44,277 nucleotides of DNA from Phycisphaerae bacterium (lineage in GTDB: Bacteria > Planctomycetota > Phycisphaerae > Phycisphaerales > UBA1924). The notes under the pieces are model-generated. The model was not told the origin of the DNA. It made no database searches and saw only the letters and a list, made by a program, of their open reading frames with translations. Each line of letters opens with the position of its first letter. The stretch's first letter is position 1. A program made the translations under genes and the position numbers. The stretch lies in contig JAUHYE010000016.1 of the NCBI GenBank assembly GCA_030426395.1, positions 1 to 44,277 on the forward strand, read 5' to 3'. Positions 1-44,277 of this stretch are shown here, piece by piece.

Positions 1-198
1 GCCACAAGAGTGCATGAAGAACGTGTGCGTTCATCGTGAAGCGCATGAATTGCGCTTGTCGGCATACGAATCAAAACACGATAACGCACACACTTACGGC
101 GATTTGATGCGGCCCGACGCCATGCGCCGGCAAGGGGCTTCCCCTGCGAGCTATATCCCAATATTCATGGCAAAAACGTCGGGCCGCGCATCCCCGGG

Positions 199-405
199 GT
201 GAGCACCGCGGCCAGCGAGCCGTTGCGCATCGAGCCGGGTCGGACGCGGCCGGTGGAACTGCCGCTGGACTTCTCCGATCTGGGATCCGGTGTGCACAAG
301 AGCACCGCGTCGTGGAGCACCAACAATCCGCGGCAGCCCACCGTGGTGGTGACGCTGGAGGTTCACGTCGGACCGAGTGGCGGGGCGGTTGCGCGGGGCC
401 GGTAG
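199..405 (+). CDS. DUF1573-like C-terminal fragment, possibly a broken gene
   Basis: The frame reads about 68 residues from a GTG at 199 and is open back to base 85. Residues such as LRIEPG, then FSDLGSGVHKS, STNNPRQP and VVVTLEVHV follow the second half of the DUF1573 immunoglobulin-like domain, whose usual order is PG, a G-x-x-K strand, a TNDP turn and a closing hydrophobic strand. The first half, including the Cys-rich CGC strand expected just before the PG motif, is not recognisable upstream: the equivalent position reads STAASEP. The gene may be degraded, frameshifted, or start in unusual form. No Shine-Dalgarno is evident. The real function is unknown; such domains usually occur in exported proteins. 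Confidence 0.35.
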   Translation: MSTAASEPLRIEPGRTRPVELPLDFSDLGSGVHKSTASWSTNNPRQPTVVVTLEVHVGPSGGAVARGR

Positions 406-527
406 GCGTGTGTGTGTTTGGGGTGCAAACCCGCCGAGCAACATCCCAACACCTTCTGGCGAAACAGGCCCCGGTGCGCCGCCGTACACCCATACCGACA
501 CCGATCGAGAAGAGAGGGCTCCCCATC

Positions 528-1280
528 ATGCGTACACGCCACGCTGTCGCGTTCGTTCCGCTCGCCATTGTGAGCATCGCCCTGGCAGACCAGACCGGCT
601 TCGACGAGTTCGAACCCGGCTTCCTCGGCACCACCTTCGAGTCCGGCGGCATCACGTTCTCGGACAACATGCAGTTCCGCGGCGAGGACCCGCTGCTGTT
701 CGCCGCGACGAATTGCACGGGCACGTTCACGGGCGACCCCGCGTTCAGCCCCAGCAACACGATGAACTCGGGGCTGTGGACCACCGGCACCAGCGCCTGG
801 TTCGTGCGCAGCCACCAGTGGATCGCGACGACCGGCGAGCTGGCCGACCACGCGTCGGTCGAGCTGTGGTACGACTCGGGCGCCGACTGGGACGGCATCG
901 AGGTGTACCTGGAAGGGCTCGTCGGCGACAACGTCGTGGTGTTCGACTCATTCACCCATCGCCAGACCGTGCCCAAGTACGAGCACGCGCGGCTGGAGAT
1001 CAGCGGCGTGCCCTTCGAGCGCATCCGCTTCATCTGCCGCGGCGTGGGGCCGACCGGCGACCGCGACGGCATCCTGGCCTGCTTCGACAACGTCGTGATC
1101 GAGATGACCGCCTGCGCCGCCGACTTCGACGGCGACGGCGAGCTGACGATCTTCGACTTCCTGGCGTTCCAGAACGCCTTCGACGCGATGGACCCGCTGG
1201 CCGACTTCGACGGCGATGGGGAGCTGACGATCTTCGATTTTCTGGCGTTCCAGAACGCCTTCGACGCGGGGTGCGAGTAG
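528..1280 (+). CDS. secreted protein with C-terminal GC-type dockerin-like repeats
   Basis: The 250-residue product starts at an ATG preceded by GAGAAGAGAGGG. The N-terminus (MRTRHAVAFVPLAIVSIALA) is a typical Sec signal peptide with probable cleavage after SIALA. The middle 170 residues look like an extracellular beta-sandwich (alternating hydrophobic strands, GDNVVVFDSFTH, ARLEISGVPFERIRFIC) of no recognised family. The last 55 residues hold two Ca-binding loops of the form DFDGDGELTIFDF followed by LAFQNAFDA, the paired dockerin-like module typical of exported Phycisphaerae proteins, ending GCE. The two repeat copies are nearly identical at DNA level, suggesting recent duplication or gene conversion. 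The module presumably anchors or sorts the protein at the cell surface. It is convergent with the pump gene, with an 8-base gap. Confidence 0.85.
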   Translation: MRTRHAVAFVPLAIVSIALADQTGFDEFEPGFLGTTFESGGITFSDNMQFRGEDPLLFAATNCTGTFTGDPAFSPSNTMNSGLWTTGTSAWFVRSHQWIATTGELADHASVELWYDSGADWDGIEVYLEGLVGDNVVVFDSFTHRQTVPKYEHARLEISGVPFERIRFICRGVGPTGDRDGILACFDNVVIEMTACAADFDGDGELTIFDFLAFQNAFDAMDPLADFDGDGELTIFDFLAFQNAFDAGCE

Positions 1281-1288
1281 AGGCCGGT

Positions 1289-4200
1289 TTATGCCGCTTT
1301 CTTGCCCGCCAGCCGCTCGCTCGCCTTCTGGATGAGCACGTAGAACAACGGCACGAACAGGATCGCCAGGAACGTGGCCGCCAGCATGCCGCCGATGACG
1401 CCGGTGCCGATGGAGCGGCGGCCGGCCGAGCCCGCGCCGCTGGCCGTCGCGAGCGGCACCACGCCCAGGATGAACGCCAGCGAGGTCATGATGATCGGGC
1501 GGAAGCGCAGGCGTGCCGCTTCGAGGGCCGCCTCGACGATCGGTTTGCCCAGCTCGCGCTGGGCGACGCAGAACTCGATGATGAGGATCGCGTTCTTGGC
1601 GGCCAGGCCCACAAGCACGAGCTGGCCGATCTGGAAGTAGATGTCCTGCGTGTAGCCGCGCAGCGAGATCGCCAGCAGAGCGCCGAAGAGCGCGATGGGG
1701 ATGACCAGCAGCACCGCGATGGGTAGCGACCACCGCTCGTACTGCGCCGCCAAGACCAGGAAGACAACCAGCAGGCCGAAGGCGAGCACCATGGGCGCCT
1801 GGTTGCCGGTCTTGATCTGCTGGTAGCTCTCGCCCGACCACTCGATGCCGTAGCCTGGCGGGAGCGTGTCGGCGGCGATCTCGCGGAGGGTCTCGATGGC
1901 CTCGCCGCTGCTGACGCCCACGGTGGGGGCGCCGGTGATCTCGATGGCTGGGTAGCCGTTGTAGCGGCTGATGACGTTGGGCCCGGCGCGGAAGCTGGTG
2001 CTGACGATGGCCGACAGCGGCACCATCTCGCCCATGCTATTGCGCACGTAGATACGCTCGATGTCCTGCGGCGTGTTGCGGAACTCGGGCTCGGCCTGCA
2101 CCTGCACGCGCCAGATGCGGCCGAAGCGGTTGAAGTCGTTCACGTACAAACTGCCGAAGTAGGCCTGCATGGGCTCGAAGACGTTGGCCAGATCAACGCC
2201 CAGCATGCGCGTCTTCTCCCGGTTGAGGTCGACATAAACCTGCGGCAGCGAGACCTGGAGCGACGAGCTCAGGCCGGTGAGCGTTGGTTCCTGCGAGGCG
2301 GCGTTGAAGAACTGCCCGCCGACCTCGGCCAACTCGGCGGTCGTGCCGCCGCCGCGCTGCTGGACCTCGAGGGTGAAGCCCGCGCGCGTGCCCAGGCCGG
2401 GGATGGCCGGCGGGTTGAACGAGATCACGATGCCGTCGCCGACGGTGGCCATGAGCTGGCGGCTGGCGGCGATGACCTCGTTGGCGCTCGTGCCCTCCTC
2501 GTGGCGTTCGTGGAAGGGCTTGAGCGAGATGAACAGGATGCCCGCGCTGCTGCTGGTGATGCCGCCGTTGAGGAAGTCGAACCCGCCCAGCGCGGTCACA
2601 TGGTCGACGGCCGGGTGGCTGCCGAAAAATTCTTCGGCCTGCTCGATGACGCCCTGGGTCTTGTCCAGGCTCGAGCCCTGGGGCAGCATGACGGCGGCGA
2701 TGAGCACGCCCTGGTCTTCCTCGGGGAGGAAGCCGCCGGGCACCGTGCCCGAGAGCCGGTACGCGCCAAGGCACAGCACGCCGAAGATGGCCAGCGCGAC
2801 GATCGCGTGGCGGATGCCCGCGTGCACGGCGTGGACATACCCGCCGGTGATGCGCTCGAACACGCTGTCGAAGCCGCGGAAGATGACGTTCTTCTTGCCG
2901 TGGCTTGGCTTGAGGATGAGCCGGCACAACGCCGGGCTGAGCGTGAGTGCCACCAGGCCCGAGATGGCCACCGACACCGCGATGGTGACGGCGAATTGCT
3001 TGTACATCTGCCCGGTGAACCCACCGAGAAACGCCACGGGCACGAACACCGCGCTGAGCACGAGCACGACGGCGATGACCGGGCCGGTCACCTGCTCCAT
3101 CGCCTTGATGGTCGCTTCCTTTGGCGGCAGCTTCTCGTCGTGCATCAGGCGCTCGACGTTCTCGACCACGATGATCGCGTCGTCCACCACGATGCCGATC
3201 GACAGCACCAGGCCGAAGAGCGTCAGCGTGTTGATCGAGAACCCCAGGGCGATCATGCCAGCGAAGGTGCCCACGACGGCGACCGGCACGGCCAGCAGCG
3301 GGATGAGCGTGGCGCGCCACGATTGCAGGAAGATGAACACCACGATGAGCACCAGCAACACGGCTTCGAGCAGCGTGTGCACGATCTCGCTGATCGAGTC
3401 GCTGATGAAGATCGTGGTGTCGTAGGGCACCAGCCAGTCGATGCCCGGCGGGAAGTCGCTCTGGGCCGATTCCATCTCGGCCCGCACGGCTTCCATCGTG
3501 CTCAGCGCGTTGGCGCCCACTTGCAGGTACACGAGCACCACGGCGGTGGACTGCCCGTCGCTTCGGCTGACCAGCCCGTAGCTCTGGGCGCCGAGTTCGA
3601 CGCGGGCGACGTCCTTCAGGCGCACCAGGGCGCCCTCGGGCGTGGCGCGGAGGATGACGTTCTCGTAGTCCTCCACCTCGCTCAGCCGGCCCCGGGTGAG
3701 CACGGGCAGGGTCAACTCGACCTCGCCGCCGTTCTCGAGGCTGTTGGGACGCTGGCCCACGGTGCCGGCGGGGAAGACGGCGTTCTGGTCGCGCAGCGCG
3801 GCGGCCACGTCCGAGACGGTCAGCCCCTTGAGCACCAGCTTGTCGGGGTCGACCCACACCCGCATCGAGTAGTTCTTGTTGCCGAAGACCTGGGCATCGC
3901 CCACGCCGGGCACGCGCTTGAGGCGGTCGAGCAGGTTGATGGTGGCATAATTGCTCAGGTACAGGTCGTCGTAGCGGTCGTCGCTCGATCGCAACGACAC
4001 CACGCCCAGGATGTTCGTCGACGCCTTCACAACCGTCACGCCCTGACGCGTGACCTCGGCGGGCAGCTGCGGCTCGGCGATCGAGAGCCGGTTCTGCACG
4101 TCGACGGCGGCCAGGTCCTGGTCTGTGCCGATCTCGAAGGTCACCGAGATGTTGCACGTGCCGTCGTTGCCGCTGCGCGAGCTGTAGTAGATGAGGTTCG

Positions 4201-4420
4201 GGATGCCGCTGAGCTGCTGTTCGATGGGCGCGGCGACCGACTCGGCCACGGTCTCGGCATCGGCGCCGGGATACACCGCGGTGATCTGGATGACCGGCGG
4301 CGTGACCTCGGGGAATCGCGCGATGGGCAGCACCGCGATGGCCACCGTGCCCGCGATCAGGATCAGCAGGCTCAGCACGATCGAGAAGACCGGCCGCTCG
4401 ATGAAGAAGCGCGAGATCAT
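1289..4420 (-). CDS. RND efflux pump inner-membrane subunit (AcrB/HAE1 family)
   Basis: This 1043-residue proton-driven multidrug exporter subunit has the standard family length. It opens with MISRFFIERPVFSIVLSLL, continues with the FPEVTPPVIQITAVYPGADAET porter segment, carries the paired Asp of TM4 in SIGIVVDDAIIVVENVE near residue 405, and repeats the fold in its second half (AAKNAILIIEF). It pumps hydrophobic compounds from membrane or periplasm. Its start overlaps the adaptor stop by four bases (ATGA), so the two are translationally coupled. No outer-membrane TolC-type channel gene follows; the next gene is convergent, so the channel must be elsewhere. Substrate cannot be told from sequence. 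Confidence 0.96.
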   Translation of the reverse strand: MISRFFIERPVFSIVLSLLILIAGTVAIAVLPIARFPEVTPPVIQITAVYPGADAETVAESVAAPIEQQLSGIPNLIYYSSRSGNDGTCNISVTFEIGTDQDLAAVDVQNRLSIAEPQLPAEVTRQGVTVVKASTNILGVVSLRSSDDRYDDLYLSNYATINLLDRLKRVPGVGDAQVFGNKNYSMRVWVDPDKLVLKGLTVSDVAAALRDQNAVFPAGTVGQRPNSLENGGEVELTLPVLTRGRLSEVEDYENVILRATPEGALVRLKDVARVELGAQSYGLVSRSDGQSTAVVLVYLQVGANALSTMEAVRAEMESAQSDFPPGIDWLVPYDTTIFISDSISEIVHTLLEAVLLVLIVVFIFLQSWRATLIPLLAVPVAVVGTFAGMIALGFSINTLTLFGLVLSIGIVVDDAIIVVENVERLMHDEKLPPKEATIKAMEQVTGPVIAVVLVLSAVFVPVAFLGGFTGQMYKQFAVTIAVSVAISGLVALTLSPALCRLILKPSHGKKNVIFRGFDSVFERITGGYVHAVHAGIRHAIVALAIFGVLCLGAYRLSGTVPGGFLPEEDQGVLIAAVMLPQGSSLDKTQGVIEQAEEFFGSHPAVDHVTALGGFDFLNGGITSSSAGILFISLKPFHERHEEGTSANEVIAASRQLMATVGDGIVISFNPPAIPGLGTRAGFTLEVQQRGGGTTAELAEVGGQFFNAASQEPTLTGLSSSLQVSLPQVYVDLNREKTRMLGVDLANVFEPMQAYFGSLYVNDFNRFGRIWRVQVQAEPEFRNTPQDIERIYVRNSMGEMVPLSAIVSTSFRAGPNVISRYNGYPAIEITGAPTVGVSSGEAIETLREIAADTLPPGYGIEWSGESYQQIKTGNQAPMVLAFGLLVVFLVLAAQYERWSLPIAVLLVIPIALFGALLAISLRGYTQDIYFQIGQLVLVGLAAKNAILIIEFCVAQRELGKPIVEAALEAARLRFRPIIMTSLAFILGVVPLATASGAGSAGRRSIGTGVIGGMLAATFLAILFVPLFYVLIQKASERLAGKKAA

Positions 4421-5676
4421 GACGGCTCGCCCGCGGGCTGGGCCGGTTGAGACTCAGACTCCGGCGCGATCGTCACCGCCGTGCCGGGGCGAACCATCAT
4501 CAGCCGATCGGTGATGACCTTGTCGCCCGGCTCCAGGCCGCGCTGGATGACCCAGTGCACGTTGTCGTCCCATTCACCGAGTTCGACCGGCCGCGGCTGG
4601 GCGGTGCCGTCATCGCTCACCACCATCACGCTCGCGCCTCGGGTGGACATCTGCACGGCCGCCTGCGGCACGCGGATGACGCCGACGCGCTGGATGTTGG
4701 TGACCGTCGCATACACGAACTGCCCGGGCTTGAGCAGGCCGTCGGGGTTGGGCACCTCGCCGCGCACCACGCTGGTGCCGGTGGTCTGGTCGACCTCGAC
4801 GTCCAGGTAGTTGATGTGGCCGGTGTGCGCGTACACGCTGCCGTCGGCCAGGGTGACGCTGAACTCGATCTCGGTCAGCTCGGGCACGATGAGCACGCCC
4901 TCGGCCTCCTGCCTTTGGAAGCGGAGCATCTCCGACTCGGTCACCGAGTACTGCACGTAGATCGGGTCGATCTGCTGCACGACGGCGAGCAGGCCGTTCT
5001 GCCCCGCGTCGACGTAGCTGCCAACGTCGCGCAGCGAACGGCCGACGACGCCGGTGATGGGGCTCTGGATCGTGGTGTACCCGAGCTCGAGCTGGGCGGC
5101 GTCGATCTCGGCCTTGGCGCGTTGCACCTCGGCGGTGGCGACGGACTTTTGCGTCTGCCAGTCTTCGAGCTCGTTGGACGTGCCCGCGCTGCTCTCCACG
5201 GCGCGGCGGTACCGCTCGACCTGGTGCGTCGCGCGCTCGAGCGTGGCCTCGGCGCTGCTCAGCCGCGCCTGGGCCTGCTCGAGTTGCACCTCGAACGGCT
5301 CGGGATCGATCTGGAACAGCGTCGAGCCCTTCTCGACGCGCTGGCCCTCGGTGAACTGTCGTTCCTGGAGGTACCCCGCCACGCGGGCGCGGATCTCGAC
5401 GACCTGCGAGCCCTCGGTCTGCGCGAGGAACCGCAGCGGCGCGGCCAGCGTCTCGGGCTCGACCACGTGCACGCTGACGGGGATCGGGTTACTCGGCGGC
5501 GCCGCGGCCTCGTGGCTCGGGCCCGACTCGGTCAGCGTCCAGAACACCGCGCCGCCGGCGAGCACCAGCACGAGGACGAGGGCGGGGATGCCCTTCTTCA
5601 CGACGTGGCTGCCTAGGGAGCGGCCGCCCCCCTCCTGCGGCTTGCGACCCTCGGTCGCCTGGCTTTCCTGTTCCAT
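4417..5676 (-). CDS. RND efflux periplasmic adaptor (membrane fusion protein)
   Basis: The 419-residue adaptor joins the pump to an outer-membrane channel. The reading frame is open further upstream, but the ATG at 5676 has a perfect AGGAGG seven bases before it and decides the start. A short basic N-terminus precedes one membrane anchor (IPALVLVLVLAGGAVFWTL); there is no lipobox. The barrel-sandwich (VEIRARVAGYLQERQF), alpha-hairpin (residues about 120-190), return lipoyl half (TIQSPITGVVGRSLRDVGSYV) and beta-barrel with VKPGQ-like LLKPGQFVYATV follow in the usual HlyD/AcrA order. It is the first gene of the operon and is divergent from a TetR gene that likely represses it. Confidence 0.95.
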   Translation of the reverse strand: MEQESQATEGRKPQEGGGRSLGSHVVKKGIPALVLVLVLAGGAVFWTLTESGPSHEAAAPPSNPIPVSVHVVEPETLAAPLRFLAQTEGSQVVEIRARVAGYLQERQFTEGQRVEKGSTLFQIDPEPFEVQLEQAQARLSSAEATLERATHQVERYRRAVESSAGTSNELEDWQTQKSVATAEVQRAKAEIDAAQLELGYTTIQSPITGVVGRSLRDVGSYVDAGQNGLLAVVQQIDPIYVQYSVTESEMLRFQRQEAEGVLIVPELTEIEFSVTLADGSVYAHTGHINYLDVEVDQTTGTSVVRGEVPNPDGLLKPGQFVYATVTNIQRVGVIRVPQAAVQMSTRGASVMVVSDDGTAQPRPVELGEWDDNVHWVIQRGLEPGDKVITDRLMMVRPGTAVTIAPESESQPAQPAGEPS

Positions 5677-5723
5677 CGGGCCTCCTGGAAGTCGTCCGGA
5701 GCTGTAACGTGGAACCGAAGTGT

Positions 5724-5751
5724 AGAATACCCGTTCAAAATGTCTATTCAA
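5724..5751 (-). promoter_or_regulatory. predicted sigma-70 promoter of the efflux operon
   Basis: On the minus strand TTGAAT (5751-5746) and TATTCT (5729-5724) are separated by 16 bases, giving a leader of about 40 bases that contains the AGGAGG of the adaptor gene. The site lies in the 108-base divergent region shared with tetR. Based on motif match only. Confidence 0.45.
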
Positions 5752-5778
5752 GATGCGATTCGTCAAGATTCATAGGAT
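5748..5778 (+). promoter_or_regulatory. candidate TetR operator repeats and tetR -10 box
   Basis: TCAAGAT occurs twice (5748-5754 and 5763-5769), 15 bases apart start to start, between the two divergent starts. TAGGAT (5773-5778) ends six bases before the tetR ATG, so the tetR transcript may be leaderless. Because the direct repeats overlap the -35 of the efflux promoter and the tetR promoter, they are the best visible place for autoregulation. A clear palindrome is not seen. Confidence 0.3.
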
Positions 5779-5784
5779 CCCACC

Positions 5785-6453
5785 ATGGCCCGACGAGATC
5801 CAGACCGCCGCCACCGCCGCCCGCCCCCTGGCGGGGCCGAGCCCGAGGGCACGCGCGAGCGGCTCATCGAGGCCGCCGGCGAGGTCTTCGCCTCCAAGGG
5901 CTACCACGCCGCCACGGTCAAGGACATCACCGACCTGGCCGGCGCCGCCATCGGCTCGATCAACTACCACTTCGGCGATAAGGAGGGCCTCTACGCCCGG
6001 GTGCTCGCCCGCATCGGCTGCGCGGCCGAGGGCATCGTGCCGCCAGAGGGTTCCCTGCACGGCACGCCGCAGGAGCGACTCCGCCAGTATCTCGTGCACA
6101 TCATGACCACCATGCTGGGCCGGGACAAGCCGGTGTGGGAGCGCGTGCTCATGGCCCGCGAACTGGCCGAGCCCACGGCCGCCCTCGATTCGGTCATCGA
6201 GACCATCGCCCGCCCCCTTCACCAGGGGCTGGCAGAAATCGTCTCCCAGATCACCGGGCAGAAGGCCAGCACCCAGCGCGTCGCGCTGCTCACCTGCGGC
6301 ATCGTCGCCCAGTGCATGTACTACTTGCAGCACGAGGCCGTGCTCGACCGCGTGCACCCCCAGCTTAAGACGCGGCCGAGCGCCAAGCGGCTGGCCGACA
6401 CCATCGCCGACTTCTCCATCGCCGGCCTCGAGCGCATGACCGAGGGCACATAG
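5785..6453 (+). CDS. TetR/AcrR-family repressor, CecR (DUF1956)-like
   Basis: This 222-residue regulator has a basic, Pro/Arg-rich N-terminal tail, then the TetR helix-turn-helix at about residues 23-69 ([44 protein letters not shown]). The C-terminal ligand domain ([32 protein letters not shown]) resembles the DUF1956 domain of E. coli CecR/YbiH, which controls an ABC exporter. Divergent position next to the RND adaptor and pump implies that it senses a pump substrate and represses both directions. No Shine-Dalgarno precedes the ATG; a TAGGAT box lies six bases upstream. Confidence 0.9.
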
Positions 6454-6455
6454 AA

Positions 6456-6487
6456 ACGGCGGGCGTGGCGAGAGCCACACCCGCCGT
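6456..6487 (-). terminator. terminator hairpin of dnaK, between convergent genes
   Basis: A 14-bp stem (ACGGCGGG... pairing with ...CCCGCCGT) encloses a four-base loop. Read on the minus strand every pair forms, one of them as G-U, and the stem is followed by TTTCT, so it fits dnaK termination. On the plus strand the loop is GAGA and one pair is a C-A mismatch with no T-run, so termination of tetR there is less sure. Confidence 0.7.
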
Positions 6488-6513
6488 CGAGTGGTTTCAA
6501 TTGCCGGCGGGGC

Positions 6514-8418
<1,905 letters not shown>

Positions 8419-8476
8419 GGCAATGGCCCTCCTTCAGAAGCCCCGGGGGCCGACCCGCGGCCGTCCGTGCGGGGAC

Positions 8477-8511
8477 ATATTGCAAGGGCGATGCCAGCGG
8501 GCGGGCGTCAA
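8477..8511 (-). promoter_or_regulatory. possible dnaK promoter
   Basis: On the minus strand a T-run leads into TTGACG (8511-8506) and further on CCCTTGCAATATG (to 8476). The spacing to CAATAT is 23 bases, too long for sigma-70; the CCC-TTG-CAAT stretch is only loosely like a heat-shock sigma -10. The region is proposed because it is the only AT-bearing patch upstream of dnaK. Confidence 0.25.
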
Positions 8512-8599
8512 AAAAACCGCACCGGAACGCCCCCAGGGGGTGTCGCGGTGCAGGCGGCCGGCGATCACTGCCGATCTGGCAGCCACTCCGTGGGGGGCT

Positions 8600-8773
8600 C
8601 CTTTCCTCCCCCGCCCCCGACGGGGGAGGTGCCGAGGTCTTCCGAGGCGGAGGGGGTCTTGGAGTGTCCGTTGGCGTCGATCGCGCGACCGAGCCTCCTT
8701 GCACGCCCGAAGACCCCCTCCGACCCCCGAAGACGGGGGCCACCTCCCCCGCCGGGGGCGGGGGAGGGAAAGG
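8600..8773. repeat. long imperfect inverted repeat (REP/intergenic element type)
   Basis: Left arm (about 8600-8660) and right arm (about 8710-8773) are imperfect reverse complements over roughly 60 bases, both containing TTTCC-TCCCCCGCCCCCG, GGGGGAGGTG and CGGAGGGGGTCTT. Each arm is itself able to fold (CCCCCG facing CGGGGG). The intervening 50 bases are not repetitive. No second copy is obvious in the window. G-runs and C-runs make it look like the abundant GGGGGAGG-type intergenic elements seen in several high-GC bacteria; that family link is from memory, not from a search. Confidence 0.65.
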
Positions 8774-8820
8774 AAACCCGCCATGCGGGCCCGCTGGGAG
8801 CGGGGGAGGGGATGGGAACC

Positions 8821-9030
8821 GTGCCCTCGGGTGCCAACGCCGTGCCCACGGGCCCGAGTTCCGTGCCTTCGGGTGCCAACTTCGTGCCCTCTGACGCGAG
8901 TTCCGCGCCATCGGAGGTGGCATCTGCGCCATCGGATGCGAGCTCCGTGCCATCGGAGGTGACATCCGTGCCCTCGGATGCGAGCTTCGTGCCCTCGGAC
9001 GTGAGTTCCGTGCCATCGGATGTGACATCC
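8821..9030. repeat. 21-bp tandem repeat array 1 (10 units)
   Basis: Ten contiguous units of exactly 21 bases run from 8821 to 9030. The consensus reads GTGCC then C/A, TCGGA, T/G, G, C/T, GAG, C/T, TCC. Units 7-10 are most alike; units 1-3 have drifted (GTGCCAAC in the second half). There are no spacers, so it is not a CRISPR array. Every frame through it is a heptapeptide repeat simply because 21 is a multiple of three; the plus strand gives SSVPSDA-like heptads and the minus strand TELASEG-like heptads. It lies about 400 bases upstream of dnaK and 108 bases past the stop of the gene ending at 9138. Confidence 0.9.
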
Positions 9031-9053
9031 GATGGCACGGAACTCACGTCCGA
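8995..9053. repeat. 59-bp near-perfect palindrome at the end of array 1
   Basis: Bases 8995-9023 are the exact reverse complement of 9025-9053, 29 bp per arm with a single unpaired base at 9024. Pairing fails at 8994/9054. The left arm is the end of the array (part of units 8 and 9 onward into unit 10), and the right arm is an inverted copy of the same sequence, so it arose by inverted duplication of about 1.4 repeat units. It could act as a very strong hairpin terminator for the minus-strand gene ending at 9138, 85 bases away, though no T-run follows. Confidence 0.9.
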
Positions 9054-9137
9054 CCCCCGCTCACGGGCTCCAGGGGCCGATTTCACAATCAAAATCCGAA
9101 CATGGCCCCGGCCGGGGCCATCCCGGGGCCCGCGGGC

Positions 9138-10574
9138 TCAAGGGGGCGGCGGGGAAACCCCATCGGCGGCCGTCCAGGGGCCGTCGCTTGTGGTCAGGGT
9201 CTGGTACTCGGGCAGTGGTGGCAGGCCGGCGGCGATGCGGCGGCGGTTCTGGTGATCCAGGGCCTGCTGGGCGCCTGTGCGGGTGTTGAACTGCGAGGCC
9301 CCGCTCAGGTGGACGGCGTCGGCGATGGCGTTCATCGGCCCATCGGGCAGCTCGATCAGCAGCCAGAGCTGCGGGTCGTCGGTGGGCTTCACGCCGTAAT
9401 GGGTGAAGACGATGTTGCCGATGCGGTGGGCGGTGACGTCGGCCGGCCAGGTGGCGGTGACGGCGGCGAGCGCGCTGGCCCGGCGGGCGTCGGCCATGCC
9501 GTCCAGGGCCATCGCCGTGTACGGGCCGATGGGGGCGTCGTAGGCCTGCTGGTCGCTGAAGGCGGTGAACATGACCGGCGAAGCGGGGCCGAGCAGGCTG
9601 GCCCCGTGCATGGGCGGGGTGCCGGACCGAACGTCGACCCGCAACTCGTTGGCCAGGTCGATGGTCTCCCATTCGAGCTGGGTCGGGGCCGCCCACGAGT
9701 GCTGGGCGTACTGGCTGGCGGCCGACTGGGCCATGCCGATGGAGGTGAGCGTCACGCCGATCCACAGCCCGATCAGGGCGAGGACCGTGAGCATCGGCAG
9801 GGCCAGCGTCGCCAGCGAGGCCTTCCAGCCCGGAATGCCGTGGGCCGCCCTGACCGCGATGGTGGCGCTGGCGCACCAGGCCGGGAAGCCCGCCAGCACG
9901 CCCATGCACGGCACGATCGCCATGACCCAGCCGCCGCTGCCGAAGGCGATGGCCTGCACCGTGCGGGCCAGGCCATCGGGCGTGTCGGCCTTGAAGAGCT
10001 TGAGCAGCCCGTGGGTGGTCGCCGCCCACAGGAACAGGTAGGCCATCGGCGCGACCAGAATGGCGACCATCCAGAAGGCCGTGACGCCGCCGCCCGAGCC
10101 CATCAGCGAGAGCCCCGCGCACACGAGCCCGGACAGGCCGGAAACCACGACGTTCAGCATCGCGAAGCCCAGCGATGTGCTCGTGCTGCCGATGGCCGGC
10201 GTGGCCTCCAGGAGCTTGCCCGGCTGGCCGATGCTGGCGCCGACGGTCGAGAACCACTTCGAGATCGTCCCCTTGTGGGGGTCCAGCCAGGGGTTGGGGA
10301 AGCGCGTGGCCTCCCGCTTGCCGAGCTCGTCGGCGGGCAGCAGCAGCATCTCGTCGGTCGTGAGGTGTCTGCCGCACGACACGCAGTCGAACTCGCCGGG
10401 CACCAGCTCGCCGTGCTCACCGGTTCCGTAATACGCCTGCTGGCACGCCGGGCAGCAGAACTTCACCGCGTTGGCCAGGAAGTCGAACTCGCTGGGCTTG
10501 AACGGCCGGCCGCACTCGGGGCACGGGCCGGCCCTGAGGTTCCACAGTTCGTACTCGCAGCCGGGGCACTTCAT
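9138..10574 (-). CDS. multi-zinc-ribbon membrane protein, Yip1-like
   Basis: The 478-residue protein starts MKCPGCEYELWNLRAGPCPEC, a zinc ribbon with C3/C6 and C18/C21, followed by two more CxxC pairs (CCPACQ near residue 41, CVSCGR near 64). Residues about 110-290 contain five or so membrane segments (MLNVVVSGLSGLVCAGLSLM, WMVAILVAPMAYLFLWAATT, GWVMAIVPCMGVLAGF, LATLALPMLTVLALIGLWIGV) with the spacing of a Yip1-type domain. The last 190 residues are soluble and probably extracytoplasmic. It begins three bases after the stop of the next gene upstream, so they form an operon. Function unknown; the CxxC pairs and membrane topology suggest an envelope-associated role. Confidence 0.8.
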   Translation of the reverse strand: MKCPGCEYELWNLRAGPCPECGRPFKPSEFDFLANAVKFCCPACQQAYYGTGEHGELVPGEFDCVSCGRHLTTDEMLLLPADELGKREATRFPNPWLDPHKGTISKWFSTVGASIGQPGKLLEATPAIGSTSTSLGFAMLNVVVSGLSGLVCAGLSLMGSGGGVTAFWMVAILVAPMAYLFLWAATTHGLLKLFKADTPDGLARTVQAIAFGSGGWVMAIVPCMGVLAGFPAWCASATIAVRAAHGIPGWKASLATLALPMLTVLALIGLWIGVTLTSIGMAQSAASQYAQHSWAAPTQLEWETIDLANELRVDVRSGTPPMHGASLLGPASPVMFTAFSDQQAYDAPIGPYTAMALDGMADARRASALAAVTATWPADVTAHRIGNIVFTHYGVKPTDDPQLWLLIELPDGPMNAIADAVHLSGASQFNTRTGAQQALDHQNRRRIAAGLPPLPEYQTLTTSDGPWTAADGVSPPPP

Positions 10575-10577
10575 GGG

Positions 10578-11162
10578 TCAGGCGTACTTCCAGGACCGGA
10601 TTTCTTCGCGGATGGACGCCCTGGAATACCAGATCAAGAGGAACGCCGGCCAGGCCAGCGCGACCATGGCGCCCAGCACCCCGACGACCAGCCCGAAGCC
10701 GGCGCCCAGCGCCGCCATGCCCTGCGGCGAGTTGCCCTGCTGGGCGGCCTGCTGCATCTGGTGCTGCATCGCGATGTACTGGTAGATCGCCCCAGGGGGG
10801 AGGATCACCACGGCGTAGATGACGAACGCCACCACCCAGAAGCGGGCCGTTGGACGCCGGCGGAGGGTCTGGATGCCCGCCGTCAGGTGCACCGCCGACA
10901 GCGGCAGGGACACGATGGACAGGACCAGGCCATAGCCCCACAGCGTGCCGGTCACGGTCATCTCGGGCGGCAGCACGTTGGGTGGTATCAGGGGCATGAC
11001 GGCCACGAACACCACGCCGAAGAAGCGTTGCAGCAGCCCGATGCCCCCGAAGACGCACAGGAGCACGCCCAGCCACGTCGGCCAGTTCGAGCGCGTGGCA
11101 TCGATCTGGCCTGTCGGGCGCACCGGGGGAGTGCTGGGCGATTCGTGCGGATGCTGGTCCAT
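10578..11162 (-). CDS. four-helix membrane protein, unknown function
   Basis: The 194-residue product begins MDQHPHESPSTPP; the ATG at 11162 follows a purine-rich GGGGGGAG. A longer open frame upstream is not used because it overlaps the neighbouring gene in another frame. Four hydrophobic segments are visible (WLGVLLCVFGGIGLLQRFF, TLWGYGLVLSIVSLPLSAVHL, FWVVAFVIYAVVILPPGAIY, GFGLVVGVLGAMVALAWPAFLLI), with a Gln/Met-rich loop (QHQMQQAAQQGN) between the third and fourth. No family is recognised. It is the first gene of a two-gene operon with the zinc-ribbon membrane protein. A TATCCT box lies about 45 bases upstream. Confidence 0.75.
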   Translation of the reverse strand: MDQHPHESPSTPPVRPTGQIDATRSNWPTWLGVLLCVFGGIGLLQRFFGVVFVAVMPLIPPNVLPPEMTVTGTLWGYGLVLSIVSLPLSAVHLTAGIQTLRRRPTARFWVVAFVIYAVVILPPGAIYQYIAMQHQMQQAAQQGNSPQGMAALGAGFGLVVGVLGAMVALAWPAFLLIWYSRASIREEIRSWKYA

Positions 11163-11218
11163 GGCGGAGACTCCCCCCGGGCCGCCCGGGCGAGCGCGGG
11201 AATAGAGGATACCAGCAC

Positions 11219-11542
11219 TCACCGGCCCGCGGCGGCCTTGCCCCGCACCGCCAGCCGGTCTTGGTGCACGATGCGGATGAACCGCAGCCCCCTGCACCCC
11301 CGGCACCAGCCCAGCGTCGCCTTGGCGGCCGAGCGGTTCGCACCGAGGCGGACGCCCCCGACGCTCGCGAGTGTCCGCGTCCGGCCGCACCTGGAGCAGC
11401 AGGCGTACCAGCCCGGGGCCAGCTCTTCGGGCAGGTCGGGCGGAGGCGTGGTATCGAGCAACGCCCGCACGCGCGGCCACGCCAGCCCGGCCACGGCCAG
11501 GCCCGCCACGAACGCCAGGATGATCCAGGCCCAGAGCGGCAT
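11219..11542 (-). CDS. small membrane-anchored zinc-ribbon protein
   Basis: The 107-residue product begins MPLWAWIILAFVAGLAVAGLAW, a single membrane segment. Its soluble part has two Cys pairs, CCSRCGRTRTL and WCRGCRGLRFI, that fit one zinc-ribbon. The ATG at 11542 is chosen because a TATGCT box ends six bases upstream; an in-frame ATG at 11581 is possible but lies upstream of that box. It is divergent from mqnE and ends 56 bases before the next membrane gene on the same strand. Function unknown. Confidence 0.65.
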   Translation of the reverse strand: MPLWAWIILAFVAGLAVAGLAWPRVRALLDTTPPPDLPEELAPGWYACCSRCGRTRTLASVGGVRLGANRSAAKATLGWCRGCRGLRFIRIVHQDRLAVRGKAAAGR

Positions 11543-11548
11543 CGCACC

Positions 11549-11554
11549 AGCATA
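11549..11554 (-). promoter_or_regulatory. -10 box of a predicted leaderless transcript
   Basis: TATGCT on the minus strand ends six bases before the ATG at 11542. No Shine-Dalgarno lies between. A -35 match is not clear. Confidence 0.4.
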
Positions 11555-11639
11555 CTCGGAAACACCCGCCCCGCGTTGCACATGCTGTGAACGGCAGCGA
11601 TGATCGGCAACGCCAAGCCGACGGAGATTTCAGGAATCT

Positions 11640-11668
11640 TTGAAAATACACCGCCCCTGCACTATCCT
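11640..11668 (+). promoter_or_regulatory. predicted mqnE promoter giving a leaderless mRNA
   Basis: TTGAAA (11640-11645), a 17-base spacer and TATCCT (11663-11668) form a good sigma-70 promoter. Only six bases separate TATCCT from the mqnE ATG at 11675, so transcription should start at or next to the A of the ATG. No Shine-Dalgarno is present. Confidence 0.65.
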
Positions 11669-11674
11669 CTTGGC

Positions 11675-12982
11675 ATGACCACCACCCTCCAGGCGCCTTC
11701 CAGCATGACCGGCTCCGACGCCCGGCTCGACGCCATCCGCGTCAAGGTCCAGGCCGGCCAGCGGCTCTCGCTCGACGACGGGCTGGTGCTCTACGAGACC
11801 AATGACGTGTGGGGCGTGATCGCCATGGCCGACTTCGTTCGCTGCCGTATCCACGGCGACGCGGCCTACTACAACATCAATCGCCACATGAACTACTCGA
11901 ACGTGTGCGCGCTGAGCTGCAAGTTCTGCGAGTTCTATCGCAAGAAGGACCAGCCGGGCGCCTACACGCGCGACATGGACTACATCGCCGACCAGGCCCG
12001 CGGTGCGATCCAGAGCGGCGCGACCGAGATGCACATCGTCGGCGGTCTGCACCCGTACCTGCCGTGGGATTACTACCCCGAGATGATGCGGACCATTAAG
12101 CAGGCCGCGCCGAACCTGCACATCAAGGCGCTCACCGCTGTCGAGATCGTGCACCTCGCGAAGATCGCCAAGAAGTACAAGCGCGACGATCGGCAGGCGG
12201 GCATCCGTTGGGTGCTGAGCGAGCTCAAGGCCGCCGGCCTGGATTCCCTTCCTGGCGGCGGTGCCGAGGTCTTCGACGACCGCGTGCACGACGAGGCGTA
12301 CAAGGGCAAGATCCGAAGCGATGAGTGGCTCGACGTGCACCTGGTCGCCCACGAACTCGGCCTGAACACCAACGCCACGATCCTGTACGGCCACATCGAC
12401 CAGCGCCGCGAGCGGCTCGTGCACATGGAAATCCTCCGCCGCGCGCAGGACCAGGCGCTCGAGCGTCTCGGCTACTCGGGCGAGAACGGATTCATCGAGC
12501 CCGGCCTGCCCGCGACCGCCAACGTCACCGCGCCGGTCATCACGCTCTCGCGCGAGGGCACGCCAAAACCGACACCCGCCATGGCCGAAGGCAAGGCCGG
12601 CTACTTCCAGACCATCACGCCCCTGCCCTTCTTCCCCGACGGCAGCGAGATGGAGCACCTCTATGGCCCGACCGGCCTGGAGAACCTGCGGACCATCGCC
12701 ATCGCCCGCCTGATGCTCGACAACTTCCCGCACGTCAAGGCGTTCTGGATCATGCAGACCCTGAGCATGGCCCAGCTCATGCTCGAGGCCGGGGCCGACG
12801 ACATCGACGGCACGGTGGTGTGGTACGACATCACCAAGGTCGGCGGCTCGACGACGCACCAGGAGACGACCGTCCTAGACCTGCAACGGTCCATTCGCGA
12901 GGCCGGCTTCACGCCCGTCGAGCGCGACACGCTGTACCGGCGGGTGGAGCGGGAGGGGAAGGATTGGCGGGTGGTGGAGTGA
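11675..12982 (+). CDS. mqnE: aminofutalosine synthase MqnE (radical SAM)
   Basis: This 435-residue radical SAM enzyme joins the adenosyl radical to the product of MqnA to form 6-amino-6-deoxyfutalosine in the futalosine route to menaquinone. The FeS-binding loop CALSCKFCEFYR has C78, C82 and C85 in the CxxxCxxC spacing; a GGLHP motif, the HIKALTAVEIVHLA segment, LPGGGAEVFDD and the HxE-type ATILYGHIDQRRERL strand match MqnE rather than MqnC. Length is slightly above the usual 370-400 because of an insertion around residues 290-310. No other mqn gene is in the window, so the pathway genes are scattered. The start follows a strong promoter by six bases. Confidence 0.93.
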   Translation: MTTTLQAPSSMTGSDARLDAIRVKVQAGQRLSLDDGLVLYETNDVWGVIAMADFVRCRIHGDAAYYNINRHMNYSNVCALSCKFCEFYRKKDQPGAYTRDMDYIADQARGAIQSGATEMHIVGGLHPYLPWDYYPEMMRTIKQAAPNLHIKALTAVEIVHLAKIAKKYKRDDRQAGIRWVLSELKAAGLDSLPGGGAEVFDDRVHDEAYKGKIRSDEWLDVHLVAHELGLNTNATILYGHIDQRRERLVHMEILRRAQDQALERLGYSGENGFIEPGLPATANVTAPVITLSREGTPKPTPAMAEGKAGYFQTITPLPFFPDGSEMEHLYGPTGLENLRTIAIARLMLDNFPHVKAFWIMQTLSMAQLMLEAGADDIDGTVVWYDITKVGGSTTHQETTVLDLQRSIREAGFTPVERDTLYRRVEREGKDWRVVE

Positions 12983-13197
12983 GTTGGCTCGGTTGAGCCC
13001 ATATAACGTTGGTAAAACCAACCATTTCCAAACACAACCGACACCTACCGTCAAGATTCCATGAAGCCGTGCGGACTCCCCCGCCCCACGCGGATTCTCC
13101 GCCGCGAACTTCTATGATTGCGCAAAGTTTGCGCGTGGGGCGGTGTGGCTCCACGGCGATCCGAACCTGCCCTTTTCCTAAACGGAGAGAGACGATC

Positions 13198-14013
13198 ATG
13201 AAGACCGCCTTCGCCCTCGTGGCCCTGGCCGCCGCCGCCACCACCGTGTCCGCCCAGAGCGACGTCGCCTACTGGTCCTTCAGCAACCAGGCCCTGCCCG
13301 GCGGCGGCTTCGGCTTCTTCGCCGACGAGTTCCCCTTCGCCGCCGAGTTCGGCGACCAGATGGGTGAGGCCACCATCGAGTTGGTCGGCGGCATCCTCGA
13401 CGAGCTCGACGTGACCGGCGGCGGCGACGAGGTGCTCCGCTGGGTCCAGTCCTTCAGTGGCACCGACCTGGGCGCCCAGTTCGGCGAGCCCAGCGGCGGC
13501 TCGCTGGCTATCCAGGGCGGCACCGACACGCTCAACAACGGCTCGCAGATCGTCCTCAACTTCAATGCGGCCGACCTCGAGAACCTGATGTTCCAGTTCG
13601 ACGCCCGCAACACCAGCACCGGCTTCCAGGACGTCACCATCGACCTGTATAACGGCGGTTCGTTCGTGTCGACGGTCGAGTCGAGCCTGATCCTGAGCAC
13701 CACGTTCGCGAGCTTCTCGTACGACATCAGCGACCTGACCGGCGTGACGGACGCCCGCATCGTCTTCACCCTCGACGGCGCGACCAGCACCAGCGGCAAC
13801 ATCCGCACCGACAACTTCTACATCACCGCAGACGCCGGCACCGGCGGCTGCCGCGCCGACCTCGACGGCGACGGCGTGCTCACGCTGTTCGACTTCCTCC
13901 AGTTCCAGAACCTCTTCGACGCCGGCGACCTGGCCGCCGACTTCGACGGCGATGGCGCGCTGACGTTGTTCGACTTCCTGGCTTTCCAGAACGAGTTCGA
14001 CGCCGGCTGCTGA
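13198..14013 (+). CDS. secreted protein with C-terminal GC-type dockerin-like repeats
   Basis: The 271-residue product has a signal peptide (MKTAFALVALAAAATTVSA, cleavage before QSD) and a GGAGAGAGA ribosome-binding site. Residues 20-215 are rich in Gly, Asp and Thr with regular beta strands (QIVLNFNAADLENLMFQFDA, VTIDLYNGGSFV, ARIVFTLDGAT), a jelly-roll-like pattern with DNFYI near the end, as in carbohydrate-binding or PEP-CTERM-type exported proteins. The C-terminus holds two dockerin-like loops (DLDGDGVLTLFDF, DFDGDGALTLFDF) and ends in GC. It shares only the C-terminal module with the gene at 528. It is monocistronic, followed by a strong terminator. Confidence 0.87.
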   Translation: MKTAFALVALAAAATTVSAQSDVAYWSFSNQALPGGGFGFFADEFPFAAEFGDQMGEATIELVGGILDELDVTGGGDEVLRWVQSFSGTDLGAQFGEPSGGSLAIQGGTDTLNNGSQIVLNFNAADLENLMFQFDARNTSTGFQDVTIDLYNGGSFVSTVESSLILSTTFASFSYDISDLTGVTDARIVFTLDGATSTSGNIRTDNFYITADAGTGGCRADLDGDGVLTLFDFLQFQNLFDAGDLAADFDGDGALTLFDFLAFQNEFDAGC

Positions 14014-14038
14014 GCGGTCCGCGAACAAGCAGCTCTTC

Positions 14039-14068
14039 CACCGGCCTCGCGGCGACGCGGGGCCGGTG
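14039..14068 (+). terminator. rho-independent-like terminator of the dockerin gene
   Basis: A 13-bp stem (CACCGGCC..., one G-U pair) closes a GCGA tetraloop (14052-14055) and is followed by TTCGTTTCG. It starts 26 bases after the stop codon at 14013. Confidence 0.75.
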
Positions 14069-14106
14069 TTCGTTTCGACACAAACGTTTCGGGCCAACAA
14101 TCGTCG

Positions 14107-14778
14107 ATGCCCCATCGCCTGCCAGGCCACGGCCGCTCCATCATCGACGACCTCCGCGACGAGCGTTTGGTCGTGGGGATCATCGCGACCGCGCTCGTGA
14201 CCGCCGCGGTGCTCGTGCAGGCGCCGTTCTTCGGCTTTCTGGCCCGCGGGGCCGTCGTCCTGCCTCTCCTGCAGGGTCCGGCCGTTGCGATCTATGGGTT
14301 CGTGCTGGCCATGTGCATCGATCCACGGCGAGGCTGGAAGCCGGGCGGGCTGCTCGTCGTGCTCGGCGCGACGCATCCCGCGTGGTTCTTCGGGCTCCTC
14401 ATGCTGCTCGACTCGACCAGGCTGCCCGACGCGATGGCCGAATGCCTGCCGTTCGCGCTCACGGGAGTCGTGTTCATCCTGCCGGCGTGGTGGGCCACGC
14501 GTCGGTGGTGGGGCGCGGTCGCGACGCTGCTGGCAACGGCCCTCGCGTCGTGGCTGGCCGCATTGGGGCCGCGCGAATTCCTGGGCGTGACCGCGCATGG
14601 AGTCGCCGTGGCGATCCTGCACCTCGGCCTCGCGTGGACGCTCTGCGCCGCCGTCATCGAACGCACCTGGCGCATCGTCCCCGGGCCCGTGAAACACTGC
14701 ATCGCCTGCGGTTATCCGCGTGAGGGACTGATGACCAACGTGTGCCCCGAGTGCGGATCGGCGTTTCCTCGGTCTTAG
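14107..14778 (+). CDS. membrane protein with C-terminal zinc ribbon
   Basis: The 223-residue protein has about six hydrophobic segments (LVVGIIATALVTAAVLV, AIYGFVLAMCI, LLVVLGATHPAWFFGLLMLL, FALTGVVFILPAWW, VATLLATALASWLAAL, AVAILHLGLAWTLCAAV). The C-terminus is a zinc ribbon, CIACGYPREGLMTNVCPECG, of the style found in many Phycisphaerae membrane proteins. It ends four bases into the convergent ketoacyl-synthase-like gene. No family name can be given and the function is unknown. The cysteine ribbon links it in style with the three genes at 9138-11542. Confidence 0.75.
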   Translation: MPHRLPGHGRSIIDDLRDERLVVGIIATALVTAAVLVQAPFFGFLARGAVVLPLLQGPAVAIYGFVLAMCIDPRRGWKPGGLLVVLGATHPAWFFGLLMLLDSTRLPDAMAECLPFALTGVVFILPAWWATRRWWGAVATLLATALASWLAALGPREFLGVTAHGVAVAILHLGLAWTLCAAVIERTWRIVPGPVKHCIACGYPREGLMTNVCPECGSAFPRS

Positions 14779-16172
14779 GCGGACCCACCAGCCCCAAGCA
14801 CCACCGCCGCGCATTGCCCGCCCAACGCGTGCGTGCACACCAGCACGCGCCGCAGCTCGGCCTCGCGCGACGGCGCAGCGCTCGCGTTCAGGCCTTCCCG
14901 GCCCGATCCCGGCTGCACCCGCGCCGGCAGTTGCTGACGCTCCAGCGCCATCGCCGCGGCCGCGATAAGCAGCGATCCGCCCGCCGCCATCGTCTCGCCG
15001 ATCATCGGCGGGAGCCAGAAGAGTTCCGCCTTGCGCGCGTGATCCCCGAGCGCCGCGTGCAGCCCCCGCGCCTCGGCCTCGTCGAGCGCGACTTCGCCCG
15101 CGCCATGACAGAACACCGCATCAATCTCGTCCGGCTTGACGCCAGCGTCCCCGAGCGCCCGCCCGATCGCATCCGCGAGCGCCCCATCGAGCCCACCCGC
15201 CGAGCCGCCGGCCTTGGCGCCGAGCCCCGCCATCACCGGCCCGCCGTCCTTCCACGCCGTCGGCACCGCCTGTGCCGCGCCGAAGCCGAGCAGCGTCGCG
15301 ATCGCCTTCACTCCCCGAGCCTTCGCCGCCTCGGGCGTCTCCAGGAAGCAGATCGCCGCCCCCTCCCCAGGCACGCTCCCGATCGCGCTGGCATCAAAGG
15401 GCCGGACAATGTTCCCAGGGTCATCGATCCCCGCCCCCCCCACATTGGTCTCGGCCAACCGCCCCGCCAGCCGCAGCCGCTCGATCGCCAGGTGGTTCAC
15501 CCGGCTGTCGCCGCTGCCCGCGATGCTCGCGTCGGCGTCGCCACGCTCGATCACGCGCATCGCCTCGCCGATGCTCAGCACGCCGCTCGCCTCGCCCGCC
15601 GTGATCGTGTTGCTTGGGCCCTTGGCCTGGTGCAGGATGCTCACGTGGCACGCCAGCATGTTGGGCAGGTACTTGAGCATCCAGAGCGGCGTGAGCTGGC
15701 CCATGCCGACCTCGCCCCACTTGCGCATGTCCCACTCGCCGTCCTCGTCGGCCGCCGCGCTCATGGCCCGGGCGAGCTCGGGGATCTCCGGGGCGATCAA
15801 CGCCGCCCCGACGTGCGTGCCCAGCCGGGCTGCCGGATAGGCACGCTCACCACCTTCTTCCGATCCCAGCTTGGCCCCATACTCGCCAAGACCCGCCGCC
15901 TCGTTCGCCGCCACCACCGCCAGCTCGATGTCCCGCGCCATCACCCGGGCGAACTTGCGGTAGCTCTTGGGCAGGTGGTCCTTCATGGCCAGCGGGGGTG
16001 CCTCGGCCGCGAACTGGCAGGAGAAACCGCTGGCGTCGAGGGATTCCGGCCTGCCGATAGCGCACCGACCCGCACGGATGCCATCCCAGAACGCCTCAAC
16101 GCCCAACCCGAATGGGCTGACAACGCCGAGACCCGTGATGGCGATCGGGGTTGTGTGGGGGGTGGGGGCCAT
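14775..16172 (-). CDS. beta-ketoacyl synthase-fold protein lacking the catalytic Cys
   Basis: The 465-residue protein has the thiolase-fold KAS layout: ITGLGVVSPFGLGVEAFWDGI at the start, GPSNTITAGEASGVLSIGEA at the nucleophile elbow, GDADASIAGSGDS after it, GSVPGEGAAICFLE, and a final GGQCAAVVLG. Aligned without gaps to E. coli FabF, the active-site Cys163 is Glu194 here. The first catalytic His is kept (FCHGAGE, His356), but the second (K-x3-GH) is replaced in PPMIGETMAAGGS, Glu393. It therefore cannot condense in the normal way; chain-length-factor-like or decarboxylase-like roles are possible. No acyl carrier protein or partner KAS is adjacent. A TACACT box ends six bases before the ATG. 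Confidence 0.85.
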   Translation of the reverse strand: MAPTPHTTPIAITGLGVVSPFGLGVEAFWDGIRAGRCAIGRPESLDASGFSCQFAAEAPPLAMKDHLPKSYRKFARVMARDIELAVVAANEAAGLGEYGAKLGSEEGGERAYPAARLGTHVGAALIAPEIPELARAMSAAADEDGEWDMRKWGEVGMGQLTPLWMLKYLPNMLACHVSILHQAKGPSNTITAGEASGVLSIGEAMRVIERGDADASIAGSGDSRVNHLAIERLRLAGRLAETNVGGAGIDDPGNIVRPFDASAIGSVPGEGAAICFLETPEAAKARGVKAIATLLGFGAAQAVPTAWKDGGPVMAGLGAKAGGSAGGLDGALADAIGRALGDAGVKPDEIDAVFCHGAGEVALDEAEARGLHAALGDHARKAELFWLPPMIGETMAAGGSLLIAAAAMALERQQLPARVQPGSGREGLNASAAPSREAELRRVLVCTHALGGQCAAVVLGAGGSA

Positions 16173-16178
16173 GGGCCC

Positions 16179-16184
16179 AGTGTA
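16179..16184 (-). promoter_or_regulatory. -10 box of a predicted leaderless transcript
   Basis: TACACT on the minus strand ends six bases before the ATG at 16172, with GGGCCC between. No clear -35 or Shine-Dalgarno. Confidence 0.4.
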
Positions 16185-16259
16185 TTGGTGTCACCGACCG
16201 ATTGCCGAGCGCCAAGGCTCCCAAGCCCGCCTATCAGCGCGCAAGCCCCACCCTGCCGA

Positions 16260-16265
16260 TACGGT
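16260..16265 (+). promoter_or_regulatory. -10 box before a GTG start
   Basis: TACGGT ends five bases before the GTG at 16271. The divergent gene has a similar box, so this 98-base region may hold two back-to-back leaderless promoters. Confidence 0.3.
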
Positions 16266-16270
16266 CTCCC

Positions 16271-16753
16271 GTGACGCCCACCCCCACATCTCGCTCCCCA
16301 ATCTCGAGATTCGACACCGGCTGGCCCCTCGTGCTGGCCGGCCTGGCCCTGGTGGCCTGCCTCGTGCTCATCCCCGCCTGGGAGCAGCTCGAGCAGACCC
16401 GCTTCGAGCGCGACAAGCTGCTGGCCATGGACGCCCAGGGCCGCGAGCGCATCAGGAGGCAGGCCCGCTACCTGGCCGCCCTGGAGCGCGGCGACGAGGC
16501 CCTGGTCCGCTCGCTGGCCCTCGACCAGATGAGACTCGTCCCCGCCGGCCGCACCGCCGTGCTCGAGCCCCCGCCCCCGGGGCCCATCGACATCTTCGAG
16601 CCCCTCGAGCCCGCCCCGGTGACGATCCAGGCCGTCCGCCCGGCCGACAGCGTGCTGGCCCGCCTGAGCCGCAGCGACCGGCTCCGGCCGTGGCTGCTGG
16701 GGCTGGGGGCCCTCCTGGTGCTGGTGGGGGTGCTGCCCCAGGCCCGGCGGTAG
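16271..16753 (+). CDS. small membrane coiled-coil protein, FtsB/DivIC-like in outline
   Basis: Read from GTG at 16271 the product has 160 residues: a short polar N-terminus, a membrane segment (WPLVLAGLALVACLVLIP), a charged helical stretch of about 60 residues (WEQLEQTRFERDKLLAMDAQGRER then RRQARYLAALERGDEALVRSLA), a Pro-rich linker, and a second membrane segment near the end (LRPWLLGLGALLVLVGVLP). One membrane helix followed by a coiled coil recalls the division proteins FtsB, FtsL and DivIC, but the second membrane helix is unlike them, so the assignment is only structural. The stop codon lies within the first unit of a 27-bp tandem repeat. Confidence 0.6.
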   Translation: MTPTPTSRSPISRFDTGWPLVLAGLALVACLVLIPAWEQLEQTRFERDKLLAMDAQGRERIRRQARYLAALERGDEALVRSLALDQMRLVPAGRTAVLEPPPPGPIDIFEPLEPAPVTIQAVRPADSVLARLSRSDRLRPWLLGLGALLVLVGVLPQARR

Positions 16754-16812
16754 CCGGAAATAAAGAAGGCCCGGCGGTAGCCGGAAAAGAAGAAGGCCCG
16801 GCCATCGCCGAA
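16741..16812 (+). repeat. 27-bp tandem repeat with hairpins across a stop codon
   Basis: Two nearly identical 27-base units (16741-16767, 16768-16794) and a partial third (to 16812) each start GGCCCGGC. The first two contain CCGGC-GGTA-GCCGG, a five-bp hairpin with a four-base loop, followed by an A-rich tail. The TAG of the preceding gene is in unit 1, so duplication added only 3' untranslated sequence. Tandem hairpins may protect the mRNA end. Confidence 0.75.
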
Positions 16813-16866
16813 CCCCCTCGAGAAACTTCTTCAAACCTTAGAATCAAACAGAGCAACGAGAACCTC

Positions 16867-17550
16867 TTACCCCGCCTCACTCTGGCCCACCGGCCCCTGG
16901 GCGACGATCTGGGCCTGGTTGCCCGAGCCGAAGCGAACGGTGAAGTACGCCGGGTCGCCGTCCTTGGTGCTGGTCTGGGCGGTCACAAGGTACGTGACGA
17001 CCGTGCTGTCGCCCGTCAGCGTGTCGTCGTCGAAGGTCCGCTTCTTGGCGTTCAGGAGGAAGGTATACGGCGTCTGCGGCGCGTCCTGACGCATCACCTT
17101 GTACGTCACGGCGCTGACGCCCGCGGGGTGGTCGCAGTCGAAGGTGAAGCGCAGGTCCCCGCTCTGGAGCAACTGCACCTTGAAGCCCTCGGGCGTGCCC
17201 GGGGGCGGCGCGGGGGTGCGGTCGGCCGGCTGGGGCAGCTGGGCCTCGGTGAACACCGCCGCCGGGTTGGCGGTGGTGCCGGCGAAGCCGCGGATCTGCA
17301 CGACCAGGGCCGACGCGGTCGAGCGCATCTGCGTGGCGGCCTGGCGGTACTCCTCGCCCTTGGCCTCGTACTGGGCCTTGAGCGCGTCGTACTCGGCCTT
17401 GAGTGTTTGCGCCGAGGTGTGCAGGGCGCTGAGGTTGGCCATCTGGGTCGCCTCGACGCCAATGGCCGTGCCGGCGGCCGTCCACACCGGGACGCGCACA
17501 CCGACCCAATCAATAGCTTCGGCCAGCTTCACGGGTACAACGGTACTCAT
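16867..17550 (-). CDS. helical plus FN3-like protein, paralogue A
   Basis: The 227-residue product starts at ATG 17550, seven bases after TTGGAGAT. Residues about 35-100 form an alpha-helical, coiled-coil-like segment (LHTSAQTLKAEYDALKAQYEAK). A Pro-rich linker follows (TPAPPPGTPEG), then about 100 residues of beta strands (LRFTFDCDHPAGVSAVTYKVMR, TVVTYLVTAQTS, PAYFTVRFGSG) resembling a fibronectin type III fold. There is no signal peptide or membrane segment. The gene at 28692 has the same order of parts and alignable sequence. The 5' flank holds the sixteen-unit 21-bp array 2. I recognise the general family from planctomycete-type genomes but know no function. Confidence 0.75.
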   Translation of the reverse strand: MSTVVPVKLAEAIDWVGVRVPVWTAAGTAIGVEATQMANLSALHTSAQTLKAEYDALKAQYEAKGEEYRQAATQMRSTASALVVQIRGFAGTTANPAAVFTEAQLPQPADRTPAPPPGTPEGFKVQLLQSGDLRFTFDCDHPAGVSAVTYKVMRQDAPQTPYTFLLNAKKRTFDDDTLTGDSTVVTYLVTAQTSTKDGDPAYFTVRFGSGNQAQIVAQGPVGQSEAG

Positions 17551-17848
17551 GACAAATCTCCAATATAACAATGCGAACGGGTGATGCGGCACTGGGCGCC
17601 GCCCGACATAAGAATCACGTTATCCACCGGACAACTCCCACGAGCCCGTGGCCCGCTCGCGGCCGGCCACCATGGCCGCCGCATGGTGTGGGTTATCGAG
17701 CGACCCGTGCCCGGCTCCAGCGAAAAACCTTCAAAAACCAAAAAGGCCCCCGACGCGCAAGAACTGCCGCTCCAGCCCGATAATCCCTGCCGGCGCCACC
17801 CCCAACCCCCCCAACCCCACTGGGAGCCCCCCAGGGCCGGTTTTGCCC

Positions 17849-18184
17849 GGTGCGAAGCCGGATTTGTCCTGTGCGATTCCAAATCACACCTGTGCGATCG
17901 CGGATTTGTCCTGTGTGATTCCGGATCACACCTGTGCGATCGCGGATTTGTCCTGTGTGATTCCGGATCACACCTGTGCGATCGCGGATTTGTCCTGTGC
18001 GATTGCGGATCACACCTGTGCGATCGCGGATTTGTCCTGTGTGATTGCGGATCACACCCGTGCGATCGGGGATTGGTCCTGAGTGATCCGAGATCCGTCA
18101 TGAGCGATCGGGGATCGGTCCCCAGTTATCGCGGATCGATTCTGGCCGATCCAGGATCCGTCCCGGCCGATCCGGGTTCCAACG
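17849..18184. repeat. 21-bp tandem repeat array 2 (16 units), GATC-rich
   Basis: Sixteen contiguous 21-base units run from 17849 to 18184. Between 17891 and 18058 two types alternate: one has TGTGCGATCGCGG then ATTTGTCC, the other TGTGTGATTCCGG then ATCACACC, giving a 42-base higher-order repeat. The second type has GTGTGAT and ATCACAC as a hairpin; the first contains GCGATCGC. Units after 18059 have drifted but keep GATC. I count 17 GATC in 17891-18184, where about one is expected. The 768-base stretch 17551-18318 holds no convincing gene; an open frame through the array on the minus strand is noted separately. Confidence 0.92.
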
Positions 18185-18318
18185 GCCCGGCTTTGGGGCT
18201 CCGGACGCGGCCGTGGGGATCGGCCGCAGAGACCAGCCGTCGCGCGGCCGAGCGGGAGCGGGACATCGATGGTGCTGGTGGGGTCTTGCCGCCGGGGAAA
18301 CGGTCGGGCCGGACTTGC

Positions 18319-19146
18319 TCAAAGGAAGTGGCCAAACCAGTACTCGACGGCGGCGTGGTTGGTCCCGTCCTCGCGACGCCACCAGCACGCGGGATAGTGC
18401 ATGTCGACGAACCGCCGCGCGGGCGGGGTTCGTTCGCGGTAGCCGACAAAGCCCTCGTGGTAGCCGGGGTGCTCTGCCGTCCGCAGCACGCCGGCCAGGC
18501 CCAGGATGCCCACGAGGATGTCGCGTTCGGCCTTGTTCGCCTTGATCGACGCGGGCAGGACCTTGTGCAGCGAGGCGGCGGTCGTGCTCTGTGGCGCGGC
18601 GTCGATCGCCTCGAGCAGTGATTCCAAGAGCCCTCGCGCCGCGGGCGTTGGTGTCACGGGCGGCAGCGATCGGAATTGCTCGAGATCAAAGGTCGCGTAC
18701 CCGATCTGCTCGTGACGCACGCCGGCCCACTTGAAGCGTTCGAAGTTCAGGACGCTTCGGTCGATCTTGGACGGCCCGCCGTACATCCCGCAGACCGGGC
18801 ACTGCGTGCGTGGCTCGTCGTGCGTGTGCTTGGGAAGATGATGCGTGAGCGCGTAGCTGCCAAGGGCGGACCGGCGCGGCAGGTCTCGTGTTTCCAGGCT
18901 CGCGACAAAGGCGTTGGCAACGTGTTCTCTCGTGATCGCTCGCGCGAGTTGCCGTGCGCTGGCCACGAGTTCGTCGTGGCGCACGTCCAACGTGTCGAAC
19001 ATGAGCCCGGCAGCCTTCGCGTGCTCGATCGATTCGCGTGGGTTCGGGTTCTTTCCCTCGCGCCAGCCCGCGGAACTCCAATAGCTGCTCATGAGCGTCT
19101 TCAGGGCGCGGGCGTCGGCCAGTTGCTGCGTCGTCGGCTCGGGCAT
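18319..19146 (-). CDS. conserved-looking protein with CPVC motif, unknown function
   Basis: The 275-residue soluble protein begins MPEPTTQQLADARALKTLMSS. Residues 70-100 are helical (ARQLARAITREHVANAFVASLE). A CPVCGMY pair (C116, C119) sits in the middle without an obvious second Cys pair, and the C-terminus has a striking aromatic stretch (DMHYPACWWRREDGTNHAAVEYWFGHFL). The C-terminal half from about residue 195 looks like a winged-helix-type all-alpha region (KANKAERDILVGILGLAGVL). I recall similar C-termini among unnamed bacterial proteins but cannot assign a function. It has no clear Shine-Dalgarno; GGAGCC precedes the ATG. Confidence 0.7.
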   Translation of the reverse strand: MPEPTTQQLADARALKTLMSSYWSSAGWREGKNPNPRESIEHAKAAGLMFDTLDVRHDELVASARQLARAITREHVANAFVASLETRDLPRRSALGSYALTHHLPKHTHDEPRTQCPVCGMYGGPSKIDRSVLNFERFKWAGVRHEQIGYATFDLEQFRSLPPVTPTPAARGLLESLLEAIDAAPQSTTAASLHKVLPASIKANKAERDILVGILGLAGVLRTAEHPGYHEGFVGYRERTPPARRFVDMHYPACWWRREDGTNHAAVEYWFGHFL

Positions 19147-19187
19147 GGCGGCTCCGCTTCACGGGTTCGGCCGCGAGAGGGCGTCCA

Positions 19188-19275
19188 TAGGATCACGCGT
19201 GCTCGCACGAGAACGTAGCCCCATCTTGCGCCCCCGACACCGCCTCACCTACGCGCGAGTTCCAGTCGGCCCGCC
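19188..19275 (+). pseudogene. promoter and 5' remnant of an rnpA-like gene
   Basis: From a GTG at 19199 the frame encodes a segment ending LRPRHRLTYAR, matching [11 protein letters not shown] at the start of intact rnpA 2.2 kb downstream. At DNA level CGACACCGCCTCACC is identical and the similarity continues to AGTTCCAG, but two bases of the GCGCGCG run are missing, which shifts the frame to VPVGP. TAGGAT (19188-19193) ends five bases before the GTG, aligned with TACGAT of intact rnpA. Similarity stops where the convergent esterase gene begins at about 19280. The remnant is a truncated duplicate or the left scar of an insertion. Confidence 0.7.
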
Positions 19276-19279
19276 CCCC

Positions 19280-21235
19280 TCACGGCCCCTCACGAATCTT
19301 CCGCTCGAACACCCGCGCGATGATCGTGCGGTATCGTGAGAGCTCCTCGGCCCGCTCGGGCGTCCGGGCGATGCGGCGCTCGTAGGCGGCGTCGACGGCG
19401 GCGGCGAGGTCGGTGAGCGGCTCGGTCTCCAGGATGTCGACCCACGGGAAGGGGTGGAAGTACATCAGGCCCGGCGTCGTGTCGATGGCGCCCCCGAGCC
19501 ACTCGATCGCGGCGTCCACGCCCCGCCGTTGCATCTCGACCATCGCCCGCTCGTTCACGATGTGCTGGGTGGCGCTCTGCCGCATGGGGTCCTTGTGCTC
19601 GCGCACGCCGTAGGCGGCGAGGGCGGCGTCGAGCTCGCTCTGGGCCGTCTCCAGGTCGCCGGCGACCTCGGCGGCGTGGGCCCGCAACACGCGCACGCGC
19701 CAGCCGATGGCGGGATCGTCCAGGTGTGCCTCGCCCCAGGCGCTGATGGCTTGTTGCATCTCGGCATACTCGTCCACGCTTGGTTGCGTGGCCCGGCGCC
19801 AGCGGTCGAAGGCGAGGGTGAAGTCGCCCTTGTCGGCCATCGAGCTGCCGCCGGCCAGGCGCTGGCGGTACTGCTCCGCTTGCGTGGCGAGCGTGCCCAT
19901 GAGGTCGCGATCGCCCGCGAGCTCTTCGGGCGTGCGATAGGGCGTGCTGGGCGTCATGGTCCGCTGGAACACGAAGGCGTCGAAGTGCCGCGGCCACTGG
20001 GCCCGCATCGGCACGTTGCCGAGCGGACGCGCGATGAATGGGTCTTCGAGCGGGAACGAATCGCCCTGCAACGACACCAACGCCGTCTCGAGTCCCGCCT
20101 CGACGCACAGCGACTCGAACGAGCCCCCCGGGGCCGGGTGCAGCGGCCAGGGCTCCATCCACGGCAGGCCGAGCTCGCCCTCGTAGGCGGTGAAGGCGAT
20201 CAGGAACAGGTCATCGGGGTCCATGCGGTCCGACAGCCGGTCGCCCATCGATCGCAGCCCCGCGTAGCTGAGCTGGGGCGACTGGGTGTCGATGGCCGAG
20301 TGGTCGCGGGCGGTGTGCATCGAGGCGAGCCACACGACGATGCGGCGCCCGGTGTATCGCTCCGTCGCGAGCCAGTGCATGTTGCCGGCCCCGGCCTCGT
20401 CGCGCGCGTTGAAGGGCTCGATCCAGTTGCCGTCGCCGGGGGTTTTGCGGGCCAGGATCGCGCCCGCAAGGCTCCGCAGCAGCCGCGAGGCGCGAGCGAC
20501 CTCGAAGGGAGGAACGCCTCGATCCGTGTCGTCGAGTTGTTCGGCGAGTTCGATCAGGGCCGAGGCATCTTGGTCGTGATCGACGACCTCGCGAGCAACG
20601 ACTCTGTCCATCAGCTCATTGATCCCGACGGGCCGTGTGTCTTCGGGGAACCATGTGAGGATCGTACCGATCTCTTCGCGCCATGCCTCGGACGCTGAGC
20701 CGGTGAGCTGGCAGTCATAGCCGGCGACCTCGAGGGGCAGATCGGTCTTGGTTCGCTTCTCGATGTACTGGACGAGCGGGTCGAACTGCTGGCTGTCGGT
20801 CCAGATGGGGAAGACCGCCGACGCGATGGCCTCGCGCACGTCGCCGCCGGCCTGGATCTGTTCCCATGCCGATTCGCACTCGAGCATCCCGCTCTCGAAG
20901 CACAGCACGTCGAAGCCCATGCGTTCGTGCAGGAAGGCGATCATGCGGGTCTTTGCCTCGAACGCCGCGCCGTCCCCGTGGGATTGCTCGCCGAGGAAGA
21001 CCACACGCGCATCGCCGATGATCCCGACGAGCGGCTCGAGGTCCTCGAACGTGTCGCCGTCCTTGACGGTTGCGCGATCGAATCGGACCGCGTGCTCGTC
21101 GAGCCAGGCTGTTGTTTCTAATCGCTCTGGCTCTGACTCAGGCTTAGGCAAGGCCTCCTGGGCCACGACGCACGGATGCGCCCATAGGAACGCGCAGAAA
21201 CCAACAGCGGCGATCCGGAATTGGCGAGTTCGCAC
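19280..21235 (-). CDS. exported erythromycin esterase-family protein
   Basis: Read from GTG 21235 (preceded by GGGGGGTG) the 651-residue product has a signal peptide ([20 protein letters not shown], then QEA). Residues about 60-430 are an erythromycin-esterase (EreA/TIKI-type) domain with [18 protein letters not shown] near residues 78-95, the [10 protein letters not shown] strand, and a later [10 protein letters not shown] that supplies the second His. Such domains hydrolyse esters or lactones, but most genomic members have unknown substrates. The last 200 residues are helical, TPR-like ([26 protein letters not shown]). Export and this extension make clinical-type macrolide resistance unlikely as the main role. 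It lies between an rnpA remnant and intact rnpA, on the opposite strand to both. Confidence 0.88.
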
Positions 21236-21382
21236 GGCACCCCCCGGGTTCGTGAGACCTTGGGCGTTTCTGATGGACTTTACGACCGGGAGCACGGGCT
21301 GGTTTCGCCATCGGTCGCTTGGGGTGGGGCGTCGATGTGGAATGTCGAGGGTGGCGAGCGCCTCTACGATGAGCGGATACTC

Positions 21383-21826
21383 GTGCCCAGCAAACCCCTC
21401 ACCTTCCGTCCACGACACCGCCTCACCCACGCGCGCGAGTTCCAGGCGGTCTACGCCGCCCGCTGCCGAAAGAGCGCGGGGCCGCTGACGGTGTTCGCCA
21501 TGCCTTCCCTTCTGCCCGAGCCGCGGCTGGGCCTGTCGGTCGGTCGGAAGGTCGGCAAGGCCCACGTCCGCGTGGCGGCCAAGCGCGCGGTCAGGGAGGC
21601 CTTCCGCCACGTGCAGCACGAGTTGCCGGCGTGGGAAGCGGGGGATGCCGAGGCAAGACAAACCGGCCGCTACGACCTGATCGTGCAGGTGCGGCCCCAC
21701 GAGCCCCTGCCCGCCGCCGAGTACCAGCGACTCTTGCTCGAGCTGGCCAGCGCCTGCCACGAGGTGTGGGCAAAGCGGCTCGCCAGGGGCGAGCGGCCGC
21801 AAGGATGGCCCGAGCCATCACCATGA
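21383..21826 (+). CDS. rnpA: ribonuclease P protein component
   Basis: The 147-residue basic protein helps the RNase P RNA cleave pre-tRNA 5' leaders. It has [18 protein letters not shown] near the start, [28 protein letters not shown] with the RNR signature, and YDLIVQVRP. The frame is open further upstream without family similarity, so the GTG at 21383 is preferred; TACGAT lies 12 bases before it, in the position of the -10 of the upstream remnant. The usual partner rpmH is absent from the 5' side, where an esterase gene sits instead. Its stop overlaps the yidD start (ATGA). Confidence 0.93.
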
Positions 21827-22122
21827 AGCATGTGCCCGATCATGACGGCCCCCGTCCCTGGCTTTCGACCCCCCTCCGCCGGCTCGCCATCGCCCCGTTC
21901 ACGCTGCCGATCCGGGCCTACCGCCTCACGCTCAGCCCCTTCCTGGGCGGCCAGTGCCGCTTCGAGCCCACGTGCAGCTGCTACGCGCTGGACGCCTACC
22001 ACACGCACGGGCCGATCAAGGGCACGCGGTTAACGATCTGGCGGCTGCTGCGATGCCAGCCGTTCGGCAAGGGCGGGTACGACCCGGTGCCGCCGGCTCC
22101 GCGACACGATGCCGAGCACTGA
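21823..22122 (+). CDS. yidD: membrane protein insertion efficiency factor YidD
   Basis: The 99-residue product begins [10 protein letters not shown] at an ATG overlapping the rnpA stop by four bases, and carries the full YidD signature: [22 protein letters not shown], then [20 protein letters not shown] and GKGGYDPVP. YidD assists YidC-dependent insertion of membrane proteins. In most bacteria it lies in rpmH-rnpA-yidD-yidC; here only rnpA-yidD survive as a pair and a TetR gene follows. Confidence 0.95.
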
Positions 22123-22257
22123 GGCGGGTTGTGACCGAGCCACCCACGGAGAGCCCTCCACCGAGCCCCCACGGGGTGGGCGGGCGGTTCTAGTCAGGGC
22201 TAACATAGACACAGCCGGATCTGCCCCGCCGGCAGCGCCATCCATTGGAGGCCGAGT

Positions 22258-22875
22258 TTGCCCAGGTTGCCAGCGGCGGCCCGTCGCGCCCAACTCCTCG
22301 AGACCGCCGCCGAGCTCTTCGCCGAGCACGGGTACGCGCGTGCGACCACGAGCCAGCTCGCCAAGGCCGCGGGCGTGACCGAGCCGATCATCTATCGCCA
22401 CTTCGGCTCCAAGCGCGACCTCTTCATCGCCCTGGTGAAGCAGACCAGCGAGGAGACGATTTCGTTCTGGGAAGAGCAGCTCGACGCCGCCCAGACCCCC
22501 GCCGAGCGGCTCTCGACCCTCGTCGACGGCAACCCGATGGTGCACCCCAGGTTCCAGAGCGCCTACCGCGTGATCCTCCAGGCCATCACCGAGGTGGGGG
22601 ACTCTGGGATTGCCGATGCCCTGCGCGAGCACATGGACACGGTCCACGCCTTCCTGGCCAAGGAGATCGAGAGCGGCCAGGCCGCCCACAAGGTCAACGC
22701 CCGCTACAGCCCCGAACTGATCGCCTGGCTGCTGATCGACGTGGGCCTGGGTTTCGGCGTGCTGAGCGCCTGGGGCGTCGAGGGCCACGGAATGGACGCG
22801 CAGGGCAAGCACGTCAGCGACGCCATCAAGCGGATGCTGCTTGGCAAGCCCAAATCCGCCGCCTCCGAGCGATAA
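22258..22875 (+). CDS. TetR/AcrR-family transcriptional regulator
   Basis: The 205-residue regulator starts at TTG 22258, six bases after GGAGG (22247-22251), which decides the start. The HTH is at residues 8-54 (RRAQLLETAAELFAEHGYARAT, GVTEPIIYRHFGSKRDLFIALV). The C-terminal domain is helical with a TetR_C-like pattern (FQSAYRVILQAITEVGD, LIAWLLIDVGLGFGVLSAWGV). It ends 19 bases before mutS on the same strand, but mutS appears to have its own promoter within that gap, so the regulator may not control it. The target and ligand are unknown. Confidence 0.9.
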   Translation: MPRLPAAARRAQLLETAAELFAEHGYARATTSQLAKAAGVTEPIIYRHFGSKRDLFIALVKQTSEETISFWEEQLDAAQTPAERLSTLVDGNPMVHPRFQSAYRVILQAITEVGDSGIADALREHMDTVHAFLAKEIESGQAAHKVNARYSPELIAWLLIDVGLGFGVLSAWGVEGHGMDAQGKHVSDAIKRMLLGKPKSAASER

Positions 22876-22881
22876 ACCCTC

Positions 22882-22887
22882 TACGCT
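22882..22887 (+). promoter_or_regulatory. -10 box of a predicted leaderless mutS mRNA
   Basis: TACGCT ends seven bases before the ATG at 22895 and directly follows the stop of the preceding regulator gene. No Shine-Dalgarno is seen. The -35 position lies inside the regulator gene and is not a good match. Confidence 0.4.
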
Positions 22888-22894
22888 CTGGCGG

Positions 22895-25599
<2,705 letters not shown>

Positions 25600-25603
<4 letters not shown>

Positions 25604-26268
25604 CGACGAGGGCCGTCATCTTCGACGTCGACGGCGTCCTCGTCCGCACCGACGCCCTCCATGAGAAGTCGTGGCGTGCATTGGCCGAGCGCGAGCAGCT
25701 TCCATTCCCAGAAGACCTGCCCGACAAGCTCCGCGGCGTCAGCCGCGAGCGTTCGCTCCAACTCGTCTTGGGCGGCGCCTTCGGCCGCTACACCGAAGGC
25801 CAGCGCGTGGCGATGATGGCCCATAAGAATGATGCGTTCCTCGAAGCCGTGCACGCGATGACCCCCGCCGACACCCTTCCCGGCGTCCATGGGTTGCTCG
25901 AAGAACTAAGAAGAACCGGCATCAGGCTCGCCGCCGCTTCCGCCAGCCGAAACGCGAGGGCCGTCCTCGACCGCGTCGACCTTACAACCCACCTGGACGC
26001 GATCATCGATGGCCACGACGCCCCGAACGCCAAGCCCGACCCCCAGTGCTTCCTGCTGGCAGCCCAGAAATTAGGTGTCGATCCCGCTCACTGCGTCGTC
26101 GTCGAGGACGCCCCCGCCGGCGTCCAGGCCGCGCTGAACGCGGGCATGGCGGTGGTCGGGGTGGGGCCGGTGCGGCACGACCCACGCGTCCATCTCGGGG
26201 CGCCATCCCTCGAGCACGTCACCGCCAGCGAGCTCGTTCACCTCGCCGACCGCGACCGCCACAAGTAA
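25600..26268 (+). CDS. beta-phosphoglucomutase-like HAD hydrolase
   Basis: The 222-residue HAD-superfamily enzyme starts at GTG 25600, overlapping the mutS stop. Motif I is VIFDVDGVLV (D9, D11), the cap has LRGVSRERSL as in beta-phosphoglucomutases, motif II is AAASAS, motif III Lys is in NAKPDP, and motif IV is VVVEDAPAG. The enzyme likely interconverts sugar phosphates or dephosphorylates one; substrate is uncertain. Its last 31 bases overlap the 3' end of the convergent DUF1275 gene. Confidence 0.9.
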
Positions 26269-26924
26269 TATCCGCCCCCCGCCGCGCCCACCATCGCCGC
26301 CGCCGGCCACAACGCATCGGCGCCGAAGCGCACGGCCATCGGCGCGCCGAGCATCACGCCGGCCAGGAACCCCGCGAGCAGCAGAACCAATAACCCGAAC
26401 CGCCACGGCTGGACCCGCCGCCCGCGCAGCCGCGCCCCGAGCAGGAACCCCAGGTCCGTCGCGATGCCGGTCATGTGCGTCGTTCGCACGATCAGGCCCA
26501 TGTACGTCGAGGCCATCGCGTTCTGCAGTCCCGCCGCCATCGCCGCCAGCGAGGCGGCGCCGAGCTGGCTGGCGCCCGCCATGAGCGCCGCGGCCGCCAG
26601 CAGGCAACCCTCGACCAGCAGCACCAGCCCGTACCGCCGGCCGAGCCTGAGCGACCGCCCGTGGATCACGACGCCGCTGATACACGCCCCGAGGACGAAG
26701 GCCGCCACCACCGCCAGCGTCGCCCCCGCCGCCCGCCAGGCCTGCGATGAAAGCTCGGCCCCCAGCGCCGCCACCGATCCCGTCACGTGCGTCACCGTGC
26801 GCCCGGCCACCGCGACGAGCACCGCGTCGACGTAGCCCGCGATGGCGGCCAGCCCGGCCCCGCCCGCCATCGCCACCCCTGCCTTGACTGGAGTCGTCTG
26901 CGACGAACCAACGCGATACGGCAC
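26238..26924 (-). CDS. DUF1275 (YoaK) family membrane protein
   Basis: The 228-residue membrane protein starts at GTG 26924, seven bases after TTGGAGG; longer ATG starts upstream would reach into the EamA gene. Segments include GLAAIAGYVDAVLVAVAGRT followed by VTHVTGSVAAL, the family hallmark (GxxDA then TG), GATLAVVAAFVLGACISGVVI, YGLVLLVEGCLLAAAALMAG, the QNAMASTYMG motif with TTHMTGIATDLG, and two final helices. Function of the family is unknown; some members are linked to transport. It overlaps the convergent HAD gene by 31 bases. Confidence 0.9.
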   Translation of the reverse strand: MPYRVGSSQTTPVKAGVAMAGGAGLAAIAGYVDAVLVAVAGRTVTHVTGSVAALGAELSSQAWRAAGATLAVVAAFVLGACISGVVIHGRSLRLGRRYGLVLLVEGCLLAAAALMAGASQLGAASLAAMAAGLQNAMASTYMGLIVRTTHMTGIATDLGFLLGARLRGRRVQPWRFGLLVLLLAGFLAGVMLGAPMAVRFGADALWPAAAMVGAAGGGYYLWRSRSAR

Positions 26925-26973
26925 GGCGAGCCTCCAAAAACACGGGGCCAATGCTACCCGACGCGCGGGCCAA

Positions 26974-26979
26974 TACGCT
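26974..26979 (+). promoter_or_regulatory. -10 box of a predicted leaderless transcript
   Basis: TACGCT ends six bases before the ATG at 26986. The preceding ATGCTA at 26951 is a poor -35 with a 17-base spacer. No Shine-Dalgarno. Confidence 0.4.
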
Positions 26980-26985
26980 TGCACC

Positions 26986-27501
26986 ATGAAGCCCGCCACC
27001 GCCGCCATCCTCCTCGCCATCGCCGCGGGCCTCTGCTGGGGCATCGGCGAGGTCTTCACCCGCCAGGTGCTGCACAGCAAGGAGATCGGCCCCTTCGCCG
27101 CCCTGCTCGTGCGCACGCTCGTCGCCCTGCCGCTGATCGCCCTGGCCTACCTCGCCGCCGCGCACTCGGGGCTGCTCAGTAGCGAAATCCCCGGCTGGCG
27201 CGTGAACCTATCCACGGCCAACTGGCTGCGATTACTGCTGGGTTCGGGCCTGCTCGCTGCCGCCCTCGCGCTGGTGTTCTTTTATGCGGCCCTGAGCCTG
27301 GGCCAGGTCTCGGTGGTCAAGCCCATCGCCTTCGCCGTCGCGCCGGTCACGGCGGTCTTCCTGGGCGCGCTGCTTCTTGGCGAGCCGCTGACCACACGCA
27401 AGCTCATTGCCATCGCCTGCATCGCCGTGGGCATCGTGCTGATGGCGGCGCCGTCGAAGGCGCGAGTCGAGGCGCCGGTGGCCGCGGAAGAGGGAAGATG
27501 A
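26986..27501 (+). CDS. single-domain EamA transporter (5 TM)
   Basis: The 171-residue protein carries one EamA/DMT repeat instead of the usual two. Five membrane helices are visible (AAILLAIAAGLCWGIGEVF, PFAALLVRTLVALPLIALAYL, LLLGSGLLAAALALVFFYAALS, VSVVKPIAFAVAPVTAVFLGALLLGE, LIAIACIAVGIVLMAAP) with the EPLTTRKLIAIACIAVGIVL signature of the last helices. One-domain members probably work as dual-topology dimers. Substrate is unknown. The C-terminal tail is charged. Confidence 0.88.
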   Translation: MKPATAAILLAIAAGLCWGIGEVFTRQVLHSKEIGPFAALLVRTLVALPLIALAYLAAAHSGLLSSEIPGWRVNLSTANWLRLLLGSGLLAAALALVFFYAALSLGQVSVVKPIAFAVAPVTAVFLGALLLGEPLTTRKLIAIACIAVGIVLMAAPSKARVEAPVAAEEGR

Positions 27502-27542
27502 CCACGGAGGCACGGAGGGAGGAGGAGGTGGAGTCAGGGTGC

Positions 27543-28271
27543 TTACATCGGCCCGTCGAAGCTCACCTCGCACGTCCCGCTCCCATCGAGCGTCAGCTCG
27601 ACCGGCGCACCCAGCTGCCCGTCCACGATCGGCCGTGCCCGCACCTCCATCAGCTTGATGCGGTACCGCAGCGTCGGCGGGAACGCGAGGTCGCGCCCCG
27701 GGCGCTGCGGATCCTCGGGCGGGTCGAAACGCATGAAGGCGGCGGGCAGCACCATCTCGCGTCGGCCGTTGGGGGCCAGCGGGATGGTGAAGGGCGCGAC
27801 GTATCCATCGGGATTGCCCAGGACGGTTTCGTGCGTCCGCCACGCGCGGCCATCGGTGTCTGAGTACCCGATGCCGTGACGCGCGAGCGTCGAGATCGAA
27901 CCCTCGGAGAGGAGATAGCCGGTGTCGGTGTGGTTGATCAGCGTAACCCACACGGCGTGGCTGTCGGCCTCCTGGAGCAGGTCGTAGCCTTCGGCCTCGA
28001 GCCCCTTGAGCTCCTTAAGCATGGCGGCCTCGTCGCGCGAGACGAGTTCGATGTGATTACCAAACTGATACGAGCTCAACTCGGGCACAACCCGACGCAC
28101 CACGACCTCCACCTGCGTGGCCACCTCCGCAGCGTCAGGCTTCGCCGGTGGCTTGGGCACGGCCTGCTGGCCTGCCGCAGCGCGACCACCGCCCCCCATC
28201 CACCCCGCCAGCGCGACCGCGAGCCCCAGCCCCGCCGCCACGATCGCCAATGTCCACACGCTCGCTCGCAT
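27543..28271 (-). CDS. membrane-anchored exported protein, unknown function
   Basis: The 242-residue product begins MRASVWTLAIVAAGLGLAVALAGWMGGGG, an uncleaved anchor or signal. A Pro-rich linker precedes a domain of about 190 residues containing VVRRVVPELSSYQFGNHIELVSRDEAAMLKEL, HAVWVTLINHTDTGYLLSEGS and a beta-rich end (YVAPFTIPLAPNGRREMVLPAAFMRF). It has an immunoglobulin-like strand pattern. AAGGTGG is upstream of the ATG. It is convergent with EamA after a 41-base gap containing the repeat ACGGAGGCACGGAGG. Family not recognised. Confidence 0.7.
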   Translation of the reverse strand: MRASVWTLAIVAAGLGLAVALAGWMGGGGRAAAGQQAVPKPPAKPDAAEVATQVEVVVRRVVPELSSYQFGNHIELVSRDEAAMLKELKGLEAEGYDLLQEADSHAVWVTLINHTDTGYLLSEGSISTLARHGIGYSDTDGRAWRTHETVLGNPDGYVAPFTIPLAPNGRREMVLPAAFMRFDPPEDPQRPGRDLAFPPTLRYRIKLMEVRARPIVDGQLGAPVELTLDGSGTCEVSFDGPM

Positions 28272-28350
28272 GCCCGCCACCTTCCATAAGAACCGCTCCT
28301 CGGCATTGTCGCCGAAATGGCTCCGCGATGCAAGACGAAATGGCCCGGCC

Positions 28351-28602
28351 GCCAACTTCGGGCCCTCCCCCAGAGCCGTACCCGCTCCAACGCCGCCCGC
28401 CCCCGCCCCAAACCCGCCCGGCTCCACCCCAGAACCCCGCGCCTCCACCCCAAAGGCCCGTGCCTTCACCGTGAAGGCACGGGCCTTTGCCCCGAGAACG
28501 CCCGTTCCCGGGCCCTATCCGCCCGGCTTCGCCCCTGGGAGCGCAGCTTCTGCGCCCGAGGCGGCCGTCTTCATCCCCGGTGCGATTCTGACTGGAGTCC
28601 GC
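28351..28602. repeat. 21-bp tandem repeat array 3 (about 12 units)
   Basis: Twelve degenerate units of exactly 21 bases fill 28351-28602 in the 420-base gap before the gene at 28692. The loose consensus is CCGCCCGGCTTC, C or G, CCCC and four variable bases. The unit at 28351 contains GCCAACTTCGGGCCCT, close to GCCAACTTCGTGCCCT of array 1. Plus-strand heptads such as RAVPAPT, ANFGPSP and SAASAPE resemble array 1 heptads. It is more diverged than arrays 1 and 2. There is no further gene in the gap. Confidence 0.75.
28451..28489. repeat. perfect 18-bp hairpin within array 3
   Basis: Bases 28451-28468 (CAAAGGCCCGTGCCTTCA) are the exact reverse complement of 28472-28489, with the loop CCG. As in array 1, the hairpin arises where adjacent 21-bp units face each other. 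A T-run does not follow. Confidence 0.85.
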
Positions 28603-28691
28603 CCGCCAACGGCCCGATGACCGGGAGGACCCAGCCCGCCACCGGGCGGAACGCTCGACCCGCGACGCGGGGTTTCAGAAAGGACACGACC

Positions 28692-29393
28692 ATGGCCCGA
28701 CGCGCCCCTAAGCCCGACGCCCAGTTCCTGCTCAAGGCCCGATTGCTCGTCAAGCGGTGGCAGGAGCAGGGGCCCGAGACGCTGGGCCTCGATCCCGCCC
28801 ACGTCGACGCGCTGGAGGATCTGGTCGAGCAGGCCGGCGAATCGAGCGAGGCGTACCGCCGGCTGTACGCCGCGGCCCTGGCGGCCAACCAGGACCGCCG
28901 CACCGCCATGAAGCGGGCCCGCGCCACCTTCGGATCCCTGGTCACGGCCATCGACGCCCGCGCCAAGTACACCGGCGACCAGAAGCTGTACGGCCGGGCC
29001 TTCCTCAAGCCGCCCGCCGCGCCCGCCCCGCGGCCGGCGCCCACCACCCCGGGCCACGCCGAGCTGGCCCTGCGCAAGGGCGGGCCCATCGAGGTGCGGT
29101 TCAAGGGCACCGGCGAGGGCGTGATGTACGAGATCCAGCGCCAGGTGGTCGGGCTGGACAGGAGGGAGGGCCCGTGGGCCACCGTGGCCAACGGCGCGGG
29201 CAAGCGCTGGGTCGACCAGTGCCCGCCCAGCGGCGTCTTAGAAGTGCGCTACCGGGCGCGCGCGATGCGGCCTGGCCAAAAGGGGCCGTTCGGACCCGCG
29301 AGCGTGAGCGAGTGGTCGCTGGCCGTCGCGGCGACGTTCGGGTGCGGGCCGCAAGTGGGGGTGGTGGAACTGGCGCCGGGGCGCGCGGCGTAG
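28692..29393 (+). CDS. helical plus FN3-like protein, paralogue B
   Basis: The 233-residue product starts at ATG 28692, seven bases after AAAGGA. Its basic N-terminus (MARRAPKPDAQFLLKARLLVKRW) leads to a helical domain of about 75 residues (ALEDLVEQAGESSEAYRRLY, RTAMKRARATFGSLVTAID), a Pro/Ala linker (PAAPAPRPAPTTPG) and a beta-rich FN3-like domain (IEVRFKGTGEGVMYEIQRQV, VLEVRYRARA, SEWSLAVAATFG). The order of domains and spacing match paralogue A at 16867. It lacks export signals, and the high Arg/Lys content of the first half would suit nucleic-acid contact, though that is inference. Array 3 ends 90 bases upstream. Confidence 0.75.
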   Translation: MARRAPKPDAQFLLKARLLVKRWQEQGPETLGLDPAHVDALEDLVEQAGESSEAYRRLYAAALAANQDRRTAMKRARATFGSLVTAIDARAKYTGDQKLYGRAFLKPPAAPAPRPAPTTPGHAELALRKGGPIEVRFKGTGEGVMYEIQRQVVGLDRREGPWATVANGAGKRWVDQCPPSGVLEVRYRARAMRPGQKGPFGPASVSEWSLAVAATFGCGPQVGVVELAPGRAA

Positions 29394-29416
29394 AGGGATC
29401 GCGTCCGCTCGGATGC

Positions 29417-30208
29417 TCAGGGATCCAGCGGCGGCGGCGTGTTGGGGAGCGTCACGTCCTCGCCCATCAGCCAGCGCAGCGCGGCCTCGGGCGGGCGGAC
29501 GATGAACGCAACCTCTCGGCCGTTGCTCGCATCGCCATCGCCGTCCCAGACCGCGACGATCATGCCCACCAGTTCCCATCGGCCCGCGACTCGTCGCCCG
29601 ACGAACGAACCCGACCAGCCGGCCATATCGAATCCGCCGCGCCGGATGGTGACGTAGACATTGTCGGGGAACTCCAACGTACTGGCTCGGGCCTTGACCC
29701 GACGGAGGGGAACACGCTCGAAGCGCCCGGCCGGGGTCTCGCAGACGACGTAGAGGCGCTCGCCCCATGCGGGCTCGACGGTTGACACCTTCCAATCCAC
29801 CGGCGCCCCGCCATCGAGAGGCTCCTCGGCCTCGAACGCCAACCAGTCCTGGCCGTGTTCGTCCAGGTCCCGCTGCGTCATGGCGTCAGCGGTTTCGTCG
29901 GCGGCCAGGGGCGAGAACGAACCCATGCCCGCGACGGCGATGGGGACCGAGCCGTCGCGGAAGACGGCGTACGGCGCCTGGAACCCCCAGAACGATCCGT
30001 CGAATCCGTGGGCCACCGTGATCGCTCGACGGCCACGGACGATGGCCTGCGAACGGGCGACAGCAAAGTCGGCATCCTCACCGTCGGCAACGCCCACCGG
30101 CAGCACGTACGTGCGCACCGGTGCCGGCCAAGACTTGAACGGTGGAGCGGCGCAGCCGCCAAGCATCGCACAAAGCAGCACTGCCAACATCGGGCGAGCG
30201 TCACGCAT
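29417..30208 (-). CDS. trypsin-like serine protease lipoprotein
   Basis: The 263-residue product has a lipoprotein signal (MLAVLLCAMLGGC, lipid at C19) and GGAGGGGG before the ATG at 30208. The fold of trypsin can be traced: ITVAHGFDG supplies His67 in the place of the TAAHC His, DWLAFEAEEPL supplies Asp121, and GWSGSFVGRR with ELVGMIVAVWD supplies Ser199 with the oxyanion-loop Gly197. The Gly after the Ser (GSGG in active enzymes) is kept as Gly200, but Ser201 replaces the second Gly. All three triad residues are therefore present, so it may be an active, outer-membrane or cytoplasmic-membrane anchored protease. The assignment is from motif reading only. Confidence 0.6.
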   Translation of the reverse strand: MRDARPMLAVLLCAMLGGCAAPPFKSWPAPVRTYVLPVGVADGEDADFAVARSQAIVRGRRAITVAHGFDGSFWGFQAPYAVFRDGSVPIAVAGMGSFSPLAADETADAMTQRDLDEHGQDWLAFEAEEPLDGGAPVDWKVSTVEPAWGERLYVVCETPAGRFERVPLRRVKARASTLEFPDNVYVTIRRGGFDMAGWSGSFVGRRVAGRWELVGMIVAVWDGDGDASNGREVAFIVRPPEAALRWLMGEDVTLPNTPPPLDP

Positions 30209-30236
30209 CTGGAACCCCCTCCCGCGCTTAGCCCGG

Positions 30237-31421
30237 TTACTTGCGTCGGTTCGCCTTGCCCATCATCTTCGCCCGGATCGCCGCGGCGCGTTCCTCGGCG
30301 GTCTTGGGACGGCTGACGGGTTCCGGCTTGTCCTCGGCGGCGGGCGTTTCTTCCTCGGCGGGCGCTCGCGGCTCGTCCGCCTCGCCGGATTCTTCCTTGA
30401 GCAGCCGCTCGCGCGCGACCTCGTAACACGTCGCGAGCAACCCGACCAGCGGGAACTTGGCGTCCTCGAACGGGCTCGAGCCAAGTCGCCGCAGCATGGG
30501 CGTGGGCACGGGCGGGGGTTCTAAAGCCAGATCGAGCGCGTCCAGGTCGGCCGGGCTCTCCCAGAAGCGTTCGAGCAGCGCCTCGCCCTCGGGCAGCGCC
30601 GCGTCGCTGGCGCCTTCCACTCTCGGCTGGTAGATCGGCTTGGGGTTCGCCCCGCCCGCGCTGAGCAGGCGCCGGTGGCTCATACGCTCGGCCAGCTCGC
30701 CGTCTGGCAACCCTCGCAGCGTGAACGCCACCGACGGGTCCGCCGCGATGCGTTCGCTCAGCAGCATGACCACGCAGCACGCGTGCTTGCTCCAGCCCCC
30801 GCCCTCGGGCGAGTCGGGGCAGGTCGTCACGACCCTCACCGCGTCGGGCGAGGCGGGGAGCAAACTTAACCCCAGCGGCTCGAACACGTGCTCGACGTCG
30901 GCGGGCAATCGCCCACCCAAGACCTCGGCGGCGATGTGCGGCTGCTCGTTGAGCTGGTCGGCCACCGCGTCCCACTGCTCGGGCGTGAACGCGTCGACCT
31001 TGAGCTGGATGTCGTACGAGCGTGTCCGCCGCCCCTGCACGCTCGCGCGCACCAGCCCGGGCTCGACCACTAAAGTGCGCGTCTGCCCCAGGCGGGCGTA
31101 CTCCGTTCCTTCTTCGATCGCGCTGGGCCCGGCACTCAGCTCGAGCAGCCGCATCAGCCGCCGCTCGGGCACGCTGGCGAGCTCCTCGCCCTCTTTCCGC
31201 TTGAGCCGGATGCCACCCGAGACCCGCCGCGGCTTGGTCGGCAAGGGCCTCGGGTGCGGCCGCATCGGCGCGTTGGGCTTGGTCAGGCTCTCGCGCAGCG
31301 CCTGCACGGCCTTCTCGGTGGTGTCGGGCGCCCTGTCGGTCGTGGCGTCCGAGGCGATCTTGCCGGGCGTCTTGGGACGCGGCGTGGGCTTGGTGGGCTT
31401 GTCGGGTTTGTCGGGCATCAC
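30237..31421 (-). CDS. degenerate SWIM zinc-finger protein, partner of SNF2 helicase
   Basis: The 394-residue protein begins with a basic low-complexity tail (MMPDKPDKPTKPTPRPKTPGK). Residues about 95-200 match the conserved region that precedes SWIM fingers (EYARLGQTRTLVVEPGLVRASVQG, YDIQLKVDAFTPEQWDAVADQL, LPADVEHVFEPLGLSLLP). The finger itself, normally CxCPD...CKH, reads TTCPDSPEGGGWSKHACCV: the first and third Cys are Thr and Ser, so zinc binding is doubtful. The Lys/Arg-rich C-terminus ends KMMGKANRRK. Its start overlaps the SNF2 stop (ATGA), a pairing common in bacteria. It probably supports the helicase on DNA. Confidence 0.82.
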   Translation of the reverse strand: MMPDKPDKPTKPTPRPKTPGKIASDATTDRAPDTTEKAVQALRESLTKPNAPMRPHPRPLPTKPRRVSGGIRLKRKEGEELASVPERRLMRLLELSAGPSAIEEGTEYARLGQTRTLVVEPGLVRASVQGRRTRSYDIQLKVDAFTPEQWDAVADQLNEQPHIAAEVLGGRLPADVEHVFEPLGLSLLPASPDAVRVVTTCPDSPEGGGWSKHACCVVMLLSERIAADPSVAFTLRGLPDGELAERMSHRRLLSAGGANPKPIYQPRVEGASDAALPEGEALLERFWESPADLDALDLALEPPPVPTPMLRRLGSSPFEDAKFPLVGLLATCYEVARERLLKEESGEADEPRAPAEEETPAAEDKPEPVSRPKTAEERAAAIRAKMMGKANRRK

Positions 31422-34400
31422 GCGGCCTCGTCATCGCCGACGGCGTCCCCACGCAGCGTCAGCAGGTCGCGGAGCTGCGAGGTATCCAACTCGGTCAGCC
31501 ACCGTTCACCGGCCCCGACGATCTGTTCGGCCAGCTCGGTCTTCTGCTCGATCATCGCGTCGATGCGTTCCTCCAGCGTGCCGCGTACGACGAACTTGTG
31601 CACCTGCACCCGCTTGGTCTGGCCGATGCGGTACGCCCGGTCGGTCGCTTGGTTCTCGACGGCGGGGTTCCACCAGCGGTCGAAGTGGAACACGTGCGTC
31701 GCGGCGGTCAGGTTGAGACCAACACCACCGGCCTTGAGGCTCAGGATGAGCAAGGGCGTCGTGCCGTCGGCCTTCTGGAACTTGTTGATCAGCTCCTGCC
31801 GCTGCTTCTGCGTCGTCCCGCCGTGCAGGAAGAGCACGGGCTTGCCCAGCTCCTGCTGGAGCAGGGCCACCAGCAGCTTGCCCATCTGGCGGAACTGGGT
31901 GAACAGCAACGCCTGCTCGCCCGAGGCCATGACCTCCTGGAGCATCTCGACCAATCGCACGCACTTGCCGCTGCGCGTCGCGTCGGGCGCGCCGGGCTGC
32001 GAGAAGTCGTGGTCCTTGAGGAGCTGGGCCGGGTGGTTGCAGATCTGCTTGAGCCGGATGAGCGTGCTCAGGACCATGCCGCGGCGGTGCATGCCCTCGA
32101 CCCGGTCGATGTCGCGCAGCATCGTGTTGACGGTCGCCTCGTACAGCGCCGCCTGCTCGCTGGTCAGGTGGCAGTACTCGCGGCTCTCGACCTTCTCGGG
32201 CAGATCGCCCGCCACGCCCTCGTCGGTCTTCAGGCGACGAAGGATGAACGGCCTGACCAATCGACGCAACTGCTCGCGCCGTCCCTTGTCGCTGTACCGC
32301 TCGATGGGCAGGCTGAAACGGCGCCGGAAGTTGCCGATGGTGCCGAGATAGCCGGGATTACAGAAATCGATGATCGACCAGAGCTCGCTCAGCCGGTTCT
32401 CCACCGGCGTGCCGGTGAGCGCAAGCCGGTGGTCGGCGTGCAACTGGCGGACCGACTGCGCCTGCTTGGCCGCGGGGTTCTTGATGTTCTGGGCCTCGTC
32501 CAAGATGATCCGCCGCCAGGGCATGCGCGCCAGGAGTTCCTGGTCGCGGTGGGCCAGGGCGTAGGTCGTGAGCACCACGTCGGTGTCGCCGGCCTTGGCG
32601 ATGAACGCCTCGTCCTGGTGCCGCTCGGCCCCGTGGTGCACCAGCACCTTCAGGCTCGGGCAGAACTTGCGAGCCTCGTGCTCCCAGTTGCCCAGCACGC
32701 TCATCGGCACGATCGCCAGCGTCGGCGGCACCGGGGCTTCGGCGTACGGCCCCTGGCTGTGCAGGTACCGCTCGCGCGCGAGCAGTGCGAGCACCTGGAT
32801 CGTCTTACCAAGGCCCATGTCGTCCGCGAGGCACGCCCCGAAGCCGAAGCGCTCCAGGAAGCTCATCCACGCGACGCCGCGGAGCTGGTAGGGTCGCAGC
32901 TCGCCCCTGAACGTCGGCGGCGCTTCGACCTCGGGCAGGCTCTGGCTCTCGTCGCTCGAACCGAAGACCGCGCCGAGCCACCCGCTGGTCTCGATGCCGA
33001 CGATCGGCAGGGCCGCGCCTTCTTCGTCCATCGAGCCGTGGGCCATGCGGATGGCCTCGAGCACGGTCATCTCGCCGCCCGGATGCTCGCGGATGAACTT
33101 CGCGGCCGCCTTCACGTCCTCGGCCCGCACCTCGGCCCACTGCCCGCCCACGCGCACCAGCGGCGTCGAACCGTCCTTGGCGAGCTTCTCGAACTCGGCC
33201 AAAGTGAGTTTCAGCCCGCCGAGGGAGATCTCCCACGAGTACCGCACCAGCGTCTGCAGGCCGAGCTGGCTCTTGTGCGTGTGCGGTGCACCGGGAACAC
33301 CTTCTCCTTCGGGAGCCACACCCCAACCCTCGACATCGCCGACGATGCTCTCCATCGGGTCGCTGTCCAGGCGGAGCGTCGCCCCGACGCGGATGCTGGG
33401 CGAATCCCACCACGGCGGCGCGACGACGGTGATGCCCTGCTCGCCCAGCACGGGGGCGGTATCACGCAGGAACTGGTACGCCTGCTTGGTGGTCAGCTCG
33501 AGCTGCGTCGGCTCGCTCTGGCGAAGCGCGGTCTCGAGCTTGTCGAACAAGCGCGACGCACGCCCGAGCTCGCTGAGCAGGAGCTGCTGCGGATCGTCGA
33601 GCTGCCGCCCCTCGACCGTCACGCCCCGGCCCGTCAGGCTCCACACCTCGTCGGCGTCGACCTCGACGTTCTCGGTGCCCACCGCGCGCAGGTGGAACGT
33701 GAGCGCCCACCGCGTGTCATTGGGTGGCGGCTGCAAGTCCGGCAAATCATCGGTATTCACCGGCTCGTGCAGCTTCAGGCAGAGACGCCACAGTGCGCTC
33801 GCGCCGCGCTCTTCGAGCCGCGCCAGCCACCGCCGCACGCCCCGGGCCGCGTCGGTCCGCTCGGCCGGCATGATGCCCGACTCGTGCGACCCGTCCAGCA
33901 GCCCGCTCAGCCACGCGACGTGCGTGTCGTGGTCCTTGTTCTCGACCGCCTCGACGAGCTTCTCGCGCCCGAACGCCGACCGCGCCTGCGCGTCGAGCAC
34001 CAGGGTCAGGAAGTCGCTGAGCACGAGCCACGGATCGTGCTCGAGATCGTCCACGCCCGCGCTGCTCGCCAAAGGCATGGCGGCCAGTAACGAACTCGTC
34101 GCCCTGGCCGTGTGCTCGTCGGCCAGCCAGGGCTGCCAGCACCCGAGCAATCGCCCGTCGGGATGCTGCCGCAAACTCGGCACGAAGCGCTGCTGGATGA
34201 TGAGCTGCCGCACGAGCGCGAGCGCCACGATAAAGTGCCGCACGGTCGGTGCCACCAGCACGCCCGCCGCCGGCGCACCGCCATCGCCCGCCACCTCGAA
34301 GCGCCCCTCGCCCAGGGCCACCTCCGATGCCCCGCTGGCCACGTCGTTGATCGCGTCGAGCACAGCCGCCACGTGATCGGGCGCGAAGCTCACGCCGGGG

Positions 34401-34720
34401 ATCTTGACCTTCTCGAACTCGCCGGCGGCCTCGCCATCGGGCCGATCGACCACGCCCGCCGCCCGCGCCATGGCCGGGCTGGGCACGCGGCCGCCCTGGG
34501 GCAGCCGCAACTGCACCTCGCCAGCTTCGCCGTGCTCGCCGATCCTGGACCCCAGCGACTCCACGACCCGCTGGACGAAAGCCTCCCCCGCGATCCACGC
34601 CGGATCCTCGGACGCCTTCGCTTCCCGCAAGGGCGCGACCTCGGCCCACAGCCACAAGCGACCGGCGGACCACGCCGCGTGCAGGCACGCCGGCTGGCGT
34701 CGGACGGCGGTGCTCACCAT
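31418..34720 (-). CDS. SNF2-family DNA helicase/translocase
   Basis: The 1100-residue protein is a bacterial RapA/Snf2-like ATPase. The N-terminal 450 residues are the SNF2-associated region (DUF3670-like, ending near RVGGQWAEVRAEDVKAA). The helicase core has RGVAWMSFLERFGFGACLADDMGLGKT (Walker A near residue 634), LAIVPMSVLGNWEHEA, the DEAQ box RIILDEAQNIKNP (near 740), ALTGTPVENRLSELWSI, and the second lobe with LFTQFRQMGKLL, LSLKAGGVGLNLT and DRWWNPAVENQATDRAYRIGQ. It moves on duplex DNA and may displace proteins. It is the first gene after tRNA-Lys on the same strand and is coupled to the SWIM gene. Confidence 0.96.
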   Translation of the reverse strand: MVSTAVRRQPACLHAAWSAGRLWLWAEVAPLREAKASEDPAWIAGEAFVQRVVESLGSRIGEHGEAGEVQLRLPQGGRVPSPAMARAAGVVDRPDGEAAGEFEKVKIPGVSFAPDHVAAVLDAINDVASGASEVALGEGRFEVAGDGGAPAAGVLVAPTVRHFIVALALVRQLIIQQRFVPSLRQHPDGRLLGCWQPWLADEHTARATSSLLAAMPLASSAGVDDLEHDPWLVLSDFLTLVLDAQARSAFGREKLVEAVENKDHDTHVAWLSGLLDGSHESGIMPAERTDAARGVRRWLARLEERGASALWRLCLKLHEPVNTDDLPDLQPPPNDTRWALTFHLRAVGTENVEVDADEVWSLTGRGVTVEGRQLDDPQQLLLSELGRASRLFDKLETALRQSEPTQLELTTKQAYQFLRDTAPVLGEQGITVVAPPWWDSPSIRVGATLRLDSDPMESIVGDVEGWGVAPEGEGVPGAPHTHKSQLGLQTLVRYSWEISLGGLKLTLAEFEKLAKDGSTPLVRVGGQWAEVRAEDVKAAAKFIREHPGGEMTVLEAIRMAHGSMDEEGAALPIVGIETSGWLGAVFGSSDESQSLPEVEAPPTFRGELRPYQLRGVAWMSFLERFGFGACLADDMGLGKTIQVLALLARERYLHSQGPYAEAPVPPTLAIVPMSVLGNWEHEARKFCPSLKVLVHHGAERHQDEAFIAKAGDTDVVLTTYALAHRDQELLARMPWRRIILDEAQNIKNPAAKQAQSVRQLHADHRLALTGTPVENRLSELWSIIDFCNPGYLGTIGNFRRRFSLPIERYSDKGRREQLRRLVRPFILRRLKTDEGVAGDLPEKVESREYCHLTSEQAALYEATVNTMLRDIDRVEGMHRRGMVLSTLIRLKQICNHPAQLLKDHDFSQPGAPDATRSGKCVRLVEMLQEVMASGEQALLFTQFRQMGKLLVALLQQELGKPVLFLHGGTTQKQRQELINKFQKADGTTPLLILSLKAGGVGLNLTAATHVFHFDRWWNPAVENQATDRAYRIGQTKRVQVHKFVVRGTLEERIDAMIEQKTELAEQIVGAGERWLTELDTSQLRDLLTLRGDAVGDDEAA

Positions 34721-34763
34721 GCGTGGACCCCGAGGGCACGAACCCCGAACGCGGACAGAGAAG

Positions 34764-34836
34764 TAGGGGCGCAGGGACTCGAACCCTGGACCTGCGGATT
34801 AAAAGTCCGATGCTCTACCAACTGAGCTACACCCCC
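34764..34836 (-). tRNA. tRNA-Lys (anticodon UUU)
   Basis: On the minus strand the 73-base cloverleaf is complete: acceptor GGGGGTG pairs with CGCCCCT (one or two G-U pairs), D stem GCTC/GAGC with AGTTGGTA loop, anticodon arm CGGA-CTTTTAA-TCCG with anticodon TTT, T arm CAGGG-TTCGAGT-CCCTG and discriminator A. CCA is not encoded. It is 43 bases from the SNF2 helicase start on the same strand and so may be co-transcribed with it. Confidence 0.95.
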
Positions 34837-34969
34837 AAAAGGCGGGCCTTCTCGCACGGCGGAGATTCTCTCGCCACCAGAGGGACATTGTTGGGACCAA
34901 TCCTGCCCAAAGCCAGAAGCCGAAGGAATCCCCACCAGAACCGCCACGGACAACCGAACAACGACCCTC

Positions 34970-34975
34970 TACACT
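34970..34975 (+). promoter_or_regulatory. -10 box of a predicted leaderless cdsA mRNA
   Basis: TACACT ends seven bases before the ATG at 34983; CGGACA, 17 bases upstream, matches four of six -35 positions. No Shine-Dalgarno is present. Confidence 0.45.
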
Positions 34976-34982
34976 CGCCACA

Positions 34983-35891
34983 ATGCGCACGAGGCTCCTC
35001 TTCGGGCCCATCCTGATCGCCCTGCTGCTCGCCGGGCTCTGGCTCGACCAGGCCATCGAGGGCGTGGATTGGCCGCTCGACATGCCACCGCTCGGTTTCG
35101 ACGGCACCGCACCGCCGGGCGTGGTCGTGCTCCCGGTCATGCTGGCGATCGCCGGCCTGGGGGCGCGCGAGCTGGCCATCATGCTCAAGGCCAAGAACGT
35201 CCACGCCTCGCGCTTCACCCTGGCCGTTACGGCTGTTTTGGGCCTGCTCGCGTCGACGCCGCTGTTCGCCACGCTGGCCAAGGGCGACGGCGCCGCCGGT
35301 CTTGCCTCCGCCGCCGCCGCGATGGTGCTCGTGGGCATCCTCCACCACGCCCGCACCAAGAAGAGCGAGGGGGCCATGCTCAGCATCGGCGCGGTCCTCT
35401 TCGCCTTCGTCTACCTTGGCCTCACCTTCGGCTTCCTGCTGCGGATCCGCCTCGAGCACAGCGCCTGGGTGCTCGTCTGGGTGCTGGCCACCGTCAAGAG
35501 CTGCGACATCTTCGCCTACTTCACCGGCAAGGCCATCGGCAAGCGCAAGCTCATCCTCTGGCTCAGCCCGGGCAAGACCTGGGAAGGCCTTATTGGCGGG
35601 GTCATCGGCTCGGCCATCGTCGGCGGCGGTGGGCTCGCGCTGCTCACCCATCTCGGCATCTTCAACCCCGGCGGCTCGCCCGCCAGGCTCGCACTCGTTG
35701 GCGCGATCGCCGGCGCCTGCATCGGTTTGGCCGGCCAACTCGGCGACCTCATGGCCTCCATGATGAAGCGCGACGCGGGCATCAAGGACTCCAGCGCCCT
35801 TTTGCCCGGTTTTGGCGGAATCCTCGATGTCATCGACTCGCCCATCCTCGTCGCGCCGCTGGCCTATTGGACGTTGGCAGTCTGGGTCTGA
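34983..35891 (+). CDS. cdsA: phosphatidate cytidylyltransferase (CdsA)
   Basis: The 302-residue membrane enzyme makes CDP-diacylglycerol from CTP and phosphatidate, the entry to phospholipid synthesis. About eight membrane segments are visible, and SCDIFAYFTGKAIGKRKL followed by LSPGKTWEGLIGGVIGS is diagnostic. The C-terminal signature reads SMMKRDAGIKDSSALLPGFGG (from about residue 258) and ILDVIDS. Two consensus positions differ: His of PGHGG is Phe and Arg of LDRxDS is Val. The catalytic Lys/Asp of KD and the final Asp are kept, so activity is plausible. Convergent or neighbouring genes show no lipid operon. Confidence 0.93.
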   Translation: MRTRLLFGPILIALLLAGLWLDQAIEGVDWPLDMPPLGFDGTAPPGVVVLPVMLAIAGLGARELAIMLKAKNVHASRFTLAVTAVLGLLASTPLFATLAKGDGAAGLASAAAAMVLVGILHHARTKKSEGAMLSIGAVLFAFVYLGLTFGFLLRIRLEHSAWVLVWVLATVKSCDIFAYFTGKAIGKRKLILWLSPGKTWEGLIGGVIGSAIVGGGGLALLTHLGIFNPGGSPARLALVGAIAGACIGLAGQLGDLMASMMKRDAGIKDSSALLPGFGGILDVIDSPILVAPLAYWTLAVWV

Positions 35892-35925
35892 TGGGCAACT
35901 TCCCGCGCGTCGCCCGCACGACAAT

Positions 35926-35942
35926 CCGAGTTCGGGTTTTTT
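35926..35942 (+). terminator. weak terminator after cdsA
   Basis: CCG-AGTT-CGG is a very short stem directly followed by a run of six T after one G. The stem alone is weak, so the call is tentative. Confidence 0.3.
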
Positions 35943-36012
35943 CAAGAGCCATGCCGATTCCCGTCGTGGGCGCTACACTCCCCCGTAGTTTGGACCAGGG
36001 AGCTCAGCGTAC

Positions 36013-36777
36013 ATGACGATGACCGAAACCGATCGGTTGCTCAAGGTTTTCAGGGTCGATAACAGCATCGACGGGTTGCAGGGCAGGCTCCGCGCCGCCG
36101 AGCGATTCCTCGCAGAGCAGGAACGCCAACTCGCGGCCATCACCGACCAGCACAAGACCAACCAGAACGAGCTGCGCAAGACCAAGGCCGCCGCCGCCAA
36201 TGCCGAGGGCGAGGCCAAGCGACTCGAGACCCACATCACCGAACTCCGCGAGAAGATGAACTCGGCCGCCTCCAACAAGGAGTACCAGGCCTATCTCGCC
36301 GAGATCGCCAACTACAAGACCCAGCAGGACGAGCAGGAGTCCGTCGCACTCGAACTCATGAACCGCGTCGAGGTGCTCACCGCAGAAGGCAATGAACTTA
36401 CCAAGGCCAGGGACGAGCGTGAGGGCGTCCGCACAGTTGCCCTCAAGCAGCGCGACGAGCGGGCCGCCGAGATCGCCGACCGCCTCGACGAGCTCAAGAA
36501 GGAACGCGAGACCATCGCTGCCGAGGTGCCCGAGCACACCCTGAGCCACTACCTCCGCGTCCGCAGCCAGCTTGGCGACGAGGCCATGGCCCCCGTCGAG
36601 GTCGTCGACGTGAAGCGCCACGAGTTCGTCTGCGGCACCAGCATGCTGGCCGTCCCCATCGAGATCGTCAGCGGCCTGCTCAGCCACGGTCGCGTCACGA
36701 TGGATCCCCAGTCGGGCTGCATCCTCTACCTCAGCGACGAGGCCCGCAAAGCCATGGAACCCGCCACCAAGCGGTAA
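36013..36777 (+). CDS. coiled-coil protein with degenerate C4 zinc ribbon (zf-RING_7 type)
   Basis: The 254-residue protein is an alpha-helical hairpin (residues about 8-180, heptad-rich; NSAASNKEYQAYLAEIANYKTQ matches the conserved turn) followed by a zinc-ribbon-like end. In the family the ribbon is CxxC...CPNCGRILY; here it reads CGTSM and DPQSGCILYL, so three of the four ligands are Ser, Asp and Ser and only C207 stays. The family is widespread, often near nif3/YqfO-like genes, and may bind nucleic acid; function is unknown. TACACT at 35974 and AGGGAG before the ATG give an ordinary leadered transcript. A strong terminator follows. Confidence 0.85.
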   Translation: MTMTETDRLLKVFRVDNSIDGLQGRLRAAERFLAEQERQLAAITDQHKTNQNELRKTKAAAANAEGEAKRLETHITELREKMNSAASNKEYQAYLAEIANYKTQQDEQESVALELMNRVEVLTAEGNELTKARDEREGVRTVALKQRDERAAEIADRLDELKKERETIAAEVPEHTLSHYLRVRSQLGDEAMAPVEVVDVKRHEFVCGTSMLAVPIEIVSGLLSHGRVTMDPQSGCILYLSDEARKAMEPATKR

Positions 36778-36806
36778 CTGCCAAACAAACCGAATCCAAC
36801 ACAAGG

Positions 36807-36830
36807 CCCGGGCGCAAACCCGGGTTTTTT
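36807..36830 (+). terminator. rho-independent terminator
   Basis: CCCGGG (36807-36812), a CGCAAA loop, CCCGGG (36819-36824) and six T form a textbook terminator for the gene ending at 36777. Adjacent to the rpmA terminator on the other strand. Confidence 0.9.
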
Positions 36831-36845
36831 GTTCCAACGCGCAAC

Positions 36846-36871
36846 AAAAAGCCCGGATCGTTCTCCGGGCT
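36846..36871 (-). terminator. rho-independent terminator of rpmA
   Basis: On the minus strand AGCCCGGA, loop GAACGA and TCCGGGCT are followed by TTTT. It starts 25 bases after the rpmA stop. Confidence 0.9.
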
Positions 36872-36895
36872 CATCAAGCGTCGATCAGACTCGTC

Positions 36896-37204
36896 TCAGC
36901 CGGCAGCCTTCGCCGCCTGGGCCGCACGATACTGTGTGAGCCAGCGGGGACGCGGTGCGTCGTCTTCCATCGGGTCGATGTGCACGCGGCGACCCTGGAA
37001 CACCACGGTGCCGGTGCTCACGCTGAAGAGCGTGTCATCCTTGCCCCGCTGGACACCGAACCCCGGCTGGAACTTCGTGCCGCACTGACGCACCAGGATG
37101 TTACCCGGCTGGGCGATCTGCCCGCCGTAGAGCTTGATGCCCCGGTACTGGGGGTTCGAGTCGCGACCGTTCTTCGACGATCCCTGGCCCTTTTTGTGCG
37201 CCAT
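36896..37204 (-). CDS. rpmA: ribosomal protein bL27
   Basis: The 102-residue protein is a 50S subunit component near the peptidyl transferase centre. It begins [29 protein letters not shown] and has [14 protein letters not shown] and [14 protein letters not shown] as in the family; the C-terminus is extended by about 15 residues rich in Ala. AGGAG lies before the ATG. The usual upstream partner rplU (bL21) is missing; a gene for an exported unknown is upstream instead. Confidence 0.97.
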
Positions 37205-37270
37205 AGCGAGATACTCCTGCGTAGCCGGCCCGAATCAATCCGGGAGCCGGGTCGAGATAATAGCGGCCGG

Positions 37271-37906
37271 TTAACGCATGATCCAGCGGGTCTCGGACCG
37301 CGTGATGGGCGAAGAGCCCACACCCTCGACGTGCCCCGGCACCTCGTGGACGGCCATGAGAGTCTTGCGGAGCACCACGTCGCGAGGGTTGCCACTCTCG
37401 CGATCGATGAGGCGGATGCGGTCGGTCTCGCCACTGAAGCCGGCCATGTAGATCCGGGCTTGGTCGGCCTCGGTATCGCGGACGGGCCAGACCACCAGCC
37501 CGCCGCGGGCGTAGGCCTCGCCGCGCCGCAGCACGCCGATCATGCTCACCTGGTCGCTCAGCAGCGGGTTATCCAGACGGTTGAGCAGTTCGCGGGTCAC
37601 GCTGGCGGGCACGCCCTGGCCGCCCACCACGTCGATGCCCGTCTCGGTGCTCAGCTCGAAGCTGGGGGCCAGCAGGATGTCCTGATCGGTGTTATTGGTC
37701 ACCGTGTAGGTCAGGTAGTAATACAGCGTCGGCCCCTGCCCAGGGGTATCGACGCTGGCCACACGCAGCGGGCCCACGTCCAGGTCGAGTTGCCAACGCA
37801 CCGGGATGGGGTTGGGCTCCGGCGGGCGGGCCGCGGTCACGGCGACCACGCCGACGACCACGAGCAGAACGGCGAGCACGCGAGAAGGCAGATTCAGCAG
37901 GGCCAT
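37271..37906 (-). CDS. exported protein of unknown function
   Basis: The 211-residue product has an N-terminal signal or anchor ([25 protein letters not shown]). The mature part is beta-rich: [80 protein letters not shown], and a basic Arg-rich end (SETRWIMR). The [12 protein letters not shown] strand is typical of an immunoglobulin-like fold carrying a comparison with reference proteins. GGAGAA precedes the ATG. It lies upstream of rpmA on the same strand with a 66-base gap. I recognise no family. Confidence 0.75.
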
Positions 37907-38125
37907 GGAGTTCTCCGAGGCGAGGTCAACAGCCCAGACTCATCCATCCAGGCAAAGGCAGCAGGGCGCGAAATCGGTGAGGCACATGGGAAGGCCCTCA
38001 GCCGTCCCTACGCCCCGACAGTCTATATTCGTTTCCCCGCTCGCGACGGCGGCCACGCCGGGGAATTTGCCCCGCCGCCAGACCCGTCCGACGAAACGGG
38101 GTCCGGACCACCAACGGATACGAGT

Positions 38126-39169
38126 ATGGACGCCAGCGGTTTCTCCCACGATTGCCAGCCCAGGCCGCTGCCCCCAGACCTCCGCCTGGCCGCAGCGGAG
38201 CGTCTGGTCGAGGCTGTCGGCCCGGCCGCTCGCGAGGCCGCCCAGCGGATCATCGAGGCCGGCCAAGACGGCGGGATCGCTTTTGACCACGCCCAGGCCA
38301 CCATCGACGTCGACCGCCGGGCCGTGCGGGAGCTGGCCCTGGCAATCCCTTCCCCGGGCCGCAGCGCCCTGGTGTTCCTGAGCCGACCCGACGCCGCCGG
38401 CGACCGCCCCGCCGAGCGGGCGAGCTGCGCCGCCGCCCTCACCGAGCATCTGGCCAGCCTGCCAGGCCATCCCTTCGACATCGCCCAGGCCCTGCCCGCC
38501 GCCCGGGAGCGCTGGGGCGTCGACGCCCTGCTGGCCGCCGGTTGGGGGATCGTGGGCGAACTTGCCTACATGCGGCGACCCCTGCGACCCGACGATGCGC
38601 CACGCCACGGCCTGCTCCGACATCGCGAAACCGAGCCCGACCTGCCCGACGGCGTCGAACTCGAGCCAATCCGCATCCCAGATGAGGGATCGCCCAACAT
38701 GCGCGTGCTCGTCAGCGCACTCGACGACTCGTACATGGACACCCTCGATTGCCCCGAGCTCTGCGGCATGCGTCGCACTTGCGACATCGTCGCCTCCCAC
38801 GCGGCGATAGGCCGGCCCGAGTTGGCGATCTGGACGCTCGTGCGCCACGAGGGCCGCCCCGCCGGCGCCATATTGCTCGCTGGTTTACCCGAGCAGCGTT
38901 GCTACGAGTTGGTCTACATCGGCCTTGGCCCAACGCTCCGTGGCATGGGGCTGGGAGAACTACTCATGCGCCGCGCCATCGCGCAGCTCGGCGCACGCGT
39001 GAAGCAGAGTGCCTCGCGCTCAGGTTGGTCGCTCACATGCGCTGTCGATATCGCCAATGCGCCCGCCGTACGCCTCTACGAACGCCTCGGTTTCACCGCC
39101 TTCGATCGGCGTGTGGCGTGCGTCCACGGCCTTTCGAGCGAGCTATCCACCGGTGTTGGCGACCGCTAG
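38126..39169 (+). CDS. GNAT-family N-acetyltransferase with N-terminal extension
   Basis: The 347-residue product has a first half of about 170 residues (ERLVEAVGPAAREAAQRIIEAG, YMRRPL) resembling a second, degenerate acetyltransferase-like domain, and a C-terminal GNAT domain with RPAGAILLAGL and YELVYIGLGPTLRGMGLGELLMRRAI, the acetyl-CoA loop (R-x-x-G-x-G), followed by NAPAVRLYERLGF. It transfers an acetyl group to an unknown amine. The ATG at 38126 is the first clear start; a TATATT at 38025-38030 lies about 100 bases upstream. It is the last gene before the candidate replication origin. Confidence 0.88.
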   Translation: MDASGFSHDCQPRPLPPDLRLAAAERLVEAVGPAAREAAQRIIEAGQDGGIAFDHAQATIDVDRRAVRELALAIPSPGRSALVFLSRPDAAGDRPAERASCAAALTEHLASLPGHPFDIAQALPAARERWGVDALLAAGWGIVGELAYMRRPLRPDDAPRHGLLRHRETEPDLPDGVELEPIRIPDEGSPNMRVLVSALDDSYMDTLDCPELCGMRRTCDIVASHAAIGRPELAIWTLVRHEGRPAGAILLAGLPEQRCYELVYIGLGPTLRGMGLGELLMRRAIAQLGARVKQSASRSGWSLTCAVDIANAPAVRLYERLGFTAFDRRVACVHGLSSELSTGVGDR

Positions 39170-39286
39170 CGCGTTGGTGCCACCACACTTGCGAAGATGC
39201 CTATCCGATGCACTCCACCAGTTATCCACCGCCGTTGTTGACAACTTGCGCCCGCCTCGTGCATAAATAAAAATTCAGGTTGTAAA
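39143..39286. other. candidate replication origin (oriC) upstream of dnaA
   Basis: Within the 489-base gap 39170-39658, TTATCCACC (39222-39230) matches the DnaA box consensus TTATCCACA in eight of nine positions; CTATCCACC (39143-39151, within the 3' end of the acetyltransferase gene) and CTATCCGAT (near 39201) are weaker boxes. TTGTTGACAAC (39235-39245) is a palindrome-like element. An AT-rich tract, GCATAAATAAAAATTCAGG to about 39286, is the most AT-rich part of the window and could be the unwinding element. Position next to dnaA supports the call; box number is low. Confidence 0.5.
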
Positions 39287-39594
39287 CCCTTGAGAAACAC
39301 CGCCTTTTGCGATCGATCTGAACCCAACGCTCACAATTCCGGTAGCGAACAGGCGACAGGGCGGATACCTTCTTGTGGCGTCGAAGGAATGGCGCCGCGT
39401 CGGGGGGCCAAAGACCACAGCAACCATGCCCGCTAGCCATCAGGCGACACCGCCGTGCGTACTCCGGCGGTTATTCAGCACGCCACGATGGCAACCACGA
39501 GCTACACGGGCAAGGTGGCACGCAGCGCGAGGATCGCGCGGTCAATGGTTCCAGCGTCGCACCGTGTGAACGGACTCTCTGAACGATCATGCAC

Positions 39595-39620
39595 GCCGAG
39601 CCCCCGGGCTTCGGCGGGGG
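39595..39620 (+). promoter_or_regulatory. possible attenuator hairpin in the dnaA leader
   Basis: CCCCCG (39601-39606) pairs with CGGGGG (39615-39620), followed by TCTTCG, like a GC-rich terminator. An alternative stem pairs GCCGAGCC (39595-39602) with GGCTTCGGC (to 39615) and excludes the first. The two are mutually exclusive, 40-60 bases before the dnaA ATG. A simple terminator of an upstream transcript is the other explanation. Confidence 0.35.
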
Positions 39621-39658
39621 TCTTCGTGTGGCTCGAGGACGAGCCAGAAGGGTTCGCA

Positions 39659-41380
39659 ATGGCAGCGACCAGCAGGGACAAGACCGTTCGGGCAGACCAG
39701 CCGCAAGCCGCACCGCAGCGCGCCGTCCGCCTGCATCCGGGCCAGGGACAGAACGCCGGCTCCACCAATGCCGGCGAGCATGTGCCCGACCTGCAACTCG
39801 TTGCCGCCCCGAGTGCCCCGTCCCGTGTGCCCACACGCCTGCCCGGCCGAGACGCCGCGGGCGAGCGTGTGCGTACTCGGCACGTCCACCCCGGTCGCGC
39901 CGAGACTGCCAGCCCGCCCGCCGACCCGCCGAGCGACACCGCCGTGGCCAGCCCGGCCGGTGACGACGGCGACAATCTGGAGCGTCTGCTCGCGGCCAAG
40001 GTCGGCCCGCAGACCTTCCAGCGATACTTCCAAGGCCAGGCCAAGCTGGAACGCACCGAAGGCGGCCTGCGCGTCGTCGTGGCGTCCAAGTTCCTGGTGC
40101 CCATTGTCGAGGGCCGGTTCCGCAAGCACCTGGTCGACATCGCCGGCGGGGGTTCGGTCAGCTTTATCGACAAGCCCGAGGCCTTCCCAGCCGCCAAGCC
40201 GCCCAAGGCCCGGGCCCTGCGCCCCAAGCCCCAGGAGCAGGCCCCCAAGCCTCACGCCGCCCAGCGCGACCGCACCCTGCGGCTCGAGGACTTCGTCGTC
40301 GGCGAGAGCAACCGCCTGGCCCACATGGCCGCCATGTCCATCAGCGACCCGAACGCCACGCCCCGGGCCGGCAACATGCTCGTGCTCCACGGCGGCTGCG
40401 GCCTGGGCAAGACCCACCTGCTCCGTGGCATGGCCCACAACTACAACCGCCTCCGTGAGTCGGGCAGCAAGGCCAGGTACGTCACCGCCGAGCAATTCAC
40501 CAACGGCTTCCTGGCCGCCCTGCGCACCGGCACGACCGAGCGTTTCCGCGATCAGTACCGCGGCGTCGAACTGCTGTGCCTCGACGACGTGCACTTCCTG
40601 GCGACGAAGGAAGCCACCAAGGCCGAACTCCTCCACACGCTCGACCAGATCCTCCAGGGCGGCTGCCGTTTGGCGCTGGCCAGCGACGAGCACCCCCGCC
40701 AGGTCGAAGGGCTGGGCAAGCAGCTCATCAGCCGCCTGCTCTCCGGGCTGACCATCGAACTCGGCTCGCCCGAACTCGAATTGCGCGAGGCCATGGTCCG
40801 CAAGCTGGCCGCCCAGCGTGGGCTCACGATGGACGCCCAGGTCATCTCGGCCATCGCCGAGGGCGCCGTGGGCGAGGTCAGCGACAGCGAGCCCGGCTCG
40901 TTCCGCGACATCGAGGGCGCGATGGCCCGCGTGGATGCCTTCCACAACCTGCTGGGCCGCTCGGGCGGCCAGCCGGCGGGCGACCGGGTCGTCATGTCCA
41001 CCGTGCACCAAGCCCTCGGCCGCCGCGCCCATGTGGCGCCCAAGGCCGGCCCGGTGCGCGTCGAGGCGGTCATCGAGGGCGTCTGTGGCTACCTGGGTGT
41101 GGGCCGGGCCGAGTTCGCCGGCCGGGGCCGCCACCGCCGGGTCGTGCTGGCCCGGGCGCTGGTCGCCCTGATCTCCCGCCAGCTCACTACGGCCAGCTAT
41201 CCCGAGATCGCCGGCGCGATGGGCCGCCCCAACCACTCGTCGATCATCACCGCCGTGCGACGGATCGAGCGTCAGATTGCCGATGAGGAACTGGTCGCGG
41301 TGGGGTGTGACGACGATGGGAAGACCATCGCCGACCTCGCCGTGTCGCTGGCCAAACGGATCGGTCCCCGGGGGCGATAG
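39659..41380 (+). CDS. dnaA: chromosomal replication initiator DnaA
   Basis: The 573-residue AAA+ initiator binds DnaA boxes and opens the origin. ATG 39659 is preceded by AAGGG; the frame is open further upstream but without family likeness. The first 95 residues are Pro/Ala-rich and disordered, then domain I (ERLLAAKVGPQTFQRYFQGQAKL), a linker, and the AAA+ domain with Walker A HGGCGLGKTHL near residue 244 and Walker B LLCLDDVHFL near 305. The C-terminal DNA-binding helix-turn-helix has AMGRPNHSSIITAVRRIE near 520, where most DnaA proteins read GGRDHTTV. dnaN is not next to it; a DegT-type gene follows. The N-terminal disordered extension is longer than usual. Confidence 0.93.
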   Translation: MAATSRDKTVRADQPQAAPQRAVRLHPGQGQNAGSTNAGEHVPDLQLVAAPSAPSRVPTRLPGRDAAGERVRTRHVHPGRAETASPPADPPSDTAVASPAGDDGDNLERLLAAKVGPQTFQRYFQGQAKLERTEGGLRVVVASKFLVPIVEGRFRKHLVDIAGGGSVSFIDKPEAFPAAKPPKARALRPKPQEQAPKPHAAQRDRTLRLEDFVVGESNRLAHMAAMSISDPNATPRAGNMLVLHGGCGLGKTHLLRGMAHNYNRLRESGSKARYVTAEQFTNGFLAALRTGTTERFRDQYRGVELLCLDDVHFLATKEATKAELLHTLDQILQGGCRLALASDEHPRQVEGLGKQLISRLLSGLTIELGSPELELREAMVRKLAAQRGLTMDAQVISAIAEGAVGEVSDSEPGSFRDIEGAMARVDAFHNLLGRSGGQPAGDRVVMSTVHQALGRRAHVAPKAGPVRVEAVIEGVCGYLGVGRAEFAGRGRHRRVVLARALVALISRQLTTASYPEIAGAMGRPNHSSIITAVRRIERQIADEELVAVGCDDDGKTIADLAVSLAKRIGPRGR

Positions 41381-41434
41381 ACTCCCCTCGGGTCCGCCGG
41401 CCTCTGGCCGACGCCTCGAGACACGGGAGCCGAC

Positions 41435-42652
41435 TTGCCACCCAGTGATTACCCCAGCCCGTCCGCGCCCCGCCAGAACCCCAGCCAGGAGATCGCCCTG
41501 AGCGGGCCGGACATCTCCGAGCTCGAGATCGATGCGGTCTCGCGCGTCTTGAGGTCGGGCCGCCTGAGCATTGGCCCGATGCAGGAGGCCTTCGAGGCCC
41601 TGGTCAGCGATGCTGCCGGTTGCGACCACGGCGTGGCGGTCAATTCGGGCACGTCGGGGTTGCACTTGGCGTTGCTGGCTTTGGGTATCGGGCCGGGCGA
41701 CGAGGTCATCACCACGCCCTTCAGCTTCGTGGCCAGCGCCAACGCCATCCTTTATGTTGGCGCCACGCCCAAGTTCGTGGACATCTGCCCGCGAAGCCTC
41801 AACATGGACCCCGAGAAGGTCGAGCAGGCCATCGGCCCGCGCACCAAGGCCATCCTTGCCGTCGAGGCCCTGGGCAACCCGACCCACATGGACCGCTACG
41901 CAGCCATCGCCAACAAGAACGAGATCCACCTCGTTGAGGACTGCTGCGAGGCCCTGGGCACCACCTACAACGGCCGCAAGTGCGGTAGCTTTGGACGCGT
42001 CGGGGTCTTCGGGTTCTACCCCAACAAGCAGATCACCACGGGCGAAGGCGGCATGATCGTCACCGACGACCAGAACCTGGCCGACCTGTGCCGCAGCCTG
42101 CGCAACCAGGGCCGCACCATGCCCAGCGAGTTGGCCCAGGAGGGCAGCAGCGGCCTGGGCCTGTGGCTCAGCCACGAGCGTCTGGGGTACAACTACCGCC
42201 TGAGTGAGATCGCCTGCGCCCTTGGTGTCGCCCAGATGCGGCGGTTTGGCGAGATTGCCGAGAAGCGCCGCCGCGTGGCCAGCGAGTACCTCGACCGTCT
42301 CATGGGCATCCCGGGCATCATCCTGCCGACCATCGAGAGCGGCACGAGCATGAGCTGGTTCGTGTTCACCATCCGCCTCGAACGCGGCTACACGGGCGAG
42401 GAACGCGACCGCGTGATCCAGGGTCTGCGCAACCACGACGTGGGCTGCGCACCGTACTTCCCTTGCATTCATTTGATGCCCGAGTACGTCCGTCGCTTCG
42501 GCTACGAGCGGGGCGCCTTCCCCATCGCCGAGAGCGTGTCGGACCGCACGATCGCTCTGCCGTTCCACAACGGCCTCACGGAGCGCGACATCGACATGGT
42601 GGCCCAGACGCTGAGCGTCATCCTGTCGCGGGAGAATCTGGCGCGGGGGTGA
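41435..42652 (+). CDS. DegT/DnrJ/EryC1/StrS-family aminotransferase
   Basis: The 405-residue PLP enzyme starts at TTG 41435 with GGGAG five bases upstream. NSGTSGLHLALLALGIGPGDEVITTPFSFVASANAI, EALGNPTHMD, LVEDCCEALG and the PLP-Lys in FYPNKQITTGEGGMI are as in sugar aminotransferases that make amino-dideoxy sugars on NDP-sugars. The CAPYFPCIHL and final MVAQTLS region complete the fold. Substrate cannot be told; no sugar-nucleotide cluster is around it, so a role in envelope glycan or single tailoring step is likely. TAGACT overlaps the dnaA stop. Confidence 0.95.
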   Translation: MPPSDYPSPSAPRQNPSQEIALSGPDISELEIDAVSRVLRSGRLSIGPMQEAFEALVSDAAGCDHGVAVNSGTSGLHLALLALGIGPGDEVITTPFSFVASANAILYVGATPKFVDICPRSLNMDPEKVEQAIGPRTKAILAVEALGNPTHMDRYAAIANKNEIHLVEDCCEALGTTYNGRKCGSFGRVGVFGFYPNKQITTGEGGMIVTDDQNLADLCRSLRNQGRTMPSELAQEGSSGLGLWLSHERLGYNYRLSEIACALGVAQMRRFGEIAEKRRRVASEYLDRLMGIPGIILPTIESGTSMSWFVFTIRLERGYTGEERDRVIQGLRNHDVGCAPYFPCIHLMPEYVRRFGYERGAFPIAESVSDRTIALPFHNGLTERDIDMVAQTLSVILSRENLARG

Positions 42653-42760
42653 GGGGGCAACGTGGCTTTCCTTGAAGGCTCCACCCCGCCTACCATCTCG
42701 ACCCGCAAGCCTGAGTCAGGCCGGCGGTTCGCCCGTGGATCGAGACCGAGGATTGCCCTG

Positions 42761-43039
42761 ATGCCCTACGAATGCCACTTTACCGGACGTAAGACCCGCT
42801 TTGGCAAGTCCAAGGCCTACGGCGGCGCTAAGATCTCCAAGGGCGGTTTCGGCCTGAAGACCACCGGCATCACTCGCCGCACCTTCCGGCCCAACCTCCA
42901 GAAGGTCAACGCCATCATCGACGGCAAGCCCCAGAAGGTGCTGGCCAGCACCCGGGCGATCAAGAGCGGCCTGGTGGTCAAGCCTCTGAAGCGCAAGTAC
43001 GGCTACACCCGCCAGCAGAAGGAACAGGCCGGCGACTGA
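42761..43039 (+). CDS. rpmB: ribosomal protein bL28
   Basis: The 92-residue 50S component begins MPYECHFTGRKTRFGKSKAY; GAGGA precedes the ATG at 42761. RRTFRPNLQKVNAIIDGKPQKVLASTRAIKSG is diagnostic. It is longer than the E. coli protein (78) through a Gly/Lys-rich insertion (GGAKISKGGFGLKTTGIT) after the first strand. It does not carry the CxxC zinc motif seen in some bL28. Followed by mcsA after 118 bases. Confidence 0.95.
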   Translation: MPYECHFTGRKTRFGKSKAYGGAKISKGGFGLKTTGITRRTFRPNLQKVNAIIDGKPQKVLASTRAIKSGLVVKPLKRKYGYTRQQKEQAGD

Positions 43040-43157
43040 GCCGGTTGTGAGCCTTTGACCCATGCGGGTCGAGCGGCACGGATTCCTGAACAGCGCCCGC
43101 ACGTGCCCGTAGGATTGAGCGGAGGCCGGCACCACCGTCCGGCCCGGGGTGTGCAGC

Positions 43158-43715
43158 GTGAAGTGCGACCTGTGCGAAGCCGAAGCGACCGTCCATGAGA
43201 CGCAGATCGTCAATGGGCAGGTCATGGTGCGCCGGCTGTGCGAGCGCCACGCGGGCGAGGTGGGGCTCACCGGCCATTCCAGCGTGAGCATCCCGGGCAG
43301 CGGGGCCTCGGTGGTGCTGAGCGTCCAGCAGCAGGGCGCGACCCTCAAGTGCGAGACCTGCGGGCTCTCATATGCAGCCTTCCGTCAGCACGGGCTCCTG
43401 GGTTGCCCGGCCTGCTACGAGGCCTTCGAGGACAAGCTCGCTCCGCTCATCGAGCGGGCCCACCAGGGCGGCACCCACCACATCGGCAAGACGCCCCGCC
43501 GGATGCTGGCGGCGGCCAAGGAGGGCGACGCCGAGGCCATCGAGCGCGTGCTGGGCGGGGCGCGCGAGCGGGCCGAGCGTGTGGCGCTGCTGAGAAAACA
43601 ACTCGAAGAAGCCCTGGCGATGGAGCAGTACGAACGGGCGGCGGCCCTGCGCGACGAGCTGCGGCGCTTCGAGGCCGAGTCGTCGGAAGAGCATCCCTCG
43701 GGTGGCGACCGATGA
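43158..43715 (+). CDS. mcsA: McsA-like activator with zinc fingers and UVR motif
   Basis: Read from GTG 43158 the product is 185 residues; a GTG at 43149 adds MCS. The first half has CDLC near the start with CERH, and CETC...CPAC forming zinc fingers, as in McsA. The C-terminus has the UvrB/C-type motif LRKQLEEALAMEQYERAAALRDELRRFE. McsA activates the protein-arginine kinase McsB, which marks proteins for ClpCP. The mcsB start overlaps its stop (ATGA). The usual ctsR is not in front; rpmB is. clpC would be outside the window. Confidence 0.9.
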   Translation: MKCDLCEAEATVHETQIVNGQVMVRRLCERHAGEVGLTGHSSVSIPGSGASVVLSVQQQGATLKCETCGLSYAAFRQHGLLGCPACYEAFEDKLAPLIERAHQGGTHHIGKTPRRMLAAAKEGDAEAIERVLGGARERAERVALLRKQLEEALAMEQYERAAALRDELRRFEAESSEEHPSGGDR

Positions 43716-44277
43716 ACACCGGCGGCGCCGAGAACGCGGGCAACTGGCTGGCCGTGGCGGGGCGCTCGGGCGACGTGGTGGTATCGTCGCGCGTGCGCAT
43801 GGCGCGCAACGTCGCGGGCTTCCGTTTCCCCAATCGCGCGCCGGCAAGCGAGCGCAGTGCCATCGTCACCAGGCTCAAGCCCATCGTGCTCGGCGCTCGG
43901 CTGAGCCCGCAGATGGAATGGGTCGACCTGAGTTCGACAACTTCGGGCCATCGCACGTCGCTCGTCGAGGAGCGTCTGATCAGCCGGCAGCACGCGATGG
44001 GCAAGCCGGGCGAACCCATGCACGCGCGTGCCGTCGCGATCGGCCTCCCCGAACGCCGCCTGTCGATCATGATCAACGAGGAGGACCACCTCCGCCTCCA
44101 GGTCATCCGCGGCGGGTTCGATCTTTCCGGAGCGGTGGAGGAACTCGACGCGGCCGACGACGCCATCGAGCAACGCATCGATTACGCGTACAGCCCGCGC
44201 TTCGGCTACCTGACAGCTTGCCCGACCAACGTCGGCACGGGCGTTCGCCTGAGCGTCATGCTGCACCTGCCCGCCCT
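43712..44277 (+). CDS. mcsB: protein-arginine kinase McsB (5' part, runs off the window)
   Basis: The gene begins at ATG 43712, overlapping the mcsA stop by four bases, and reaches the window edge still open, so only about 188 residues are seen. GRSGDVVVSSRVRMARNVAGFRFP is the ATP-guanido phosphotransferase N-terminal motif; INEEDHLRLQVI and the NVGTGVRLSVMLHLP strand follow as in McsB. It phosphorylates arginine residues of proteins, tagging them for Clp degradation in stress. The C-terminal catalytic Glu-loop and the phospho-arginine pocket are outside what can be read. Confidence 0.93.
   Translation, partial: MNTGGAENAGNWLAVAGRSGDVVVSSRVRMARNVAGFRFPNRAPASERSAIVTRLKPIVLGARLSPQMEWVDLSSTTSGHRTSLVEERLISRQHAMGKPGEPMHARAVAIGLPERRLSIMINEEDHLRLQVIRGGFDLSGAVEELDAADDAIEQRIDYAYSPRFGYLTACPTNVGTGVRLSVMLHLPA

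Follow-up and report, generated by a model that had tools for sequence, protein, structure and literature searches.

Overall, our data point to an undescribed two-part genetic module of planctomycete bacteria (Planctomycetota), in which a gene of an unnamed family is often accompanied by its own tandem array on the 5′ side. We consider it highly probable (about 0.9) that this link between gene and array holds and that it reaches beyond the window, by which we mean the whole 44,277-nt stretch of Phycisphaerae DNA analyzed here. It is unusual for a gene family to be linked to an upstream array whose period, but not whose sequence, persists among the families and classes of a phylum, and such a link is invisible to sequence searches; neither the array-gene pairing nor a name for the family was found in the libraries (Pfam, NCBIfam, PADLOC and Rfam) or the literature searched. 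Whether the protein reads its array or the arrays are mobile, a nameless family that some genomes carry in dozens of copies gains a testable handle.

Genes and arrays of the window

A sequence-only reading of this DNA had proposed two genes of one unnamed helical and FN3-like family, each with an array of exact 21-bp units on its 5′ side. Both genes are present at the proposed lengths, and both have the array (Table 1). The unit length is indeed exactly 21 bp, but the units are not identical: TRF matches at period 21 were 75-80% for array 3, 70% for array 1 and 66% for array 2, which reached 93% at period 42. Additionally, the window holds a third array that adjoins no family gene. When the window was scanned at lags 15-49 (threshold 0.6), lag 21 was marked only at 8807-9079, 17820-18202 and 28344-28531, the first two of which were also marked by lag 42, and the only other match was lag 27 at 16674-16824. 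The near end of array 2 lies 281 bp from the start of gene A. Array 3 is flanked by gene B and by a divergent reading frame, the start of which was placed by eye at about 28273 and by our gene-calling script at 28427, within the array. Rfam gave no match at gathering scores in the window arrays, the sole match in the window being a tRNA at 34764-34836.

Table 1. Positions of the family genes, arrays and associated elements in the window.
Feature	Coordinates	Strand	Description
Gene B	28692..29393	+	233 aa; N-terminal helices 9-26 and 35-94; Pro-rich linker; FN3-like domain 123-215
Array 3 core	28364..28506	no strand	21-bp period; decayed units to about 28600 (by eye)
Inverted repeat, 19 bp, 1-nt loop	28451..28489	no strand	inside array 3
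Leader, array 3 core to gene B	28507..28691	+	aligns with the leader of the G003 ortholog
Gene A	16867..17550	-	227 aa; paralog of gene B
Array 2 core	17832..18180	no strand	on the 5′ side of gene A; 21-bp units grouped into a higher-order unit of 42 bp
Array 1	8819..9058	no strand	21-bp period; no family gene adjoining

Two smaller observations concern the surroundings of these features. Array 1 lies on the 5′ side of an Hsp70 gene (6514-8418), at a distance of 400 bp, and a perfect inverted repeat of 29 bp is found towards the right end of the array (about 8995-9053). Near the 3′ end of gene A, a 27-bp repeat of 2.3 copies (16740-16802) overlaps the end of a short open reading frame (16331-16753).

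A search of its own genome with gene B gave 65 matches at E ≤1, of which 63 had E ≤7e-5, and the family gave 2, 25, 45, 43, 21 and 37 matches in six congeners (E 0.001). Genes A and B are distant paralogs (BLASTP E 1e-4), and a 28-member profile built with gene B and without gene A found gene A at E 6e-43. The structure prediction of gene B that the sequence-only reading had called for gave a helical half and an FN3-like domain: the AlphaFold model (pLDDT 91) consists of a short helix, a 60-residue helix and the FN3-like domain. The FN3 fold of the C-terminal domain was supported by Foldseek FN3 matches from E 2.4e-4 and by a match of the family profile to the Fn3-like protein 3mpc (E 2.2e-4). 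Most of the Foldseek matches listed (50 each) belonged to FN3 proteins, cytokine receptors and phage tail tips among them, and their TM-scores to the whole protein did not exceed 0.36. The C-terminal half is thus predicted to share the fibronectin type III fold, whereas here it is fused to a helical half that has no match.

Profile libraries added little to this picture. Pfam assigned no family to gene B and no FN3 model to any of 28 members at E 0.1; its matches at E ≤0.1 were confined to one member each, the best being HalX (E 0.0012, 1/28). The best-supported NCBIfam match was PQLLE (NF052641), which was weakly found in 4 of 28 members (best E 2.3e-5) and scored 24 bits in the window's own genome and 21 bits at locus L106, against a curated cut-off of 80 bits. 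No recognized DNA-binding domain emerged, as Pfam, NCBIfam and PADLOC gave weak one-off matches and the PDB gave FN3-type ones. Neither a transposase, recombinase or nuclease match (Pfam and NCBIfam) nor a ToxN, CptN or TenpN endoribonuclease match (Pfam, NCBIfam and PADLOC) was found in the family. Taken together, the family proteins are basic (median pI 8.3 versus 5.5), with a median net charge of 0 over the first 100 residues, and gene A has a pI of 5.2.

A distant subfamily (alignment A3, six rows) aligned with alignment A1 over 200 columns at 98.7% probability (HHalign E 4e-16), and its model, of lower confidence (pLDDT 78), agrees with that of gene B in the succession of helices and strands. 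A search with this subfamily matched 18 of 392 genomes. We presume that it also has relatives in Bacteroidota and Spirochaetota. No relatives were found in plasmids, phages or viral contigs for the queries tried.

Linkage of arrays to family genes

The proposed link would have been undermined if such arrays lay equally often beside random genes, and this was not the case. In the window's own genome (G000), an array stood within 700 bp on the 5′ side of 14/28 family genes versus 27/644 other genes, a count from which genes at stretch ends were dropped (reducing the family genes from 31 to 28). On the 3′ side, arrays were found for 0/28 family genes and 32/644 other genes. When six genomes were pooled, with the G003 and G006 regions chosen around family genes and the G000 stretches taken from contigs holding one, 34/86 family genes and 68/1759 other genes had a 5′ array; only 2/86 family genes had a 3′ array, and 52/86 had no 5′ array at the threshold used. 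Family genes have longer upstream spacers, and we therefore stratified by spacer length: the Mantel-Haenszel odds ratio was 6.6 for G000 (chi-square 18.5) and 4.4 for the pooled genomes (chi-square 33.3), with gene age and mobility uncontrolled in these strata. By genome, the family genes with a 5′ array numbered 14/28 in G000, 10/23 in G006, 5/19 in G003, 2/11 in G004, 1/3 in G005 and 2/2 in G016; the enrichment in G004 is small. Genes were called throughout by a custom codon-usage script.

At the 30 best loci of gene B in its own genome, a lag-21 array was found 13 times at threshold 0.65, always on the 5′ side, with loci cut by a contig end counted as lacking one; the control lags 18, 20, 22 and 24 gave no array. 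Lowering the threshold to 0.55 brought up a few weak stretches on the 3′ side too. In G003, the array at the ortholog of gene B (71% identity) is decayed and falls below the threshold, and in several ortholog pairs of the family the array is absent on both sides. No clear link to another family emerged beside the arrays: the next largest cluster, of 113 genes and, as judged by the size of the cluster, probably consisting of dockerin-tailed proteins, gave a 5′ to 3′ ratio of 13:7.

The linkage recurs in other classes and over a GC range of 36-73%, which we regard as well supported. Homologs elsewhere might have lacked 21-bp repeats upstream. Instead, among 20 upstream regions of the distant subfamily from nine genomes (1 kb each), 13 carried an array of period 21 or 42, one an array of period 20 and six none; all remaining periods from 12 to 45 were absent from these pieces. 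These regions were picked from the listed matches before their upstream sequence was seen, mostly as the best ones beyond the four loci given below, and so form a non-random sample. The identical scan of eight genomes (six of the genus, G008 and G016) gave 39/83 family genes and 107/2021 other genes. The binomial probability of 13/20 is 1.4e-12 at the latter rate and 2.6e-8 at the rate of G006, the highest of the single genomes, although these control rates come from eight genomes other than the nine sampled and G006 was itself sampled around family genes. Four distant-subfamily loci lie outside the 20, two with an array (L106 and L116) and two without at the threshold used (L105 and L047).

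Beyond the first 30 loci, 14 of 49 showed a lag-21 array at 0.62, each 5′ of the member (L033, L038, L040, L041, L042, L054, L058, L059, L060, L102, L103, L106, L116 and L120); L106 belongs to another class. This set of 49 includes one locus of the own genome (L051), and many of the others are just domain matches in long proteins. Arrays of 20 bp precede the family members at L239 and L046 (G031 and G027, of one genus) and L043 (G018). Among eleven named loci, four have a 5′ array of period 21 or 42 and seven do not, two of the seven being partial matches. A 23-bp tandem array (0.94) was seen 3′ of a family member in G012 (L038:1207-1351).

Arrays of this period are not confined to family genes. 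In 1.60 Mb of G000 (803 kb) and G004 (800 kb), we counted 55 guarded arrays of period 21 and 51 of period 42, compared with 0-7 for each other period between 12 and 45 and none at 14, 16, 17, 19, 20, 22, 23, 25 or 26; the arrays therefore form a genome-wide class. Of the 55, 40 lie mostly outside called genes and 15 are at least half covered by them. The gene-plus-array link is supported, but the simple picture of a single cassette does not cover all arrays: 37/98 arrays lie 5′ of a family gene, 61/98 are not within 700 bp 5′ of one, and one array occurs twice in the genome, in one case with no family gene. Arrays were seen in the sampled genomes with at least 21 family copies and not in those with 0-2: there were 42 in G000 (68 family matches), 13 in G004 (43), 4 in 200 kb of G005 (21) and 3 in 80 kb of G016 (25), versus none in 200 kb of G001 (two family genes, threshold 0.65) and none in the small samples, 162 kb together, of three family-free genomes. 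Among G000, G004, G005 and G016, array density shows no steady increase with copy number.

Array units and a putative DNA platform

Family-linked arrays contain about 4-18 units, mostly outside called genes and within about 700 bp of the start codon. The unit is 21 bp long, or 20 bp in a few members, and its sequence is private to nearly every locus: among 102 sampled arrays, four pairs reached 18/21 in the unit, two of them within one genome, and of the four, one is an ortholog pair and one is of low complexity. The variability of the units has a 21-bp component that exceeds shuffles; a 10.5-bp component was not found (p 0.3). A 7-bp component also lay above shuffles (p 0.001). For each gap there were 9.8 mismatches in array blocks (n = 183), compared with 2.9 in leader pairs (n = 33) and 2.8 in orthologous spacers (n = 41), although array detection needs register, which favors few gaps. 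The dyad symmetry of the consensus unit was above shuffles (12.96 versus 11.29, z 7.8, 52 arrays), an excess that was small by another count (4.8 versus 4.4 pairs, 73 arrays), and pair covariation in the units was weak (z 2.1).

Inverted repeats scoring at least 11 were found in 33/102 arrays versus 5/90 control spacers of similar length, including 15/41 family-linked arrays, in 10 of which they lay in the half nearest the gene (in gene orientation). Hairpin caps just outside the array ends showed no clear excess; the whole-array count covers hairpins inside the last units.

We tentatively propose, at somewhat less than even odds, that the array serves as a DNA platform that sets the expression of the adjacent gene or marks it. 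A protein would bind once per two helical turns, so that bound copies would line up along a single face of the DNA, and the array-bound protein would then act on the adjoining gene. The likeliest ligand would be the family protein itself. We favor a DNA-protein platform because the period corresponds to two helical turns, gaps are few, dyad symmetry is in excess, the proteins are basic and the arrays are positioned 5′. The 20-bp arrays also count for it, since 20 is not a multiple of 3 and both 20 and 21 are near two helical turns. Unit variation free of a 3-bp rhythm, the recurrence of arrays among distant members and their restriction to sampled genomes with at least 21 family copies are further points in favor. 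Against it we count the lack of a recognized DNA-binding domain, the net charge of 0 over the first 100 residues and the acidic pI of gene A, as well as the 61/98 unlinked arrays, the 52/86 genes without an array and the missing 10.5-bp component. The small size of the dyad excess, the weak covariation, the weak enrichment in G004 and the unsteady relation of density to copy number likewise weigh against the platform.

Because the units are private, a pairing specific to each paralog is favored within the platform reading: each paralog may be matched to its own unit, so that the paralogs of one genome would avoid cross-talk. In its full form, this idea is doubtful. It holds that each paralog recognizes its own 21-bp array, so that one genome would contain tens of protein-DNA (or protein-RNA) pairs, mutually orthogonal and co-diverging, while the phylum keeps only the two-helical-turn spacing; the result might be a self-recognition or self-regulating module of a type absent from the sources searched. 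If the protein does read its own array, nature would here provide a collection of orthogonal recognition pairs. Arrays that lack a family gene might serve as additional targets, or they might be copies that have moved or traces of genes since lost.

A comparable layout is known from the iteron arrays of plasmid replication origins, in which direct repeats about two helical turns apart lie beside the gene of the protein that binds them. In contrast, the arrays described here are chromosomal, number tens of copies per genome and adjoin no replication protein match.

Turnover, possible movement and other explanations

Alternatively, the array, alone or together with the FN3 gene, could be a mobile or selfish element, in which the gene is a partner or passenger and gene-less arrays are non-autonomous copies. 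We regard this explanation as unlikely; if the arrays were mobile, they would represent a new kind of bacterial dispersal. Two G000 arrays, of which C19 precedes a family gene and C106 stands without one, have 20/21 of the unit in common and align at 82% over 235 bp, comprising the array and its end hairpin, while the rest of the compared stretches has no match. Moreover, the 89 bp that separate orthologous genes in G004 correspond in G000 (C88, around L026) to 3.4 kb, which contain an array, a family gene and a gene of 573 codons. Common units with mostly unmatched flanks likewise suit a moving element, and such a case spans three species: C43:19834-20127, G004:415566-415813 and G003_L176:9126-9417, none with a family gene, have the unit core ACTCCTCC[CT]GACGC in common, and their flanks (3 kb; for G003 1.3 kb on one side) do not match apart from tens of bases at the left edge.

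The gene neighborhoods bear on movement in both directions. A neighbor was kept for 9/23 family orthologs of at least 60% identity, versus 115/121 other genes in that comparison, a figure biased by how the regions were fetched. The less biased comparison of G000 with G004 gave 58/60 other genes, and the one family ortholog at this identity kept its neighbor too (1/1). The 9/23 may be too low, since the members in G003 and G006 were only partly sampled (20 regions each) and some pairs may therefore be wrong. In the ortholog pairs listed, which are examples and not a count, the alignment often starts inside the array or close to it and ends around the stop codon: gene B and its G003 ortholog align at 75% from -305 to 10 bp past the stop, and pairs with G006 align from -430 to -32 (C25|28) and from -307 to +2 (C182|48). 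Farther out, however, gene B has a flank in common with its ortholog (a 3.1-kb block, 86%, from 1.5 kb past the start codon), as do several other family orthologs; therefore, not all members stand in new contexts. Further against movement, the family matched no transposase, recombinase or nuclease, no target-site duplications were demonstrated, only four array pairs reach 18/21, unlike a spreading element, and the single query tried against plasmids and phages had no match.

REPIN-RAYT systems likewise have dispersed extragenic repeats, of which some adjoin a member of one gene family and some stand alone. Our family, however, has no tyrosine transposase match, its repeats are tandem arrays rather than doublets, and the unit differs at nearly every locus instead of being common to many genome sites.

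It is improbable, in our judgment, that the arrays are neutral minisatellites, for which 21 bp would be the slippage length of the lineage and which would gather in the long spacers of fast-changing regions that hold these genes. Turnover is visible: in an orthologous spacer of C159b and G004, the flanks and the array ends align, but the array bodies are unrelated 21-phase repeats. Arrays also adjoin many other genes, and 42-bp higher-order units, clearly stronger in 8/52 arrays, are expected from slippage. Nevertheless, the association persists in the spacer-length strata (subject to gene age and mobility), almost always concerns the 5′ side and reappears in other classes with GC contents of 36-73%. 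Gaps are depleted, though register-dependent detection favors that, and 200 kb of G001 yielded no array at 0.65 despite two family genes. Prokaryotic satellites have been described as tandem repeats that include scattered non-coding families in few species (PMC6749651); the part of that source considered here mentions no 21-bp class tied to a gene family.

We find it still harder to credit that the array is transcribed into a repeat RNA that binds and controls the neighboring protein, as in type III toxin-antitoxin systems. Such loci, among them ToxIN, CptIN and TenpIN, resemble ours in that a tandem repeat array immediately precedes the protein gene. This order of array and then gene was found for part of our family (34/86, and 13/20 distant members). 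The excess of inverted repeats, with 10 of 15 in the gene-side half, is in line with a repeat RNA as well, and in some of our loci a hairpin may lie between array and gene. Their features, as listed in the portion of PMC8860590 considered here, include a hairpin terminator in this position; we found no terminator in 28270-29430 by a scan requiring a loop of 3-8, whereas the array 3 hairpin has a loop of 1. Our protein is predicted to be helical and FN3-like, with no toxin-family match. Mismatches of G:T and A:C on the gene strand were about equal (67:72, 26 arrays), so there is no wobble asymmetry or other sign of RNA pairing. Unit hairpins, which we rejected as a general feature, reached p ≤0.05 in just 7/65 arrays, and most arrays have no family gene behind them.

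Finally, we rejected arrays that encode heptad-like peptides as very improbable: 21 is a multiple of 3, the gene B frame is open through array 3 (28317-29393) and 15/55 arrays are at least half covered by called genes, but unit variation has no codon rhythm (3-bp component 0.08 observed versus 0.10 shuffled), 20-bp arrays exist and 40/55 arrays lie mostly outside called genes.

Elsewhere in the window, 81-bp near-repeats at 1119-1268 and 13854-14007 resemble what we take to be a dockerin-type tail, and a tail pattern of this kind was matched by 125/1975 called genes in our samples.
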